This document shows, one piece after another, positions 1-64,000 of a stretch of DNA of 64,000 bases (its first letter is position 1; the number at the start of each line of letters is the position of its first letter). The DNA comes from Ruminococcus sp. (GTDB lineage: Bacteria; Bacillota; Clostridia; Oscillospirales; Ruminococcaceae), in NCBI GenBank assembly GCA_017543335.1, contig JAFYGE010000023.1, forward strand, positions 1-64,000, in the 5' to 3' direction. The notes beneath the pieces were generated by a model, which worked only from the letters and a program-made list of their open reading frames with translations, made no database searches and was not told where the DNA came from. Both the position numbers and the translations under genes were made by a program.

Positions 1-6
1 ATCTAA

Positions 7-68
7 TGGTGGGAGGAAACTTTCCGCTAACTGAAACTGCGTATAAGCGTTTTGGTATTACCACTTTA
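7..68 (+). promoter_or_regulatory. possible L1 autoregulatory leader upstream of rplA
   Basis: The 82 bases before rplA contain GGTGGGAGGAAAC near the left end and TTACCACTTT just before the Shine-Dalgarno. TGGT/ACCA and GTGG/CCAC can pair across the interval. Leaders of this look are common between rplK and rplA in Firmicutes, where L1 represses its own operon. rplK itself is not in the window, so the assignment rests on the motif and position only. A strong ribosome binding site (AGGAGG) follows at about 70-75. Confidence 0.35.
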
Positions 69-82
69 TAGGAGGATAAATA

Positions 83-778
83 ATGAAACACGGCAAGAAA
101 TATGTTGACAGTGCTAAGGCTGTCGATTATGCAAAGCAGTATGAGTCCGCAGAGGCTCTTGACTTAGTTTGCAAGAACGCAAAGGCTAAGTTTGATGAAA
201 CAGTTGAGGCTCATATCCGTCTCGGCGTTGACTCAAGACACGCTGACCAGCAGGTTAGAGGTGCTGTTGTACTCCCTAACGGTACTGGTAAGAACGTAAG
301 AGTTCTCGTATTCTGCAAGGAAGATAAGTATGAGGCAGCTAAGGCTGCTGGTGCTGACTTCGTTGGCGGTATGGACATGGTTGACAAGATCATGAAGGAA
401 AACTGGATGGACTTCGACGTTGTTGTTGCTTCACCTGACATGATGGGTCTTGTTGGTCGTCTTGGTAAGGTTCTCGGACCTCGTGGTCTTATGCCAAACC
501 CAAAGGCTGGTACAGTAACTCCTGATGTTGCTAAGGCTGTAACAGAGGCTAAGGCTGGTAAGATCGAGTATCGTCTCGATAAGACAAACATCATCCACTG
601 CCCAATCGGTAAGGCTTCATTCGGTGCTGCTAAGCTCGAAGAGAACTTCTCTGTTCTTATGGAAGCTATCGTTAAGGCTAAGCCAGCTGCAGCTAAGGGT
701 ACTTACCTCAAGAGCTGCACAGTTACATCTACAATGGGCCCTGGTGTTCCAGTTGCTACAGCTAAGTACGGTGTTTGA
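83..778 (+). CDS. rplA: 50S ribosomal protein L1
   Basis: Full-length L1 (231 residues, the usual size) of the large ribosomal subunit. It binds 23S rRNA at the L1 stalk near the E site and usually represses its own mRNA. The L1 signature region ([15 protein letters not shown]) is present around residues 130-146, and the C-terminal [12 protein letters not shown] block is conserved. The start is fixed by AGGAGG seven bases upstream. Codon choice is strongly biased (AAG, GGT, GCT), as expected for a highly expressed gene. rplK would normally lie just to the left; rplJ/rplL do not follow, because a terminator stands immediately downstream and then a convergent cellulase gene. Confidence 0.97.
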
Positions 779-796
779 TAAAAGCTTATAAAGATA

Positions 797-828
797 AAAG
801 CTGCTCAGTTGAGCAGCTTTATTTTTTT
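797..828 (+). terminator. Rho-independent terminator of rplA
   Basis: Perfect 11-bp inverted repeat AAAGCTGCTCA / TGAGCAGCTTT with a 2-base loop, followed by seven T residues on the plus strand. It lies 20 bases after the rplA stop. Confidence 0.9.
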
Positions 829-831
829 GAT

Positions 832-950
832 AAAAAGGGACGCTTTAGGCTGCTCCCCTTAGCGGAAAATATGGTTACCGAGCCTGAAATTACAGTCTCG
901 TAAATATAACCTGCGTTCCGCCAAAGGAGGGCTCCACTTTGCGTCCCTTT
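832..950 (-). terminator. terminator of the distal GH9 gene, split by a 97-nt palindromic insert
   Basis: Read on the minus strand after the 968 stop, AAAGGGACGC (950-941) and GCGTCCCTTTTT (843-832) are complementary arms ending in a T-run. They are the same arms as in the compact terminator of the paralogous upstream gene (4172-4197), where only four bases separate them. Here 97 bases (844-940) separate them. Those bases are themselves an imperfect inverted repeat whose ends (TTTAGGCTGCTCCCCTTAGCGGAA and its near-complement ending at 940) pair with a few mismatches. The arrangement suggests a small palindromic element in the loop of a duplicated terminator. Confidence 0.55.
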
Positions 951-967
951 AATCGTTTGTTAATTTA

Positions 968-3900
968 TCACTTTGTCTCTGGTTCAAGAGACTTTATTGT
1001 CTGTACCAGATATTTCTGTATCATAACTGCATCCATATTAGTTATGTCGCCGCCTTTATGATCGTAAACATCGCCCCAGTACGAACCTTCCTCAGTGATA
1101 GCAGTCGAAGCTGTACCGCCAATACCATATTCATCAGAATTTGAAGCTGCCTGCATTATGAGAACAGCATCGTTCATCTTAACTTCGCCGCTCATATTGG
1201 CATCGCCCCAAACTCCTGTTGGATCTGGATTTTTATTACCGGCAACATCCTCAAGATATGAAGCCATCCATACAAGAGGTGCGTTCCAGTTAATGTTTAC
1301 TCCGTTAACTGACCATGCTTCTGCACTGTCTACATAGCATTTCTGACTCGCAACAGTACCACGCTTGAAGCCAACTCCGCTCATGTAATTATCCTGCATA
1401 CCTGCATTTGGTCCGCCGGACAGTACTCCAGCCGGTGCAAGTGGGAAATTAGCGTCAATACTGCCAGCCCAGAATCTATGGTGTGGATATTTGAGCACTG
1501 TATCCATTTCAGTATCTCCATAACCTGATATATATGAGAAGTCGTTACCATTGCGTCCAAAGAGATAGTCCATAGCAGTTGAAGCACCGTCAAGGTACTT
1601 ATATTTTCTTCCGGAAGCCTCATAAGCATATGCCATAACCATCGCATTATTTACAACATATGAGTTTGAACCATTCTCGTAGCCATTGATCTCTATCGGG
1701 TTACCTTCATCAGTAAGTCCAATACCAACTGCATCTGTATACGTAAAACCGACATATGGAATGCCCATGCCAGATATTTTTTCAAGCTCGATGTACTTAT
1801 CAGCAGCCTGAATTATCGAATCTTCAACAGTCTTAGCATCATCAGATGAAAGCTTGTATCTGTTCAGATAAAGTGAGAGTGTTCCGAGACCGGATGTGCA
1901 TCCCCAATTGAAAGAACTGCACGACCCTCTGTTTTCTCCGCCGACAAGATTGTATGTGAGTCCGAAAGCTTTATCAGAACCTGTAACATCGTTCTTATTC
2001 TCATAATTCCTGAGCTTTGTCAGGTACTCATCTTCACCTGTTGTAGCGAATAGCTCACAAAGTGCCCAATAGTAGTCATCCTCCACATATGTATCACCGT
2101 AAGGCTCTCCGACTACAGCCTGATCGAGAGGTGCAAACAGCGGATCATTGCCTCTGATATATCCATCACTTGTGTCATCTTGTTCAAGAGGATCACCTTC
2201 TTTTACACTCCACGCAGACTTATGCTTTTCAACAGCAGCGAGACAATCCTTTGCTATATTCAGGCACTTATCAGCAAATTCATCATCTATGCCTCTCCAG
2301 AGACGAGCAGCCTGTGCAGCACAAGCAATTGTGTTGAATGTAGCTGCATACGTCGGAGGTTTAGCGATACGTGCTATACCTTTTTCGTACTCACCATAGT
2401 CCCATGCATATAAAGCAAGACCAGTCCACTTAGAGTCTTGGATTTTGTGATAAACAAGACCGGTAGCATTTGCCTTTGAACCCTCATCGCCCCAGTATGG
2501 ATCGTCACCTTTAACTATCATATCGAAGAACCATTCGAGCTCAACTCTCGCCTCATCAAGAAGGTCCGGTTTACCGTTTGAGTTTTCCGGAATGAGCATT
2601 GTCTTGGCATCATTCCACTTTTTCTCTGTACCGAGCTTCAGGGACATCTCGTACAGATTCTGAAGAGTCCAAACAGATATACCGCCGTTAACAACATTTT
2701 TTCCATGATTCTCAGCGTCGTACCAACCGCCTGTTGCTGTTATAGAATAGTCCTTATCGCCATCAAATTCTGATGAGTAATGCTTCACCCATGCGGACTG
2801 AACATATGCTTTATCAGGATTATGACCTTCCTTACTATGTTCAAGTTTAGTAGCATCGCCGTTCTTTATGTACTTACCCTCAATAGGAACACCTGAACGG
2901 TTCTGATAGAAATAAGAAACCGAGTCTCTTACAAGATCACCATAAACATCATTACTGATTTTGAAAGGATGAGATCTATTCATTTGATATTCTTTCGATG
3001 TTTTCCAGTTTGTCCACATAAGCTTATCATCAACAAGCTTAGTATCGAAAGCACCCTCATTATTACAGAACTGAGTTCCGGAAACACCAACCTTATCCTT
3101 AACTATGATATAATAGCCGTCACCAGCTGTAGAAAGTTTAGAAAAATCAAGTATGTGAACATACTTACCCGAGTCCTTATATCTTGTGATCAGCTTCCCG
3201 CCGTCTCCCCTGACTTTTACAGTCTCAGGTGTACCGGAGTCAACATCGTCAGAAATTAATATTGACTTACCATTAAGTACAGGCTTATCCGACTTATCGT
3301 ATACGGTGAATTCAAGTGGTTCAGACGCATCTGTAGTATAGGAAGCTTTCTTAGAAAGTTTAGTGAAATATCCTACTTGGTTAAGACGAACATTAGACTT
3401 TGGTTTTATAATGCCATATTCAGAAGACTGAGGTTCAACCGCATCATCGCTCAAATCCTGAATCGACAAATTATCAAACGTGATAGTAGCACCATTCGGA
3501 ACACCAGTATCATCGCCGCCGTACTGTGCAGCACCATCTGTACCCTTATGGCAAGCATAGTAGAAAGCCCACTCTGCAGGGCCGTCTTCAAGAGCAGAAG
3601 GACCTGAACCATCAGTAAAGTCAGTATCAATAACGAATGTCTGACCCATCTTTAACTGAACTGGCTGCCAGTTACCGTTACCTGCATCGTTCCAGTACAC
3701 TTTATTACCAGCATAGTTACCTATCTTTGTATAAAGGTAAGCATCTGCTGAACAAGTGATCTCAGCGTGAACGTGATATTTATGACCATTTACAAGCTGG
3801 ATTCCTTTATGGCGGAACTGAAGATCCCATCTTCCGTCGCCTCCAAAATTATTAAGAATTCGTACCTGATATTTTCCGTCATTGATATCAAAAGTTTGCT

Positions 3901-4096
3901 TAGCAGAATTTGATTCACAGGTATGCCATGGCAAACCTATATTATCATCAAAAGTTGTTGCACCCAGAAGTTCAGTTCCAAGATTTGGTATTTCAGCAGA
4001 AGCACTCATCGGAGCTATCGCACTGCAAACAGTAGTTGCAAGCATTGCTGCTGACAAAAGACTTCCAGTAATAGTTTTCTTCATATATTTATACAT
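968..4096 (-). CDS. secreted CBM4/9-Ig-GH9-dockerin protein lacking both catalytic residues (predicted pseudo-cellulase)
   Basis: 1042 residues: signal peptide (1 to about 35, ending MSASA), CBM4/9-like module (about 35-215), CelD-type Ig domain starting VRLNQVGY (about 236-350), GH9 module (about 385-945) and dockerin (about 960-1040). It is colinear with its neighbour 4229-7384 over the whole length. The GH9 base motif, DAGD (460-463) in the neighbour, reads DAEN here (codon 463 is AAT, 2708-2710). The acid, Glu936 of an NE motif in the neighbour, is Gly932 here (codon GGA, 1301-1303). Substrate-site features such as PHHRFW, WGCTSG and VEDDYYWAL are kept. The frame is intact, so this is not an ordinary decayed pseudogene. 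Hydrolysis is predicted to be absent; a binding or structural role in a cellulosome is inference. Start chosen from GGGAGGG six to seven bases upstream; an ATG four codons later is possible. Confidence 0.92.
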   Translation of the reverse strand: MYKYMKKTITGSLLSAAMLATTVCSAIAPMSASAEIPNLGTELLGATTFDDNIGLPWHTCESNSAKQTFDINDGKYQVRILNNFGGDGRWDLQFRHKGIQLVNGHKYHVHAEITCSADAYLYTKIGNYAGNKVYWNDAGNGNWQPVQLKMGQTFVIDTDFTDGSGPSALEDGPAEWAFYYACHKGTDGAAQYGGDDTGVPNGATITFDNLSIQDLSDDAVEPQSSEYGIIKPKSNVRLNQVGYFTKLSKKASYTTDASEPLEFTVYDKSDKPVLNGKSILISDDVDSGTPETVKVRGDGGKLITRYKDSGKYVHILDFSKLSTAGDGYYIIVKDKVGVSGTQFCNNEGAFDTKLVDDKLMWTNWKTSKEYQMNRSHPFKISNDVYGDLVRDSVSYFYQNRSGVPIEGKYIKNGDATKLEHSKEGHNPDKAYVQSAWVKHYSSEFDGDKDYSITATGGWYDAENHGKNVVNGGISVWTLQNLYEMSLKLGTEKKWNDAKTMLIPENSNGKPDLLDEARVELEWFFDMIVKGDDPYWGDEGSKANATGLVYHKIQDSKWTGLALYAWDYGEYEKGIARIAKPPTYAATFNTIACAAQAARLWRGIDDEFADKCLNIAKDCLAAVEKHKSAWSVKEGDPLEQDDTSDGYIRGNDPLFAPLDQAVVGEPYGDTYVEDDYYWALCELFATTGEDEYLTKLRNYENKNDVTGSDKAFGLTYNLVGGENRGSCSSFNWGCTSGLGTLSLYLNRYKLSSDDAKTVEDSIIQAADKYIELEKISGMGIPYVGFTYTDAVGIGLTDEGNPIEINGYENGSNSYVVNNAMVMAYAYEASGRKYKYLDGASTAMDYLFGRNGNDFSYISGYGDTEMDTVLKYPHHRFWAGSIDANFPLAPAGVLSGGPNAGMQDNYMSGVGFKRGTVASQKCYVDSAEAWSVNGVNINWNAPLVWMASYLEDVAGNKNPDPTGVWGDANMSGEVKMNDAVLIMQAASNSDEYGIGGTASTAITEEGSYWGDVYDHKGGDITNMDAVMIQKYLVQTIKSLEPETK

Positions 4097-4171
4097 TATT
4101 TTCCCTCCCTGATTTAAATGTAATTTTTCATAAAATGTTGATATATTCCTGAATTATAAACAAATATATAC

Positions 4172-4197
4172 AAAAAGGGACGCCGCAGCGTCCCTTT
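4172..4197 (-). terminator. terminator of the middle GH9 gene
   Basis: GGGACGC / GCGTCCC stem (4177-4183 with 4188-4194) with a four-base loop, followed on the minus strand by TTTTT. It lies 32 bases past the stop of the gene at 4229 and before the next GH9 gene. No convincing -35 box was found between it and the 4096 start, so the distal gene may depend on read-through or on a weak promoter around TATAAT near 4154. Confidence 0.85.
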
Positions 4198-4228
4198 ACC
4201 CGTCTGAGCAAATTTTAATTATAATCTA

Positions 4229-7200
4229 TTACTTTGTAGGATCGAGAGAAGCAATAGTGTGGATGAGGAACTTCTGGATCTGAACTGCATCCATGTTAGT
4301 GATGTCTCCGCCATTGTGCTGGTAAACATCGCCCCAGTATGCACCGTCAGAAGTAAGAGCGTTCTTGTCAGTACCGCCGATACCGTACTCATCAGAGTTA
4401 GAAACAGACTGCATGATAAGAACTGCATCGTTCATCTTAACTTCGCCGCTCATGTTAGCGTCGCCCCAGATACCATCCTTAGGATCATCTCCGCCGCCTT
4501 CGCCGGAAACCTTAGGAGCTACATCCTCGAGGTAAGAAGCCATCCAAACGAGTGGAGCATTCCAGTTGATTGTGATCTCGTTAACTGACCAAGCTTCTGC
4601 ACTATCAACATAGCACTTCTGGCTTGCAACAGCACCACGCTTGTATCCAAGACCACCAACATATGGATCCTGCATACCAGCACCAGGACCACCAGAAAGG
4701 ATTCCGTTAGGAGCCTTCGGGAATGCTGGATCTACGCCATTAGCCCAGAATCTGTGGTGTGGCCACTGAAGAACGTTACCAGCCTCTGTATCACCGTAAC
4801 CAGTTACATAAGAGAAGTCGTTACCGTTACGTCCGAAGAGGTAGTCCATAGCGATTGAAGCACCGTCGATGTACTTCTGCTTACCATTCTTAGTTCCGCC
4901 TGAAGCATCATAAGCGTAAGCCATAACGATAGCGTTGTTAGCAACGAAGGAGTTTGAACCCCACTCATAACCTGTAACTTCGATTGGGTTACCGTTCTCA
5001 TCAAGACCGATGTTGATTGGATCTGTGAATGATGAGCCCTCATATGGGATACCCATACCAGTTGCATTTTCCTGAGCTATATACTTATCAGCAGCGAGCA
5101 TGATAGAATCGCTGACTGCCTTAGCATCAGAAGCTGAAAGCTTGTCGCTGTTCAGATAGAGTGAGAGTGTTCCAAGACCGGATGTACAACCCCAGTTGAA
5201 GGAGCTGAATGATCCCTTGTTCTCACCGCCGCCGAGTCTATATGTGAGGCTGAGAGCCTTATCGCAGCCTTCTTTATCATTCTTATTATCATACTTCTTG
5301 AGCTTTGTGAGGTACTCTTCATCACCTGTTGTAGCGAAGAGCTCACAGAGTGCCCAGTAGTAGTCATCCTCTACGTATGTATCACCGTAAGGACCACCGC
5401 CGATAGCCTGATCAAGAGGAGCGAAGAGTGGATCTGTACCTCTCTTGTTTGTGCCCTTTATATCATCCTGCTCAAGTGGATCGCCTTCCTTGATAGCCCA
5501 CTTGCTCTGGTGTTTCTCAACAGCAGCGAGACAAGCCTTAGCATTTGCGAGACACTCGTCAGCAAACTTATCATCAATACCCTTCCAGAGACGTGCAGCC
5601 TGAGCAGCACAAGCAATTGTATTGAATGTAGCAGCATACGTTGGTGGCTTAACTATACGAGCCATACCTTTTTCGAACTCGCCGTAGTCCCAAGCGTAGA
5701 TTGCAAGACCAGTCCACTTAGAGTCATGGAGCTTGTGGTAAACAAGACCTGTAGCCTTAGCCTTAGAACCGTTGTCGCCCCAGTATGGATCATCGCCCTT
5801 AACGATCATGTCGAAGAACCACTCAAGTTCTACTCTTGCCTCGTCAAGAAGGTCAGGAGCACCATTGGAGTTCTCAGGAATGAGCATTGTCTTTCCGTCA
5901 TCCCACTTGCTCTCTGTGCCTATCTTCTTAGACATCTCATAGAGGTTCTGGAGTGTCCATACAGATACACCACCGTTAACTACGTATTTACCGTGGTCAC
6001 CAGCATCGTACCAACCGCCTGTAGCAGTGATAGAGTACTTTTCATCACCATCGAATGTAGATGAGTAAGACTTAACCCATTCTGGCTGTACATAAGCTGT
6101 ATCTGGGTTATGACCCTTCTGTGAGTGTGCAAGCTTAGGATCTGTACCATTCTTTATGTACTGAGACTCAATTGAAACACCAGAACGGTTCTGATAGAAG
6201 TAAGATACTGAATCTCTAACGAGATCGCCGTAAACCTTATCACTTACAGAGAAAGGATGTGACTTGTTCATCTGGTAAGACTTCTTAGTCTTCCAGCTTG
6301 TCCACATTACCTTATCTCCCTCGATAGTTGTATCGAAAGCACCCTCATAGATTCCGTACTGTGTGCCAGATACACCAACCTTATCCTTAACAACGATATA
6401 GTATCCGTCGCCAGCTGTTGTGAGCTTGGAGAAATCAAGTATGTGAACATACTTACCGGAATCCTTATATCTTGTGATCATCTTTCCGCCGTCGCCCTTA
6501 ACCTTAGTTGTCTCAGGTGTACCAGACTCGATATCACCGGAAATAACTGTTGACTTACCGTTAAGTACAGACTTGCCTGACTTATCGTATACGTCGAATT
6601 CAAGCGGATCAGCAGCATCTGAAGTATATGAAGCCTTCTTAGCGAGCTTTGTGAAGTAACCTACCTGGTTAAGACGTACATTTGACTTTGGTCTGATAGC
6701 ACCGTATTCATCTGTACCTGAAACAGGTGGGTCACCGCTAAGGCTCTGGAGAGACATATTATCGAATGTGATAGTAGCATCGTTCGGAACACCGGTATCG
6801 CTTCCGCCATACTGTTTAGCACCATCTGTTCCCTCATGACAAGCATAGTGGAAAGCCCACTCTGCAGGGCCATCTTCAAGAGCAGAAGGACCTGAACCAG
6901 CAGTAAAGTCAGTATCGATAACGAATGTCTGACCCTTCTTTAACTGAACTGGCTGCCAGTTACCGTTACCAGCATCGTTCCAGTACTCCTTAGTACCAGC
7001 GTAGTTACCTATCTTTGTGTAAAGATAAGCATCTGCGGAACAAGTGATCTCAGCGTGAACGTGATATTTATGACCGCTTACGAGTTCGAGGCCTCTGTGA
7101 CGGAACTGAAGGTCCCATCTACCAGCACCACCGAAGTTATTCTTAACAGTCATTGTGTATTTACCATCTTCGATTTCAAATTTCTGCTTAGCTGGGTTAG

Positions 7201-7384
7201 TCTCACAAGTATGCCATGGAAGACCGACACCGTCATCAAAAGTTGTAGCACCTAGCTGCTCAGAACCAACATTTGGGATCTCAGCAGAAGCACTCATTGG
7301 AGCTATAGCACTGCAAACAGTTGTTGCAAGCATAGCTGCTGACAAGAGACTACCAGTTAATGCTTTTTTAAAGTTCTTGTGCAT
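4229..7384 (-). CDS. secreted cellulosomal endoglucanase, CBM4/9-Ig-GH9-dockerin
   Basis: 1051 residues with signal peptide (about 1-35), CBM4/9-like module, CelD_N Ig domain (VRLNQVGY), GH9 catalytic module and C-terminal dockerin. It should hydrolyse beta-1,4-glucan as part of a cellulosome on or outside the cell. Catalytic residues are visible: the DAGDHGK motif with Asp460 and Asp463 (nucleophilic water and base), and the acid Glu936 in SVNEITINW. The first dockerin loop is WGDANMSGEVKMND; the second (DVYQHNGGDITNMD) is two residues longer than the classical one. The start follows GGGAGGG. It is the active sister of the protein at 968-4096 and lies directly upstream of it on the same strand. 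Its 5' untranslated region is long and structured. Confidence 0.96.
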   Translation of the reverse strand: MHKNFKKALTGSLLSAAMLATTVCSAIAPMSASAEIPNVGSEQLGATTFDDGVGLPWHTCETNPAKQKFEIEDGKYTMTVKNNFGGAGRWDLQFRHRGLELVSGHKYHVHAEITCSADAYLYTKIGNYAGTKEYWNDAGNGNWQPVQLKKGQTFVIDTDFTAGSGPSALEDGPAEWAFHYACHEGTDGAKQYGGSDTGVPNDATITFDNMSLQSLSGDPPVSGTDEYGAIRPKSNVRLNQVGYFTKLAKKASYTSDAADPLEFDVYDKSGKSVLNGKSTVISGDIESGTPETTKVKGDGGKMITRYKDSGKYVHILDFSKLTTAGDGYYIVVKDKVGVSGTQYGIYEGAFDTTIEGDKVMWTSWKTKKSYQMNKSHPFSVSDKVYGDLVRDSVSYFYQNRSGVSIESQYIKNGTDPKLAHSQKGHNPDTAYVQPEWVKSYSSTFDGDEKYSITATGGWYDAGDHGKYVVNGGVSVWTLQNLYEMSKKIGTESKWDDGKTMLIPENSNGAPDLLDEARVELEWFFDMIVKGDDPYWGDNGSKAKATGLVYHKLHDSKWTGLAIYAWDYGEFEKGMARIVKPPTYAATFNTIACAAQAARLWKGIDDKFADECLANAKACLAAVEKHQSKWAIKEGDPLEQDDIKGTNKRGTDPLFAPLDQAIGGGPYGDTYVEDDYYWALCELFATTGDEEYLTKLKKYDNKNDKEGCDKALSLTYRLGGGENKGSFSSFNWGCTSGLGTLSLYLNSDKLSASDAKAVSDSIMLAADKYIAQENATGMGIPYEGSSFTDPINIGLDENGNPIEVTGYEWGSNSFVANNAIVMAYAYDASGGTKNGKQKYIDGASIAMDYLFGRNGNDFSYVTGYGDTEAGNVLQWPHHRFWANGVDPAFPKAPNGILSGGPGAGMQDPYVGGLGYKRGAVASQKCYVDSAEAWSVNEITINWNAPLVWMASYLEDVAPKVSGEGGGDDPKDGIWGDANMSGEVKMNDAVLIMQSVSNSDEYGIGGTDKNALTSDGAYWGDVYQHNGGDITNMDAVQIQKFLIHTIASLDPTK

Positions 7385-7629
7385 TTTTTTACCCTCCCTG
7401 ATAAAATAAAAGATATAATGTACTTATAACGCAATGCCAGTGCAAACATTGCGGTTATACCGTTTGTCTTATCTGACGAGCCGGCGGTCCTGCGGACTTG
7501 CACTATGCCGTTTCTCATCAATCATATTATATTATACCGCAAAAAAAAAGTAAATAGTTTTTTTGAATTTCGTGTATTTTCCTAATGAGCTGTCATATTT
7601 TTTGTGCACTACTTACAAATACAGGTAAA
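7385..7629 (-). promoter_or_regulatory. structured 5' leader of the middle GH9 gene
   Basis: A TATAAT (7536-7531 on the minus strand) next to a T9 tract suggests transcription from about 7524, although the -35 (AACTAT) is poor. The resulting leader of about 140 nt holds a hairpin GTCC-GCA-GGAC (7487-7497) and a stem GCAATG/CATTGC (7431-7436 with 7447-7452). The loop of that stem contains a 7-base stretch (7439-7445) perfectly complementary to 7498-7504, so the region can form a pseudoknot or switch between pairings. No known riboswitch was recognised. Confidence 0.4.
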
Positions 7630-7659
7630 AAACAAGAGAGGCCGAGACCTCTCTTGTTT
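7630..7659 (-). terminator. terminator of the proximal GH9 gene
   Basis: Perfect 12-bp inverted repeat AAACAAGAGAGG / CCTCTCTTGTTT with a six-base loop and a T-rich minus-strand exit, 38 bases after the 7697 stop. Confidence 0.92.
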
Positions 7660-7696
7660 CAAAAATGTGAATTAATTAAATTATATCCAAGTCTGC

Positions 7697-10153
7697 TTAT
7701 TTGTATGACTCTGGAAGCTCCGTAACAGCACCTATGAGGAACTTCTGAATAGAAAGAGCGTCCATATTTGTAAGTCCTGTACCGTTTGCGTATACATCGG
7801 CATTGATCTCACCCTGCTCTGTAAGATGAGTCTTCTCAGAACCATTCAGACCATAGAGGTCATCGTTAGCAAGTGCCTGCATTACGAGAACAGCATCGTT
7901 CATCTTAACTTCACCGCTGCAGTTTGAATCGCCCCATAATGTTGCCTTAGGAGTATTACCTGTTGTAGGCTCTGTAGGGTCAGTCTGAGAGCCTCCGCCG
8001 TTTCTTGTGAATGTATAATCAGACTTTGTAGGCTTTGTTCCGTCCGGCTCTTCGCCCCATACAAGGATTCCGTTTACATACATTGGAATGTGCTCGTTGA
8101 GAGAATCATCCTTTTTAAGGTCAGTAGCATCTGCAAGTCCGCCGAGATATGACCAGTCATTTGAACAATCCCATGCACCTGCTGTAGACTTGCCTTCGAT
8201 AGCATCCGGAATTGAGATTCTGAACTGAACTTCATCTCTGTGCTCACTCTGACCGGTAGGCATTATAGCTCTTCCGTCATCAAACACGATATCAGCGTAG
8301 TAGATGTTTCCTTTATACTGGAACGGACCCTCTGCATGAGCATAGCCCTGTTCTCCCTCAGTATACTGCTGTGACTTAGTCTCAACCTTGATCTGATCGA
8401 TAGTAAGACCTTTATCAAGCAGCTCAGTTACGTCAAAGAAGTAGCGGAACTTAACATCTTTAGCAACTCTTGCAGGCCAAGCTGTATGGTTCATAGCCCA
8501 AGCCTTGATTTCTGTATAGCTGTTTGCAGGCTGACCATTAAGGACTGCTGCAACTTCCCATTCTGCCCACTTCGGAGTCTCTGTTGGTGGGAAGTTTGTA
8601 AGCGGACTTCCGCCGTAATCATCGATCATAGCACAAAGTGCTGCTGTGAATCCGGCATTATAGTCGATAGCAACTTCGGTATACTGGTAGTCAGAAACTG
8701 AGTAGCTTCCGTAATTACCCTTGCTGTCAGGACCGCCGATAAGAGCTCCGTAAAGTGTGTGGGCATACTCTGTCTGCCAGCCCTCATTAGTTGCAGCTGT
8801 TGAGCCGAGCTCATTCCAGTGGTCATCGTGGATACCGGAAGCAGCTCTGTGGTGGAATACTGAAGGCCACTCATCGCCCATACCGAGGACGTAGCTGATG
8901 CCCATTTCATTGTCACCGAAGCAATAATTCATCTGAAGATTGCCCCACTTGTCAGCCTCAGCTGCAAAAGCAGTGTCGTCTTTAAGAATAGTATCACTTG
9001 CAAGCTTTGCAAGCCATGCTGTTGTTGTAGAATGACGGAGGCATCCCCACTGGAAGAGGTATGAAAGTCCCTTAGGAGTGATATTGTCAAATGCCTTTAT
9101 ACCGGAGGACTTATCGCTGTTGCCTACGCCCATCCAATACTGGAGATGCTTCTTAACATGAGCAGTCCACTCTGGTGAACCTGTGTTCTGAGCATAAAGG
9201 AATGCAGCAGCCTGTGTGGAGTCATCCCAGCAGAAGCCCCATGTATACTTTTTATCAGTAGACTGATTCTCCAATGGGAAATGTGGGATATAGTCAGTCT
9301 CGCACTTTGTGAGATATGACTTATCGCCTGTAGCTCTGTAGAGCCAGTTAGCAGCATACATAAGCTCGTCTACATAGTTTTCAACATCGTTTCCATGCTG
9401 CTGTATATTATAGAATTCCTTCTGAGTACCCTGTCCGTCATCGCTTCTAACCTTATCAGCACGCTCAAAGAGGCTCTTTGCCTGCTTGAGGTATGAAGCA
9501 GCGAGTGTAGGATCCTCATCTTTGAGGAGTATAGAACCTTCTGCAAGTGCAGCAGCCATATATCCTGTTACTGTTGAACAAGTCATAGTATCGTAAGGTC
9601 TTTCCTCTTTGCCCTTACCGTCCATTATCTTATATTTTCTGATATAAACTTCCGGACTTCCCCACCATTTATGGTCAAACTGTGAAGGTCCGATAGTACC
9701 GATGACCTCATCACCGAGATCACATCTTGAAATATAATCGAGTCCCCATTTGAGGTTATTCATGTAAAGGTCATAGAGACCGGCTTTCTTGACAGCATCC
9801 TTATACTCGATGAGTCCCCATGCGAGAACAGATGCAGTATATGCATTTGTAAGAGTGAACTTGAAGTGGTCGCCGGCATCATACCAACCGCCGTCAATAA
9901 CATCAGCCGGTGTGCCGTCCTCTTTCATCATAGAGTCGTCTCTCCACTGAACAGTGTTCCAGTCAGGAAGCTTACCGGACTGCTGCACTTCATAGAAGAA
10001 CATTGACTTCTGGAGTGCCTCAGCGTAGTTATAGCTGCTTGCAGCGTATGCAGTTATCGGCTGTTCTTCAACCTTGATAGACGGTGCATAAGCAGCCAGT
10101 CCTGCTGTCATTGCAAGTGCGGATGCAGCAGCAGTGATTCTTTTGAAATTCAT
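7697..10153 (-). CDS. secreted cellulosomal GH9 endoglucanase with CBM3c and dockerin
   Basis: 818 residues: signal peptide (about 1-38), GH9 catalytic module from about 41 to 510, a CBM3c-like module (about 525-690) and a dockerin (about 735-818). The order GH9-CBM3c matches the processive endoglucanase type (Thermobifida E4 / Clostridium CelG architecture, from family knowledge). Catalytic residues are visible: DAGDHFKF with Asp92 and Asp95, and Glu493 in YTEVAIDYNAGF. The dockerin has first loop WGDSNCSGEVKMND and the same extended linker between loops as the two downstream GH9 proteins, so all three probably dock on the same cohesin. It has its own consensus promoter (10223-10251) and terminator. 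Start supported by GAGGGG ten bases upstream. Confidence 0.96.
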   Translation of the reverse strand: MNFKRITAAASALAMTAGLAAYAPSIKVEEQPITAYAASSYNYAEALQKSMFFYEVQQSGKLPDWNTVQWRDDSMMKEDGTPADVIDGGWYDAGDHFKFTLTNAYTASVLAWGLIEYKDAVKKAGLYDLYMNNLKWGLDYISRCDLGDEVIGTIGPSQFDHKWWGSPEVYIRKYKIMDGKGKEERPYDTMTCSTVTGYMAAALAEGSILLKDEDPTLAASYLKQAKSLFERADKVRSDDGQGTQKEFYNIQQHGNDVENYVDELMYAANWLYRATGDKSYLTKCETDYIPHFPLENQSTDKKYTWGFCWDDSTQAAAFLYAQNTGSPEWTAHVKKHLQYWMGVGNSDKSSGIKAFDNITPKGLSYLFQWGCLRHSTTTAWLAKLASDTILKDDTAFAAEADKWGNLQMNYCFGDNEMGISYVLGMGDEWPSVFHHRAASGIHDDHWNELGSTAATNEGWQTEYAHTLYGALIGGPDSKGNYGSYSVSDYQYTEVAIDYNAGFTAALCAMIDDYGGSPLTNFPPTETPKWAEWEVAAVLNGQPANSYTEIKAWAMNHTAWPARVAKDVKFRYFFDVTELLDKGLTIDQIKVETKSQQYTEGEQGYAHAEGPFQYKGNIYYADIVFDDGRAIMPTGQSEHRDEVQFRISIPDAIEGKSTAGAWDCSNDWSYLGGLADATDLKKDDSLNEHIPMYVNGILVWGEEPDGTKPTKSDYTFTRNGGGSQTDPTEPTTGNTPKATLWGDSNCSGEVKMNDAVLVMQALANDDLYGLNGSEKTHLTEQGEINADVYANGTGLTNMDALSIQKFLIGAVTELPESYK

Positions 10154-10222
10154 AATTATAATACCCCTCTCTGTGAATATAAATTCTTAGGCAAGACCCT
10201 CCCGCCATGCCTATACACTTTT

Positions 10223-10251
10223 ATAATAACCGATATAATGTGATTTGTCAA
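10223..10251 (-). promoter_or_regulatory. SigA-type promoter of the proximal GH9 gene
   Basis: Minus strand: TTGACA (10251-10246), 17-bp spacer, TATTAT (10228-10223). The transcript leader carries AGGCA/TGCCT arms around a G-rich loop before the Shine-Dalgarno. Confidence 0.8.
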
Positions 10252-10317
10252 GAGCTATTTTGTAATTTCTGCTGTTAAAATTACGTGATACGGTAGTAAT
10301 AAATATCCAAAAACACA

Positions 10318-10346
10318 AAAGCGGACACCCTTGCCGGATGTCCGCT
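10318..10346 (-). terminator. terminator of fba
   Basis: GCGGACA...TGTCCGC inverted repeat (10321-10345) directly after the aldolase gene, followed by T residues on the minus strand. Confidence 0.85.
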
Positions 10347-10367
10347 TCATTATTATAATATGTACGA

Positions 10368-11231
10368 TCAAGCCTTGTTTACGCTTCCGAAGAGTTCCAT
10401 CTTCTCCTTGACCTTAGCCTTGATAGCCTCGAATCCTGGAGCGAGGAGCTTTCTTGGGTCAAAGCCCTTACCCTGCTGATCCTTACCAGCTTCGATGTAC
10501 TTTCTTGTAGCCTCTGCGAATACGAGCTGGCACTCTGTGTTAACGTTGATCTTTGCAACGCCGAGTGAGATTGCCTTTGTGATCATATCGTCAGGGATAC
10601 CTGTACCGCCGTGAAGAACGAGAGGCATATCGCCACCAGTCTTGTTGATTGCTACGAGAGTCTCAAAGCTGAGGCCTTCCCCGGTCTCTGGATATACCCC
10701 GTGGATGTTACCGATACCTGCTGCGAGGAAGTCAACACCGAGGTCAGCGATCTGCTTGCACTCGTTAGGGTCTGCACACTCGCCCTTACCGATAACGCCG
10801 TCCTCTTCGCCGCCGATAGCTCCAACCTCAGCCTCGATAGAAAGACCAAGACCATGAGCAACGTTTACGAGCTCTGTTGTCTTAGCAACGTTCTCATCGA
10901 TCGGGAAGTGTGAACCGTCGAACATGATAGATGTAAAGCCAGCCTTGATGCACTTGTAGCATCCCTCGTATGAACCGTGATCGAGGTGGAGAGCAACAGG
11001 AACTGTGATTCCGAGAGACTTATCCATTGCTGCAACCATTGCTGCAACTGTCTCAAAACCTGTCATGTACTTTCCAGCACCCTCAGATACGCCGAGGATA
11101 ACAGGGCTGTTAAGCTCCTGAGCTGTGAGAAGGATAGCCTTTGTCCACTCAAGGTTGTTGATGTTGAACTGGCCAACTGCGTATTTACCTGCTCTTGCTT
11201 TCTGGAGCATTTCTGTAGCTGATACTAACAT
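10368..11231 (-). CDS. fba: class II fructose-1,6-bisphosphate aldolase
   Basis: 287 residues, the usual length for the short (type B) class II enzymes. It cleaves fructose 1,6-bisphosphate to dihydroxyacetone phosphate and glyceraldehyde 3-phosphate in cytosolic glycolysis and runs the reverse in gluconeogenesis. Visible motifs are HLDHG (82-86) with catalytic Asp84 and zinc ligand His85, the EAEVG Glu, LHGGTG and the phosphate-binding NVNTE. Codon use is highly biased, in keeping with high expression. It is monocistronic, with its own promoter (11286-11314) and terminator, and an AGGAGG ribosome site. A tagatose-bisphosphate or related aldolase activity cannot be excluded from sequence alone but is less likely. 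Confidence 0.95.
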   Translation of the reverse strand: MLVSATEMLQKARAGKYAVGQFNINNLEWTKAILLTAQELNSPVILGVSEGAGKYMTGFETVAAMVAAMDKSLGITVPVALHLDHGSYEGCYKCIKAGFTSIMFDGSHFPIDENVAKTTELVNVAHGLGLSIEAEVGAIGGEEDGVIGKGECADPNECKQIADLGVDFLAAGIGNIHGVYPETGEGLSFETLVAINKTGGDMPLVLHGGTGIPDDMITKAISLGVAKINVNTECQLVFAEATRKYIEAGKDQQGKGFDPRKLLAPGFEAIKAKVKEKMELFGSVNKA

Positions 11232-11285
11232 AATTTAAATTCCTCCTGAGAATTTCTTTTACAGGGATAAAACCCTATCGTTAAT

Positions 11286-11314
11286 ATTATAACACACCTT
11301 TTTCTGAATTGCAA
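11286..11314 (-). promoter_or_regulatory. SigA-type promoter of fba
   Basis: Minus strand: TTGCAA (11314-11309), 17-bp spacer, TATAAT (11291-11286), about 50 bases before the aldolase start. Confidence 0.7.
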
Positions 11315-11337
11315 GTAGAATTTAGATTTTTTTCAGT

Positions 11338-11694
11338 TTACTCCCTGTTTTGTAAATTCTGGGAGGTGCTATAGTTTTCAACACCGGATGCTCCGGACTG
11401 TTGAGTATCATTGTTCCGGGACTTCAACTCGTTTTTTATCGTCTCGACATTTTCGCAAATATCCCCGAAAGCGTAGATTGTGATAGACGACACCCACGAA
11501 ACGATAACCGAAAGTATTACTCCTATTACGCAGTATATGAACCCTTGAAACGGTTCTACTTCAGCTATATCTGTCGCTGCAATTATCACACTTAATACCG
11601 TAAATCCACTTAAAATAAAGAACAGTATCCTCGACAATGCTTTTATTCTTTTTCCCGGTGATTTAAACATATTTTCAACGAATGATTTAAACAT
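11338..11694 (-). CDS. small two-helix membrane protein of unknown function
   Basis: 118 residues beginning MFKSFVENMF. A TTG-initiated reading is five codons longer, but GGAGGTGG lies just upstream of the internal ATG at 11694, which therefore decides the start. Two hydrophobic segments are clear: about residues 22-41 (ILFFILSGFTVLSVIIAAT) and about 50-72 (FIYCVIGVILSVIVSWVSSI). A charged, then Asn/Gln/Ser-rich cytoplasmic tail follows. Similar small proteins, often beside zinc-ribbon sequences, are frequent in gut Firmicutes, but no named family is claimed. No operon partner: fba downstream has its own promoter. Confidence 0.7.
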   Translation of the reverse strand: MFKSFVENMFKSPGKRIKALSRILFFILSGFTVLSVIIAATDIAEVEPFQGFIYCVIGVILSVIVSWVSSITIYAFGDICENVETIKNELKSRNNDTQQSGASGVENYSTSQNLQNRE

Positions 11695-11713
11695 AACGAC
11701 CACCTCCAATTAA

Positions 11714-11896
11714 ATTGTATACCTATTCGGATATATTGTCAAGCTGCTGAAAACTACACAGCCGCAATACTCCCGATACGAGACCGGTGAACGTGACCTT
11801 CCCATACGTCACCTTGTCACCCTCGCCGACTACTACAACGTTTCCACCGACTATATCCTCGGACGTACTAATAATAAAAAGTTAAGCACAAAATAA
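11714..11896 (+). pseudogene. remnant of an XRE-family helix-turn-helix regulator
   Basis: An open plus-strand frame ending at 11896 encodes KLLKTTQPQYSRYETGERDL, continuing into a LADYYNVSTDYILGRT stretch. This is the second half of the classic Cro/CI (HTH_3) domain plus the usual short tail. There is no start codon with a ribosome site, and the first helices of the domain are missing; an upstream TAA at 11711 closes the frame. It is best read as a 5'-truncated regulator left between the small membrane gene and the ABC transporter. It may once have controlled the transporter. Confidence 0.7.
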
Positions 11897-11976
11897 GCAG
11901 TCTGAGCTATTTTATGGTTCTGACTGTTTTCATATCTGCTTACATAAAACGGATATGGCAAATTAAACATGATACA

Positions 11977-11998
11977 AAGTTAGCAGTCTCTAACTTTT
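11977..11998. terminator. hairpin after the XRE remnant
   Basis: AAAGTTAG / CTAACTTT, 8-bp perfect arms around a 6-base loop, followed by TTATATT on the plus strand. It could terminate transcription from the remnant. A second palindrome, AAACTTTAAAGTTT (12012-12025), lies just upstream of the transporter promoter and could be an operator. Confidence 0.45.
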
Positions 11999-12038
11999 AT
12001 ATTACTATACAAAACTTTAAAGTTTATATTATTTTCTA

Positions 12039-12067
12039 TTGACAAATGTCAGTTTTTGTGTTATTAT
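12039..12067 (+). promoter_or_regulatory. SigA-type promoter of the ABC transporter operon
   Basis: TTGACA (12039-12044), 17-bp spacer, TATTAT (12062-12067), 50 bases before the ATPase start. Confidence 0.8.
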
Positions 12068-12117
12068 ATGAACAGTCAATCATATGACTACTCATTCATG
12101 TTACGGAGGGATAAATT

Positions 12118-12816
12118 ATGTATCTACAGCTCGATAATATAAAAAAATCATACGGTGAAGGTGAAAACAAGAACGAAGTACTTAAAGGTATAACCTGCGG
12201 AGTTGAAAAGGGGCATATCTGCGTACTGCTCGGACCTTCCGGCTCAGGTAAATCTACGCTTCTGAATATAATCGGCGGTATAGATTCCGCTGACAGTGGT
12301 TCTGTAATAATCAATAATGAAAAACTTGAAAGCTACAGTGATAAGCAGCTCACTCTTTACCGCAGAAAGCACTTGGGTTACGTTTTTCAGTCCTATAACC
12401 TTATACCCAATCTTACAGTCAGAGAAAATATCGAAGTAGGAGCTTATCTTAGCGACTCCCCTCTTCCTATCGATGACCTTATTGAAACTCTCGGACTTAC
12501 TAAACATCAGCACAAAATTCCGTCACAGTTATCCGGCGGTCAGCAGCAGCGTACCGCTATCGGCAGAGCTATTATAAAAAATCCGGACATTCTGCTTTGT
12601 GACGAGCCTACCGGTGCTCTTGACTACAAAACTTCTAAAGAGATACTCAAACTCATTGAAGAAGTAAACCAGAAATTCGGAAACACTATCATTATAGTTA
12701 CTCACAATGATGCAATAAAGCTTATGGCAGATCAGGTTATAAAATTCCGTGACGGAAATATCAGAAAAATCGAAATGAACACAAACAAAGTACCTGCTGC
12801 CGAGCTTGACTGGTAA
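12118..12816 (+). CDS. ABC transporter ATP-binding protein (MacB/LolD-type)
   Basis: 232 residues, a single nucleotide-binding domain of the class that partners FtsX-type permeases. Walker A is GPSGSGKST (about residues 40-48), the Q-loop lies in VFQSYNL, the signature is LSGGQQQR, and Walker B with D-loop is LLCDEPTGALD followed by VTHN. It energises the permease encoded 12 bases downstream. Such systems export peptides or antimicrobials, or drive envelope processes; the substrate is not readable here. The ribosome site is ACGGAGGG. No two-component system is adjacent, unlike typical Bce modules. Confidence 0.93.
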   Translation: MYLQLDNIKKSYGEGENKNEVLKGITCGVEKGHICVLLGPSGSGKSTLLNIIGGIDSADSGSVIINNEKLESYSDKQLTLYRRKHLGYVFQSYNLIPNLTVRENIEVGAYLSDSPLPIDDLIETLGLTKHQHKIPSQLSGGQQQRTAIGRAIIKNPDILLCDEPTGALDYKTSKEILKLIEEVNQKFGNTIIIVTHNDAIKLMADQVIKFRDGNIRKIEMNTNKVPAAELDW

Positions 12817-12828
12817 GGAGGTCTTAAA

Positions 12829-15084
12829 ATGAAAAATCCGCTCCTTAAACGTATCCCAAGAGAACTCAAAGATGATCTTGGTAAATACATTGCTTTATTT
12901 CTCTTTCTGACACTTACAATCGGCTTCGTTTCAGGATTCCTTGTAGCTGATAACTCCATGAAGAAAGCCTACGATAACAGCTTTGAGGATTATGACATTG
13001 AAAACGGTCACTTTATTCTTGACAAAAAAGCCGATAATGAGCTCCTTGACTACGCCGAGAATGAATATAATATCAAAATATACGAATTGTTCTGTAAGGA
13101 TAAGGAAAATCCGGACGGTCACATAGTAAGACTTTATCTGCCAAGAACTGACATTAACCGCTTAGACGTTATGGACGGCGAACTTCCTTCATCTGACGGC
13201 GAAATTGTTTTAGACAGACTTTATGCTGAAAACAATGATATCTCCATAGGTGATGACTACACAGTTGATGACAAGACTTTTAAAGTCACTGGATTAGTCG
13301 CTTTTTCGGACTACAGTGCTCTATTCAAAAAAAATACAGACATGATGTTCGATGCCAACAAATTCACTGTAGCTGTTATCTCTGAAAACGACTTCAACTC
13401 TTTAAGCGAAGCAGGTCTTGAATATGAGTACGCATGGCTCAATAATGACACTTCACTTAACGACGACGATCAAAAAGAACTCGCTGACAAGATCATGATC
13501 GACCTCGCCGGAAAAGCTGCGGAATACGACAATTCTATCACAGATTTTGTTGCCCGTCAGGATAATCAGGCTATTAAGTTCACAGGCGATGATATGGGCG
13601 GAGATGCCGTTATGATACACACATTGCTGTATATCGTCATGGTAGTTCTCTCATTCGCATTTGCTGTTACTACAAAAAGTACTATCGAACAGGAGTCTAA
13701 GGTTATAGGTACTCTCAGAGCGTCAGGATATACACGCACTGAGCTTGCAGCTCATTTCCTTGCTGTACCTTTGGTAGTTACACTGTTAGGAGCTATTGCA
13801 GGTAATATCATAGGCTATACAGGTATGAAATTTATTGTAGCCGATATGTACTACCACAGCTACTCACTCCCTACTTATAAGACAATATGGAACGCAAGTG
13901 CGTTTGTAAGTACAACAGTTGTTCCGCTGATCATAATATTCCTCATAAATCTGCTTATTATATGCACTTCTCTTTCACACACTCCTCTGCAATTTATCAG
14001 AGGTGAACTCAGCAAGAGCAGAAGAAAACGAGTTATTAAACTGCCGAACTGGAAGTTCCTTTCACGCTTCCGCACAAGAGTTATACTCCAGAATATACCT
14101 GCATTCACTACATTATTTGTTGGTATCCTTTTTGCAAGCATACTGCTTATGTTTGGCTTGCTCTTCTCTCCGCTGCTCAGTCACTTCAAAGATCAGGTGG
14201 TCGACTCTAAGTTCTCAAATTATCAGTATGTTCTGAAAGCACCTGTACCTACATCAACTGAAGGAGCTGAAAAATACTGCGTTACTTCCCTTATAAATGA
14301 CAAAGATGAGGAAATAACTATCTATGGTATACAGAATGATTCAGAATACGTCAACGACAAGTCATTCGAGCCCGGCAGTATATACCTTTCTGAAGGCTAT
14401 ATGGAAAAATATGGATTCAAAAAGGGTCATACATTAACGCTCCAAGATAAATACTCAAAGGAAGAGTTCGACTTCAAGATAGATGACAAATATGATTACC
14501 CAGCTTCACTCTGCATCTTTATGAACATGGATGATTTCAATACTATGTTCGGTAAGGATAAGGACTATTTCAGCGGATATTTCACTAATGAAAAAATTAC
14601 TGACATCGACGAAACAATTATTGCATCAGTCATCACTGAACACGACCTAACAGTAATGGCTGACCAGCTTGAAGACTCTATGGGAAGAATTTTCCCGATG
14701 TTCGGCGGATTCGCTGTTCTCATTTATATCCTTATGATATATCTTCTCGCTAAGCTCATTATTGAAAAGAACGCTTCATCTATCTCCATGATAAAGATAC
14801 TCGGATATACAGATCAGGAAGTATCAAAACTTTATAACCGTGCAACATCAATGGTAGTTATCGGTTCAATGCTTATTTCAATACCGATATGCTCATTACT
14901 CATAAAACTCATTTACTACACAATGATGCTTGAATTCTCCGGCTGGCTGACCTACTGGATAGCTCCATGGATATATCCTGCAATGTTTGCCATAGGCGTA
15001 GTTTGCTACCTCGTTGTGTCAGTGATACTTCTGAAAAAGATCAAAAAGATCCCTATGTCTCAGGCACTTAAAAATATGGAATAA
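12829..15084 (+). CDS. FtsX-family ABC transporter permease
   Basis: 751 residues. A first transmembrane helix (about 20-42) is followed by a large extracellular domain (about 43-260). Next come an FtsX core of three helices (about 265-380), a linker with another helix (about 422-445), a second extracellular stretch, and a second FtsX core (about 625-740). This duplicated layout matches macrolide/peptide exporter-type permeases. It is translated right behind the ATPase with AAGGAGG, and the two form one operon closed by a terminator. The N-terminal LKRIPRELKDDLGKY is typical of permeases in Clostridia. Substrate unknown. Confidence 0.9.
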   Translation: MKNPLLKRIPRELKDDLGKYIALFLFLTLTIGFVSGFLVADNSMKKAYDNSFEDYDIENGHFILDKKADNELLDYAENEYNIKIYELFCKDKENPDGHIVRLYLPRTDINRLDVMDGELPSSDGEIVLDRLYAENNDISIGDDYTVDDKTFKVTGLVAFSDYSALFKKNTDMMFDANKFTVAVISENDFNSLSEAGLEYEYAWLNNDTSLNDDDQKELADKIMIDLAGKAAEYDNSITDFVARQDNQAIKFTGDDMGGDAVMIHTLLYIVMVVLSFAFAVTTKSTIEQESKVIGTLRASGYTRTELAAHFLAVPLVVTLLGAIAGNIIGYTGMKFIVADMYYHSYSLPTYKTIWNASAFVSTTVVPLIIIFLINLLIICTSLSHTPLQFIRGELSKSRRKRVIKLPNWKFLSRFRTRVILQNIPAFTTLFVGILFASILLMFGLLFSPLLSHFKDQVVDSKFSNYQYVLKAPVPTSTEGAEKYCVTSLINDKDEEITIYGIQNDSEYVNDKSFEPGSIYLSEGYMEKYGFKKGHTLTLQDKYSKEEFDFKIDDKYDYPASLCIFMNMDDFNTMFGKDKDYFSGYFTNEKITDIDETIIASVITEHDLTVMADQLEDSMGRIFPMFGGFAVLIYILMIYLLAKLIIEKNASSISMIKILGYTDQEVSKLYNRATSMVVIGSMLISIPICSLLIKLIYYTMMLEFSGWLTYWIAPWIYPAMFAIGVVCYLVVSVILLKKIKKIPMSQALKNME

Positions 15085-15087
15085 AAC

Positions 15088-15127
15088 AAAAAAGCTTTGC
15101 GGAAGACATTACCGCAAAGCTTTTTTA
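15088..15127. terminator. bidirectional terminator
   Basis: AAAAGCTTTGCGG / CCGCAAAGCTTTT stem with A and T tracts on both sides, between the convergent permease and sirtuin genes. Confidence 0.92.
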
Positions 15128-15137
15128 TTTAAAATTC

Positions 15138-15851
15138 TTATACAGCTGAAAGTACCTCGCCTATCTTATCACAGATAAGAAGGTCCGCACTGCTGTCCAT
15201 TTGTGTAGGAGACATATTTATTATAACGAGATTACTGCCCTTGAAGTACTTTATAAGTCCGGCTGCCGGATATACATTCAATGAAGTTCCGCCTATGATA
15301 AGTGTATCAGCAGTTGCAAGAGCCTCAATAGAACCGTATATCACTTCATCGCTCAGTCCCTCTTCATACAGTACAACGTCCGGCTTGATAGTACCTCCGC
15401 ACTCGCACTTTGGCACTCCCTCTGAATTTATCACAGCATCTATACCGTGAAATTTACCGCACTTCATGCAGTAGTTTCTCAGTACGCTTCCGTGAAGCTC
15501 ATAGACTTTTTTGCTTCCGGCTGCCTGATGAAGTCCGTCGATATTCTGAGTTACAACAGCTGTAAGCTTGCCCTCGGCTTCAAGCTCTGCAAGCTTTATG
15601 TGAGCCTTATTCGGCTTAGCATCAGTGCATATCATTTTTGCTCTATAGAAGCGATAAAACTCCTCAGGTTTTTTCATAAAAAAGCTGTGACTCAGTATAG
15701 TCTCAGGCGGATAATCCCACTGCTGATGATATAAACCGTCAACGCTGCGGAAATCCGGTATACCGCTTTCGGTAGATACTCCGGCACCGCCGAAAAAAAC
15801 TATTCTCTTGGAATTTTTTACTATTTCACGAAGACGTTCTATTTTATCCAT
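15138..15851 (-). CDS. cobB: NAD-dependent protein deacylase (sirtuin)
   Basis: 237 residues, bacterial Sir2 size. It removes acyl groups from lysines using NAD, giving nicotinamide and O-acyl-ADP-ribose in the cytosol. The NAD-binding GAGVSTESGIPDFRS (about 22-36) and TQNIDGLH are visible, together with the catalytic His in ELHGS. Four zinc cysteines follow as CMKC and CEC, the second pair having one intervening residue rather than two. GGTSLNVYPAAG near the C-terminus completes the Rossmann site. It opens or belongs to a run of housekeeping genes on this strand, two bases after the YjbQ gene. Confidence 0.94.
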   Translation of the reverse strand: MDKIERLREIVKNSKRIVFFGGAGVSTESGIPDFRSVDGLYHQQWDYPPETILSHSFFMKKPEEFYRFYRAKMICTDAKPNKAHIKLAELEAEGKLTAVVTQNIDGLHQAAGSKKVYELHGSVLRNYCMKCGKFHGIDAVINSEGVPKCECGGTIKPDVVLYEEGLSDEVIYGSIEALATADTLIIGGTSLNVYPAAGLIKYFKGSNLVIINMSPTQMDSSADLLICDKIGEVLSAV

Positions 15852-15852
15852 A

Positions 15853-16248
15853 TTAGCCTCCTATTATTTTTACAAAGAATTTTCTTACTCTCGGACCGTC
15901 AAATTCACAGAAATAAATTCCCTGCCATGTACCGAGAAGCGGCTTGCCCTTTGAAACGATGATAGTCTCGCTCGCTCCGACAGCAGACGATTTAAGATGT
16001 GCATCAGAATTTCCGCCTGCATGGTTGAAAGATGCCAATTCAGGGAAAGACTTGTCCAATCCCTCAAGAAAATCTGCCTTGAGTTCAGGGTCTACATTTT
16101 CATTTATAGTTATTGCCGCTGTTGTATGCGGACAATATACTATGCAGATACCCTCATTTACTCCGCTCTCTGTGATAGCTTCTGTTACCTCATTGGTAAT
16201 GTCAACGAGGCCTTCCTTTGGTGTGCTTAACTGAAAATTGAACAACAT
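15853..16248 (-). CDS. YjbQ/UPF0047 family protein
   Basis: 131 residues, full length for UPF0047. Conserved features are CPHTTAAITINE, the HAGGNSDAHLKSS region with metal-ligand histidines, and GTWQGIYFCEFDGPR. Members have a trimeric barrel fold, and some can make thiamine phosphate as a side activity; the physiological role is not settled. It ends one base before the sirtuin start, so the two are probably co-translated. Confidence 0.92.
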   Translation of the reverse strand: MLFNFQLSTPKEGLVDITNEVTEAITESGVNEGICIVYCPHTTAAITINENVDPELKADFLEGLDKSFPELASFNHAGGNSDAHLKSSAVGASETIIVSKGKPLLGTWQGIYFCEFDGPRVRKFFVKIIGG

Positions 16249-16272
16249 TTTCTTATCCTCCTTATTGCAGCT

Positions 16273-16923
16273 TCATTTGCTGCTGTTTTTTGAGCTTTTT
16301 CCATAGTAGCGGCAAAAATAGTTTAATGTACATTCGCCGCACTTAGGATTTCTTGCTCTGCATATATCTCTGCCAAACTGTACAGTCTGGTGGCAGAAAT
16401 GGTTTGATATTTCCGGCGGTAAAAGCTTTACAAGGTCTTTTTCGACCTTTGCCGGTTCGGTATTGGAAGTCAGACCCAAGCGTCCGGTTATCCTTATGCA
16501 GTGAGTATCCGTAACTACTGCCGGTTTTCCGTAAACGTCACCAAGTATGAGATTCGCAGTTTTGCGTCCGACTCCCGAAAGGCTCAGAAGCTCATTCATA
16601 GTGTCCGGCACTTTTCCGCCGAAATCATTTATGAGCTGTCCTGCCATTTCCTTTATGCTTTTAGCTTTTGTACGGTAAAATCCACATGGCTTTACATCCT
16701 CCTCCAACTCATTCAAGTCAGCTCCGGCAAATGCTTCAAGGGAAGGATATTTCTGGAAAAGAGTCTTAGTAACGATATTCACTCTCGCATCAGTACACTG
16801 AGCTGCAAGACGAGTCGCTATAAGAAGCTCATAGGGCTTTTTATATACAAGACTGCATTCTACATCCGGATATATTTTTTCAAGCTCTTCACAAGCTTTT
16901 TCGGCAATTTCTTTTTTTGTCAT
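16273..16923 (-). CDS. nth: endonuclease III
   Basis: 216 residues. DNA glycosylase/AP lyase that removes oxidised pyrimidines in base excision repair. The helix-hairpin-helix LSGVGRKTA carries catalytic Lys121, and Asp139 lies in VVTDTHCIR. The four iron-sulfur cysteines are at 188, 195, 198 and 204 (C-x6-C-x2-C-x5-C), exactly the family pattern. Its ATG overlaps the stop of the upstream membrane-protein gene as ATGA, implying translational coupling. Confidence 0.96.
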   Translation of the reverse strand: MTKKEIAEKACEELEKIYPDVECSLVYKKPYELLIATRLAAQCTDARVNIVTKTLFQKYPSLEAFAGADLNELEEDVKPCGFYRTKAKSIKEMAGQLINDFGGKVPDTMNELLSLSGVGRKTANLILGDVYGKPAVVTDTHCIRITGRLGLTSNTEPAKVEKDLVKLLPPEISNHFCHQTVQFGRDICRARNPKCGECTLNYFCRYYGKSSKNSSK

Positions 16924-17279
16924 TTGTTTACCTCCCTGAGTCTTTTTTCCTTTGCGAGTATCTCGTCATAGACCCTGTACATCTTCTGCACAGTGTTCTC
17001 AAGGAAATAGTAATGCTTTATGTAAAATCCTACCAGCACCATTATTATGGTCACAAGCAACAGCAGCATCATATTATTCAAAGCAAGCATTCCGAGTATA
17101 AGAAGTATCAATATTATCGCAAACATCATGGTCACAAGAAAATGGACTATTCTTTCGTGCTGCATAAAAGCTATTTTATCCTTATGTTCTGCCATTATTT
17201 CTGCAAGCTCCTCTGAACTCTGACAGTCAGCAAGCCTTTTCTGTACCTCTGCCATATAATGGGTAAGATATTCTGTCAT
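16920..17279 (-). CDS. small membrane protein of unknown function
   Basis: 119 residues. An N-terminal, mostly helical acidic/basic region (about 1-43) is followed by two adjacent hydrophobic helices (about 45-64 and 67-86) and a charged helical tail (EKRLREVNK end). It overlaps nth by four bases and sits after the AraC-type regulator gene. No family recognised. The helix-rich ends suggest a membrane-anchored coiled coil. Confidence 0.75.
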   Translation of the reverse strand: MTEYLTHYMAEVQKRLADCQSSEELAEIMAEHKDKIAFMQHERIVHFLVTMMFAIILILLILGMLALNNMMLLLLVTIIMVLVGFYIKHYYFLENTVQKMYRVYDEILAKEKRLREVNK

Positions 17280-17293
17280 AAAACTACCTCCGT

Positions 17294-18076
17294 TCAGCTG
17301 CTTTTTCTATAGCGTGTAGGAGTAACTCCAACTACCTTTTTGAATTGTCTCATAAAGTGTTCTTCGTTATCATAACCGCACATCGACGCTACCTGCGAAA
17401 CAGTACATGAAGTCTCGCTTAGTATCTCCTTAGCCTTTTCTATCTTGCTGCTTATGACATCAGAGATACACGATACGCCAAATACCTCACGGTAGATATG
17501 CTGTAGGTAAGACCTCGACATATTAACGTCCGCAGCCATTGTGTCAACATTCCATTTCAGCTGAGGATTTCGGTATATCTTAGCCCGCAATTCAATAAGT
17601 GCAGCATAATGAGGCTCGACAGCAGTCTGTTGAAGAGCACCTCTGCGGTCGGAAAAGTCCTCCGCCGATGAAAGCAACGACCTCATAAGACCGTCTAAAA
17701 GTTTTGGACGGCGTACATTTATCGAATAGTACTCATTACATATGTTTCGTATCAGTCCATTTACAAAATCAGGGTCAGCCGCACATATCGGACGGTTATA
17801 TATAAGGTTCAGCGAATCAATGAACTCGGAGTCACTTTCAGTGGAAAAACATATCCAATCGCATATAAAAGCTCCCTCAAAAGCGGAATATGTTCTGTTA
17901 ACGGTGTCATTATAAAGAATGAGTGTTTCAGCAGGCAGTATCACAGATATGCCGTCAAACACAAAGCTACCTCTGCTTCTTGTCAGAAGAAGCATATGCT
18001 CACCTTTATCCGGAGCACGGTCTATACTGTAGTTCTCATCATAGACCGAACCATAGCCTAAACTAAGTATTTCCAC
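17294..18076 (-). CDS. AraC-family transcriptional regulator
   Basis: 260 residues. The N-terminal half looks like an AraC-type sensory barrel (RGSFVFDGISVILPAETLIL region). The C-terminal double helix-turn-helix (about 165-258) has the signature ending EHFMRQFKKVVGVTPTRYRKSS. Such proteins usually activate carbohydrate or stress genes in response to a small ligand. It is five bases downstream of the DNA glycosylase gene in the same direction, which gives no clue to its target. The middle segment has no recognised domain. Confidence 0.9.
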   Translation of the reverse strand: MEILSLGYGSVYDENYSIDRAPDKGEHMLLLTRSRGSFVFDGISVILPAETLILYNDTVNRTYSAFEGAFICDWICFSTESDSEFIDSLNLIYNRPICAADPDFVNGLIRNICNEYYSINVRRPKLLDGLMRSLLSSAEDFSDRRGALQQTAVEPHYAALIELRAKIYRNPQLKWNVDTMAADVNMSRSYLQHIYREVFGVSCISDVISSKIEKAKEILSETSCTVSQVASMCGYDNEEHFMRQFKKVVGVTPTRYRKSS

Positions 18077-18080
18077 TCGC

Positions 18081-18602
18081 TCACTCCTTTGCTATGAATC
18101 TCCACGGCACATCTTTCCAGTACTCTCCGGCATAATCGATGCCAACTCTCGGAGCAGTTATAATATCCGGTCTGAAGCCGTCGTCTTCTATCCATATATC
18201 GTCATTCTGGTATATTTTCTGTCCGTTTATCTCACCATTTATGCCCATATATTTTGTCAGCTTTGCCGGACCGTCATGAACTTCTCCGGCTCTGATAAGA
18301 ATACCCTGCGGCTGATCTTTTTCACCGGTAATGACATTCATCAGCCAGTGCATACCGTAGCAGAGATAAACATATATCACTCCGCTCTCACCATAAAGTA
18401 TCTCGGTACGCTTAGTTCTGCCTTTTGAAGCATGGCAGCCTTTATCCTCTTCTCCACGGTAAGCCTCAGTTTCAGCGATCCTCTCACGCAGCAGAGTACC
18501 ATCCGGCAGTCTGCGGACAAGTATTTTTCCGACAAGCTCCGGAGCAGCCTCAAGTACATCACGGTGAAAAAAATCTTCTTTTAGTCTTTTTATCATAGTC
18601 AA
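18081..18602 (-). CDS. alkyladenine DNA glycosylase (3-methyladenine glycosylase, Mpg/AAG type)
   Basis: 173 residues, slightly shorter than typical bacterial AAG proteins. It excises alkylated or deaminated purines. The catalytic Glu lies in IAETEAYRGEEDKG, followed by the conserved HASKGRTKRTE and the tyrosine-rich VYLCYGMHWLMNV wall of the pocket; ILIRAGE is also conserved. It overlaps the preceding rqcH gene by four bases, so the two are co-translated. Confidence 0.92.
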   Translation of the reverse strand: MTMIKRLKEDFFHRDVLEAAPELVGKILVRRLPDGTLLRERIAETEAYRGEEDKGCHASKGRTKRTEILYGESGVIYVYLCYGMHWLMNVITGEKDQPQGILIRAGEVHDGPAKLTKYMGINGEINGQKIYQNDDIWIEDDGFRPDIITAPRVGIDYAGEYWKDVPWRFIAKE

Positions 18603-20350
18603 ACTTTCAATTTCTGTTCAAGCTCAGTATCAGGCTTGACGAATGCTGTTTTATAGTTAGTGAATATGACCTTTCCCGGCTTAGCTCCCGAAGGCTTCTT
18701 AACGTACCTTGCAAGGCAGTAGTCCACAGGAACGAGAGTTGAATTTTTGCCTCTGCTGTTGACTGCGGCTATAACAGCTGCTTCCTCTATCGTCTTATCC
18801 GGAGGTGTATCGCCGTCTGTGACGATTATAACGTGTGAACCTGTTATTGTCTGAGTATGCAGCCATATGTCAGTCTTTTCAGCAAATTTAAGCGACAGCT
18901 GGTCATTCTGGATATTATTCCTGCCTACAAGTATAGTATATCCGTCACTTGACTTGTATTCCAGCGGCGGAAGTGCTTTTGGAGGCTTTGCCTTTCCGGC
19001 AGCAGTCCTTATATAGCCTTGCTCACGAAGTTCAAGCCGTAACTGGATTATATCATTTTCCGAAGTTGCTCTGGTGAGTGAATCGAAAACGCTGTCAAGA
19101 TATTGAAGCTCCTCCTCACCTTTACTTATCTGAACTGCGAGTTTTTCCTCGGCAGTTACGCACTTCTTGTATTCGCTGTAGTAATGCTGAGCATTCTGCG
19201 AAGGCGACTTCCTTACGTCAAGTTTTATCTCAGTTTCCGGACAGTCCTCCTCATAAAAATTCTCACATTTCAGCACACTATCGCCCTTTTGTATCTTATA
19301 CATATTAGCGGAGATAAGGTCACCGCAAAGCTTATATCTGTCCTTATCCGCACAAGCTGAAAGCTCCTCACGCTGAACAGAAATTCTTCTGCTTGTTCTG
19401 TCAGTGAGGTTCATCAGCAGCTTGAAAAGGTCGTTAGCACGCTGCTTTGTCCTTGCGGCACGGTCACGCTCGAAATAAAAATGATCGAGCAGTTCCGATG
19501 CCGAAGGAAGCTCTTTTGTGAGCATAAGAGTACCGAACTGATTCAGTCGGATGAAAGAAAAGTCCTTCAGCTGACCTTCCTTATCAATGACCACTGAATA
19601 GTAACATTCTCCGGAGAGGAGCTGTTCTTTAGTCCGCTTGATGATAAATAATAATCTATCAAGCTGATCCTGAGTTATGAGGTCGCTGTCTATGTGAGCT
19701 CCCCTGCCGGCAAAGAAAGTCCACTCTCTTGCAAGCACCGGCGAGATGCCTTCAAATATCCGGATAAGTGCTTTTGAAAGCTCCTTCGGGTCAGCCGCAT
19801 GAACGGCTGCTGCAATTTCTTCCGGCTCTGCATTGAGAAAATTCAGACGATCATCTCTCGGCGGGAGCGTATATTTCATTCCCGGAAGCACCATTCGCTC
19901 ACGGGACATTTCCTCGTCAACTCGTTTGATACTGTCAATGACCTTGCCCTCGTTGTTGATTATGATGAGATTCGAGCATCGTCCCATAATTTCACAGGCG
20001 AGGGTCACGGTGACAACGTCGCCTAACTCATTAACGCATTCAAAGTCCAGAAACAATATTCTTTCAAGCCCGTCCTGTCTCACATCGATGAGCTTGCCGC
20101 TGCCGAGATGCTTTCTCAGCAGCATACAGAACATCGGCGGTGTCTGAGGGTTGTCGACAGCCTTATTGGTGATATGCACTCTCGCACTGCCGGCATTTGC
20201 CGAAATATAGAGCTTCTTTCCGCCTTCACGGGTACGTATGGATATAATTATCTCCTCACGGGAAGGCTGGTGTATCTTTTCAACACGACCGCCGATGAGA
20301 GGTCGTATCTCATTTTTTACTGAATAGAGAAATGCTCCGTCCAGAGCCAT
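18599..20350 (-). CDS. rqcH: Rqc2/RqcH-type ribosome quality control protein (NFACT, FbpA-like)
   Basis: 583 residues. NFACT-N (about 1-200), helix-hairpin-helix and coiled-coil middle (about 290-430), NFACT-R (about 450-560, with DIWLHTQTITGSHVIIV). It recognises peptidyl-tRNA on obstructed 50S subunits and adds C-terminal alanine tails; older annotations call it fibronectin-binding protein A. The family-wide N-terminal MALDGAFLYSVKNEIRPLIGGRVEKIHQP block is intact. It is followed with a four-base overlap by the DNA glycosylase gene. Confidence 0.93.
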   Translation of the reverse strand: MALDGAFLYSVKNEIRPLIGGRVEKIHQPSREEIIISIRTREGGKKLYISANAGSARVHITNKAVDNPQTPPMFCMLLRKHLGSGKLIDVRQDGLERILFLDFECVNELGDVVTVTLACEIMGRCSNLIIINNEGKVIDSIKRVDEEMSRERMVLPGMKYTLPPRDDRLNFLNAEPEEIAAAVHAADPKELSKALIRIFEGISPVLAREWTFFAGRGAHIDSDLITQDQLDRLLFIIKRTKEQLLSGECYYSVVIDKEGQLKDFSFIRLNQFGTLMLTKELPSASELLDHFYFERDRAARTKQRANDLFKLLMNLTDRTSRRISVQREELSACADKDRYKLCGDLISANMYKIQKGDSVLKCENFYEEDCPETEIKLDVRKSPSQNAQHYYSEYKKCVTAEEKLAVQISKGEEELQYLDSVFDSLTRATSENDIIQLRLELREQGYIRTAAGKAKPPKALPPLEYKSSDGYTILVGRNNIQNDQLSLKFAEKTDIWLHTQTITGSHVIIVTDGDTPPDKTIEEAAVIAAVNSRGKNSTLVPVDYCLARYVKKPSGAKPGKVIFTNYKTAFVKPDTELEQKLKV

Positions 20351-20371
20351 AGAATCATTCCTTTACATTGT

Positions 20372-21190
20372 TCATTTATTGCGGTATACTAACAGTTCAA
20401 AATCAACAGTAGTGTCAAGTTCATCCAATTCATAAAGACGATCCTGCTGCTCTTTTCCTGTACGATAATAATATGGAGTCATTGAGAACAGTGACTTTAT
20501 GTCGTCCTTTGAACTCAAATGTATCTTATAGCTTATCCTCTGCTTGTCAACAAGGTCGAAACCTTCCAGTTCATAGGGCTTTACCTCGTTTTTATACGGA
20601 GTATCATATATAGCCTTTTTCATCTCCCAAAGGTGGTCAGTTGAAGGAATAGCCATTATCATTATGCCGTTTTTTCTGAGAACTCTTTTGAATTCTTCAC
20701 CGCAGTAAGGAGAAAAAAGCGTCACAAGCATATCAGCTGAACTGTCAGAAACCGGTATGTGGAACACGCTTGCAGCAGAAAAATTAATTGATTTATACCG
20801 CTTTGCAGCGAGTTCTACCGCAATTTTTGATATGTCTATACCGTAAATATCAGCAGCAATATTTTGCTTATTAAAAAAGTCATATATTGCTCCGGTATAG
20901 TATCCTTCTCCACAGCCGGCATCAAGGAGTACATCACCATCAAAATGTTTCACAGCCGCAGTGCAAAGAGCGTCCTTCAATCCGGAATAGTAGCCTTTAT
21001 CAAGGAAATCTCTCCTCGCTTTGACCATAAGTTTGTTGTCGCCGTGGACAGTTTTACCGATATGCTTAGACAAAAGCAAATTCACATACCCGCTCTTGGA
21101 CAAATCAAAACTGTGATTTTCACCGCATTTATAAGCATTATCACACTTATTCAAATTTTTTCCACATACCGGACATACATATATTCCCAT
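20372..21190 (-). CDS. rlmA: 23S rRNA (guanine-N1)-methyltransferase, RlmA family
   Basis: 272 residues. An N-terminal zinc site (CPVCGKNL, then CGENHSFD) is followed by a class I SAM methyltransferase fold with DAGCGEGYYTGAI (motif I), the acidic YGIDISK and TLFSPYC. RlmA-type enzymes methylate G745 or G748 of 23S rRNA in helix 35; the Gram-positive RlmA-II branch modifies G748 and affects tylosin binding. Which position applies here is not decidable from the sequence. It lies between rqcH and the TrmK-Nif3 fusion, in the same direction. Confidence 0.9.
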   Translation of the reverse strand: MGIYVCPVCGKNLNKCDNAYKCGENHSFDLSKSGYVNLLLSKHIGKTVHGDNKLMVKARRDFLDKGYYSGLKDALCTAAVKHFDGDVLLDAGCGEGYYTGAIYDFFNKQNIAADIYGIDISKIAVELAAKRYKSINFSAASVFHIPVSDSSADMLVTLFSPYCGEEFKRVLRKNGIMIMAIPSTDHLWEMKKAIYDTPYKNEVKPYELEGFDLVDKQRISYKIHLSSKDDIKSLFSMTPYYYRTGKEQQDRLYELDELDTTVDFELLVYRNK

Positions 21191-21198
21191 GCTTCACC

Positions 21199-22644
21199 TC
21201 AGATATATACACAAGGATCGACCGATTTTTCAGCTATTTCAACATCGACCTGTGGGTATTTTTCCTCGATAACTCGTCTAATATCTTCAAGTACAATATT
21301 CTCGGTATGGAAATGTCCGCAGTCAAAAAGTGCTATACCGCTATTATTGGCGTCTATCCAAACATCATGCTTAACATCTCCGGTAATATAACCGTCACAG
21401 CCTTTATCCAGAGCAAGTCCGAGCATAGAACCTCCGGAGCCGGAGCAAAACGCAATTTTTGATACCCAATATTTGCTTCTTGAATTGACTCTGACATATT
21501 CACATCCAAAAATTTCTTTTAATTTAGCACCGAATTCCTTGACTTTGAGCTTCTCATCAAGAGTCACTATCCATCCAAGATTAGACTCCTGACCAAGCAC
21601 CTCAAATGGCTCAGGTTCAGCTGAAATGTTAAAATTCTCAGTTAATTTTCTAAGTATCACGCCATTCGTACCACCAGCTGCAATGTCCACATTGGTATGC
21701 ATACAAATCGCAGCAATATCGTTATTAATAAGTGAGTACACCGGACTCTTTCTGCTGATTTTCTTCAGTGGATCGAAGATGACTGGATGGTGAGATATCA
21801 CCAATTCTGCACCTTTCTCAGTGGCTTCATTTATCACGCAAGATGTTATATCAAGGCTGAGCAATATTCTGCTACACTCCATCATTGAATTCTCGACAAG
21901 AAGTCCGGAATTGTCCCATTTTTCCTGAAGTCTGAACGGAAATACGGTATCAAGATAGTCATAAAGCTCCTGAATTTTTATCATATCAGTTCCGTGCAGC
22001 ATACGGTAACTCAGTGCCTTATTGTGGACAGCGTCATTGATTTTTCCTGCTTTTTCGAGGCTGACGCTGATTTTTTCAAGACGCTCAGCCTCACGTTTTC
22101 TGTACTTTACAGCAAGCTCATCATCTTCTGGAAGGAAGCCGTACAAAGCTTCTGTTTCGGTGAGCTGTTCCCACTCCGGAGAAGGCTCGGCTTCAATGAT
22201 GATATACAGCTTATCGCCGTCCTCGACAACGTGCTCGCTGGTTATATAATAATTGTACTCATAAAGCTTTTTCCTGAGCACTTCCGCCTTAGTCATCGGC
22301 TGGAGTATGAGCTTTGCATCAGCCTCAGCAGGCATAACGGAAATAATATCCGCAATAGTCTCGCCGCCCATACCGGCGATAACCATGTCTGTGACTCCGT
22401 CCAAGGGGACATTCTTTATTCCGTCAGACAATACAAGGTCTATCTTATCAGCAAGTCCGAATTTTTCTACGGTACGAGCAGCCGCTTCAAGTGGACCTTC
22501 CTTAATATCTGACGCTATAACTTTACTGCATTTTCCACTGTTTATAAGTTCAGCTGCAAGAAGTGCGTGATCTGTGCCCACATCGACTGCGATGCCCTTT
22601 CCACTCACTAATTCAGCACATAATTTCAATCTATTATCAAGCAT
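21199..22644 (-). CDS. fused tRNA (adenine22-N1)-methyltransferase TrmK and Nif3-like protein
   Basis: 481 residues. TrmK part (1 to about 215): SAM motif AVDVGTDHALLAAELI, the VIASDI acidic loop and the DMVIAGMGGETI catalytic-region signature. Nif3/YqfO part (about 221-481): dinuclear-metal residues in LVISHHPVIFDPLK, MHTNVDIAAGG and the C-terminal CGHFHTEN. In Bacillus these are two neighbouring genes (yqfN-yqfO, from family knowledge); here they share one frame without a stop. Met221 is preceded only by a weak ACGGA, so separate translation of the second part is possible but not well supported. The Nif3 part lacks the long insertion seen in some YqfO proteins. Confidence 0.9.
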   Translation of the reverse strand: MLDNRLKLCAELVSGKGIAVDVGTDHALLAAELINSGKCSKVIASDIKEGPLEAAARTVEKFGLADKIDLVLSDGIKNVPLDGVTDMVIAGMGGETIADIISVMPAEADAKLILQPMTKAEVLRKKLYEYNYYITSEHVVEDGDKLYIIIEAEPSPEWEQLTETEALYGFLPEDDELAVKYRKREAERLEKISVSLEKAGKINDAVHNKALSYRMLHGTDMIKIQELYDYLDTVFPFRLQEKWDNSGLLVENSMMECSRILLSLDITSCVINEATEKGAELVISHHPVIFDPLKKISRKSPVYSLINNDIAAICMHTNVDIAAGGTNGVILRKLTENFNISAEPEPFEVLGQESNLGWIVTLDEKLKVKEFGAKLKEIFGCEYVRVNSRSKYWVSKIAFCSGSGGSMLGLALDKGCDGYITGDVKHDVWIDANNSGIALFDCGHFHTENIVLEDIRRVIEEKYPQVDVEIAEKSVDPCVYI

Positions 22645-22669
22645 TGGTATCTCCTAATATAAAATTTCA

Positions 22670-22691
22670 GGCGTGCCGAAACCGACACGCC
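22670..22691 (-). terminator. hairpin terminator of the zinc-ribbon gene
   Basis: GGCGTG(C)CG / CG(A)CACGCC arms around a short A-rich loop, followed by a modest T-rich stretch on the minus strand before the TrmK-Nif3 start. The 22693-22845 stretch between it and the zinc-ribbon stop shows no gene. Confidence 0.65.
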
Positions 22692-22845
22692 CAAATTCTT
22701 CTTTAAAATGACTTCTTTGCCCGTGTTGTGCATATGTCACAAAACCGCCCTAAAGTTGATAAGCGTCAAGGAAAATGTACTTTTTTCTTTCAGCGTTATC
22801 TACCCAGCACATTCTGAAAGAGTGTGCAAATGGATTCCTTTTCGA

Positions 22846-23121
22846 TCAGGCTTCGTTCATCTTTGCGAAACACTCGCTGCAATATACAGCTCTGCCTTCC
22901 TTTGGTTCAAAAGGAACCTTAGCTTCGCCGCCGCATGAAGCACAGACAGCTGTGTACATAACTCTTTCTGCCTTACCAGCGTTCTTTCTTGCATCACGGC
23001 AAGCCTTACATCTCTGTGGCTCATTAACAAAGCCTTTCTCAGCGTAAAATTCCTGTTCACCTGCTGAGAAAATGAATTCATTTCCACATTCTTTGCAGAC
23101 TAATGTCTTGTCTTCGTACAT
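22846..23121 (-). CDS. zinc-ribbon protein with two CxxC pairs
   Basis: 91 residues. Cysteine pairs lie in VCKECG and RCKACR, then VCASCG and YCSECF. The first half matches the short zf-trcl probable zinc-binding domain (CxxC-x17-CxxC), common in Clostridia. Function unknown; nucleic-acid binding is plausible. Ribosome site GAGGT nine bases upstream. Confidence 0.88.
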   Translation of the reverse strand: MYEDKTLVCKECGNEFIFSAGEQEFYAEKGFVNEPQRCKACRDARKNAGKAERVMYTAVCASCGGEAKVPFEPKEGRAVYCSECFAKMNEA

Positions 23122-23202
23122 TTTTAAATACCTCGCTTAAAATATTTGGACCATGGTCGGACTCTCACCTACATCTTTGTTAAACACTGCTTTTGATTTA
23201 AG
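23122..23202 (-). other. possible structured leader before the zinc-ribbon gene
   Basis: Between the sigma-factor stop and the zinc-ribbon start, GCTTAAA and TTTAAGC (7 bp) bracket a segment that contains GGTGAGAGTCCGACC and the palindrome GACCATGGTC. A tRNA was considered and dismissed. No known riboswitch was recognised. Confidence 0.3.
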
Positions 23203-23817
23203 CTACACGGTCATGTTCAATTTGTTTATCAGCGTTCTAATTTTTCTTCTTGCACGCTGAATAGCGTTATCAACTGTTTTTTCGCTTACCCCGAGCCGTC
23301 TTGCAGCTTCACGGTAGCTCACACCAGCCATACTCAGTTTAAGAGACTGACGTTCAATAGTTGATAACATGGAGTCTATACCGCTCCATATCTCAGAAAT
23401 AAACTCTTTATACAAAAAAATGCTTTCTGGAGTTTCCTCAACTGACAACTGTTCCGTATCCGATATATCATCTATATCTTCTATAACGACCGGAATCCTT
23501 TTTTTCCTTGTAGTAAGACTACGCATACGGTTGACAATACACACTTCAGCATAGGTACTGAATTTAGCTCCCCTGCCGGAGTCGTATGAAGTGATCGCTT
23601 TCAGGAGACTAAGAAGGCCTTCCTGTTTAAGATCATCGCTGTCGGTTTCAGAATTTGCAAAAATTTCCGATTTAATAGAAATAAGCTTTGAGTAGCGTGA
23701 CATAAGAACAGCCGCAGCATTTCTGTCGGTCTTAGCAAGCTGAGCTAATTCTTCGTCCGTTTTACCGCAGAATTCATTCAAATTGAAATCCAAATCAAGC
23801 AAGATATCCACCAACAT
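23203..23817 (-). CDS. sigma-70 family RNA polymerase sigma factor (SigH-like)
   Basis: 204 residues. Region 2 contains DSDDLKQEGLLSLLKAITSYDSGRGAKFSTYAEVCIVNRM, and region 4 ends in the helix-turn-helix SYREAARRLGVSEKTVDNAIQRARRKI. Length and arrangement resemble SigH-type sigma factors of Firmicutes. A regulon cannot be inferred. It lies between divIVA and the zinc-ribbon gene; the dcw context is upstream of it. Confidence 0.88.
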   Translation of the reverse strand: MLVDILLDLDFNLNEFCGKTDEELAQLAKTDRNAAAVLMSRYSKLISIKSEIFANSETDSDDLKQEGLLSLLKAITSYDSGRGAKFSTYAEVCIVNRMRSLTTRKKRIPVVIEDIDDISDTEQLSVEETPESIFLYKEFISEIWSGIDSMLSTIERQSLKLSMAGVSYREAARRLGVSEKTVDNAIQRARRKIRTLINKLNMTV

Positions 23818-23882
23818 TCCGAGTAGTGCTGCAAAAAATATTTGTCAACATCATCACTTATTTAAAGAGTATGAACGAGCCT

Positions 23883-23904
23883 CCGTCCGGAGGAAACCGG
23901 ACGG
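23883..23904 (-). terminator. GC-rich hairpin after the DivIVA-like gene
   Basis: CCGTCCGG / CCGGACGG, 8-bp perfect arms, extended by further pairs on both sides, between the stop at 23920 and the sigma gene start. There is no T-run on the exit side, so it may only attenuate or stabilise a processed end. Confidence 0.5.
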
Positions 23905-23919
23905 AAGTCGTATGTGATT

Positions 23920-25509
23920 TTATGATTCTGGGTTCTTTGCAGCCTCTTCTTCAGCAGCCTTTAAAAGCTCAGCCATATCGAAGCTGAAGTTTTTCTTCTG
24001 CGGCTGACCCTGCTGCTTCTGCTCCTGTTTAGGTGCAGACTGAGAAGAGTTCTTATTAAAAGAATTGAAGTTATTATTGTTGTTGTTTGAGCCGGAGTTA
24101 TTATTGTTTCCAGCCGGCTTATTGTTCATAGGAGTTGCAGAGCTAAGGTCTGACAGTGAAGCTTTTGGAGCTTCAGTTGGCTTGAATTCAGCCTTTGGAG
24201 CTTCTGCTTTCTTTACTGATGAACCTTCCACTTTATCAATAGCCTTTTTAGCATCACCGATTATAAGCTGAGCCTCGCTCATTCTATCAGTAGCCTGACC
24301 GCTGAGACGATTAAGAACAGCAGAAATGTCGTTGAACTTCAAATTTACGCTATTGATCTCGCCGAGAAGCATATCACGAACAGTCTTGGACATTTCGTTA
24401 ACCTTATCAGCGTGAGTATTTGCCTCATCAACAGTTGTCTTAGCCTTCTCATTAGCATCCTTGATGCAAGCTTCAGCAGTTGTGTTAGCGTCAGCGATAG
24501 TCTTTTCAGCCTTAAGATTAGCGTCTTTAAGGATCTGATCAGCCTTCTCGTTAGCTTCTCTTGTAACCTTTTCAGCCTTATCGTCAGCTTCCTTAGTAAC
24601 CTTTTCAGCCTTTTCGTTAGCCTCACGAGTTACACGATCAGCATTTTTCTGAGCCTCGATAGTGATCTTTCCGGCAGTCTTCTGAGCTTCTGTAAAGAGA
24701 GCACCCATATCGAATGATGATGGGATCATGCCGCCGCCATTTTCCTTGAGGTCATTGATCTCGTTATTGAGCTTCTCGATCTCGACATCTTTCTTAGCGA
24801 TGATCTCGTCGACCTGAGCGATCTTGGATTCCTTCTCAGCTACTTCACGAGTCTTAGCATCAAGAGCAGTTGACTTGCTTGCGAGTTCAGCAGTGATCTT
24901 AGCGAGTTCCTGCTTAACCTTATCAAGTTCAGCATTATTAGCTCCGCCAGCAGGTGCAGCACCGCCCTGAGCAGTCTTAGTCTCAGCAGCTTTAAGCTGA
25001 TTGCGGAGAGTTTCTATTTCCTTCTTTGCAGCTTCAAGTGCAGCAGTAGACTGAGCATTATTACCGCCTGCACCGCCCTGAGCGATTTTAGTTTCAGCGG
25101 CTTTAAGCTGGTTGCGAAGTGTATCTATTTCTTTCTTTGCAGCTTCGAGAGCAGCAGTTGTCTGAGCATTGGACTGAGCAGCAGCTGCAGCAGCTCCCGG
25201 ACCGCCAGCCTTAAGCTGAGCGATAAGCTTCTGATCTTCTTCGATTTTTTTCTTCAGTTCCTCATTTTCCTTTTTAGCAGCTCTGAGAGCATTATTGGAA
25301 TTATTGAGTTTTTCCTGAAGATTTTCCATCTGATTGCGTGTCTTTATAACTTCCTGAGGATCAGCTTCAGCACCATTTTCTTTAGCTTTTTTGAGTTCAT
25401 CCTCAAGATTTACTATTTTAGTATTAAGTTCATCGAGGTATGCCATAACATCCTCTTTTACAAAGCCTCCACCGATTTTCGTGGTACGCAATAATGTTGG
25501 TTCGACCAT
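23920..25509 (-). CDS. DivIVA-domain protein with long repetitive coiled coil
   Basis: 529 residues from the ATG at 25509, chosen because GGAG lies six bases upstream; a reading 15 codons longer lacks a ribosome site. The N-terminal DivIVA-like region (GGGFVKEDVMAYLDELNTKIVNLEDELKKAKE) is followed by coiled coil. Two near-identical blocks of about 35 residues, each containing ALEAAKKEI-TLRNQLKAAETK, come next. Then a run of about eight 11-residue units of the type (K/D)EAN-KAEKV-T occupies roughly residues 285-380. An Asn/Ser/Gln-rich linker and a short C-terminal motif (NFSFDMAELLKAAEEEA) end the protein. Probable polar or septal scaffold. It lies downstream of ftsZ with its own promoter. 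Confidence 0.88.
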   Translation of the reverse strand: MVEPTLLRTTKIGGGFVKEDVMAYLDELNTKIVNLEDELKKAKENGAEADPQEVIKTRNQMENLQEKLNNSNNALRAAKKENEELKKKIEEDQKLIAQLKAGGPGAAAAAAQSNAQTTAALEAAKKEIDTLRNQLKAAETKIAQGGAGGNNAQSTAALEAAKKEIETLRNQLKAAETKTAQGGAAPAGGANNAELDKVKQELAKITAELASKSTALDAKTREVAEKESKIAQVDEIIAKKDVEIEKLNNEINDLKENGGGMIPSSFDMGALFTEAQKTAGKITIEAQKNADRVTREANEKAEKVTKEADDKAEKVTREANEKADQILKDANLKAEKTIADANTTAEACIKDANEKAKTTVDEANTHADKVNEMSKTVRDMLLGEINSVNLKFNDISAVLNRLSGQATDRMSEAQLIIGDAKKAIDKVEGSSVKKAEAPKAEFKPTEAPKASLSDLSSATPMNNKPAGNNNNSGSNNNNNNFNSFNKNSSQSAPKQEQKQQGQPQKKNFSFDMAELLKAAEEEAAKNPES

Positions 25510-25574
25510 GATAAGCTCCATTTCCCCTCGGACGAGCCGAGGTAAAAAATTCAAGGAATAAATGCCTTTAATAT

Positions 25575-25603
25575 ATTATAACAGATTTTATATATTATTT
25601 CAA
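25575..25603 (-). promoter_or_regulatory. SigA-type promoter of the DivIVA-like gene
   Basis: Minus strand: TTGAAA (25603-25598), 17-bp spacer, TATAAT (25580-25575). Confidence 0.75.
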
Positions 25604-25681
25604 CTATTAATATGTAGAAAATTTTCGTTGATTTTAGTGCATTTTACTACATATATTTTTCATATTATACTACTTGTATAC

Positions 25682-25711
25682 AAAAAAGCGGTTTCCTTTA
25701 TTGGAAACCGC
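25682..25711 (-). terminator. terminator of ftsZ
   Basis: GCGGTTTCC / GGAAACCGC perfect 9-bp stem with a six-base loop, followed by TTTTTT on the minus strand. Confidence 0.93.
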
Positions 25712-25730
25712 ATATTTTTATTAATTATGC

Positions 25731-26855
25731 TCAATTACCAAGCATCTTGAATATATCATCGAGATCATAGTCCTGACCTGATGAAGGAGCTTTAGCGTTA
25801 TTGCCGCCAAGTCCGAGACCATCAATAAGAGGATTATCTATCTGGATTATATCCTCCTCTGGAGTATTCTCAGGTAAGACCTCAGATGTATCGCTGTCAT
25901 CATCAAAGCCAGCAGCGATAACAGTAATTGTCATCTCATCCTGCATATCTTCCTTGAATGCTGTACCGAAGATGAACTCTACTCCGTCTGCAGCTGTATC
26001 TGTGATCATCTTTGTAGCTGCATCCACATCGGAAGAAAGAATATCCTCTGACATTGCGATATTGATAAGGAGTCTCTTTGCACCGGAGATAGATGTTTCG
26101 AGGAGTGGGCTGGAGATAACTGCATTTGCTGCATCTCTTGCCTTGTCCTTGCCTGTACCATGACCGATAGCCATATGAGCGTATCCGGCATCCTTCATGA
26201 TAGTAGAAACGTCTGCGAAGTCGAGATTTATGTAACCTTCCTCAACGATGAGGTCTGAGATGCTCTTAACACCGGTCTTGAGTACTTCATCTGAAAGTGC
26301 GAATGACTGCATCATTGTGAGAGGCTTATCCTGACCAACGAGAAGTCTTTCGTTAGGGATAACGATAAGGGAGTCAACATACTTTCTAAGTTCTGCGATA
26401 CCTCTTTCAGCCTGAGCCATTTTCTGCTCTCTCTCGAAGAGGAAAGGCTTAGTAACAACAGCAACAGTAAGTATATCCATTTCCTTTGCGATCTTAGCAA
26501 CAACAGGTGCAGCACCTGTACCTGTTCCGCCGCCCATACCTGCTGTGATGAATATCATATCAGCACCTTTAAGGTGTGTTTCGATCTCGTCACGGTTCTC
26601 TTCAGCACTTCTCTGACCGATCTCCGGCTTATTGCCAGCACCTCTGCCCTTAGTGAGCTTAGCACCGATCGGTATTCTTGTAGTTGCTCTTGACTTGTTA
26701 AGTGCCTTAGCATCTGTATTTATTGCGATATATTCTATATTATTCACACCTGAATCCACCATACAGTTGACAGCGTTACCACCGCCGCCACCTACACCGA
26801 TGACTTTTATATTTACATCGGGTTCAAGTGCTTCCTCGTAATTGAAATCTGACAT
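25731..26855 (-). CDS. ftsZ: cell division protein FtsZ
   Basis: 374 residues. Tubulin-like GTPase that forms the Z-ring. The GTP-binding loop ([13 protein letters not shown], about 21-33), tubulin signature [15 protein letters not shown] and T7 catalytic loop ([10 protein letters not shown]) are present. A short acidic linker leads to a C-terminal motif, [10 protein letters not shown], which differs from the usual IPxFLRR-type partner-binding peptide. ftsA is not beside it; promoter and terminator make the gene monocistronic. Confidence 0.98.
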
Positions 26856-26929
26856 TTTCTAACTCCTCCTATTGAATTATCCTTTATTTTAACCAAAAAG
26901 TCTGATTACATTCCATAAATACACTTTAT

Positions 26930-26958
26930 ATTTTAGCATAATATCACCTTTTTTTCAA
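26930..26958 (-). promoter_or_regulatory. SigA-type promoter of ftsZ
   Basis: Minus strand: TTGAAA (26958-26953), 17-bp spacer, TAAAAT (26935-26930), about 70 bases before the ftsZ start. Confidence 0.7.
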
Positions 26959-27032
26959 GACGATATTTAAAAATTTCAAATTTCAGCACATTTTACTATT
27001 ACTCAGAGTATTTTTAGTTTAATTTGCACAAA

Positions 27033-28139
27033 TTAGTATTGTCCATAATTGTTATCATAGCCGCCATAATCGTTCCAATTGTTGTTGCCGTAGTCCTGAG
27101 CGTCCCAATTCTGATCACCTTGGTAGTCGTTATTGTAATCGGGAGTATCATAATTTCCTGAGCCGTCATCCCACTGATTCCCGTCATCCGGCAATGTAGT
27201 AGGCTCTTCGAGCTCACGATTATGTTTTTCAAAGTTTTCAGCCTGATCCGGATCAGATTCCGCACCAATATCTTCTATCGGATTACCGTTCGCATCAGTC
27301 GTTGCCGGCTTTGTAGGCTCTATATTCTTTGCAGTCTCTACCGGACCATCTGTAGTCCTGAAGCTGCACTGATTTGAACCTATCATAGTAAGATAGCCTT
27401 TTTTGCCTCTTATGGACTCATCTTTCATTACAGTTTCAGCAAGATTGAGTTTATACTCAACGTCGGTCCAGCTGCCCATTTTGAACACCATACCGTTTGA
27501 ATAATTCACAACGATATTGAATTCATCGGACATATCGAGCGTGACTATATCTATTTTTTCTTTACGGCTTATACTTGCGATAAGCTCCTGAAAAGCTTCA
27601 TTTTTATGCTCATTATCGGACTTTATCGGTTTTCCTTTGGTTATCTCAGTTGGTTCATAACCCGATATAGTAGGAAGTCCGTTAGTCATGTACGCAGTAC
27701 TGTTTCCGTTATCTTCGAGTATTTTTCCTTTTTTGCTTACAAGAAGAGTTCCGCCGTCGTAAACAACATTAAATGCCGGAATACACTTTGTTACCTTTAT
27801 ATCCAAGGTTGAAGGCAGTTTTCTTTTTACTGAAGCAGTCTCAACATAAAGCAGCTCATCGAGTATCGCCTGTTCACTCTTTTTCGTATCGAGTCTGAGC
27901 AAATTATCTCCCTCTTTGATACCGGAAGCAGCAACTATCTCCTCAGCTGAATACATATCAGATTCGCCCGACACACGTATCTGTTTTACATTAAATAAAA
28001 ATGTATAACATATCGTTATGCCTGCTGTCAGAACCAGCATCACCACTGCAAGCACGTAGAGATTATTCCACCGTCTTCGTCTTCGTATACGTTTGCGGCT
28101 GTTCTGTCGTTCGACAGTAGTCTTTTCTACATCTTTCAT
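27033..28139 (-). CDS. ftsQ: cell division protein FtsQ/DivIB
   Basis: 368 residues. A basic cytoplasmic start (NSRKRIRRRRRWNN) leads into one transmembrane helix (about 28-50). The POTRA domain beginning VKQIRVSG (about 52-122) and the beta domain (to about 265) follow. The last 100 residues are an acidic linker and an Asp/Asn/Tyr/Gly-rich tail with many repeats of DYNN or NNW type. The protein connects FtsB/L to the septal synthase. It is the last gene of the leftward mra-mur-fts run, 18 bases after murA. Ribosome site AGGAG. Confidence 0.9.
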   Translation of the reverse strand: MKDVEKTTVERQNSRKRIRRRRRWNNLYVLAVVMLVLTAGITICYTFLFNVKQIRVSGESDMYSAEEIVAASGIKEGDNLLRLDTKKSEQAILDELLYVETASVKRKLPSTLDIKVTKCIPAFNVVYDGGTLLVSKKGKILEDNGNSTAYMTNGLPTISGYEPTEITKGKPIKSDNEHKNEAFQELIASISRKEKIDIVTLDMSDEFNIVVNYSNGMVFKMGSWTDVEYKLNLAETVMKDESIRGKKGYLTMIGSNQCSFRTTDGPVETAKNIEPTKPATTDANGNPIEDIGAESDPDQAENFEKHNRELEEPTTLPDDGNQWDDGSGNYDTPDYNNDYQGDQNWDAQDYGNNNWNDYGGYDNNYGQY

Positions 28140-28157
28140 ACTTTCTCCTGATCCTCG

Positions 28158-29420
28158 TCAGACTCTCTGAATGTCTCCGCCGAGAGCACTGACGGCTTCC
28201 TCAATTTTCTCGTAACCTCTGTCAATATGGTGTATCTGAGTTATCTCCGATACTCCGTCTGCTGATAAGCCTGCTATCACCATTGCAGCTCCTCCACGCA
28301 GGTCCGTAGCCTCAACATTAGCACCATTCAGCTTATCGATCCCCTTGACAACTGCTATTTTCCCCATTACCTGTATATCAGCTCCCATTTTTACAAGAGC
28401 TTCTGTGTGGCGGTAGCGGCAGTCAAATATATTCTCCTCGAAGACGCTTGTTCCGTCAGCCGAAACAAGTGCCGCCATAAGTACTGCCTGAGCATCCGTA
28501 GGAAATCCCGGATGAGGCATCGTGCGGATACGGTCACGTACTGCTTTCAGCCTTGTTCCGCTTCTCAGATATATTTTGTCATCATCTGAATATATACTGC
28601 ATCCTGTCTGTTCAAGTACAGTGAGGAATGGTTCAAGCTCCGTCGGACAAGCATTTGTAAGTATTATCTCCCCACGGGAAGCGGCAGTCATAGCAAGATA
28701 TGTTGCACCGGCTATTCTGTCCGGCATTATCCTGTACTCGCAGCCATGCAGCTCAGGTATGCCTTTTATGACTATACGGCTCTCACCGTCACCTGATATC
28801 TCAGCTCCGCAAGCTCTTAGGAATCCGCAGAGATCACATATTTCCGGTTCTCTCGCCGCATTATTGATAACTGTTTCTCCCTCTGCCGTAACAGCACAGA
28901 GGATTATATTTTCTGTAGCTCCCACCGACGGGAAAAACAGCGAAATTTTTGCACCTTTAGCCTTTTTGCCTGATGCTTTGCAGGAGATGCGTCCGCCGGT
29001 CTCCCTGACATCTATGCCCATTTTCCGCATTGCAGACAGGTGCATATCGATAGGTCTCGGACCGAGTTCACATCCGCCGGGTACACTTACGGTACACTCC
29101 CCCATTCTGCCGAGCATAGCTCCCATAAAAATAATGGAAGAACGCATCTCCCTCATTAGCTGCTCGGATATTTCAGTTTCCGAGGCAGTTGAAGAGTCTA
29201 TCTGCACTGTATTTCCGGAAAAGCTGCATCGGCAGCCAAGTCCGTTAAGTATCCTCGATGCCGAAAACACATCAGTAAGTTTCGGGCAGTTATAGAGCGT
29301 ACACTCCTCATTACAAAGGAGAGCAGCTGCCATTATCGGAAGGGCACTGTTCTTGCATCCCTGTAAAGGTATTTCACCTCTCAGACGTTTGCCGCCCTTT
29401 ATAATAAGTTTCTGCATCAT
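28158..29420 (-). CDS. murA: UDP-N-acetylglucosamine 1-carboxyvinyltransferase
   Basis: 420 residues. It transfers enolpyruvate from PEP to UDP-GlcNAc, the first committed step of peptidoglycan synthesis in the cytosol. The active-site loop VPGGCELGPRPIDMHL keeps the catalytic, fosfomycin-sensitive Cys; N-terminal KNSALPIMAA and RGGAAMVIAGL near the end are conserved. Two successive ATGs open the gene, and AGGTGGT suits either. It lies inside the dcw cluster between murG and ftsQ, an arrangement seen in Clostridia. Confidence 0.97.
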   Translation of the reverse strand: MMQKLIIKGGKRLRGEIPLQGCKNSALPIMAAALLCNEECTLYNCPKLTDVFSASRILNGLGCRCSFSGNTVQIDSSTASETEISEQLMREMRSSIIFMGAMLGRMGECTVSVPGGCELGPRPIDMHLSAMRKMGIDVRETGGRISCKASGKKAKGAKISLFFPSVGATENIILCAVTAEGETVINNAAREPEICDLCGFLRACGAEISGDGESRIVIKGIPELHGCEYRIMPDRIAGATYLAMTAASRGEIILTNACPTELEPFLTVLEQTGCSIYSDDDKIYLRSGTRLKAVRDRIRTMPHPGFPTDAQAVLMAALVSADGTSVFEENIFDCRYRHTEALVKMGADIQVMGKIAVVKGIDKLNGANVEATDLRGGAAMVIAGLSADGVSEITQIHHIDRGYEKIEEAVSALGGDIQRV

Positions 29421-29468
29421 ACCACCTCACAGCATTTTTTGTATATTATGCCGTGAGATAATATCGTG

Positions 29469-30602
29469 TTACTTTTTGCTTTTTGCTATAAGCTTATCTA
29501 TGACTTCAAGTATCCTGTCGTTAGTATCTGTAATGCAGAGCTTTGCGGCTTCTGCGGACATCACTTCAGTTTTTTCCGGCTCATTATAGAGTTTTTCTAT
29601 CTCTTTGATGATACGCTCATTTGTAACATCCTTTTGCTCGATAACAATTGCTGCACCTGCTTTGCCAAGCACCATAGCATTGTGGTACTGATGATTTCCT
29701 GCAACTATAGGTGAAGGAATGAGTATCGAAGCTTTTCCTGCTGCTTCAAGTTCAGCAAGAGTTGAAGCTCCGGAGCGGCAGATAACGAGGTCAGCCGCAG
29801 CAAGACATACGTCCATATCATTTATGTACTCGGTTATCCTGAGTCTTTCGGACTTCATAGGTATTCCTGCTTCCGACATTGCCTGAGGGAATGTGTCCTT
29901 ACCCATACCGCCATAGCCGTGAATATGATTTATCTTCAGACCATTCTTTACGTGCCACTTGATAGTCTCGGTCATAGTATCATTGATACATCCTGCACCA
30001 AGACTTCCGCCGAATGAAAGAATAGTAAAGCTGTCGTCGAAACCGAGTTTCTTTCTTGCCTCAGCTTTGGACATCTTATTTATATTGCTTCTTACAGGGA
30101 GTCCGGTCACACTGTACTCAAATTTGCTCTTATCCATATATTCAAGAGCTTCGATAACAGTGAGCATAACGTAGTCAACTTCCTTTGACAGAAGCTTATT
30201 GGTTACTCCCGGATAGGCATTCTGCTCATGGATAGCAGTCGGGATGCCCATTTTTGCAGCCTTACGTATGACAGGACCTGCTGCATATCCGCCTGTACCT
30301 ATTGCAATATCAGGCTTGTATTTGCTGATTATCTCCTTTGCTCTTTTGCCGGAGGTTATAAGGTAAGCTACAGCTTTTGCATTTCTTCCGATATTTTCAA
30401 GGGATATTTTTCTCTGAAAACCTGCAACTTTTATAGTCTCAAGCTTATACCCTGCTTTCGGTACGAGCTTTGATTCCATTCCCTTTGGAGTACCTGCGAA
30501 CAGGAATTCCGTGTCAGGATATTTAGACTTTATTATATCTGCTATTGCAAGTCCCGGATTTATGTGACCTCCGGTACCGCCGCAGGCAATAAGTACCTTC
30601 AT
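29469..30602 (-). CDS. murG: UDP-GlcNAc:lipid I transferase MurG
   Basis: 377 residues. Peripheral membrane glycosyltransferase that converts lipid I to lipid II. GGTGGHINPGLAIA (about 8-21) is the acceptor/diphosphate loop, HEQNAYPGVTNKLLS is the family signature, and VICRSGASTLAELEAAGKASILIPSP is the UDP-GlcNAc-binding region. It lies 12 bases downstream of ftsW. Confidence 0.97.
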   Translation of the reverse strand: MKVLIACGGTGGHINPGLAIADIIKSKYPDTEFLFAGTPKGMESKLVPKAGYKLETIKVAGFQRKISLENIGRNAKAVAYLITSGKRAKEIISKYKPDIAIGTGGYAAGPVIRKAAKMGIPTAIHEQNAYPGVTNKLLSKEVDYVMLTVIEALEYMDKSKFEYSVTGLPVRSNINKMSKAEARKKLGFDDSFTILSFGGSLGAGCINDTMTETIKWHVKNGLKINHIHGYGGMGKDTFPQAMSEAGIPMKSERLRITEYINDMDVCLAAADLVICRSGASTLAELEAAGKASILIPSPIVAGNHQYHNAMVLGKAGAAIVIEQKDVTNERIIKEIEKLYNEPEKTEVMSAEAAKLCITDTNDRILEVIDKLIAKSKK

Positions 30603-30614
30603 ATATATGCTCCT

Positions 30615-31904
30615 TTATGCGTTTTTGAGTTCTTTATAATTCTCGGTACGGGTTATCTTTCTCTTTTTCTTCTTAGCCGGCTTTTCGTCCGGATAGTACC
30701 TCTGCTGAGAAATGTTCAGCATGATGCCCATTTCGGCAAGCTGCATTATAAGAGCTGTACCGCCGTAGCTGAAAAACGGGAGGCTGATTCCGGTATTCGG
30801 TATGAGGTTGCTGACAACGGCAAGGTTGAATACTGTCTGTATGCCGATCTGAGTTGTGATACCAACTGCTATAAGCATACCGAATCTGTCCTTGCAGCGT
30901 ACTGCTATTGAGAATCCCTCAACTACAAGAAGGAAAAAGACAATGATTATCGCAAGAGCTCCGACAAATCCGAGCTCCTCACAGACTATAGGGAATACGA
31001 AGTCATTTTTTGTTTCAGGCAGATAAAGATATTTCTGACGTGAGTTACCAAGACCAAGTCCGAAAAGTCCGCCTGAGCCTATAGCGATTATCGAGTTAGC
31101 TGTCTGCCATGTATCGTTCAGTACGTCCGCAAAAGGGTCATTCCACGATTTGATACGTACAGATACGTAGCTCTCAGGGTTTCTCGACTGCACAAATACT
31201 ATGATAGCAGCAAGAGAAATTACAGATATTCCGAGTATAAGGAACTGTTTTCTGTTAGCTCCTCCGCAGAGTATCATTGAAACTGATATTGAAGCGATAA
31301 GAATAAGTCCGGAAAGGTGAGGCTCTTTGTAGAGCAGCAAAGCGTAGCCTGCCATGAGCAGTGCATACTTCACGATACCAACTCCGAATTTATCCATGTT
31401 CTTGCCGTCACGCTCCATGCTGTAGGCGAAATAGATTATAATCGCCAATTTAGCGACCTCTGACGGCTGGAAGTTGAACGAACCGAATGTGAGCCAACGT
31501 TTAGCACCCATGGAACCTCCCTCATCGTTACCGATGATAAGTACGACCACAAGCAATATTGCTCCCACAACATAAAGAAGTCCGGCAATATTGAACTTCT
31601 TTAATACCGGCAGCTTGATATTTTTAAGGTTGTGATAATCCATTTTCATAAAGAACAGCAGAGCTCCGAAGCCGATGATAGCGTTTTTCATCTGGCTCTT
31701 TGCATAAAACAGACCGTCACCGTCATGTTCGCTGTACGCCCATGCATAGCTTGCTGACGACATCATCACGATACCTACAACAAGCAGGATCATTACATAT
31801 GCAAAGAATGAAAGGCTTATATCGCTGTTTCTTCCCTCTCCCACAAAAACTTCCCAGAGTTTCTGAGAGGAGGTCTTCTTTTTATTTTTGCTTGTTGTTG
31901 CCAT
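30615..31904 (-). CDS. ftsW: peptidoglycan polymerase FtsW (SEDS family)
   Basis: 429 residues with about ten transmembrane segments. The SEDS signature near the C-terminus (NTGISLPFFSYGGTALIMQLAEMGIMLNIS) and FQPSEVAKLAIIIYFA are clear. It polymerises lipid II glycan at the septum together with the class B PBP encoded upstream in the same cluster. The short Lys-rich tails at both ends are unremarkable. SpoVE is an equivalent name if the strain sporulates, which cannot be told here. Confidence 0.95.
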   Translation of the reverse strand: MATTSKNKKKTSSQKLWEVFVGEGRNSDISLSFFAYVMILLVVGIVMMSSASYAWAYSEHDGDGLFYAKSQMKNAIIGFGALLFFMKMDYHNLKNIKLPVLKKFNIAGLLYVVGAILLVVVLIIGNDEGGSMGAKRWLTFGSFNFQPSEVAKLAIIIYFAYSMERDGKNMDKFGVGIVKYALLMAGYALLLYKEPHLSGLILIASISVSMILCGGANRKQFLILGISVISLAAIIVFVQSRNPESYVSVRIKSWNDPFADVLNDTWQTANSIIAIGSGGLFGLGLGNSRQKYLYLPETKNDFVFPIVCEELGFVGALAIIIVFFLLVVEGFSIAVRCKDRFGMLIAVGITTQIGIQTVFNLAVVSNLIPNTGISLPFFSYGGTALIMQLAEMGIMLNISQQRYYPDEKPAKKKKRKITRTENYKELKNA

Positions 31905-31933
31905 AAATTCTCCTTTTAGTTATGGAAAGCATA

Positions 31934-32980
31934 TCATTCAAATGTAAGCAGAGATATTATTCCCAGTATTCCGAAAATAATGCCTGCGAGCGAGAATGTG
32001 ATAACTATTTTATACTCACTGAAACCGCTCATTTCAAAATGGTGGTGGATAGGAGTCATCTTGAAAATTCTCTTACCCTCGTGAGTAGGGCTCTTCTTTT
32101 TTGTGTATTTGAAGTAGCTTACCTGTATAACAACTGAAAGTGCCTCAAATATATAGATAAGTGCAGCCAGTAAGAGGAGCAGGTGCTTGTGGAGCACAAG
32201 TCCGGTACCTGTAACAGCAGCTCCGAGGAACATCGAGCCTGTATCTCCCATGAAGCATTTTGCCGGATTGAGATTCCAGATGAGGAATCCCATGCATCCG
32301 CCTGCGAGAGCCATTGTAAAGAAGCTCATTTCAGTTTTTCCGAGTATCGCACAGCTGACTGTGAATATCAGCATGGATACAAGGGTCACAGAGCCACAGA
32401 GTCCGTCGATACCGTCAGTGAGGTTGACTGCGTTAGTAAGGTATATTATCACCGGAATAAGTAGTATATAATAGAATATTCCGAGTGAAGGTGTCTGGAA
32501 GAATCCGAAGTCGAGCTTTGTAGAGCCGTCCCCGAATTTATAGAGTGCGAACAGGAATCCTAATGAAAAGAGCACCTGAAGCACTATCTTCTGCATGGGA
32601 GTAAGTCCGTCATTCTTTTTTCTTGCGACTTTTGTGAAGTCATCGATAAAGCCGATAAGTCCGAAAAGTGCAGAAAAAACGATAACTGCAAGCATTTCGT
32701 AGAAAGCATTATGAGTAGCTTTTTCAGTGAGATCAAGACCGCCTCTCAGACGATACACCCAATATCCGCCAATAGCTGTAAGGATAGACGAGATAATGAA
32801 CATGAAACCGCCCATTGTAGGTGTACCCTGCTTCTTTGCGTGCCACTGAGGACCGTCCTCAGTTTTTATAGGCTGACCGAATTTTATCCTGTGCAGGAAT
32901 GGCACGAGGAATATTCCTGAAATTCCGGCTAATACAAATGAAAGCATTGTTACCGCAAGATTAATTATCCAGTATGACAT
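31934..32980 (-). CDS. mraY: phospho-N-acetylmuramoyl-pentapeptide transferase
   Basis: 348 residues from the ATG at 32980. A TTG four codons upstream touches the GGGAG ribosome site and is less likely. It makes lipid I from UDP-MurNAc-pentapeptide and undecaprenyl phosphate. Ten membrane segments are expected. Visible motifs are FIDDFTKVARKKNDGLTPMQK, the NAVNLTDGIDGL magnesium site, FMGDTGSMFLGA and PIHHHFEMSGFSE. It is encoded directly after murE with no murF between, which is unusual. Confidence 0.96.
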   Translation of the reverse strand: MSYWIINLAVTMLSFVLAGISGIFLVPFLHRIKFGQPIKTEDGPQWHAKKQGTPTMGGFMFIISSILTAIGGYWVYRLRGGLDLTEKATHNAFYEMLAVIVFSALFGLIGFIDDFTKVARKKNDGLTPMQKIVLQVLFSLGFLFALYKFGDGSTKLDFGFFQTPSLGIFYYILLIPVIIYLTNAVNLTDGIDGLCGSVTLVSMLIFTVSCAILGKTEMSFFTMALAGGCMGFLIWNLNPAKCFMGDTGSMFLGAAVTGTGLVLHKHLLLLLAALIYIFEALSVVIQVSYFKYTKKKSPTHEGKRIFKMTPIHHHFEMSGFSEYKIVITFSLAGIIFGILGIISLLTFE

Positions 32981-33009
32981 TTTACAAAACAACTCCCAAT
33001 TATTTTAGA

Positions 33010-34446
33010 TCAGTCCAGAAGTTTAAGTCCCTCTGCGACTATTTCTCTTTCGTCAAAGTGTATATGTTCCATTCCGGCAAGTATCTGATAATCCTCATGT
33101 CCTTTGCCGGCAAGAACTATTATATCACCTTTTTCTGCAATTTTCAAGGCATAATATATAGCTTCACGTCTGTCTATGACAACATCATAAGGAACTGAAC
33201 TGTCTGAAAGACCTGCGAGGATGTCATTTATGATAGCCTCAGGCTCTTCGTTTCGTGGATTATCGGATGTAACTATAAGTCTGTCCGCATACTTTGCCGC
33301 AGCGACAGCCATTTTCGGACGCTTTGCTGCGTCACGGTTTCCGCCGCATCCGAAAAGACAGATAAGTCTGCCTTCTGTGTACTCCTTTACGCTTCTGAGG
33401 ATATTCTCAATAGCGTCCGGAGTATGAGCATAATCGCAGATAACTGTAAAGTCTCTTCCGGTAGGGATTATCTCACAGCGGCCCTTGACTCCGTTATAGT
33501 TTTCAACTGCTGAAATGATGTCGTCCACAGGCAGACCAGCTTTCAGGCAGACAGCTATGGCTGCCGTAAGGTTTGATACATTGAAAAGTCCGGGCATTCT
33601 TGCCTTTACAAGATGTGATTTATCACCATAGCAGAACCAGAAGCTTGAACCTGTAGAGCGTATCTTTATACCGTCAGCATAGCAGTCAGCATTCTGTTTT
33701 ACGCTGAAACCAGCCTTTTCGCACTTGATCTCGCCAAACAAACGCTTTCCGTACTCATCATCGATATTGCAAAGTGCATAGTCGCAGATATTGAAAAGCA
33801 TCTTTTTAGCCTGATAATAGTCCTCCATGTCCTTATGGTAATCGAGGTGATCCTGAGTGAGATTGGTAAACACGGCTATATCGAACCACGATGTACCTAT
33901 ACGATTCTGGACAAGTCCGAAAGAGCTTACCTCCATAACAACGTACTCACAGCCTGCTTTTACCATCTGATCAAGCAGCGACATAAATTCAAAGGTCATA
34001 GGAGTGGTATTGTTTGTATGGAACACCTCATCGCCTATCTCGTTCTGTATAGTTCCGACAAGTCCTGTTTTATGTCCTGTTGACATGAGGATATGCTTTA
34101 TTACATTTGTGATAGTAGTCTTACCGTTTGTACCGGTAACACCTATCATTTTAAGCTTTTTCTCAGGATGTCCGAACCATGCCGCACAAAGCTGACCGTA
34201 AAACTTACGTGAGTTATCAGTTATTATCTGCTTGTCTCCGAGTCCGAGATCATACTCGCATACTACTGCTGCTGCCCCTTTTTCGAGCATTTCAGCTGCC
34301 GCAGTATGTCCGTCGAAGCTTCCGCCTTTTACGCAGACGAAAATACAGTCTTCAACGACTTTTCTTGTATCATCAGTTACAGTGCTTATCTCTATATTAC
34401 CGAGTTTTGTCTCTGCAATACTGTCTATCAGCTCATATAATTTCAT
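33010..34446 (-). CDS. murE: UDP-MurNAc-L-Ala-D-Glu:meso-diaminopimelate ligase
   Basis: 478 residues from the ATG at 34446, chosen because AGGAGG lies eight bases upstream; a frame 13 codons longer exists. The ATP-grasp-like Mur ligase motif GVTGTNGKTTITN is present, and the DNPR motif (TSDNPRNEEP) marks specificity for meso-diaminopimelate rather than lysine. The carbamylated-lysine region and FGCGGNRDAAKRPKM are conserved. It extends the stem peptide in the cytosol. Confidence 0.96.
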   Translation of the reverse strand: MKLYELIDSIAETKLGNIEISTVTDDTRKVVEDCIFVCVKGGSFDGHTAAAEMLEKGAAAVVCEYDLGLGDKQIITDNSRKFYGQLCAAWFGHPEKKLKMIGVTGTNGKTTITNVIKHILMSTGHKTGLVGTIQNEIGDEVFHTNNTTPMTFEFMSLLDQMVKAGCEYVVMEVSSFGLVQNRIGTSWFDIAVFTNLTQDHLDYHKDMEDYYQAKKMLFNICDYALCNIDDEYGKRLFGEIKCEKAGFSVKQNADCYADGIKIRSTGSSFWFCYGDKSHLVKARMPGLFNVSNLTAAIAVCLKAGLPVDDIISAVENYNGVKGRCEIIPTGRDFTVICDYAHTPDAIENILRSVKEYTEGRLICLFGCGGNRDAAKRPKMAVAAAKYADRLIVTSDNPRNEEPEAIINDILAGLSDSSVPYDVVIDRREAIYYALKIAEKGDIIVLAGKGHEDYQILAGMEHIHFDEREIVAEGLKLLD

Positions 34447-34502
34447 TCTGACCGCCTCCTGTTTTAATTTGCCTCTGACCGTCATAAGTATTGACGGAGG
34501 TA

Positions 34503-36896
34503 TCAGCCTCCGTCCTCATATACTGTAAATTCAAGTTCTATAGTAGTTCCCGGAGGTACTTTTGTACCCGGTTCTGGATTCTGTCCGCTTACATAAGCAT
34601 TCGCTCTTGAAGTGGAAGCACCTACCGTAATGTAATTAAGTCCGCTTGCATAGATCAGATAGTTTGCATTTTCAGGATCATACGATTTAAGATCCGGAAC
34701 TTCTACATAATCCGCAACAGACGGTCCTTTTTCAGTGTAAAGATAAATGAAACCGTCCTTAGATATGAACGAACCTGTAGTTGGCGACTGAGCAACAACT
34801 TCAATTCCGTTTCCGACTATCTTTACGTGTTCCTTATCTATACCCATTCCCTCAAGTGTCTTCTTTGCATCGTCTATCGGACCTTCAAGAAGAGGTACCT
34901 TTATGTCAAGGTCTTTGAGCTCCTCATCGCTGTACTCAGGGCTCATACCCATTTCGTGAAGGACATCTGTGAGTATATCTCTTGCTGTAGGCACTGCAAC
35001 AACTGAACCATAGTACTGGTCAGGACTGTTATCAGGCATATCAGCAAGTACAAGAAGTACAAGCTTAGGATCATCAACAGGTGTAAAGCAAACATATGAA
35101 GCACCGTACTCCTGATCCTCTTCTTTTTCTTCTTCAGCAATATCAACATTGCCGTCCTTTGAAGTTTCCATAAGTCTCTGTGAAGTACCGGACTTACCGC
35201 CTATCTTATAACCCATTATCTTAACGTTACCGCCGTCACTGTCTGTAACAACGTGATAAAGAGCATCTCTCATCTTAGCGGATGTTTCCTCTGAAACGAC
35301 CTGTCTGCGGACTGTTCTTTCGTTTTTGAGCACTACGTTGCCGTACTCATCAACTACTCTGTCAACCACATATGGCTGGAGCAGATAACCGCCGTTTATT
35401 GCTGCACAATATGAAGTTATCATTTCGATAGGAGTAATAGTTTCACCCTGACCGAAAGAACCTACTGCGAGGTTTACATTATTGATCGTGTCTGTGTTGA
35501 AAATATCGCCTCTGCTCTCGGCAGGAAGATCGATACCTGTAGGCTCGCCAAGTCCGAAAGCTTCACAATAGTAGCAGAACATTTCCTGACCAAGATCCTC
35601 GCCTATCTTCATAAACGCAGGGTTACAGGAGTGTGTCAGAGCCTCCTGAAAAGTCTGAGCACCGTGACCGCCTCTTTTATGACATCTTACAGGCTGCTGA
35701 GCTCCTTCAAGTTCAACCGCACCGTCACAAACATATTTCGGAGATTTGAAGTCTATCTTATCCTCTTCCATAGCAGATGCACTGGTCACTACCTTGAATA
35801 CAGAACCCGGCTCATATCTTTCGGAGATGCACTTGTTTCTCCACTGTTTTTCTCTTTCTGCCTTAGAAGCCTTGTTGATCTCATCATCATTTGTCATAGC
35901 CTTGATCTTTTCGGCAGCCTCGGCATCGCTTATCTCGTAAGGCTTATTGAGGTCGAAGCTCGGATATGTTGCCATACCGTATATAGCACCGGTCTGAGCG
36001 TCCATAAGTATCGCACATCCACGGTTCTTTACCTTGTGATTTTCGACCATTTCTTTTAGATGCTTTTCAAGGCTGTACTGAATGTTCATATCTATAGTAA
36101 GATAAACATCATCGCCATTTTTCGGAGCATAGGTCTTTGAGTACTTATATGGAAGCTCGTTTCCGTTTGAGTCCATAGCAGATATTGTCTTACCGTCAAC
36201 ACCTGCAAGATACTCATTATAATAGGACTCTAATCCATAGATACCGTTTCCGTCATCTGTAGTGAAACCGATAACTGAAGCGGCAAGTTCATTCTGAGGG
36301 TAATAACGCTTTGTATCCTCCTGAATATTCAGTGAAACGAGTCCGTACTGATTGAAGAATTCCAGCAATTCATCAGCGACCGGCTTTTCGACCTGTTTCT
36401 GAAGCTCGAACCACTGACTGTCATCTGCCATTGCTTTCTTAACCTTATCCGGTTCTATATCCAGTTTCTGAGAGAGCAGAGTTATTGCATCCTGCTCGAA
36501 TTTATCAGCTGAATCCGGAAGCGGATCGATCTCTTTGCCTTCCTCATCATACTGCGGAGTATATTTACCGCTTGCTTTTTCAGAAGAACGCTTATCGATC
36601 TTAGCCTGAAGCTCTTTTATTTCTTCCTTATACTTGGAAGGATCGAGAAAGACTTTATATACCGATGCACTTTTAGCAAGAGCATTTCCTTTTGCATCGA
36701 AAATAGAGCCTCTGTGTGCTGAAATAGTAATAGAAGCAAAATGCTGGTCGTTAGCCATATCCTGATACTTCTTATTATTCAGCACCGAGATATAGAAGAA
36801 ATTCGCAATGACCGCTCCAAACAGGAACACAAAAACTGCTGTCATAACGATCTTCGTTCTGAATCTCATTGAATTTGAAGGATTATTATTTGCCAT
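34503..36896 (-). CDS. class B penicillin-binding protein with PASTA domains (FtsI/SpoVD type)
   Basis: 797 residues from the ATG at 36896, which has AAAGG upstream; an upstream in-frame extension is non-coding in appearance. One N-terminal helix (about 15-37) is followed by the dimerisation domain with a long insertion, and the transpeptidase with SVFK (Ser365-Lys368), SCN and KSGT motifs. Two C-terminal PASTA domains run from about 650 to 795. It is a septal (or spore cortex) transpeptidase that works with FtsW. A 305-base gap with hairpins separates it from ftsL. Confidence 0.94.
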   Translation of the reverse strand: MANNNPSNSMRFRTKIVMTAVFVFLFGAVIANFFYISVLNNKKYQDMANDQHFASITISAHRGSIFDAKGNALAKSASVYKVFLDPSKYKEEIKELQAKIDKRSSEKASGKYTPQYDEEGKEIDPLPDSADKFEQDAITLLSQKLDIEPDKVKKAMADDSQWFELQKQVEKPVADELLEFFNQYGLVSLNIQEDTKRYYPQNELAASVIGFTTDDGNGIYGLESYYNEYLAGVDGKTISAMDSNGNELPYKYSKTYAPKNGDDVYLTIDMNIQYSLEKHLKEMVENHKVKNRGCAILMDAQTGAIYGMATYPSFDLNKPYEISDAEAAEKIKAMTNDDEINKASKAEREKQWRNKCISERYEPGSVFKVVTSASAMEEDKIDFKSPKYVCDGAVELEGAQQPVRCHKRGGHGAQTFQEALTHSCNPAFMKIGEDLGQEMFCYYCEAFGLGEPTGIDLPAESRGDIFNTDTINNVNLAVGSFGQGETITPIEMITSYCAAINGGYLLQPYVVDRVVDEYGNVVLKNERTVRRQVVSEETSAKMRDALYHVVTDSDGGNVKIMGYKIGGKSGTSQRLMETSKDGNVDIAEEEKEEDQEYGASYVCFTPVDDPKLVLLVLADMPDNSPDQYYGSVVAVPTARDILTDVLHEMGMSPEYSDEELKDLDIKVPLLEGPIDDAKKTLEGMGIDKEHVKIVGNGIEVVAQSPTTGSFISKDGFIYLYTEKGPSVADYVEVPDLKSYDPENANYLIYASGLNYITVGASTSRANAYVSGQNPEPGTKVPPGTTIELEFTVYEDGG

Positions 36897-37201
36897 AAGA
36901 CATCCTTTCTGTGATAAAAATGTATATAAATAGAAATAGGCAGGGATTTTTACTGCCCCGCCTCTGAACACCCATATTTTACGATGTCCTTTTCTCTTGA
37001 TACGACGAAGGATTTCCGCTTCTCAAGCGTGAAACCACTGTCCCGGATCCTTATTTCCGCTCAGGATCCGGGAACCGTGATTCCGGATATTCCGATCACC
37101 CGCTGTATCTCCGTGTTCTACATATAACCTCGGCATTTTTATTTTTCGCCGATAGTGTTCGTTAATTTAACAGGCAGTCCGTTACTATATTTATACTGGT
37201 A
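36897..37201 (-). other. 305-base non-coding gap between ftsL and the PASTA-PBP gene
   Basis: The otherwise compact cluster opens here. The gap holds a perfect 9-bp hairpin CCCGGATCC / GGATCCGGG (37042-37050 with 37064-37072) and a CCGGATATTCCG palindrome-like stretch. No T-run follows, so it is not an ordinary terminator. No gene or consensus promoter was found. Confidence 0.45.
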
Positions 37202-37711
37202 CTACCCTCTGAAATATTCCACGCAATTATCAAAAAAGTTCTTTATTTTTGCTGTGAACCCTTCATCCTGCTTTGGAATAGTAACTACGTCACCGGTCTG
37301 TATTTTAATGTACTTCATCTGTGAGTCATCAAGCTGTTGCATTTTAAGTACATTTACAGCATAGTCTTCGACGTTTTTCGCAGACACCTCGCTGTCGAGT
37401 TCAGACTGCAAGCGGACATTTTCCGCCTCAACTGAATTGAGTTCCTTATTGAGTGACGCAACCTTATTATACATGGTATTACGTCTGTCGAGAGAATATA
37501 TTACCGATCCAAGTATGATCGCCGCAAGTATAGAAATAAGAATTATCTGCATAACAGAACCGCTTCTCGCCTCGGTACGTCTGTACCGGATATTACGTTC
37601 TTCATTGGGTTCTTCGCTATTCTTCTCTTTATTTTCAATAGGACTTTCAGAGTTCGGGTCAACGCTGTCAACATCTTCGTAGTAGTATTCATAACGCTGT
37701 TCAGCCGTCAT
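37202..37711 (-). CDS. FtsL-like septum formation protein
   Basis: 169 residues. A charged cytoplasmic N-terminus (about 1-50) leads to one transmembrane helix (about 53-73) and a periplasmic-side coiled coil (DRRNTMYNKVASLNKELNSVEAENVRLQSELDSEV). This is the layout of FtsL/DivIC proteins that bridge FtsQ and FtsW/PBP. Sequence conservation in the family is low, so the call leans on position between rsmH and ftsI. It overlaps the end of rsmH by 11 bases. Confidence 0.82.
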   Translation of the reverse strand: MTAEQRYEYYYEDVDSVDPNSESPIENKEKNSEEPNEERNIRYRRTEARSGSVMQIILISILAAIILGSVIYSLDRRNTMYNKVASLNKELNSVEAENVRLQSELDSEVSAKNVEDYAVNVLKMQQLDDSQMKYIKIQTGDVVTIPKQDEGFTAKIKNFFDNCVEYFRG

Positions 37712-38642
37712 TCACCGCACTCCTTTCGATGATTCTCAGTTTGGCACTTCTGCTTCTGTTGTTTCTTTCAAGTTCCTTTTCGTTAGCCTCTATTGGCTTT
37801 CTGTTTACAAGTTTTCCCTCTGGTTTACGTCCGCAGACGCACTGAGGAAAATCCGGCGGACATATACATCCTTTGCACCAACCGGCAAATCTCTGTTTTA
37901 CTATACGGTCTTCCAGCGAATGGAAAGTTATAACCGCAAGTCTTCCGCCTGCCTTCAGACTGTAGAAAGCTTGGTCAAGTCCCTGAGACAGATGCTCGAA
38001 CTCGCCGTTGACTGCTATTCTGATTGCCTGAAAGGTCTTTTTGCAGGGATTCTTATCACGTCTTGCCTTCTGAGGGACACTGTCTCTGATTATATCAGCG
38101 AGCTGAAGTGTCGTTTCAATAGGAGCATTTTCTCTCGCACGGACTATATTTCCTGCGATACGGCGTGAAAACTTTTCCTCACCGTACTCAAAGATTATCC
38201 TTGCAAGCTCCTGCTCGGAATATGTATTCACCACATCTGCGGCACTTACGCCCTCTTTGCTCATTCTCATATCGAGAGGAGCATCAACGTGGTAAGAAAA
38301 GCCTCTGCTGCCCTCATCGAGCTGATATGAGGAAACTCCCAGATCCATAAGGATACCGTCCACCATATCGATACCAAGCTCATCCAGAACATATCTCATT
38401 TCTGAGTAATTTCTATGGATGACCTGTGCATTCTTGAACGCCGACAGTCTTTCTGTAGCAACAGCGACAGCATCGGGGTCACGATCAAGAGCAATAAGGC
38501 GACCGTTCTCACCGAGGTGAGATGCGATCAAAGAAGAATGGCCTGCACCTCCGGCTGTACCGTCGACGTAGATACCATCCGGACTTATATTAAGTCCTTC
38601 TATACATTCCGTAGCCAATACAGGAATATGGCTGAATTCCAT
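37701..38642 (-). CDS. rsmH: 16S rRNA (cytosine1402-N4)-methyltransferase
   Basis: 313 residues from the ATG at 38642, which has GGAGAGG six bases upstream; 16 upstream codons in frame have no ribosome site. SAM-binding DGTAGGAGHSSLI, the family signature DGILMDLGVSSYQLDEGSRGFSY, FHSLEDRIVKQRF and a C-terminal KPIEANEKELERNNRSRSAKLR are all present. It methylates C1402 in the decoding centre. Standard second gene of mra/dcw clusters. Confidence 0.97.
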   Translation of the reverse strand: MEFSHIPVLATECIEGLNISPDGIYVDGTAGGAGHSSLIASHLGENGRLIALDRDPDAVAVATERLSAFKNAQVIHRNYSEMRYVLDELGIDMVDGILMDLGVSSYQLDEGSRGFSYHVDAPLDMRMSKEGVSAADVVNTYSEQELARIIFEYGEEKFSRRIAGNIVRARENAPIETTLQLADIIRDSVPQKARRDKNPCKKTFQAIRIAVNGEFEHLSQGLDQAFYSLKAGGRLAVITFHSLEDRIVKQRFAGWCKGCICPPDFPQCVCGRKPEGKLVNRKPIEANEKELERNNRSRSAKLRIIERSAVNDG

Positions 38643-38739
38643 TAAAACCTCTCCTTGTCTCCGGGCCTGCAGTTTTTTCTGTAAGCACACCAGAGTATAA
38701 AATTCCGGAGTCTGAACTTTTCAGTTTACAGACTCACTA

Positions 38740-39171
38740 TTAAAGCGAAAGGTCAGCAAGAGCAGCATTAATATCGTCCAAGGACATATTGCTGCTGAAT
38801 TCATCCCAAGTAGCTTTGTTCCAGATCTCGGCTCTGTTTCCAGCTCCGATGACAACGACCTCGCCGTTGATACCGGCGTAATCTCTCAGCTGCTGAGCGA
38901 TGAAGATCCTTCCCTGTTTATCCGGCACCTGTTTATCAGAGCAGGAAAGAAGGAATCTTCTGACGTTGCTTCCGGCTTTACCCGTAACGGATAAAAGCTT
39001 TTCTCTGTAAGATTCAAATTCCTCAGGGGAATAAACGGCGATATAGTGATCGTCGTGTCCTGCACAGAGAAAGAACTCTGGCCCGAGGATGTCACGAAGC
39101 TTATTTGGGAAGCTCATACGACCCTTTTGGTCGATACTCGGATAAAAAGTACCGCATAACGGATCTGCCAT
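38740..39171 (-). CDS. mraZ: transcriptional regulator MraZ
   Basis: 143 residues, two SpoVT-AbrB-like repeats (PSIDQKGRMSFPNKLRDILG and DKQGRIFIAQQLRDYAGI). It forms ring oligomers that bind tandem short repeats upstream of its own operon and repress it. It is the first gene of the leftward cluster. The promoter lies about 95 bases upstream; classical tandem MraZ boxes were looked for and not found convincingly. Confidence 0.95.
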   Translation of the reverse strand: MADPLCGTFYPSIDQKGRMSFPNKLRDILGPEFFLCAGHDDHYIAVYSPEEFESYREKLLSVTGKAGSNVRRFLLSCSDKQVPDKQGRIFIAQQLRDYAGINGEVVVIGAGNRAEIWNKATWDEFSSNMSLDDINAALADLSL

Positions 39172-39486
39172 GACCTTCGCCTCGCTTTCATCAACTCGAT
39201 TAGGATAATTTCACCTGAAAGTGGTAAAATTTACAACTCATCACCTTTTTTTACCCCTACACTAATTTTATCACTATTCACATAATTTAGCAAGATGTAA
39301 TACTGCATAACATAGAGCTGGATTCAGCCCTTGTTTTTGGTGATTTTGTTTAAACTTTAAATTCGAGTTGATAATTAACGAAACAAACGTTTTATAATAT
39401 CGTAAATATATTAACTTGATTTTTACCACTCAGTGCCCAAAACGTTCAAAAAGCGGTATTATTTGTGGGTGATCTCACCCCTGAGA
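39172..39486. other. intergenic region upstream of mraZ
   Basis: AT-rich, with no gene. It contains the mraZ promoter (39265-39293). AGGTGA occurs twice in the mraZ leader about 27 bases apart, and a GGGTGATCTCACCC palindrome lies at 39467-39480. The function of the palindrome is not evident. Confidence 0.5.
39265..39293 (-). promoter_or_regulatory. SigA-type promoter of the mra/dcw cluster
   Basis: Minus strand: TTGCTA (39293-39288), 17-bp spacer, TAAAAT (39270-39265). Confidence 0.6.
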
Positions 39487-39550
39487 CAGAAAAATCGAAA
39501 AGTCTCCGGATGCAATTATAGTTAAAGTGTTATCGCTCCAAAGACTTTTC
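39487..39550 (-). terminator. terminator of the SpoIID-like gene
   Basis: GAAAAGTCT / AGACTTTTC perfect 9-bp arms (39497-39505 with 39542-39550) around a 36-base loop, with a TTTTTC exit on the minus strand, 25 bases after the stop. Confidence 0.6.
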
Positions 39551-39573
39551 TTTTTGTTCTTTTATCTCTATCT

Positions 39574-41049
39574 TTATTCTTCAGCAGTTGAAGTCTCATC
39601 TTCTACTGGCTCTGTAGTTATCATTATCGGTTCTGTCACGGATTCAGAAGCCGCCTCGGTATTTGAATTTTCAGCCTTAGCTTCCTCGTAATCCTCGATG
39701 AAATCGTTTTCATCAGTCCACTCCGGCTCATAAATAGTCTCTGTCTTTGCCTCAGCGGTCGGAGTGAAGCTTACATTGAATTTAGGAGACTTTATTCCCA
39801 TTGACAATGAGAAATTATATCCCTTTACCCACATCTGACCGTCTATGCATACATCTGTAACATAGCCTGTTTCCTCAGAATACAAAGGCTGTATCCAGTT
39901 GGAAGGGTCATCTGAGAGCTTTACGCCGAAACGTGACTCGATACGTCTCTTCATATCGGCAGAGCTTACATATGTTACCGTTCCGAAGTGTGGGTCATAA
40001 GCACCGTCCCAGTCGCTTGGAACGCTTCTGAGGTACGGTACATCCTGATAGAAGATCTCATAGCAGTTAGCAGAGCAGCCTCCGCATGAAGCTGAGAACA
40101 TTGTAAGTGCGTAATCCTCGTCATAGAACAGTGCTTCACCAAGAACCTCCTGACAAGCATCTATTACTATCTGAGGCGGATTAGCCTTTGGTCTGAGGTC
40201 GTTCACGTCGTCACCGTTGAACTTTATATATGTATAAGCTGCAACAGCCTGTGCCTTTATAGCCTCATAGGACATACTGCCGCCAACTTCGTTGAAAACG
40301 ATCTGAGAGAGCAATTCAAGAGTTGAACAATCAACAGGCTCATGATTTATAGTAAGCACCTCATCATCTGTTGAGTTAGTATTGACAAGATAAGTTCCCG
40401 GATAATAGTGGAACAAGATATCCTGATAAGTCCAGCCGCTGTATGTAGCATAAAGGTTAGCACCGTTCTGGCTCATTCCGACACCGTGTCCCCAGCCATA
40501 TGTAACGAAAGCAAAATCTCCCGGACTTGCAGTTGCATATACTTCTCTTGCAGGAGGAACATATCCCACAGGCTTGCCTGAGAGATAGAGCTCTACCGCA
40601 GTAGGCTCGGCATTTCTGGATTTTCTTGTCAAAGACGGAGACTTCTTCTTTATAGCTTTTCGTCTCTCGACCATTGCTTTTACTTCTTCTTCAGTAAGCT
40701 CATGTTTTTCAGCTTTACCATTTGAACCGCCTATAGCCTGGAGCATTTCCGGAGTTGTTATCTCATAGCTTACAAGAGACATACTCGCATCATACTCCGA
40801 TATATCAGTCTTTACCCAGTTGATATCTTCTTTTGTTTCCTCTTCGGGAACATCAGTATCAGTGGTATCTTCTGTAGTTTCGGTAGTTTCAGAAGTTTCT
40901 GCTTCAGAAGAAGTACTCTCTGAGGTAACAGCAGTTGTAGTCTCTGAATCAGGTGTTTCAGCATATCCGACGGCAGAAACCGAACCTGCTACAGCGAGCA
41001 CACTTGAAATGATTGCAGCTGTACTCCTCATCGTTGTTTTTCTTTTCAT
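39574..41049 (-). CDS. secreted SpoIID/LytB-like protein with permuted motif order
   Basis: 491 residues. A signal peptide (about 1-30) is followed by a Thr/Glu/Ser-rich linker (about 31-75) and a helical stretch. GWGHGVGMSQNGA with DILFHYYPGT (185-219) comes next, and then SQIVFNEVGG with YEAIKAQAVAAYTYI (261-275), SASCGG and DVPYLRSVPSDWD. In SpoIID the EALKAQA block (with catalytic Glu) comes first and GHGVGMSQ-GA near the end, so this domain looks circularly permuted. SpoIID-type enzymes are lytic transglycosylases acting on denuded glycan. A Thr/Glu-rich tail ends the protein. The neighbours are sortases, suggesting wall remodelling. A small ACCGG/CCGGT hairpin precedes its ribosome site. 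Confidence 0.85.
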   Translation of the reverse strand: MKRKTTMRSTAAIISSVLAVAGSVSAVGYAETPDSETTTAVTSESTSSEAETSETTETTEDTTDTDVPEEETKEDINWVKTDISEYDASMSLVSYEITTPEMLQAIGGSNGKAEKHELTEEEVKAMVERRKAIKKKSPSLTRKSRNAEPTAVELYLSGKPVGYVPPAREVYATASPGDFAFVTYGWGHGVGMSQNGANLYATYSGWTYQDILFHYYPGTYLVNTNSTDDEVLTINHEPVDCSTLELLSQIVFNEVGGSMSYEAIKAQAVAAYTYIKFNGDDVNDLRPKANPPQIVIDACQEVLGEALFYDEDYALTMFSASCGGCSANCYEIFYQDVPYLRSVPSDWDGAYDPHFGTVTYVSSADMKRRIESRFGVKLSDDPSNWIQPLYSEETGYVTDVCIDGQMWVKGYNFSLSMGIKSPKFNVSFTPTAEAKTETIYEPEWTDENDFIEDYEEAKAENSNTEAASESVTEPIMITTEPVEDETSTAEE

Positions 41050-41100
41050 AAAATAACTCCTTTTACCGGTTTTTGCCGGTCATGGTCTTATTTATGCAGA

Positions 41101-42081
41101 TCATTCCGCTGCTGTTGCAGCAGCAGTAGTAATAGTTTCAGCAGAAGTTGTCTCAGGCTGAGGTTCATGAGCTTTCTTCCACTCTTCTGTACGTGTGATA
41201 GTTGACATATCTCCAACTTTTTCGCCGTCACGCAGCTTTCTTGCGACAACGAGGAATCTTGAATTATCCTCGTTAGCATAGCAGGTAGAAAGAGTCACGA
41301 GCTGATCTCCGTACTGAACATCAACTCCAGTATCGACCATAGCATCACGCTTGCATCGTGCAACATATGCATCGTAATCTTCCTTTGTATCGAGCTCTTC
41401 CATCTCCCAGTAAACGAAATCAGTTGAAGCGTAACTGCCGCTGGTTATAAGGAAGGCAAAAATAACGTAGTCATAATCTTTATAGTTGGAGCTGAGACGA
41501 ATAAACGGACTCTGGTCATAGAAGCTGTAATCCTGACGGTATCTTCTGAGTGAACCGAACATGGTATTATTAGCCATATTATGACCGTAGATCACGATAT
41601 TTTCTGAATGTTCGTCCTCATTCTCTCCGAAAACGTCTCTGTAATCCATGAACAGAGAACCGCATCTGAACGAGCTTCCGTCAAGGTCATGATCGAGGTA
41701 GTAGGAATCAGGAATGTAATACTCCGGACCGTAGAACGGTGTATTTTCCTGTATTTCGCCCGGATCAAGGACAACAGGATAGTCGACATCGGTATCGTCT
41801 ATGCTTATCCAGCCTATTATATCAGGATTTATTTTCAGAAGCGACTTTGCTCTTTCTTTTATGCCGGTATTAGACGGTGCATAAGGTATCTTATCGGTCC
41901 AGCCAGCCGGCATACTTATTTTTCCGGCATTCGGATCAGTAGTAGGCTGTGTAGTCGCTAATACCTCGCTCACAGTGGAGACCTTATTATCGTCATTGTT
42001 CAGACCATAAACAAGTACTCCAAGTCCGGCTGCAACAGCAAAAGCACAGCAAGCTGCTCCGATCTTTATTGATTTTTTCAT
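41101..42081 (-). CDS. class B sortase
   Basis: 326 residues. An N-terminal membrane anchor (about 5-27) is followed by the sortase barrel. Catalytic His167 lies in VIYGHNM, Cys267 in TLSTC, and an Arg in NSRFLVVAR. The WISIDDTDVDYPVVL and insert-helix features match class B. It anchors surface proteins carrying a sorting signal to the cell wall. In ruminococci sortases attach cellulosome scaffoldins (family knowledge), so a link with the dockerin enzymes in this window is plausible. A Thr-rich low-complexity tail ends the protein. Confidence 0.93.
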   Translation of the reverse strand: MKKSIKIGAACCAFAVAAGLGVLVYGLNNDDNKVSTVSEVLATTQPTTDPNAGKISMPAGWTDKIPYAPSNTGIKERAKSLLKINPDIIGWISIDDTDVDYPVVLDPGEIQENTPFYGPEYYIPDSYYLDHDLDGSSFRCGSLFMDYRDVFGENEDEHSENIVIYGHNMANNTMFGSLRRYRQDYSFYDQSPFIRLSSNYKDYDYVIFAFLITSGSYASTDFVYWEMEELDTKEDYDAYVARCKRDAMVDTGVDVQYGDQLVTLSTCYANEDNSRFLVVARKLRDGEKVGDMSTITRTEEWKKAHEPQPETTSAETITTAAATAAE

Positions 42082-42141
42082 TTATAAGATCATTCCTCTT
42101 TTGCTTCATGCAGAAGCATTAGTATCGGTAACGGCTTTGCA

Positions 42142-43767
42142 TCAAGGACCATACGGTTTGAACTCAGCCTTAGGATCGTATTTTTCATTAGTTTTTGTAT
42201 TATAGTACATAGTCGGCCACTTGATATTAGGATTCGGAACGCTGTTCTGAGTACCCTTGAGAGGATCTTCGCCGTCTCTTACAAGTCTGCCCATTATTAT
42301 AAGTCTTCCCCTGTCACCGAGGTAAGTGTTGCAGGTGGAAAGAGTTACGAGCTTATCGCCGTACTTCACATCAACGTCATTAAGACGGATAGTGCGGCGT
42401 TTAGCTTCATTAACGAAATTATAGAAGTCTTTTTCGTCACTGAAATTGAGTTTATTCCAGCAATCGAATTTAGTCTCTGTTTTATCCTCAGCATCAAGTA
42501 TGAAGAAAGCAAAGATCTTATACTTATATGTCATGTAGTTGGAATTCAGCTCTATGACCGGATGCTGACCGTAGTAATCGCTGTTTCTGTGGTAATATTT
42601 AAGACTTCCGAACATTGAGTCATCGCCCATATTATGACCATAGATAATGAGGTTATCGGAATTAGGCTCTTTGAGGTAGCCGTCATCGTCAACATCATCG
42701 AAGTGGTTTCTATAGTCCATGAAGATCTCGCCGTTTCGGGATTCTTCGCCGTTTATTTTGCGGTTGAGGTACTTATCATTGTCACTTGCCTGCATTACCG
42801 GATTATTAACATTTGTGTCCGGTATTTTTATGACTCCGACAACATCGCTGTTCATATCGAGGAGCTTTCTTGCTCCCGGAAGCATATAGTACTTCTGACG
42901 TATTTCCTCGTCACCGTCATCATTTATGACTTTTTCTGTACTCGGCTGAACATCCTCGCCGTCCTGATAAGTCCAGTACAAGTCCATTACCTGATCGTTC
43001 AGACGCTCGCTCTTCCAGAGATCGATATAGTAATCAGCGACCTTATATCCGCAGACTATTATTGCGATAACCGCTGCAAGGAAGACTATTTTACGGATAC
43101 ATTCCAGAACACTGTCGCCCTTATGCGGTATAAGTCCAAGTAATCTCTGCTTGAAAGTTTTTTTCTTCTTTTTTTTCTTTTTACCGGAAGTTTCTCTTAT
43201 CTCCGGCGGAGCTTCCGGTTCTTCCGGGAAGCTTTCTCTTTGCAGCTCATCTCTTGTAAGAGGTTTACTTAGATCGCTTGTATGCAGGTAAACCGGTTCT
43301 GCGTCCTGTTCGAGCACATGAGGTCTTGACTGCACGCTTTTTTCAGGATACACTTTCCTGATATTCTCGGAATGCAGCTGTTCACTGAACTCAGGCTGTA
43401 CCTGTCTGAAAGACTCCGGACGGGACTGTCCATTTATCTCCGGTCTGACCTGCTGTTCACGTTCATGACTTACAGTATCATGGACCGGAACATTTCCTGC
43501 CTCTAAAGATCTTCTTTCAGCTTCGATATCAGCCTGCGACTTTTTCTCAGCTGCGATAGCTCTGTCGAGGATAGCCATTATATCTTCGTCTTTCGACGCC
43601 TTGTTTTCTTTTGACTGCTGAACTCGCTTTGCTATACGTTCAGCGAGCTCGCTTTCCCAATCTGCCGATTTATCTTTTCTGATAGCACTGTCAGCAGACT
43701 GAGTGCTTCTGCCAGATCCATTCACCTGTTCAGAACCGGTGATCGGATCAAAATTATTCTCACTCAT
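42142..43767 (-). CDS. class B sortase with a long cytoplasmic extension
   Basis: 541 residues. The first 225 residues are hydrophilic, with a Glu/Arg/Gln-rich segment (about 100-155) in which units of the form Q-x-RPE recur, then a polylysine stretch (196-203). One helix (about 226-246) precedes the sortase domain with His378 (YGHNM) and Cys479 (TLSTC). Typical class B sortases have almost no cytoplasmic part, so the extension is unusual. Its start ATG overlaps the pncC stop by eight bases; GGAGG lies 12 bases upstream. The second sortase lies 60 bases downstream. Confidence 0.92.
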   Translation of the reverse strand: MSENNFDPITGSEQVNGSGRSTQSADSAIRKDKSADWESELAERIAKRVQQSKENKASKDEDIMAILDRAIAAEKKSQADIEAERRSLEAGNVPVHDTVSHEREQQVRPEINGQSRPESFRQVQPEFSEQLHSENIRKVYPEKSVQSRPHVLEQDAEPVYLHTSDLSKPLTRDELQRESFPEEPEAPPEIRETSGKKKKKKKKTFKQRLLGLIPHKGDSVLECIRKIVFLAAVIAIIVCGYKVADYYIDLWKSERLNDQVMDLYWTYQDGEDVQPSTEKVINDDGDEEIRQKYYMLPGARKLLDMNSDVVGVIKIPDTNVNNPVMQASDNDKYLNRKINGEESRNGEIFMDYRNHFDDVDDDGYLKEPNSDNLIIYGHNMGDDSMFGSLKYYHRNSDYYGQHPVIELNSNYMTYKYKIFAFFILDAEDKTETKFDCWNKLNFSDEKDFYNFVNEAKRRTIRLNDVDVKYGDKLVTLSTCNTYLGDRGRLIIMGRLVRDGEDPLKGTQNSVPNPNIKWPTMYYNTKTNEKYDPKAEFKPYGP

Positions 43768-44302
43768 TCGCCTGATAATCCTCCATCAGTGCTTTTTCGA
43801 TAGTTTCAAATGCATATGCTGCGGCATTATACCGTATATTTTTACGGCTTTTGTCGCTGAGCTTCCAGAGCTCCGGCAGTCTGACAAACTGACTGCCCAT
43901 TATATCAAATCCAATGTAAACTGTTCCCACCGGAGTTTCCTTTGTTCCGCCGGAAGGACCGGCGATACCTGTAACAGAAATGCACACATCAGCTCCGGAA
44001 CGTTTTTTCAGTCCCTTCACCATTTCAAGTGCAGTCTGTTCGCTGACCACACCGTACTTTCCGATTATCTCAGGCGGTACTCCGAGGTACTCAGTTTTTA
44101 TCCTTTCAGAATAGGTGCACAAGCCAAGCTCAAAAACGCCTGACGCACCGGATACTGATGTTATAAGTTCTGAAAGAAGGCCTCCCGTACAGCTTTCTGC
44201 TGTAGATATAGTCAGAGACCTCTGTTCTAATAATTTTACAACATTTGTAACCGTTTTGTCAAGATTTAATAGCAAACATTCTGTAGAATTACTGCTTGTC
44301 AT
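43760..44302 (-). CDS. pncC: nicotinamide-nucleotide amidohydrolase (CinA C-terminal domain)
   Basis: 180 residues from the ATG at 44302; a GTG four codons upstream is the alternative. PncC/CinA-C deamidates NMN to nicotinic acid mononucleotide in pyridine nucleotide recycling. STAESCTGGLLSELITSVSGAS and the GIAGPSGGTKETPVGTVYIG block are typical. The CinA N-terminal domain is absent, as in stand-alone PncC proteins. Overlap of eight bases with the sortase gene suggests coupling without an obvious functional reason. Confidence 0.92.
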   Translation of the reverse strand: MTSSNSTECLLLNLDKTVTNVVKLLEQRSLTISTAESCTGGLLSELITSVSGASGVFELGLCTYSERIKTEYLGVPPEIIGKYGVVSEQTALEMVKGLKKRSGADVCISVTGIAGPSGGTKETPVGTVYIGFDIMGSQFVRLPELWKLSDKSRKNIRYNAAAYAFETIEKALMEDYQANE

Positions 44303-44380
44303 ATGTGCTCGCACCTACCTTTTGTGTGTTTTAAACAAAAATTCCGCCAATATTTTGTAACAAAGCTAAAAATCAAGACA

Positions 44381-45559
44381 TTAGTCGCCCAGATTAAAAG
44401 TCTTCATCTCTGTATTTTCAACAGCTTTCTGTATAAGAGGTTCAAAGTCGAAGCTGTTCTGAGCCTTTTCGATGTCAGCAAGTCTCGGACGCACCTTAGG
44501 ATGACGTGGAGTAAACACAGTACAGCAGTCCTCATACGGTAGCACTGATGTATCAAAAGTATCTATTTTTCTTGCTATTTCGATTATCTCGGTCTTGTCC
44601 ATTCCGACACATGGACGGAATACAGGTATCCGGCATACAGCATCAGTGCAAGCAATAGCAGCCATAGTCTGACTTGCGACCTGTCCGACGCTCTCACCTG
44701 TGATAAGAGCGAGGCATTTTTCTTTAGCAGCTATCCTCTGAGCAATTTCCATCATAAGTCTTCTCATTATAATAGTAAAGAACTCCTCAGGACAGTTGTC
44801 CTTGATAGCTTCCTGAAGCTCTGTAAAGGGAACGCAGTAGAATGCGATACCTCCGCACCAGTCTGTGAGCTTCTCACAAAGCTGTTCAACTTTGAGCTGT
44901 GCTCTGTCGGAAGTATAAGGCGGACTTACATAGTGTATAGCAGAAATATGAACTCCTCGCTTAGCCATCATCCAACCTGCAACAGGACTATCGATACCGC
45001 CTGAGAGCAGAAGCATTGCCTTGCCGCTGCTGCCGACAGGAAGTCCGCCTGCACCCTTGATATTCTCAGCGTGTACATAAGCGTTTGTATCTCTTATTTC
45101 GACTGTTACAGTAACCTCAGGATTCTTGACATCAACAGAAAGATGAGGGAACTTTTCAAGAAGCTTTCCGCCGAGTTCCATACATATCTCAGGCGACTTC
45201 ATAGGGAATGCCTTGTCTGAACGCTTAGCGTTTACCTTGAATGTTCTTGCACATCCGAGTACATTTTCAAGGTACTCATAGCTCTTATTGCAGATGTCGT
45301 CAAAATCCTTTTCACATACACAAGCACGGCAGAGTGCTGCTATACCGAATATCTTTCCCACACGGTCGACAACCTCTGAAAGTTCGATAGCGTCATCCTG
45401 TGGGTCTATATATAATGTGGACTGTGCACTTGTGCAAACAAATTTTCCAAGCGGTTTCAGTCTGCGTTTGATGTTTTTTGTGAGCATATCCTCAAAAGTC
45501 TTTTTGTTAAGACCTTTAAGTGCCATTTCTCCGTATTTAACAAGTACTATCTCTTTCAT
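44381..45559 (-). CDS. thiI: tRNA 4-thiouridine synthetase
   Basis: 392 residues. A ferredoxin-like domain and THUMP (about 1-165) precede the PP-loop ATPase with LLSGGIDSPVAGWMMAKRG (about 184-202). It adenylates U8 of tRNA and inserts sulfur, and may also contribute to thiamine thiazole synthesis. There is no rhodanese domain, so sulfur presumably comes directly from the cysteine desulfurase encoded immediately upstream (about 27 bases). Confidence 0.96.
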   Translation of the reverse strand: MKEIVLVKYGEMALKGLNKKTFEDMLTKNIKRRLKPLGKFVCTSAQSTLYIDPQDDAIELSEVVDRVGKIFGIAALCRACVCEKDFDDICNKSYEYLENVLGCARTFKVNAKRSDKAFPMKSPEICMELGGKLLEKFPHLSVDVKNPEVTVTVEIRDTNAYVHAENIKGAGGLPVGSSGKAMLLLSGGIDSPVAGWMMAKRGVHISAIHYVSPPYTSDRAQLKVEQLCEKLTDWCGGIAFYCVPFTELQEAIKDNCPEEFFTIIMRRLMMEIAQRIAAKEKCLALITGESVGQVASQTMAAIACTDAVCRIPVFRPCVGMDKTEIIEIARKIDTFDTSVLPYEDCCTVFTPRHPKVRPRLADIEKAQNSFDFEPLIQKAVENTEMKTFNLGD

Positions 45560-45586
45560 GTTTTACTCCTATATTATAATGTATAT

Positions 45587-46717
45587 TTATCCTCTTACTT
45601 TTTCATAGCCTTCTTTTAGAGCTTCCACAAAAGCGTCAAGCTCCTGCTGAGTTGTCTCGGCAGTGATGCTGACACGCAGAGCACTGTCAGCACGTTTTCC
45701 GGTTATACCGAACTCTCCGAGAACTCCGCTTTGCTGTCCCTTTGAACACGCTGAACCGCTTGACACATATACTCCCTTGCTTTCAAGGAAATGAAGCATT
45801 ATCTCGGAGCGTCGTCCTTCAGCCGAAATATTTATTACATAAGGCGAACCGTCCTCAGGCGAATTGACCGATACTCCCTCAACATCTTTGAGCTTATCAA
45901 GAAGGTAAGATTTAAGTCCTTCCGCTGTTTTATAGCGTTCGCTTATGGTCGGCAGGAGCTTTTCAGCAGCAGCTCCGAAAGCTGCGATAAGCGGAGTGCT
46001 CTCTGTTCCTGAGCGAATCCCCTTTTCCTGCTTACCGCCGGTAATGACCGGTGTCACACGAACTCCTTTTTTAATGTATATAGCTCCGACACCTTTTATT
46101 CCATGTATCTTATGAGCACTAATGGATATAATATCAGCATTCATAGCTGTCACCTTGACAGGCAGCTTCATGTAACCCTGAACGCAGTCGCAGTGAGTGA
46201 CAATATCAGGGAAACGTCTTTTTACAGCAGCAAATGTGTCTTTCACAGGCAGTATGTAGCCTGTTTCATTATTGACGAGCATCATGCTGAGAAGGCAGGT
46301 ATTCTCGTCGCAGGCATTTACAAAGTCAGCAGCGTACATTCTGCCGTCGTCCCTCGGTGAGACTCTGACAACTTCAAATCCCTGTGTTTCGAGAGCAGAA
46401 GCAGTTTCGTCAACAGAAGCGTGTTCTACAGCAGAAATGACTATTTTTTTCTTCCTTTTACCGTAAGCTCCGGCAATGCCTCTTAAAGCGAGGTTATTGC
46501 TCTCTGTAGCTCCGGAAGTAAAATACAGACATGAACTGTCTGCTCCGATAGAATCTGCTATGACCTTCCTTGACTTGTCCATTACAAGCTGAGCATCAAG
46601 ACCTGCTCTGTGCAGTGAAGAAGGATTTCCATAATTCTCCCTCATCATTTTTACTGCCGCATCCACCGCTTCTTCACACGGTTTTGTTGTTGCTGCGTTA
46701 TCAAGATAAACCGACAT
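45587..46717 (-). CDS. cysteine desulfurase (NifS/IscS family)
   Basis: 376 residues from the ATG at 46717; a TTG three codons earlier is an alternative. PLP enzyme that frees sulfur from cysteine. The PLP lysine lies in ISAHKIHGIKGVGAIYIKKG, and the catalytic cysteine in the short SSGSACSKGQQSG loop. N-terminal VYLDNAATTKP is typical. Co-directional with thiI, it most likely supplies the tRNA thiolation enzyme (NifZ-like role in Bacillus); a wider role in Fe-S assembly is possible. Confidence 0.94.
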   Translation of the reverse strand: MSVYLDNAATTKPCEEAVDAAVKMMRENYGNPSSLHRAGLDAQLVMDKSRKVIADSIGADSSCLYFTSGATESNNLALRGIAGAYGKRKKKIVISAVEHASVDETASALETQGFEVVRVSPRDDGRMYAADFVNACDENTCLLSMMLVNNETGYILPVKDTFAAVKRRFPDIVTHCDCVQGYMKLPVKVTAMNADIISISAHKIHGIKGVGAIYIKKGVRVTPVITGGKQEKGIRSGTESTPLIAAFGAAAEKLLPTISERYKTAEGLKSYLLDKLKDVEGVSVNSPEDGSPYVINISAEGRRSEIMLHFLESKGVYVSSGSACSKGQQSGVLGEFGITGKRADSALRVSITAETTQQELDAFVEALKEGYEKVRG

Positions 46718-46880
46718 TTTATCCAACTCTTCCTCTACTTAAATTTAACATATCTTTTATTAATGTCTGCTCAAAAACTAAAAATTTTCAATATTATATT
46801 TTTTCTTGCACTTTGTTTTGTCCTTCAGGGCAAAATGAGCTTGACATAAAGAAATGTGATGCACAAATTCCTGTTTTATA

Positions 46881-46950
46881 AGAAATTTGTGCTCCCCGAA
46901 CGAAGTTCGGGGCAATAACCGCCTGTTGGCGGTTATTGAGGACACATTTT
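46881..46950. repeat. adjacent twin hairpins in the divergent nifS/kinase intergenic region
   Basis: Two perfect hairpins abut with no base between: CCCCGAAC-GAA-GTTCGGGG (46894-46912) and CAATAACCGCC-TGTT-GGCGGTTATTG (46913-46938). AAATTTGTGCTC on the left and GAGGACACATTT on the right can form a partial closing stem, giving a Y-shaped fold. The remaining bases of the 46718-47171 interval are AT-rich without a gene. Confidence 0.6.
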
Positions 46951-47071
46951 ATTATAACATAAATAAAAATGAATTGCTATAGTTATACAGGATTTTCTCA
47001 TATTTTTCACAAAAAGCTCCTGTATAATCTGCATATATCGCCATGTTTCATGTATAAATGCTAATTTTCAC

Positions 47072-47100
47072 TTGACAAACAGAAGAGAAATTGGTATTAT
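47072..47100 (+). promoter_or_regulatory. SigA-type promoter of the kinase operon
   Basis: TTGACA (47072-47077), 17-bp spacer, TATTAT (47095-47100), about 70 bases before the kinase start. Confidence 0.8.
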
Positions 47101-47171
47101 TAATATTGGATAATTATTTTTAAATAGTACAATTCTTTTAATAAATACACTCGTATGAAAGGAAAATCAAT

Positions 47172-48989
47172 ATGGCTGATAACGAACTGATAGAAGCCAT
47201 TCTCCGGCAGATAAAACAGCCTCTTTGGGACGGCTGGTATATACAGGAAAAGCTCGGTACCGGTACATATAGTGCGGTTTATAAAGCTATCGCCCAGAAT
47301 CACAACAGACTCGATGTTGCTGCGGTAAAGATCGAACCGGTACTTCCGGATAAAAAATATTATTCTGATGATAAACAGAAAATGGCAGCTATAGAGGAAC
47401 GCCGTGCCCTTACTGTTAGTGAATCAGAACTTATGGCGAAACTCAGGAACTGTCCTAATATCGTAACTTATCAGGACGATTCACTGCGTGAGCTTTATAT
47501 CGACGGGAAACTCGAAGGCTATTTCTTCCTTATTCGTATGGAATACATGAGCTGTATCAGTAATATGCTGCGTGAACAATCCTTCGATTTTTCTGAAGAT
47601 AATGTAATGAAGCTCGCCGCCGATATCGGAAACGGTATAAATGCTGCCCATGAGCTCGGCATAATACACCGTGATATTAAACCGGATAATTTTTACTGCG
47701 ACCAGTACGGAATATATAAACTCGGAGACTTCAATGTGACCAAAAAGAAAAATGTCCCCAAAAAATATTCCGCTGAAAACAGCTATCTTGCTCCGGAAGT
47801 ATTCTTCTCCAGAGCAACCTCCCGTACACCATATACACGTCAGTCTGATATATACTCGTTCGGTCTATGTCTTTATCAGATGATGAACGATATGTATATG
47901 CCCTTAGAAAGGGAAATGCCGGTGGACAAGGCTATTGCGAGCCGTATATGCGGAAATGCACTTCCTCCGCCGAAAAACGCTTCTCCGGAATTTGCACGTA
48001 TAATCCTTAAAGCCTGCTCGTACAATACGATAAACAGATACCAGAATATAAAAGAGTTCCTTTGCGACCTCAACGGTATCGCCCGTTCAAGAGTAACCGT
48101 AAATAACGATTTCAGACCTTTAAAGCCTATAAGGACTCATAATGTTCAGCGTACAATAACTGTATCTGCTGCTCAGCACGCAGAACGCTACACTCCTACT
48201 GCAATAAAACTGAACGGTAATTTCTCAGCTCAGGCTCCTAAGATAACTGCAAAAATACCGGTCTTGAACCAAGACGCAGTCGCTGCAAAGGAAAAAAAGA
48301 CAAATATAATACCGGCGGCAATTTTTCTTATTGCACTTATTGCCGTACTTCTCGGAGTATTCACTATACATCAGATAACCTCAGGAAAAAATGATTCCGG
48401 CACCAAAATTGCCGAAGCAGTAAGTGATCACTCCAATATAACAGGTATATCTTCAAATAAGGATACAATCAATATCAACCTACACGAAAAACTAAAAGTC
48501 AAGGACGTTTCTTTCCCTGACAAAATAAGCAAAAAAGAAACAGAGGAAGGCAAACAGCTCGATGCCGGTTATTCTGTTGATTCAGTGCTTATCGCTTCTG
48601 ACGATCAACTGATACTTACTGTAAATCAAAGTGCTACAGAGGAGCTTAAATGGGACGCTCCGGAAGACCTTAAAGTATCAGTAAAAAAAGAAAACAACAA
48701 TTATATCGTCACCTTCAATGCAAGTAAATATGTAGACAAAAATGCAGAGTGCAAAGTTGTATTCTATGGAAACGATCCTTCTGTTTACAAGGAGATCAAA
48801 GTCAATATAACTAATGACGGACCTTTTAAAGATGACCTGATGCTCAGATCATCAAATGATAAGGTAATAAGATTCTACAAGGAAAACGGAGTACTTAAAT
48901 ACATCGTTTCATCAACCGGAATGGTCGATGTGAACTGGATGTACAACGGAGAAATTCTGCACACCTGCAAATTAGAGATAACAAAATAA
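47172..48989 (+). CDS. membrane serine/threonine protein kinase without PASTA domains
   Basis: 605 residues. The kinase domain (about 20-300) has a glycine loop LGTGTYSAVYKA, Lys53 in VAAVKIEP, the catalytic loop HRDIKPDN (Asp168) and an activation motif DFN (186-188) instead of DFG. YSAENSYLAPEV and SDIYSFGLCLYQMM are conserved. A basic juxtamembrane stretch leads to one helix (379-399) and an extracellular part of about 200 residues without any PASTA unit. Hanks-type kinases of Firmicutes (PrkC) usually carry PASTA repeats; here they are in the next gene, 18 bases downstream. Ribosome site AAAGGAAA. Confidence 0.92.
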   Translation: MADNELIEAILRQIKQPLWDGWYIQEKLGTGTYSAVYKAIAQNHNRLDVAAVKIEPVLPDKKYYSDDKQKMAAIEERRALTVSESELMAKLRNCPNIVTYQDDSLRELYIDGKLEGYFFLIRMEYMSCISNMLREQSFDFSEDNVMKLAADIGNGINAAHELGIIHRDIKPDNFYCDQYGIYKLGDFNVTKKKNVPKKYSAENSYLAPEVFFSRATSRTPYTRQSDIYSFGLCLYQMMNDMYMPLEREMPVDKAIASRICGNALPPPKNASPEFARIILKACSYNTINRYQNIKEFLCDLNGIARSRVTVNNDFRPLKPIRTHNVQRTITVSAAQHAERYTPTAIKLNGNFSAQAPKITAKIPVLNQDAVAAKEKKTNIIPAAIFLIALIAVLLGVFTIHQITSGKNDSGTKIAEAVSDHSNITGISSNKDTININLHEKLKVKDVSFPDKISKKETEEGKQLDAGYSVDSVLIASDDQLILTVNQSATEELKWDAPEDLKVSVKKENNNYIVTFNASKYVDKNAECKVVFYGNDPSVYKEIKVNITNDGPFKDDLMLRSSNDKVIRFYKENGVLKYIVSSTGMVDVNWMYNGEILHTCKLEITK

Positions 48990-49007
48990 AACTCAGGAGG
49001 TCAAATT

Positions 49008-50330
49008 ATGCCTGATAAATTTGATGATAATCCAAAAACAAAATATTACCACATCGGAGATGATAACAAAGATAAAAAATCTCAGCCTCCATGTAAACCG
49101 CTTGTAAAAGTTAAGAACAATTCAGCTGCTCAGGAGTTTGCTCCGCCGCCGAATTATTCCTCCGGCAATGTTCCGCCGGACCCTGTATTACAGCAGCCGG
49201 TAATCCCGCCTCAGCAGAATTATTCTGAACCACCTATGCAGAATTATGCTGAGCCGCCGCTCCAGAATTACGCTGAGCAGCCTATGCAGAATTACGCTGA
49301 TCCGCCGCTTCAGAACTACGCCGAGCAGCCGATGCAGAATTATCAGCAGCCAAATTATCAGCCATATCCTGAGCCGCAGCAGCCCGATATGTATAATAAC
49401 AATAACGGAACTGTTCCACCTCCCTATACACCGCCTCAGATGCCGCAGCAGCCTGAGTCTCCAAAAGAGAAAAAAGGCAATAGCACTATCATACTTATGG
49501 TGATAATAATAGTGCTTCTCCTTGCTATAATAGGTCTTGTGCTTTTCATCTATCTGAAAAATAATAAGGACGATGATACATCAAGCAAAAATTCTGCCGC
49601 TGTAACTGAGACAACTTCTCAGCAGAATGCCGAAACTACCGAAGAGATCACTATTCAGGAAGCTGAAGATCCTGAAAATGCTATCGTACCAGATCTTGTC
49701 GGAACTGACTACCGTACAGCTGATATGAACTTGAAAAAGGCTGGTCTTGAAGTAGGTCTTGAATTCACATTCAGTAATGATGTTGAGAACAACCTGATTA
49801 TTTCTCAGGACGTTGCACCGAATACCGAAGTTGCCAAGGGAACAAAAATAAAGCTCGTTGTATCGCAGGGCAAAGAGTCCAGCAAGAAAGTAATGGTGCC
49901 AAATGTCAGAGGACTCTCATTTGAAGAAGCTTCAAACGTTCTTGCTTCTGTAGGACTTAACAGTGCTCAGGAATATGAGGCAAATGAAAACATCGCCAAG
50001 GGCAAGGTTATCGACCAGAAAGAAGCTCCCGGAACTGAAATATATGAAGGCTCTGTAGTTGTACTCATTGTATCGTCAGGCAAAGCTGCTGACGAGCCAA
50101 CAACAAAACCTGCTGAAAATGCTGAAACTAACTACAGATCAGGAGTAGTACAGACAGAAGAAACTGATCTTAATGTAAGAAAATCCCCGTCAGCAGACAG
50201 CGAGCTTCTCGGTACTCTCACAGACGGAACTGAAGTCAAAATAGTTTCAGAAGATAACGGCTGGTATGAGATCGTATATAACGACGGTACTGCCTATGTT
50301 TCAAAGGACTATGTAAATATATCTGAATAA
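49008..50330 (+). CDS. membrane protein with proline-rich repeats, two PASTA domains and an SH3 domain
   Basis: 440 residues. The cytoplasmic N-terminal region is Pro/Gln/Tyr-rich, with an 8-residue unit QNYAEPPL/QNYAEQPM repeated about five times (about 70-112). One helix (160-183) precedes a Thr/Glu linker, PASTA domains (about 222-290 and 293-360) and a bacterial SH3 (about 375-438, TDLNVRKSPSADSELLGTL). PASTA binds muropeptides or lipid II, and SH3b binds wall peptides. With the kinase encoded just upstream it probably makes a two-chain equivalent of PrkC; that is inference. Good AGGAGG site. Confidence 0.9.
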   Translation: MPDKFDDNPKTKYYHIGDDNKDKKSQPPCKPLVKVKNNSAAQEFAPPPNYSSGNVPPDPVLQQPVIPPQQNYSEPPMQNYAEPPLQNYAEQPMQNYADPPLQNYAEQPMQNYQQPNYQPYPEPQQPDMYNNNNGTVPPPYTPPQMPQQPESPKEKKGNSTIILMVIIIVLLLAIIGLVLFIYLKNNKDDDTSSKNSAAVTETTSQQNAETTEEITIQEAEDPENAIVPDLVGTDYRTADMNLKKAGLEVGLEFTFSNDVENNLIISQDVAPNTEVAKGTKIKLVVSQGKESSKKVMVPNVRGLSFEEASNVLASVGLNSAQEYEANENIAKGKVIDQKEAPGTEIYEGSVVVLIVSSGKAADEPTTKPAENAETNYRSGVVQTEETDLNVRKSPSADSELLGTLTDGTEVKIVSEDNGWYEIVYNDGTAYVSKDYVNISE

Positions 50331-50336
50331 AGTTTA

Positions 50337-50383
50337 AGCCATAGCATTTCTGATGATATTATCGGAATGCTGTGGCTTTTTTA
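50337..50383 (+). terminator. terminator of the kinase-PASTA operon
   Basis: AGCCATAGCATTTC / CGGAATGCTGTGGCT arms with a few wobble positions, followed by TTTTTTT. Confidence 0.88.
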
Positions 50384-50439
50384 TTGACATGACAAGTCAA
50401 TATAATTCATTTTTTTACCTTTTAATCATTCCTCAGGTC

Positions 50440-50468
50440 TTGACTTTAAACCTGCAATATATTATAAT
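50440..50468 (+). promoter_or_regulatory. SigA-type promoter of tepA-ftsK
   Basis: TTGACT (50440-50445), 17-bp spacer, TATAAT (50463-50468), 65 bases before the tepA start. Confidence 0.75.
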
Positions 50469-50532
50469 AATAATGTATACGCTCATGAAGTTTTTCACAT
50501 AATATCAGAAAAACAAGGAGCTTATATATCTT

Positions 50533-51240
50533 ATGGAAAAAGAATTAAAAGGCATTCATTCAGAAACTGAGGAAAAACTTTCCGAAGCCGAACTTGCTGA
50601 GGAAAACGGACAGACAGTCTCGCAGAATTCAAAACATCTGATACACTGCCTTACCGTTATCGGTCAGATAGAAGGTCACTATGTTCTGTCAGATCAGAAT
50701 AAGACCACAAAATACGAACACATCCTGCCCGCTCTTGTGGCTATCGAACAGGACAGGAGCGTTGAGGGTCTGCTTATCATACTGAATACCGTGGGCGGCG
50801 ACGTCGAAGCCGGTCTTGCTATAGCTGAGCTTATCGCAGGGATGAAAACTCCGACCGTATCTCTCGTCATCGGCGGCGGACACTCTATCGGAGTTCCGCT
50901 TGCTGTAAGTGCAAAACGCTCGTTTATAGCTCCGACAGCATCAATGACCATTCATCCGGTACGCATGAACGGCACTGTACTCGGAGTTCCTCAGACACTT
51001 GCTTACTTTGATAAAATGCAGGACAGGATAGTCAGTTTCGTAACCTCAAACAGCAAAGTCTCATCTGATGATTTCCGCAGACTTATGATGAATACAGAGG
51101 AGCTTGTCCTTGATGTCGGGTCTGTACTTGAAGGCAAAAAAGCCGTAGAGCTCGGACTTATCGATGATATAGGAAGCCTTTCCGATGCACTTGAATGTCT
51201 TTACACTATGATAGAAAATACAGAAAAACGCTATTCATAG
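50533..51240 (+). CDS. tepA: ClpP-like serine protease of the TepA family
   Basis: 235 residues. Crotonase/ClpP fold: [22 protein letters not shown], the probable nucleophile Ser in [14 protein letters not shown], and the His in [12 protein letters not shown]. In Bacillus the equivalent gene (ymfB) also precedes spoIIIE, which supports the call. It was proposed to degrade signal peptides or assist secretion. Its substrate in this organism is unknown. Confidence 0.92.
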
Positions 51241-51283
51241 CATTTTAGTCCATGGACTTTTAAAAGAACAACGGAGGCAGAAA

Positions 51284-53917
51284 ATGGCAGAAGCAGCTAA
51301 GAAAAAAAGAGCAAAAAGAGGTACAAAAAAAGCAGCGGCACCACCGCCGCAGCCTATGTCACCGCCGCCTATACCTTTTGTACCGGAAGCTCCGCAAGGA
51401 AAAAAAGAAAAATCTTCAGCTCCCAAAAACGATAAAAACCAGTTCTGGTCAATAGTACTATTTGCGTCAGGTGTACTCATAGCTCTCATAACCCTTATCG
51501 ACGGAAGCTCCGGCTGGCACGGAGTCCACAATATGCTAAGAGGTATGTTCGGAGTTGCCGTATTCTTTATACCGGCAATACTCATATACACCTCCATACA
51601 GATAGGCAGGGAAAGAACTCAGAAAAATGTTGCCGGAAGAGCAGGCTGGGGTATCGGAATGACTTTCCTCTTCTCAGCAGCCGTACAGATTTTTCTTGTG
51701 GGAGTCATCCCCGGAGATGAATTGCTTAGACACTTTCCGGCACTCTATGAGGACGGTGTAAAACTGAAAGGCGGCGGACTCGCAAGCTTTCCTATCGCAG
51801 GTATACTGCTGAAAATATTCGGCACTACAGGTGCCCGTATCACAGTAATAGTCCTCTTTTTCGTTTTTGCACTTTTACTTTCAGGTCTCGGACTTATCGA
51901 TTTCCTTAAATCACTTACAAGACCTTTCGCTTTCGTCGGCAGATGTATAGATGACCTCAAATACATCCTCACAGGTGAAGAATATGATGATGCTTACGAT
52001 GACCTCGAAGATGAAGATGAGGAACTTCCGCCTATGCCGCCTCCGATACCGACACCGGAAATGGAGGCTCATGCTATGGAAAGAGAACTGCCGCCTCCGA
52101 ATATTTTCCCGAATATCCCCGAACCTGAGCCTCAGCCTGTATACGACCCTGACCTCGAAGCCCTCAGCTTCATTGAGGAAAGGGACAGGAATATGCCGAA
52201 AAACGAAACTTTCAAAATTAATATGAACGGCGTGATAGACGGCTTCCTTATGGATGTACCTATCCATGATTCAAGACAAAATATTCCTGAACCTATCAAC
52301 TATAATGAAGAAGAACCAAAAGCTGATAATGATGAGCTTGAAAAGCTCATTTGCAAAGCTGCCGGCACTACATACGGTGAAACCGCAGAAGTCATAGAAG
52401 ATGAAGAAGAATGTCAGCAGACTGAGATCGTCCTTGAACCTATGTACATACTTCCGCCTATCGACCTCCTTACTCTTCCTAAGAATTCCTCAAACGGTGC
52501 TGCTGCCGCTCAGGAAATGCGTGAAAAAGCTGATACTATAGTCAACACTCTCAGGAGCTTTGGTGTAGAGGTAAGAATAAAAGACATCTTCCGTGGACCT
52601 TCTATAACAAGATATGAAGTCCAGCCGGGCACAGGCGTAAAGATTTCACGTATCAAAAACCTCGATGCGGATATCGCTCTCAGTCTTGCCGCTTCAGGAG
52701 TGCGTATCTCCCCTGTTCCGGGTAAGCCTGTTGTGGGCATAGAAGTGCCTAACGGTCAGCGTGACATGGTATCTCTCCGTGAAATGCTCGATTCAAACGA
52801 ATTTCACAATGCTTCAAGCAAGCTGACCTTTGCAGTCGGCAAGGATATAGCCGGAAACTGCATACTCGGTGATATCTCCAAGATGCCTCACGTCATTATC
52901 GCAGGTACTACCGGTTCAGGTAAGTCAGTCTGCACTCGTTCTATAATCATGAGTATCCTCTTCAACGCAAAGCCTAATGAAGTAAAGCTCATACTCATAG
53001 ACCCGAAAATGGTTGAATTCAAGGTGTTTGACGGAATTCCTCACCTGCTCACTCCTATAATCATTGAAGCCAAAAAAGCTCCGGGAGCTCTTAACTGGGC
53101 AGTTAACGAAATGCTCAAACGATACAAAATGCTTTCAGAGAGCGGCACAAACGACCTTAAATCATACAACGAATACGCAAAGGCAAATTCTCTCGACCCT
53201 ATGCCTCAGATAGTCATATTCATCGACGAGCTCGCTGATATGATGCTCGTTGCCAAGAACGAAGTTGAAGACTCCATACAGCGTCTTGCTCAGATGGGAC
53301 GTGCCGCAGGTATGCACCTTGTAGTAGCTACACAGCGTCCTACTACCGACGTTATCACAGGTACAATCAAGGCTAATATTCCAAGCCGTATCGCATTGTC
53401 CGTTATGTCCGCTACCGACTCACGTACTATTATCGACGACGGCGGAGCTGATAAACTCCTCGGAAACGGCGATATGCTCTATAAGCCGATAGGTCTTAAC
53501 GAGCCTATGCGTGTTCAGGGATGCTTTGCTTCAAACAGCGAGATACAGGCAACTATACAATACATAAAGGCTCAGGGCGAGGCAGAGTACGACCACTCTG
53601 TTACTGAAGCTGTAGAAAGCTACGTCCCTCAGACCAAGGGCGGAGACAGGTCTGAAGGCGGAGACAGCAATATATCCGGAGAGGATGAAGAGCTTCTGTT
53701 CAGAGCTATGGAAATCGCCGTAACTAACGGTCAGGTATCGACCACAATGCTCCAGAAAAAACTGAGGCTCGGTTACGCAAAGGCTTCACGTATTATCGAT
53801 GAACTTGAAGAACGTGACGTGATCGGTCCGAGTGAAGGCTCTAAACCAAGAAAAGTATATATGTCCCGTATGCAGTTTGACGATATGAAACTCCGCCGTA
53901 TGCAGGATATAGACTAA
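51284..53917 (+). CDS. ftsK: DNA translocase FtsK/SpoIIIE
   Basis: 877 residues. A Lys/Pro/Ala-rich start is followed by four membrane helices (about 62-220) and an acidic/Pro-rich linker. The RecA-like motor has Walker A GTTGSGKSV (about 541-549) and Walker B VIFIDELADMM. The C-terminal winged-helix gamma domain (about 810-870, ISGEDEELLFRAMEIAVTNGQVSTTMLQKKLRLGYAKASRIIDELEERDVIG region) reads polar DNA motifs. It pumps chromosomal DNA through closing septa. It lies 43 bases after tepA, with ribosome site CGGAGG. Confidence 0.97.
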   Translation: MAEAAKKKRAKRGTKKAAAPPPQPMSPPPIPFVPEAPQGKKEKSSAPKNDKNQFWSIVLFASGVLIALITLIDGSSGWHGVHNMLRGMFGVAVFFIPAILIYTSIQIGRERTQKNVAGRAGWGIGMTFLFSAAVQIFLVGVIPGDELLRHFPALYEDGVKLKGGGLASFPIAGILLKIFGTTGARITVIVLFFVFALLLSGLGLIDFLKSLTRPFAFVGRCIDDLKYILTGEEYDDAYDDLEDEDEELPPMPPPIPTPEMEAHAMERELPPPNIFPNIPEPEPQPVYDPDLEALSFIEERDRNMPKNETFKINMNGVIDGFLMDVPIHDSRQNIPEPINYNEEEPKADNDELEKLICKAAGTTYGETAEVIEDEEECQQTEIVLEPMYILPPIDLLTLPKNSSNGAAAAQEMREKADTIVNTLRSFGVEVRIKDIFRGPSITRYEVQPGTGVKISRIKNLDADIALSLAASGVRISPVPGKPVVGIEVPNGQRDMVSLREMLDSNEFHNASSKLTFAVGKDIAGNCILGDISKMPHVIIAGTTGSGKSVCTRSIIMSILFNAKPNEVKLILIDPKMVEFKVFDGIPHLLTPIIIEAKKAPGALNWAVNEMLKRYKMLSESGTNDLKSYNEYAKANSLDPMPQIVIFIDELADMMLVAKNEVEDSIQRLAQMGRAAGMHLVVATQRPTTDVITGTIKANIPSRIALSVMSATDSRTIIDDGGADKLLGNGDMLYKPIGLNEPMRVQGCFASNSEIQATIQYIKAQGEAEYDHSVTEAVESYVPQTKGGDRSEGGDSNISGEDEELLFRAMEIAVTNGQVSTTMLQKKLRLGYAKASRIIDELEERDVIGPSEGSKPRKVYMSRMQFDDMKLRRMQDID

Positions 53918-53925
53918 AAAGGGGT

Positions 53926-55908
53926 ATGCTTATGTACGAAGGATTTCTCCCGACTACCAGAAAAGAAATGAATGAACTGGGCATAGAACAGTTCGATTTC
54001 ATATATATAACCGGTGATGCTTATGTCGACCACCCAAGTTTCGGTGCTTCTATCATCACACGTCTTATCGAATCAATGGGATTCACTATCGGTATCATCG
54101 CTCAGCCGGACTGGCATTCCGACAGAGACTTCCGCAGATTTGGTGCTCCGAAATACGCATTTCTGGTAACTGCCGGAAATATCGATTCTATGGTAGCACA
54201 CTATACTGCGGCTAAAAGAAAACGTTCCGACGATGCTTACTCCCCCGGAGGACTTGCAGGAAAGCGTCCGGACAGAGCAGTTATCGTCTACTGCCAGAAA
54301 CTCAGGGAGTACTTCGGCAGCGTCCCGATAGCTATAGGCGGACTCGAAGCTTCACTCCGACGTTTCGCACACTACGACTACTGGGACGACGATGTAAGAC
54401 CGTCCGTACTTCTCGACAGCGGTGCAGACCTGCTCATGTACGGTATGGGCGAACATCAGATACAGGAGCTTTGCACAAGACTTGCCGCAGGTGAAAATAT
54501 ACACGATATTCACGATATCAGAGGTACCTGTTACCTGACTGAACCTGTTAATACTCCAATAGGAGCTGCTCAGTGTCCGTCATTTGAACAGGTGCGTGAG
54601 AATAAAGTCGAGTACGCAAAAGCTACGAAAATACAGTACGACTGGCAGGATGAGGTCTACGGAAAGACTATTATCCAGCGTCACGGCAAGCTCATGCTTG
54701 TGCAGAATCCTCCGGCATACAGCCTTACTACAGAGGAGCTTGACCATATCTACAGTCTGCCTTACACAAGAGCAGTCCACCCGTCATACGAAGCTATGGG
54801 CGGAGTTCCTGGTATAGAGGAAGTAAGGTTTTCAATAACTCATAACAGAGGTTGCTTCGGCTACTGTAATTTCTGTTCTATCGCTCTGCATCAGGGCAGA
54901 AGGATAACCGTAAGAAGTGAAGAGTCAGTACTCGCAGAAGCCGAAAGGATCACCAAAATGCCCGACTTCAAAGGCTACATACACGATGTTGGCGGTCCGA
55001 CTGCCAATTTTCGTCATACTTCATGTGAAAAACAGCTCAGCAAAGGACTTTGTATGGGTAAGAAATGTCTTGCACCGAAACCGTGTCCGGGTCTGAAAGT
55101 CGACCACACTGAATATCTTAATCTGCTCAGAAAGATACGCAAGATAAAAGGCATCAAACGAGTTTTCATCCGCTCAGGTATTCGCTACGATTACCTTATG
55201 GAAGATAAGAACGACGAGTTCATGCGTGAACTTATAAATTATCACGTAAGCGGTCAGCTTAAAGTAGCTCCGGAGCACTGCTCAGCAGTGGTGCTCGACA
55301 AAATGGGCAAACCTCATATAGAGGCTTACAAGGCTTTCCAGAAACGATTCTACGAAATAACCAAGGGTATGGGAAAAGAGCAGTATCTCGTCCCTTACCT
55401 CATGTCGTCACACCCCGGAAGCACTCTCAATGAGGCTATAGACCTCGCTCTGTTTCTGCGTGACAATAAGATACGTCCGGAACAGGTGCAGGACTTCTAC
55501 CCTACTCCGGGTACTATATCCACAAGTATGTTCTACACCGAGCTTGACCCGTATACTATGGAAAAAGTCTACGTTCCTAAAACACCTAAGGAAAAGGCTA
55601 TGCAAAGAGCTTTACTGCAATATTTCCGACCGCAGAACAGGGAGATAGTCCTTGAAGCTCTGAAAGCCGCAGGCAGACGTGACCTCATAGGCTCGTCACC
55701 TAAATGTCTCGTGGAGGATATAGCTCCTAAGAGGAATACTGCATCCGGAAAAGGCGGTGACAGAGCATGGCACAATTCAGGCAAAAATCACAGCCGAGGC
55801 AAAACGGGAGATATACTCTTACACAAGAACAGCAAAAACTCCTCGAAGACCTCGAAGAATACTTCCGCAGGAAAAAGGAAAGAAAAAGGAAAAAGATACG
55901 GCAAATAA
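53926..55908 (+). CDS. YgiQ-family radical SAM protein
   Basis: 660 residues. The N-terminal domain (FIYITGDAYVDHPSFGASIITRL) resembles UPF0313, and the radical SAM core has its cluster cysteines in CFGYCNFC (about residues 310-317). A second small Cys group (CEKQLSKGLCMGKKCLAPKPCPG) follows. The reaction is unknown. The last 50 residues are a Lys/Ser/Gly-rich disordered tail, whose DNA also encodes the N-terminus of the next protein in another frame. It follows ftsK by eight bases. Confidence 0.93.
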   Translation: MLMYEGFLPTTRKEMNELGIEQFDFIYITGDAYVDHPSFGASIITRLIESMGFTIGIIAQPDWHSDRDFRRFGAPKYAFLVTAGNIDSMVAHYTAAKRKRSDDAYSPGGLAGKRPDRAVIVYCQKLREYFGSVPIAIGGLEASLRRFAHYDYWDDDVRPSVLLDSGADLLMYGMGEHQIQELCTRLAAGENIHDIHDIRGTCYLTEPVNTPIGAAQCPSFEQVRENKVEYAKATKIQYDWQDEVYGKTIIQRHGKLMLVQNPPAYSLTTEELDHIYSLPYTRAVHPSYEAMGGVPGIEEVRFSITHNRGCFGYCNFCSIALHQGRRITVRSEESVLAEAERITKMPDFKGYIHDVGGPTANFRHTSCEKQLSKGLCMGKKCLAPKPCPGLKVDHTEYLNLLRKIRKIKGIKRVFIRSGIRYDYLMEDKNDEFMRELINYHVSGQLKVAPEHCSAVVLDKMGKPHIEAYKAFQKRFYEITKGMGKEQYLVPYLMSSHPGSTLNEAIDLALFLRDNKIRPEQVQDFYPTPGTISTSMFYTELDPYTMEKVYVPKTPKEKAMQRALLQYFRPQNREIVLEALKAAGRRDLIGSSPKCLVEDIAPKRNTASGKGGDRAWHNSGKNHSRGKTGDILLHKNSKNSSKTSKNTSAGKRKEKGKRYGK

Positions 55909-56774
55909 TTATCGCATCCATTCTGATAATCATATTTCTGCTTGGTTTATGGTACTTCTTTATCCGTCAGCGGGATAAGAATGAATCCCCTCTTTTTGAC
56001 GGCGACAAGCTTTCGGTGCGGTTTATAGATGTCGGACAGGGTGACTCCACTCTCATTGCGGCTGACGGAACAACAATGCTTGTAGACAGCGGTGAGTCCG
56101 ACCAGACCGAAAAAGTAATAAAGTACCTGAAAAAAGCCGGTGTCAAAAAGATAGACTACCTTATCGCTACTCACCCGCACTCCGACCACATGGGCGGTAT
56201 GTATAAGGTGATCGATAATTTCGATATTGGTGAGGTCATCATACCTCACCTCGCTGACGATGCTATACCTACATCGCAGTATTTCGAGGAATTTCTCGAT
56301 TCATGCGAAGATAAGGGACTCTCCTTAACAGAAGCTGAAACCGGCAGAAAAATACTTATCGGTAATGCCGAAGCTGAAATAATAGCTCCCGTAAACAGCG
56401 GCTATGAGAATATCAACAATTATTCTGTATGCCTGTTTATAACTCACGGAAACAACAGCTTCCTGCTTACCGGTGATGCTGAAAAAGAATCGGAAGAGGA
56501 AATGCTGAAAAGCGGCAGACTACATCATGCAGTCGTATACAAGGCAGGTCACCACGGAAGCTATACTTCCAGTTCAAAGGAATTCCTTGAAGCGGTAAGA
56601 CCTGAATATGCCGTTATATCGTGCGGAAGCGACAATCCTTACGGTCATCCGCATGAGTCGGCCATAAAAAATCTGAAGAAATATACCAAAGCTATTTACC
56701 GCACTGACCTCAATGGTACGATAATCGCAGTATCAGACGGTCAAAGCATCTCTTTCAGCAAAGAAAGGACATAA
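55767..56774 (+). CDS. membrane-anchored ComEC/Rec2-like metallo-beta-lactamase-fold hydrolase
   Basis: 335 residues. A charged N-terminus (QEQQKLLEDLEEYFRRKKERKRKK) leads to one helix (47-66) and an MBL domain starting RFIDVGQGDSTLI. The metal motif HPHSDH is at 136-141, and LLTGDAE, KAGHHGS and HPHES follow. Proteins of this type resemble the hydrolase domain of ComEC and may be extracellular nucleases. The start is inside ygiQ: no ATG, GTG or TTG lies between residue 1 and the membrane helix, so an overlap of about 142 bases is real. GGCGGTG serves as ribosome site. Confidence 0.88.
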   Translation: MAQFRQKSQPRQNGRYTLTQEQQKLLEDLEEYFRRKKERKRKKIRQIIIASILIIIFLLGLWYFFIRQRDKNESPLFDGDKLSVRFIDVGQGDSTLIAADGTTMLVDSGESDQTEKVIKYLKKAGVKKIDYLIATHPHSDHMGGMYKVIDNFDIGEVIIPHLADDAIPTSQYFEEFLDSCEDKGLSLTEAETGRKILIGNAEAEIIAPVNSGYENINNYSVCLFITHGNNSFLLTGDAEKESEEEMLKSGRLHHAVVYKAGHHGSYTSSSKEFLEAVRPEYAVISCGSDNPYGHPHESAIKNLKKYTKAIYRTDLNGTIIAVSDGQSISFSKERT

Positions 56775-56775
56775 T

Positions 56776-56991
56776 ATGATAACCATAGATAGATTTGAGG
56801 ACGATAAAGCTATCCTCGAAACAGATAAGACCTTTTTAGTTACAGACCGCAATAAGCTCCCAGAAAACGCAAAGATAGGCGATATTCTCTCTTTCGTGAA
56901 CGGTGCTTATTATATAGATAAAAAAACTACAGAGGAGCGTCGGGAGAGCATGAAAAAAAGGCTCGACCGGCTTATTAAGAAAAATGACTGA
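56776..56991 (+). CDS. DUF3006-family small protein
   Basis: 71 residues. It begins ITIDRFEDDKAILETDK, the DUF3006 pattern of a small beta-rich domain, and ends in a Lys/Arg-rich helix. Genes of this family often sit right after ComEC-like hydrolase genes, as here with a one-base gap; the biochemical role is unknown. It overlaps the following flavoprotein gene by eight bases. Confidence 0.85.
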   Translation: MITIDRFEDDKAILETDKTFLVTDRNKLPENAKIGDILSFVNGAYYIDKKTTEERRESMKKRLDRLIKKND

Positions 56992-58201
56992 TATTATCAT
57001 AATCGGCGGAGGTGCTGCCGGATGCATGGCGGCAGTGCAGTCCGCAAGACTTGGAAAGTCCGTTATAGTGTTTGAAAAGAACGAACGTCTTGGACGCAAA
57101 CTAAGGATAACCGGCAAGGGACGCTGTAATGTCACCAATAACTCTCCCTCAGAGGAGCACATGAAGAATATCCCTGTAAATCCACGTTTCATGTACAGCT
57201 CGTTCTCGCTTTTTGCCCCTGAGGATACGATGAACTTCTTTGAAGAACTCGGAGTCCCACTGAAAACAGAGCGTGGCAACCGTGTTTTCCCTGTAAGTGA
57301 TAAGGCTGACGATATCGCTGACGCTCTTGCTCATGAGATGAAAAAACTCGGAGTAAAGGTCATAAACAAGCGTGTTTCAAAGCTTATCATCGAGAACGGA
57401 CGCTGCTGCGGAGTAAAAGCCGGCGGTGAGGAATTCAGAGCAAATTCGGTACTGATAGCATGCGGAGGCAAGTCATATCCAAATACAGGCTCTACCGGCG
57501 ACGGATATACTTTAGCTGAGTCAGCAGGTCATACTATTACTGAATTAAAGCCAAGTCTCGTACCGCTTACCTCTCCGGATAAGTACTGTGCGGAGATGAT
57601 GGGACTTTCCCTGAGAAATGTCACCCTCACGCTTTTCGACGGCGATAAGCCTATATACAGCGAACTCGGAGAAATGCTGTTCACCCACTTCGGCATCACA
57701 GGTCCGCTTATACTAAGTGCAAGTTCTCACATCAGAGATATGCAGCCTAACAGGTACAAAGCAAAAATAGACCTCAAGCCCGGACTTTCTCCCGAACAGC
57801 TCGATACAAGGATACAGCGTGATTTCTCAGAAAATCTCAACCGTGACTTCATTAACGGCATCCGCAAACTTCTGCCTGCAAAACTTATACCCGTAGCAGT
57901 AAGACTCAGCGGAATATCTCCTGAACAGAAGGTCAACGGCATAACTAAGGAACAGCGGCACAAATTCGGCGAACTTATAAAAGCATTTCCGGTAAGAATA
58001 TCGGGATTCAGACCAATAGATGAGGCTATCATCACAAGCGGAGGCGTCTCAGTAAAAGAGATAGACCCACGTACTATGGAATCCAAGATCATGCCCGGAC
58101 TTTTCTTCGCCGGAGAAGTCATAGACATCGACGCTTACACAGGCGGATTTAACCTGCAAATAGCCTTTTCTACAGCCTATTCAGCCGCTTTATATATGTA
58201 A
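56984..58201 (+). CDS. BaiN/HI0933-family flavoprotein
   Basis: 405 residues. The FAD-binding dinucleotide motif IIGGGAAGCMAAVQSARLG (about 5-23) is followed by FEKNERLGRKLRITGKGRCNVTN, the family hallmark, then CGGKSYPNTGSTGDGY and the C-terminal GLFFAGEVIDIDAYTGGFNLQIA. Members are FAD-dependent and mostly of unknown substrate; one relative acts in bile acid reduction, which is not implied here. Confidence 0.92.
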   Translation: MTDIIIIGGGAAGCMAAVQSARLGKSVIVFEKNERLGRKLRITGKGRCNVTNNSPSEEHMKNIPVNPRFMYSSFSLFAPEDTMNFFEELGVPLKTERGNRVFPVSDKADDIADALAHEMKKLGVKVINKRVSKLIIENGRCCGVKAGGEEFRANSVLIACGGKSYPNTGSTGDGYTLAESAGHTITELKPSLVPLTSPDKYCAEMMGLSLRNVTLTLFDGDKPIYSELGEMLFTHFGITGPLILSASSHIRDMQPNRYKAKIDLKPGLSPEQLDTRIQRDFSENLNRDFINGIRKLLPAKLIPVAVRLSGISPEQKVNGITKEQRHKFGELIKAFPVRISGFRPIDEAIITSGGVSVKEIDPRTMESKIMPGLFFAGEVIDIDAYTGGFNLQIAFSTAYSAALYM

Positions 58202-58212
58202 GGAGCACAGCT

Positions 58213-58494
58213 ATGGATCTCATTTTCGATTTTATTCTTGAACTTCTTTTTGACGCAATAGGAACAGGTATCTCGGATGCAAGCAAAAGCAGTAAGATAC
58301 CTAAACCAATAAGATATATTCTTTTGCTTTTGATACTGCTTTTCTGGACGGCTTTTTTCACATTGATATTCCTTGTCGGAATAATGCTGCTGAAAGAAAA
58401 TGTGCTCGGCGGTATCATCATAATCGTCCTCGGAGCTTTAATGCTTTTCTTAGCAATTAAAAAGCTGAAAAAGAATTATTCCCGAAGGAAATAG
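58213..58494 (+). CDS. small membrane protein of unknown function
   Basis: 93 residues. An amphipathic start (MDLIFDFILELLFDAIGTGISD) is followed by two hydrophobic helices (about 33-57 and 62-80) and a basic tail. It is 11 bases after the flavoprotein gene with a GGAG site and precedes cmk in the same direction. No family recognised. Confidence 0.75.
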   Translation: MDLIFDFILELLFDAIGTGISDASKSSKIPKPIRYILLLLILLFWTAFFTLIFLVGIMLLKENVLGGIIIIVLGALMLFLAIKKLKKNYSRRK

Positions 58495-58535
58495 ACCACA
58501 GTCCATAATTTTTTGATATAAAAGGAGAACCACCT

Positions 58536-59201
58536 ATGAAAAACATCAACATCGCTATTGACGGTCCTGCCGGTGCAGGAAAAAGCACTATTGCAAAAAT
58601 GGTATCAAAAAAGCTCGGTTACATCTATGTCGACACCGGTGCTCTCTACCGCACTATCGCTCTCTATATCACGGAAAATAATATTTCTGATGAGGACATC
58701 GAAAATGCACTCCCCAAAGCAAAAGTGTCACTGAAATTCATCGACGGTGCTCAGCGTGTATTTCTCGGCGACAGAGACGTTTCCGATATTATCAGAACTC
58801 CGGAAATATCAATGGCAGCTTCAAGAACATCTGCTATACCGGCTGTAAGAGCTTATCTCTTTGAAACTCAGCAGAATATAGCAAAGTCCAACAGCGTTAT
58901 AATGGACGGACGTGACATAGGTACTGTAGTACTCCCTGATGCTGATGTCAAGATATTCCTTACAGCTTCCGCAGAGGAAAGAGCTAACCGCCGCTATAAG
59001 GAGCTTGCTGAAAAGCCGGACTGTCCGTCATATCAGGAGATACTCGACGACATAATCAAACGTGACTATCAGGATATGCACCGTGAAACAGCTCCGCTCA
59101 AACAGGCTGAGGACGCTGTACTCGTTGACACTACAACTCTTAACTTAGAAGAATCCGCTAACGAAATCGTAAGAATAATCACAGAAAAGATCGGAGAGTG
59201 A
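58536..59201 (+). CDS. cmk: cytidylate kinase
   Basis: 221 residues. It phosphorylates CMP and dCMP. P-loop DGPAGAGKSTIAK (about 8-20), the GYIYVDTGALYRTIAL CMP-binding region, and MDGRDIGTVVLPDADVKIFLTAS are all typical. It overlaps plsC by four bases. The order cmk-plsC-ispH-rpsA is characteristic of Clostridia. Confidence 0.97.
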   Translation: MKNINIAIDGPAGAGKSTIAKMVSKKLGYIYVDTGALYRTIALYITENNISDEDIENALPKAKVSLKFIDGAQRVFLGDRDVSDIIRTPEISMAASRTSAIPAVRAYLFETQQNIAKSNSVIMDGRDIGTVVLPDADVKIFLTASAEERANRRYKELAEKPDCPSYQEILDDIIKRDYQDMHRETAPLKQAEDAVLVDTTTLNLEESANEIVRIITEKIGE

Positions 59202-59866
59202 CTTTTATGCTGCACGCATTTGGTAAATTGATTTTAAGAACTTATTTCCGCATTTTATTCAGCTTCCATTATGAAGGTCTCGAAAATATCCCTAAAGACA
59301 CAACTGTAGTACTTACACCAAATCACAGGACCTATTATGATCCTCCGTTTGTCGGATGTACAGGTCCGGGAAAGATCTCTTTCATGGCTAAAGAGGAGCT
59401 CTTTGACAAGAAGCTCTTTGCATGGCTCATACGCAAATTAGGTGCTATTCCGGTTGCAAGAGGAAAGGGCGATTTCACTGTTATCGATACAGCTGTTGAC
59501 ACTCTTAACAACGGCAGAAGCTTCCTCGTTTTCCCTGAGGGTACACGCTCCAAGGACGGTAAAATAGGTAGAGGTCACACCGGAGCTGCACTTATCGCTG
59601 CAAAGTCCGGAAAACCTGTCATCCCTGTAGCTATTATCTACGGCAAAAAGCTTAAATTCCGTTCAAAAGTACTCATAAAATACGGAAAGCCAATATATCC
59701 TCAGGAGTATGTTGAGTCTCAGGAAGAACCAAATCCACGTCAGCTCGTAAAGCTCAAAAACCGCTATATGGCTGACCTTAAAGAATTAGCTGAGGCAGAT
59801 ACTTTAGCTCTTATAAATGCTGAGACTGCTCCGGAGGAAGAGGTCAAGGAGGAAAACAATGAGTAA
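59198..59866 (+). CDS. plsC: 1-acyl-sn-glycerol-3-phosphate acyltransferase
   Basis: 222 residues. The acyltransferase HX4D motif appears as NHRTYYD, followed by FPEGTRSKDG and VIPVAI. An N-terminal membrane-associated segment (about 8-25) is present. It makes phosphatidic acid. The C-terminal tail is Glu-rich. It overlaps the next gene by eight bases. Confidence 0.95.
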   Translation: MTFMLHAFGKLILRTYFRILFSFHYEGLENIPKDTTVVLTPNHRTYYDPPFVGCTGPGKISFMAKEELFDKKLFAWLIRKLGAIPVARGKGDFTVIDTAVDTLNNGRSFLVFPEGTRSKDGKIGRGHTGAALIAAKSGKPVIPVAIIYGKKLKFRSKVLIKYGKPIYPQEYVESQEEPNPRQLVKLKNRYMADLKELAEADTLALINAETAPEEEVKEENNE

Positions 59867-61868
59867 AGTCACAGTCGCTAAGTCAGCCGGTTTTTGCTTC
59901 GGAGTCGACAGGGCAGTGAAAATGGTCTACAGCGAACTCGAAAAGAACACCAAAGTCGCTACGCTCGGACCAATAATCCATAATCAGGACGTTGTTAACG
60001 ATATGCAGTCAAAGGGTGCAAGAATAATCAGCTCGGTCGATGAGCTTGCTCCGGACGAAACTGTCGTTATCCGCTCTCACGGAGTCGGAAAAGACATCTA
60101 TGACAGCATAAAAGCCCGTGGATGCCGTATGCTCGATGCTACCTGCCCCTTCGTTTCAAGGATACATAAAATAGTCTCTGAAAAGACTGCGGAAGGCTAT
60201 TTCATCCTCATCGCCGGAGATGCTTCACATCCGGAAGTACAGGGTATAGTTGGGCATTGTGACGAAAATCAACTCGTTTTCAAGGACAATTTTGAGCTAA
60301 AAGACTTTTTTGAAAAAAAATATAAAAATTTGGGAAAAAAGCTTGCAATTGTCGCCCAAACGACGTATAATATAGTAGTATGGGATGAGTGTTTAAACGT
60401 GATCCCGAAGAACGATCCAGACATTGTTATATTCGATACTATATGCAACGCTACAGACACAAGACAATCCGATGCTGCTGAGCTTGCCAGAAACTCGGAC
60501 GTAATGCTTGTGGTGGGCGGAAGACACAGTTCTAATACTGTGAAGCTCTCCGAAGTGTGCAGCCGATACTGCAAAACGTATCACATAGAAAATGCGGACG
60601 AGCTTCGATCCATAAAACTGCCCGCTGCTGAAAAAATCGGCATTACTGCAGGGGCTTCCACCCCGGCTTATATAATCAAGGAGGTACAAACAACCATGGC
60701 AGAGAATGAAAATCTCACAGCAATTCAGGATGAGGAGATCGATTTTGCTCAGGCACTCGATGAGTCATTCAAAAAAATACATACAGGAGAGAAAGTCAAG
60801 GGTATCGTTGTAGGCATTGATAATGCTGAGATCACTGTTGATCTCGGTACAAAGCATACCGGATACGTTAAACTTGAGGACCTTACAGATGATCCGGCTC
60901 AGAAGCCTGAAGATATAGTAAGCGTTGGCGATGAGATCGAACTCATCGTTATCAAGGTAAATGACGCAGAAGGTACAGCTCAGCTTTCTAAGAAGAAGGT
61001 TGACGAGCAGGCTGGTTACGAGACTGTTGTTAAGGCATACGAAGAGGGTACTGTACTCGAAGGTACTATCCAGCACGTTGTTAACAAGGGCGTAACTCTT
61101 ACATACCTCGGCGTAAGAATCTTTATCCCTGCTTCACAGACTGGTCTCCCAAGAGGAGCAGAGCTTGATGAGCTTCTCAAGAAGAAAGTTGAATTCAAGA
61201 TCATCGAAGTTACAGAGGGCAAGAAGAGAGCTGTTGGTTCTATCAAGGCTGTTCAGAACGCTCGCAAGGCTGAGGCTCAGGCTAAGTTCTGGGATTCCGC
61301 TGAAGTTGGTCAGACATTTGTAGGCAAGGTTAAGTCTCTCACAAGCTTCGGTGCATTCGTTGACCTCGGCGGTATCGACGGTATGGTACATATCTCTGAG
61401 CTCTCATGGAAGAGAATCAAGCACCCAAGTGAGGTCGTTTCTGTTGGCGATACTCTCGAAGTATACATCAAGGACCTCAACCGTGAAGAGAACAGAATCT
61501 CTCTTGGCTTCAAGAAGGCTGAGGATAATCCTTGGGAGATCTTCAAGGCTAACTACAAAGTAGGCGATGTTGTTAAGGCTACTATCGTTTCTATCACAAG
61601 CTTCGGTGCTTTCGCAAGAATCATCGACGGTATTGACGGTCTTATCCATATCTCTCAGATCGCTGATAAGAAGGTCGAGAACGTTAAGGACATCCTCACT
61701 GTAGGTGACGAAGTTGACGTTAAGATCATCGACATCGACGAAGATCAGAAGAGAATCAGCATTTCTATGCGTGCTCTCCTTGAGAACAATGACGAGGCTG
61801 AGGAAGAAGCTTCTGACGTTGTTTATTCCGACGAGGCTGGTATCGCTCCTGCTGAGGATGCTGAATAA
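59859..61868 (+). CDS. fusion of IspH (HMB-PP reductase) and ribosomal protein S1
   Basis: 669 residues from the ATG at 59859, which has AAGGAGG six bases upstream. The IspH part (1 to about 278) makes IPP and DMAPP in the MEP pathway. Its three cluster cysteines lie in SAGFCFGV, DATCPFVSRIH and ICNATDTRQ. The S1 part (about 310-640) has four S1 domains, the last two (FVGKVKSLTSFGAFVDLGGIDGMVHISEL and its repeat) the most canonical. Such fusions occur in several Clostridia. Codon use is markedly more biased after about 60,690 than before. An in-frame ATG at 60696 has AAGGAGG (60678-60684) upstream, so S1 alone (390 residues) could also be made. Confidence 0.94.
   Translation: MSKVTVAKSAGFCFGVDRAVKMVYSELEKNTKVATLGPIIHNQDVVNDMQSKGARIISSVDELAPDETVVIRSHGVGKDIYDSIKARGCRMLDATCPFVSRIHKIVSEKTAEGYFILIAGDASHPEVQGIVGHCDENQLVFKDNFELKDFFEKKYKNLGKKLAIVAQTTYNIVVWDECLNVIPKNDPDIVIFDTICNATDTRQSDAAELARNSDVMLVVGGRHSSNTVKLSEVCSRYCKTYHIENADELRSIKLPAAEKIGITAGASTPAYIIKEVQTTMAENENLTAIQDEEIDFAQALDESFKKIHTGEKVKGIVVGIDNAEITVDLGTKHTGYVKLEDLTDDPAQKPEDIVSVGDEIELIVIKVNDAEGTAQLSKKKVDEQAGYETVVKAYEEGTVLEGTIQHVVNKGVTLTYLGVRIFIPASQTGLPRGAELDELLKKKVEFKIIEVTEGKKRAVGSIKAVQNARKAEAQAKFWDSAEVGQTFVGKVKSLTSFGAFVDLGGIDGMVHISELSWKRIKHPSEVVSVGDTLEVYIKDLNREENRISLGFKKAEDNPWEIFKANYKVGDVVKATIVSITSFGAFARIIDGIDGLIHISQIADKKVENVKDILTVGDEVDVKIIDIDEDQKRISISMRALLENNDEAEEEASDVVYSDEAGIAPAEDAE
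60678..60698 (+). promoter_or_regulatory. internal ribosome binding site and start codon within ispH-rpsA
   Basis: AAGGAGG, 11-base spacing, then in-frame ATG (60696) at the IspH/S1 junction. The encoded start MAENENLTAIQDEEIDFAQ lies before the first S1 domain. Confidence 0.6.
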
Positions 61869-61892
61869 TTCAGATACTGAATATTGTAATTT

Positions 61893-61921
61893 ACGCCATA
61901 GTATTTAACGTACTATGGCGT
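61893..61921. terminator. bidirectional terminator between S1 and ABC-F genes
   Basis: ACGCCATAGTA / TACTATGGCGT perfect 11-bp arms with a seven-base loop, and T-rich exits on both strands. Confidence 0.92.
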
Positions 61922-61930
61922 TTCTTTTTA

Positions 61931-63457
61931 TCATAACTCTATGACCTTTGTCGCAATTTTCTCCCGAAAGCACTTATCGTGCTCAACAAAAAGCATAGTC
62001 GGTGAGTAGCTGCATATAAGCTTCTCTATCTGCATCCTTGAAAATACGTCAATAAAATTGAGCGGTTCGTCCCATATATATAAATGTGAGGGACTAAGCA
62101 GGCTCGATGCAATCAGAACTTTCTTCTTCTGACCGGCTGAAAGTTCACTAATATCTTTGGTGAACTGAGCTCTCTCAAAGTCCAACTGCCTTAATACAGA
62201 GAAAAACAAGCTCTGGTCAAGCGAGCGTAAAGTGCAGAAATCCTGCAAACTACCGCTCATTCCGTCTGTATCCTGCGAAACATAAGAGATAATAAGTCCG
62301 GAGGCAACATCGCATATTCCCTGCTCTGCGATCGGAAGTTTCCCCTCATATATGCCCGCTTTGCTCAATATTGCCTTTATAAGTGTGGACTTTCCGCATC
62401 CGTTACCTCCATGAAGTGCGATACGTTCTCCCCTTTTCACAGAAAAAGTCAGTCCACTAAACAGCGGAGCTTCAGCTGTATCATATTTCACACTATAATC
62501 TCGTATATCTACAAGAGTATTCTTGTGGTGGACTATCTGCTGGAGTTTCAGCTCAGAAACACGCTCAATGTCGTTGAGCAGCCCCTCTTTTTCCTCTATT
62601 TCACGGGATATACGCTTCTCCATTTGCTTTACACGGCTCTGCATTTTCTTTGTTTTGGCTCCTATAAAAGAACGTGAACTTATGCATCGGTCGTGTTCCT
62701 TGACAGGGTCGAAACCGATTTTAGTACTCTCATTTTTATCAGCCCAGTCCGAGGTGCGTTTAGCGGCTTGTTTAAGCTTTCTTATCTCCTTTTTATGCTT
62801 CTCATTTTCAGCTTCTGCGAACTGATCTCTGCGTTCCTTATTCTCCCACCACGCTGAGAAATTTCCACTCTGCACCTCGACCGACTTGCGGTTCAGTACG
62901 AGTACATGGTCGATACAAGCGTCAAGCAGCTCCCTGTCGTGCGAAACGAGTATATACCCATTCTTACCGGAAAGATACTGCTTTACAGCCTCTCTTGCAT
63001 TGTTGTCAAGATGATTTGTAGGCTCATCAATAAGCAGGAAGTCGTTGTCCCCCGAAAACAGTACTGCAAGCATAACTTTTGTTCTTTCACCCGGACTAAG
63101 AGTATCAAATGGTCGAAAAAGTATATCGGATTCCTCCTGTAAAAGTGAGAGTTCGCATATAACACGCCACAACTCACAACCGCATTTCATCTCGTCAAGT
63201 ATATCCGCCGCCGGAGCTTTCTTCTGTCTCTCATCCATAACATACGGAAAATAGCCAAACTGTACAGAGGCCTCTATAGAACCGCTGTACTGATATTCTC
63301 CCATTAGAAGTCTGAGAAAAGTAGTCTTTCCCTTGCCGTTTCTGCCTATGAACCCAAGTTTCCAGTTTGTATCGATTGAGAACGAGACATTTTCAAATAT
63401 ATTATCGAAGCTGCCGTCATAACAAAAAGTAAGATTTTTAACGTTTATTTGTGACAT
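61931..63457 (-). CDS. ABC-F ATPase, Lsa/Vga-like (probable antibiotic-resistance or ribosome-protection type)
   Basis: 508 residues from the ATG at 63457, which has AGGAGG seven bases upstream. Two nucleotide-binding domains: GRNGKGKTT (38-46) with LSPGERTKV and LLIDEPTNHLD; then GGNGCGKST with LSAGQKKKV and IWDEPLNFID. A charged linker of about 100 residues lies between them, where ARE ABC-F proteins carry the domain that reaches into the ribosome. There are no membrane helices. The opening NLTFCYDGSFDNIFENVSFSIDTNWKLGFIGRNG strongly resembles Lsa-type lincosamide/streptogramin A/pleuromutilin factors. The attenuation leader upstream supports drug induction. The actual resistance spectrum is inference. 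Confidence 0.9.
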   Translation of the reverse strand: MSQINVKNLTFCYDGSFDNIFENVSFSIDTNWKLGFIGRNGKGKTTFLRLLMGEYQYSGSIEASVQFGYFPYVMDERQKKAPAADILDEMKCGCELWRVICELSLLQEESDILFRPFDTLSPGERTKVMLAVLFSGDNDFLLIDEPTNHLDNNAREAVKQYLSGKNGYILVSHDRELLDACIDHVLVLNRKSVEVQSGNFSAWWENKERRDQFAEAENEKHKKEIRKLKQAAKRTSDWADKNESTKIGFDPVKEHDRCISSRSFIGAKTKKMQSRVKQMEKRISREIEEKEGLLNDIERVSELKLQQIVHHKNTLVDIRDYSVKYDTAEAPLFSGLTFSVKRGERIALHGGNGCGKSTLIKAILSKAGIYEGKLPIAEQGICDVASGLIISYVSQDTDGMSGSLQDFCTLRSLDQSLFFSVLRQLDFERAQFTKDISELSAGQKKKVLIASSLLSPSHLYIWDEPLNFIDVFSRMQIEKLICSYSPTMLFVEHDKCFREKIATKVIEL

Positions 63458-63480
63458 ATACATTCCTCCTTCTGCGGTCA

Positions 63481-63512
63481 AAAAAAGGGACCGCTTGTTG
63501 CCAAACAGTCCC
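63481..63512 (-). terminator. attenuator terminator before the ABC-F gene
   Basis: As RNA on the minus strand it forms an 11-bp stem (63512-63502 with 63497-63487, three G-U pairs) with a GCAA tetraloop and a run of U residues. It sits only 8 bases before the ribosome binding site, so it must be bypassed for expression. On the plus strand the wobble pairs become mismatches, which shows its direction. Confidence 0.85.
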
Positions 63513-63683
63513 GATACGTTTCAATAACCTCGCAAAAGCCGACGATAATAATATCGCCGTGAAATATATATAAATGCACAAAAATAAGAGGTTATGATAA
63601 CATAATCCACTTTTGGCAACATGACAAGACAGTATGCAAAAATCCACACTGTCAGATTGATTATTCATGTGTTCAAAAGCAGA

Positions 63684-63695
63684 TTATCTTTTCAT
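63684..63695 (-). CDS. three-codon upstream ORF (Met-Lys-Arg) in the ABC-F leader
   Basis: AGAGGTG (63707-63701) is followed five bases later by ATG AAA AGA TAA. It is the only short ORF in the leader with a good ribosome site. A 13-codon ORF starting at about 63713 overlaps it but has almost no leader before its ATG. Stalling on such a minimal ORF could shift the leader to the antiterminated fold; this is inference. Confidence 0.45.
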   Translation of the reverse strand: MKR

Positions 63696-63722
63696 CCTCA
63701 CACCTCTTTCGCATTTTTTCAT

Positions 63723-63751
63723 ATTATAGCACATCAAAATTTATATGTCAA
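63723..63751 (-). promoter_or_regulatory. consensus SigA promoter of the ABC-F leader
   Basis: Minus strand: TTGACA (63751-63746), 17-bp spacer, TATAAT (63728-63723), a perfect match to consensus. Confidence 0.9.
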
Positions 63752-63840
63752 GCTTTTTGTCAAATGCTATATAATCTTTTCTACCCCGGCTCACTTATTA
63801 TATTGATTTCACCAAATTTTCACAAAGAGTTGTAATCCCC

Positions 63841-63869
63841 TTGAAATCGGCTATTTTTAGTAGTATAAT
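63841..63869 (+). promoter_or_regulatory. SigA-type promoter of the SulP-like gene
   Basis: TTGAAA (63841-63846), 17-bp spacer, TATAAT (63864-63869), 38 bases before the start codon. Confidence 0.8.
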
Positions 63870-63907
63870 GTATAAGTTCGAGAAAATAATGATAAGAAGG
63901 TTAGAAA

Positions 63908-64000
63908 ATGGAACAGAAAGTAAAAAAACCTACCGAAGAAAAGCTTAAACCAAAACTTTTCTCGGTAATGAAAAATTACTCCACTGAGCAATTTATCAAG
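63908..64000 (+). CDS. N-terminal fragment of a probable SulP-family anion transporter
   Basis: 31 codons up to the window edge. The peptide contains KPKLFSVMKNYSTEQFIK, which resembles the cytoplasmic lead-in of SulP (SLC26-like) inorganic anion transporters, normally followed by DxIAGI and membrane helices. Ribosome site AGAAGG nine bases upstream and a consensus promoter support a real gene. The family call rests on a short segment. Confidence 0.6.
   Translation, partial: MEQKVKKPTEEKLKPKLFSVMKNYSTEQFIK

Follow-up and report, generated by a model that had tools for sequence, protein, structure and literature searches.

The cellobiohydrolase CbhA of C. thermocellum (structures 1ut9 and 1rq5) has the same module order, and belongs to the same sequence family, as the protein analysed here, which is encoded in a 64,000-nucleotide stretch of Ruminococcus sp. 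DNA (contig JAFYGE010000023.1), referred to below as the window. Three enzymes of R. albus 8 (Ra3055, Ra1589 and Ra1743) are also of the CBM4_9-Ig-GH9 type and, according to the passages retrieved from PMC5066209, release mainly cellobiose; two of them end in CBM37 and the third is without CBM37, whereas the window protein ends in a dockerin. Unlike CbhA and the R. albus enzymes, the window protein has no equivalents of Asp386 and Glu795 and lacks cleft residues. The acid position is likewise changed in the laboratory mutant CbhA E795Q (1rq5), described in the available parts of PMC6038386 and PMC6096475 as inactive and crystallised with uncleaved cellotetraose. Since the window protein is additionally without the base and cleft residues, the substrate binding of E795Q is not transferable to it.

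Natural glycoside hydrolases that are inactive or proposed to be so are described in the retrieved portions of several reports on beetles. The GH9 protein of the coconut rhinoceros beetle, an insect enzyme and the sole GH9 in the transcriptome, is inactive on all substrates tested, its lost residues not being named in the passages found (PMC10981690). Beetle GH28 pseudoenzymes occur beside active paralogues but lack activity, their catalytic or substrate-binding residues being altered, and silencing them lowered food conversion; they are insect proteins of another GH family, and the pseudoenzyme tested no longer binds its substrate pectin (PMC8213348). In expanded GH45 families of beetles the base has become Asn and the acid Val, and these insect proteins have been proposed as pseudoenzymes, parallel births beside one parent not being described in the passages found (PMC6509783). 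The titles and abstract openings listed from the open-access literature include no inactive cellulosomal GH9, the beetle protein being the one inactive GH9 found, and the word 'inactive' is absent from the main text of PMC2721979, PMC4081043, PMC5301203, PMC12484212, PMC8092306 and PMC3672088.

Non-enzymatic cellulosome proteins are represented, in the sections retrieved, by CttA of R. flavefaciens, which carries a dockerin and a CBM (PMC2721979), and by the expansin-like CclEXL1, which bears a dockerin and improves hydrolysis by cellulases (PMC4788839). Unlike the window protein, CclEXL1 has expansin domains and no cellulase ancestry. CttA, to our knowledge, is without a GH9 domain.

Modules and neighbourhood of the gene

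The preliminary description of this DNA had reported an intact frame of 1042 codons with CBM4/9, Ig, GH9 and dockerin modules. The frame is indeed open on the minus strand, and the modules were recovered by Pfam and, for the dockerin, by a PDB match (Table 1). CbhA structure 3k4z matched across the CBM4-Ig part, the CbhA-type order CBM4, Ig, GH9 is present, and Pfam PF00759 matched at E = 6e-70 over profile positions 1–443 of 444. Pfam scores dead copies (defined below) far above its cut-off, a warning that a family match alone is no proof of a working GH9. A GH9 fold is presumed; AlphaFold2 runs on seven sequences gave a mean pLDDT of 40, a model quality too poor for reading the fold.

Table 1. 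Features of the analysed locus (positions in the window; residues of the protein encoded at 968..4096)
Feature	Positions	Strand	Basis or remark
CBM4-Ig-GH9-dockerin paralogue of 1042 aa lacking the catalytic base and acid	968..4096	-	
Type I dockerin, residues 958–1042	971..1225	-	Match to R. flavefaciens dockerin structure 5m2s, E = 3e-15
GH9 domain, residues 385–944 (Pfam Glyco_hydro_9)	1265..2944	-	Pfam and PDB alignment
Cleft position 934, Asn (Thr in 112/114 intact copies)	1295..1297	-	
Catalytic acid position, Gly932, codon GGA	1301..1303	-	
Cleft position 808, Asn (Trp in 112/114 intact copies)	1673..1675	-	
Cleft position 664, Glu (Gly in 112/114 intact copies)	2105..2107	-	
Cleft position 553, Gln (His in 112/114 intact copies)	2438..2440	-	
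Cleft position 467, Asn (Tyr in 112/114 intact copies)	2696..2698	-	
DAGD motif, here DAEN, residues 460–463	2708..2719	-	Base position Asn463 at 2708–2710
CelD_N Ig-like domain, residues 233–334	3095..3400	-	Pfam
CBM-region residue 179, Tyr (His in 108/108 triad-intact relatives)	3560..3562	-	
CBM4/9 module, residues 47–144 (Pfam CBM_4_9), probably longer	3665..3958	-	Pfam; CbhA CBM4 structures 3k4z, 3p6b
Signal-peptide-like N-terminus, residues 1–36	3989..4096	-	Judged by eye
Terminator-like hairpin between sister and dead gene	4174..4197	-	Consensus match only
Sister CBM4-Ig-GH9-dockerin gene with DAGD and NE; presumed parent type, predicted to be active	4229..7384	-	
GH9-CBM3 protein, in this genus often adjacent to the predicted-active copy	7697..10153	-	

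The adjacent sister is 78% identical to the window protein, and residues 10–38 of the dead gene product are identical in it. As had been claimed, the sister keeps both catalytic residues (DAGD and NE), and it is predicted to be active. The reading proposed here is easily tested, since one genome carries both sisters, dead and intact, next to each other and with similar dockerins. Across the genus the GH9-CBM3 gene is the usual neighbour of the intact copy, and rplA-rplK-nusG is another common one. The majority of dead copies have other locations and three, in genomes G006, G010 and G068, share one neighbour family, so that synteny is unable to date them.

Catalytic and cleft positions of the window copy

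Codon read-out on the minus strand agrees with the two substitutions of the preliminary description, DAGD to DAEN (Asp460 GAC kept, Glu462 GAG, Asn463 AAT at 2710–2708) and the acid Glu to Gly932. The alignment onto CbhA that had been proposed as a check places residues 460, 463 and 932 on CbhA Asp383, Asp386 and Glu795 (positions counted by hand), which the retrieved part of PMC3795549 names as the catalytic set. The first Asp of DAGD is thus retained, the second, at the base position, is gone, and so is the acid Glu; the conserved GH9 catalytic motif is absent, as expected of a pseudoenzyme.

The further claim, that only the two catalytic residues had been hit, independently of each other, while the substrate-site motifs survived, had to be abandoned: cleft residues that are invariant in predicted-active copies are also lost (Y467N, H553Q, G664E, W808N and T934N), the cleft role of these five positions being presumed from their location and invariance. 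W808 presumably resembles a stacking tryptophan of T. fusca Cel9A. The window copy differs at ten sites where predicted-active relatives never vary, and six of these sites are altered in another genome as well, which makes a sequencing error at the catalytic codons very unlikely. The sister-species orthologue (L055:5924-9121) retains Asp, Asp, Glu and His553 and shares the window's changes at Y467, G662, G664, W808, P903 and T934. With an intact triad and common cleft changes in that orthologue, the cleft seems to have been lost before the carboxylates, and the comparison suggests this order of loss: substrate cleft first, catalytic carboxylates later.

Dead copies across the genus

Copies were called dead when at least one of Asp460, Asp463 and Glu932 was changed, and active or intact when all three were present, by sequence. 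Matches at E <= 1e-100 were found, and typed, in 116 of 125 genus genomes. The 180 CBM4-Ig-GH9 copies in 108 genomes comprised 114 with an intact triad, 55 dead and 11 partial ones (for part of the genome set the best 8 candidates per genome were scored, and weaker copies may be missed). Two copies with an intact triad and a lost cleft (G001 and G042) count as intact here and as dead in the two trees on which changes of state are counted below. The dead copies are spread over 43 of the 108 typed genomes, 35 of which also have a typed intact copy and three more a broken or partial one.

The five-position cleft set Y-H-G-W-T is complete in 111/114 intact and 0/55 dead copies; 44 of the latter retain none of the five residues, ten retain one and one retains two, and no single new set of cleft residues is common to them. 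Their triads are eroded unevenly. Glu932 is kept in 17, Asp460 in 20 and Asp463 in 23 of the 55, all three residues are lost in only seven, and 45 different motifs occur at 460–463 plus 932. The DAEN/NG pair, which the preliminary description had proposed to look for in related strains, occurs among the 55 in the window copy only, NG being found once more (L184, with DAGN).

Since only seven dead copies have lost the whole triad and 17 keep Glu932, residual or altered activity of dead copies may exist. A remodelled cleft that acts on some other glycan of the wall, its catalytic residues shifted or in part retained, would accord with this partial retention, with the constraint that persists in the cleft islands (omega 0.12–0.28) and with a greater frequency of acidic residues among dead than among intact copies at positions 383 (0.64 vs 0.29), 531 (0.60 vs 0.20) and 606 (0.85 vs 0.26). 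However, these three positions fall outside the cleft islands, the diversity of triad motifs speaks against this idea, and the window copy has neither base nor acid; we regard changed catalysis as a decidedly doubtful explanation. The recurrence of dead paralogues in genomes with an intact copy would also be expected of a decoy that protects the active sister by binding GH9 inhibitors, phages or antibodies, much as a paralogous decoy reportedly shields Phytophthora PsXEG1. A cleft shape recognised by inhibitors should persist, yet the cleft changes most, and we know of no GH9 inhibitor relevant to the rumen, which makes a decoy highly improbable.

The remaining modules are largely preserved. 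CBM and Ig are present in all 53 full dead copies and a dockerin in 43, as judged with HMMs built partly from these same sequences; the dockerin HMM missed 10/53 dead and 6/100 intact copies, and one missed dead copy (L213) has a Pfam dockerin. A rough pattern for signal peptides matched 44/53 dead vs 98/100 intact copies.

Origin, constraint and possible role

The dead state requires 10 label changes on one tree, 9 of them forced by starred branches, and 8 on a second, both being quick trees with long branches and the large one built without a mixture model. With cleft columns removed, a single old dead clade is rejected (AU p values of 9e-77, 4e-134 and 3e-86 for two, three and four lineages), and in two lineages, those of G000/G001 and of G114, the dead gene immediately follows the intact gene on its 3' side. 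Four sites are lost in every member of four lineages, where 0.02 were expected (0/20000 draws, which treat island sites as equal), in a test that left out the G042 copy and a lineage-F copy, L139, that keeps Thr934.

One old dead lineage of unchanged function, held similar to the active copy of each genome by gene conversion outside the cleft, is retained as a rival because the full set of island nucleotides unites certain dead copies of different lineages, joining the dead copy of lineage D with those of lineage C (support 95, starred) and those of A with those of B (91). Cleft-island protein columns put 11 dead copies on one side of a branch (94, not starred), and a conversion-like tract in the window gene, codons 121–180, shares 94% identity with the sister against 72% with the orthologue. 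Dead copies also share site patterns in excess, even at 4-fold sites; the slow evolution of active copies inflates this kind of excess, which for that reason does not prove a common origin. Against this stand the strong rejection of one dead clade outside the cleft, the tandem arrangements, and the island third positions, which keep the dead copy of D with its active copy (93) and the dead copies of A and B in the A+B clade with their actives (95, starred). We consider one converted lineage unlikely, several independent births being the better reading of these alignments.

That dead copies were apparently made several times in relatives suggests a useful non-cutting job. Our general proposal, towards which the balance tips slightly, is that ruminococci building cellulosomes repeatedly convert a duplicate of one cellulase into a non-cutting subunit along one common route, losing the cleft Trp and further groove residues first and the carboxylates next with a matching change in the CBM, and so maintain a standing class of pseudo-cellulases. 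Such parallel conversion, if true, is a natural experiment indicating that the non-cutting form pays and naming the residues lost.

The dN/dS comparison of the paralogues that had been called for gave an omega of 0.203 for the window branch over residues 35–1042, indicating purifying selection (omega = 1 rejected, p = 6e-4); omega = 1 was not rejected for this branch in tests of 84 dockerin codons or of 191 codons. Dead and active branches are alike overall (p = 0.27). In three of four quartets the cleft islands are relaxed in dead branches (0.16–0.28 vs 0.03–0.04, p < 0.01), quartet B showing no relaxation relative to actives; they remain below 1 in all four, and the rest of GH9 and the CBM-Ig part do not differ from actives. 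Of the non-hydrolytic role first proposed, therefore, selection without the normal catalytic machinery stands, given this constraint and the recurrence of dead copies, and the exact two-residue loss with kept motifs does not. A selected, putative pseudoenzyme is well supported by these comparisons.

Some dead copies may be decaying, because in three (G050:C18, G007:C29 and G111:C77) a stop codon interrupts the frame inside the matched region, and the window gene might by analogy be a young pseudogene on its way out, still without a stop. Its open frame and low omega, the similar values of dead branches in lineage B (0.15–0.21), dead clades of up to 19 copies spanning many genomes, and a ribosome-binding-like GGGAGGG ahead of the ATG at 4096 (consensus match only) leave that idea with hardly any probability.

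Our preferred reading, to which we give roughly an even chance (about 0.5), is that the gene encodes a selected, non-hydrolytic, dockerin-borne, glycan-binding subunit. It would have arisen by tandem duplication of a CBM4-Ig-GH9-dockerin cellulase of the cellobiohydrolase type, like CbhA, and would have lost its cleft residues and later its carboxylates while purifying selection held the rest of GH9, the CBM and the Ig domain. The secreted product would dock to the same kind of scaffoldin cohesin as the active sister, and its CBM, perhaps with a remodelled GH9 groove, would bind glucan or some other glycan of the plant wall without cleaving it, so that fibre is more easily held, spread or loosened for the enzymes nearby. 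Binding by the groove is a guess, because the residues of the cleft that should hold sugar are missing. If the preferred reading is true, the GH9 'cellulase' tally of these fibre degraders includes proteins that are not cellulases, and their cellulosomes hold a class of subunits, listed as enzymes in GH9 inventories, with some job besides cutting.

Cellulose binding and cohesin occupancy, both raised initially, are compatible with the evidence, and none of the findings speaks to the sugar sensor raised alongside them. In the case of occupancy a sister-like dockerin would fill cohesins and set the spacing and dose of active GH9, the GH9 fold serving as a bulky spacer. The window dockerin is identical to that of the sister at 65/86 aligned columns, a likeness from which cohesin binding is predicted; 18 conserved dockerin sites show a mean retention of 0.91 among 19 dead copies, and the want of a common new cleft motif (45 in 55 copies) would suit a spacer. 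The dead copies missed by the dockerin HMM fit occupancy poorly, and we rate it as quite unlikely, as it leaves unexplained a change in the CBM that is coupled to dead status. His179 is kept in 108/108 intact and 6/53 dead copies, and across eight independent pairs its loss goes with dead status in a mean of 6.9 and never runs the opposite way (median p 0.016).

Cellulosomal GH9 copies without an intact catalytic triad

Inactive glycosidases as such are known from beetle GH28 (PMC8213348), GH45 (PMC6509783) and GH9 (PMC10981690) proteins, as are non-hydrolytic dockerin proteins, both expansin-like (PMC4788839) and CttA (PMC2721979). In the paper on the FD-1 genome, five GH9 proteins with a CBM4 are presented as enzymes, and neither 'inactive' nor 'catalytic residue' occurs in the text (PMC2721979). 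Searches of an open-access library gave no account of an inactive cellulosomal GH9. The sequences described here suggest a class of cellulosomal pseudoenzymes, probably of repeated origin.

The dead gene of the window encodes 1042 residues with Pfam matches to CBM_4_9, CelD_N Ig and Glyco_hydro_9, and it ends in a region that matches a dockerin of R. flavefaciens (5m2s). Its closest solved structure is C. thermocellum CbhA (1ut9, 1rq5), in which Asp383, Asp386 and Glu795 are given as catalytic (PMC3795549); counted along the PDB alignment, these correspond to residues 460, 463 and 932 (the triad). The replacement of catalytic residues reported in the preliminary description was confirmed: residue 463 is Asn (AAT) and 932 is Gly (GGA), with Asp still at 460. 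The neighbouring sister gene, 78% identical, retains all three. A terminator-like hairpin separates the two genes, so that the dead one may be transcribed independently. The assembly consists of 95 contigs; relatives of the genome include Ruminococcus sp. RGIG2886 (goat omasum) and R. flavefaciens UBA3730.

Features of the window and of related loci
Feature	Location	Strand	Residues 460-463, 932	Residues 467, 553, 664, 808, 934
Dead GH9 gene	window 968-4096	-
Sister gene	window 4229-7384	-
Terminator-like hairpin	window 4174-4197
Conversion-like tract (codons 121-180, CBM)	window 3557-3736
Orthologue of the dead gene (G001)	L055:5924-9121, same gene as L050:5956-9135		triad intact	467, 664, 808, 934 altered
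Intact copy, dead copy directly 3', second dead copy elsewhere (G114)	L183:8982-12107, L184:3784-6912
Second copy, other genus	L269		AASD, E	HQNYS
Second copy, other genus	L270		EAGD, E	STRRS
Second copy, other genus	L271		DAGD, Ser	YHSFS

The same description held that only two catalytic residues were hit and that substrate motifs were kept, which proved incorrect, since positions 467, 553, 664, 808 and 934 are also changed. These positions are putatively placed in the cleft on the basis of alignment and invariance, because the structure model (mean pLDDT of 40) was too poor for this use. In a first comparison of typed CBM4-Ig-GH9 copies (rows), Y467, H553, G664, W808 and T934 were invariant in 65 rows with an intact triad (66 minus the orthologue of the window gene) and altered in all 19 dead rows, i.e. 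those with at least one triad residue changed. A larger set, drawn from 108 genomes of the genus, comprised 180 rows (114 intact, 55 dead and 11 partial). Here the combination YHGWT was found in 111/114 intact versus 0/55 dead rows; the remaining intact rows had YSGWT, NHNNA (the orthologue, from G001) and SQAYS (G042). The 55 dead rows retained Tyr467 in 4 cases, His553 in 1, Gly664 in 6, Trp808 in none and Thr934 in 1; Asp460 was retained in 20, Asp463 in 23 and Glu932 in 17, and the whole triad was lost in 7. Eight more genomes, which brought the total typed to 116 of 125 genomes of the genus, added no dead row, only six intact and two partial ones. Dead copies occur in 43 genomes; 35 of these also have a typed intact copy, and three more (G067, G093 and G108) have a broken or partial intact-type copy. 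In G067 and G108 this copy (L102 and L178) is split into two frames, through either assembly error or real loss, and the dead copy is unbroken. Dead copies L200 (G050), L215 (G007) and L180 (G111) contain an in-frame stop within the match and are possibly decaying.

Of 247 genomes drawn from the family, 29 had matches, including four that belong to the genus. The triad was intact in all 25 complete rows typed at the best loci, among which L245 alone is from the genus, with YHGWT in 24 and YQGWT in one. Among nine second copies from other genera the triad was changed in three, which come from two genera; the remainder had YHGWT (5) or YHGWA (1).

Number of origins and order of loss

A 174-row GH9 tree built without the cleft columns (G001 and G042 counted as dead) requires 10 changes of the dead label, nine of which are forced by starred branches; a tree of the 163 rows bearing both traits (dead status and residue 179) requires eight. 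In the former tree, dead clades adjoin intact copies of their own lineage in A–D and F (support 88–99); the placing of E is weaker, I is unsupported (27) and the parent of H is unclear. In lineages A–D all members have lost positions 467, 664, 808 and 934, four common sites against 0.02 expected (0/20000 draws, confined to 71 sites of the cleft islands, all treated as equal). A single old dead lineage under gene conversion is a possible alternative: cleft columns taken as protein group 11 dead rows (94, not starred; lineage pairing not rejected, p 0.37–0.39), and whole codons pair dead D with dead C (95, starred) and dead A with dead B (91). However, without cleft columns one dead clade was rejected under a mixture model (p = 9e-77 for two lineages, 4e-134 for three, 3e-86 for four), and cleft third positions alone group by lineage, dead D pairing with intact D (93) while A and B remain together in a separate clade (95, starred). 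Our reading is that there would have been several births with parallel cleft changes.

Intact copies usually adjoin a GH9-CBM3 gene and often rplA-rplK-nusG. A dead copy lies directly 3' of the intact one in G000/G001 and, in a separate lineage, in G114; the others examined lie elsewhere. The second dead copy of G114 (DAGN and NG) is the sole other dead row with NG besides the window gene. In the conversion-like tract, the dead gene has 94% nucleotide identity to the sister (96% at four-fold sites) and 72% to the orthologue; codon 179 differs between dead gene and sister despite lying within it.

The window protein was compared with its orthologue (85% identity) at the 132 sites that do not vary among intact rows. 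Both are changed at six of them (Y467, G662, G664, W808, P903 and T934); G462E, D463N, H553Q and E932G are confined to the former and K551R, W731R, I935L and N936E to the latter. Change in the cleft thus appears to have preceded that of the carboxylates, which would have followed in the window species, and the orthologue possibly represents a half-way state. Alternatively, gene conversion by the tandem neighbour may have restored the triad of the orthologue; no long tract is visible there (30 of 138 positions mismatched near codons 440–485, 19 of 93 near 915–945), but a very short one is possible.

Selection, CBM residue 179 and the proposed role

The selected role put forward in the preliminary description agrees with a codon quartet in which omega of the window branch was 0.203 (residues 35–1042; omega = 1 rejected, p = 6e-4). 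Dead and intact branches did not differ in this quartet (p = 0.27), and gave 0.178 versus 0.168 in that of lineage B. For the cleft islands, three of four quartets showed higher values in dead (0.275, 0.156, 0.227) than in intact branches (0.029, 0.041, 0.034; p < 0.01), with no relaxation in quartet B (0.115 versus 0.082, p = 0.65). In the remaining GH9 and CBM-Ig, dead omega was not different from intact, one case comprising only 43 codons. For the window branch, omega = 1 was not rejected in an 84-codon dockerin test nor in a 191-codon test.

CBM residue 179 is His in 108/108 intact but 6/53 dead rows, with Gln in 28 of the latter and Tyr in the window protein; the triad-intact orthologue still has His179. 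The trait alone requires 12 changes on the 163-row tree. Of eight independent pairs, an average of 6.9 show it tracking dead status and none the opposite (median p 0.016). This coupling favours a changed mode of contact with glycan in the dead copies. With HMMs built in part from the rows they scored, CBM, Ig and dockerin were found in 53, 53 and 43 of 53 full-length dead rows versus 100, 100 and 94 of 100 intact ones; one of the ten dead rows without a dockerin match, L213, has a Pfam dockerin. A crude signal-peptide pattern matched 44/53 dead and 98/100 intact rows.

The dockerins of the dead protein and its sister are identical in 65/86 columns and so should reach the same cohesins. Together with the coupled CBM change and the variety of motifs at 460–463 and 932 (45 in 55 dead rows), this favours a dockerin-borne, non-hydrolytic glycan-binding helper: the dead protein would be seated on cohesins also used by the predicted-active sister and would bind glycan without hydrolysis. 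Rival roles are cohesin occupancy, a decoy, and altered catalysis; the variety of motifs argues against a common new chemistry. Outside the islands, dead rows have an acidic residue at positions 383, 531 and 606 more often than intact rows do. Some dead GH9 proteins (L182, L213, L217 and similar) reach ∼1200 residues with extra regions, several without a dockerin HMM match.
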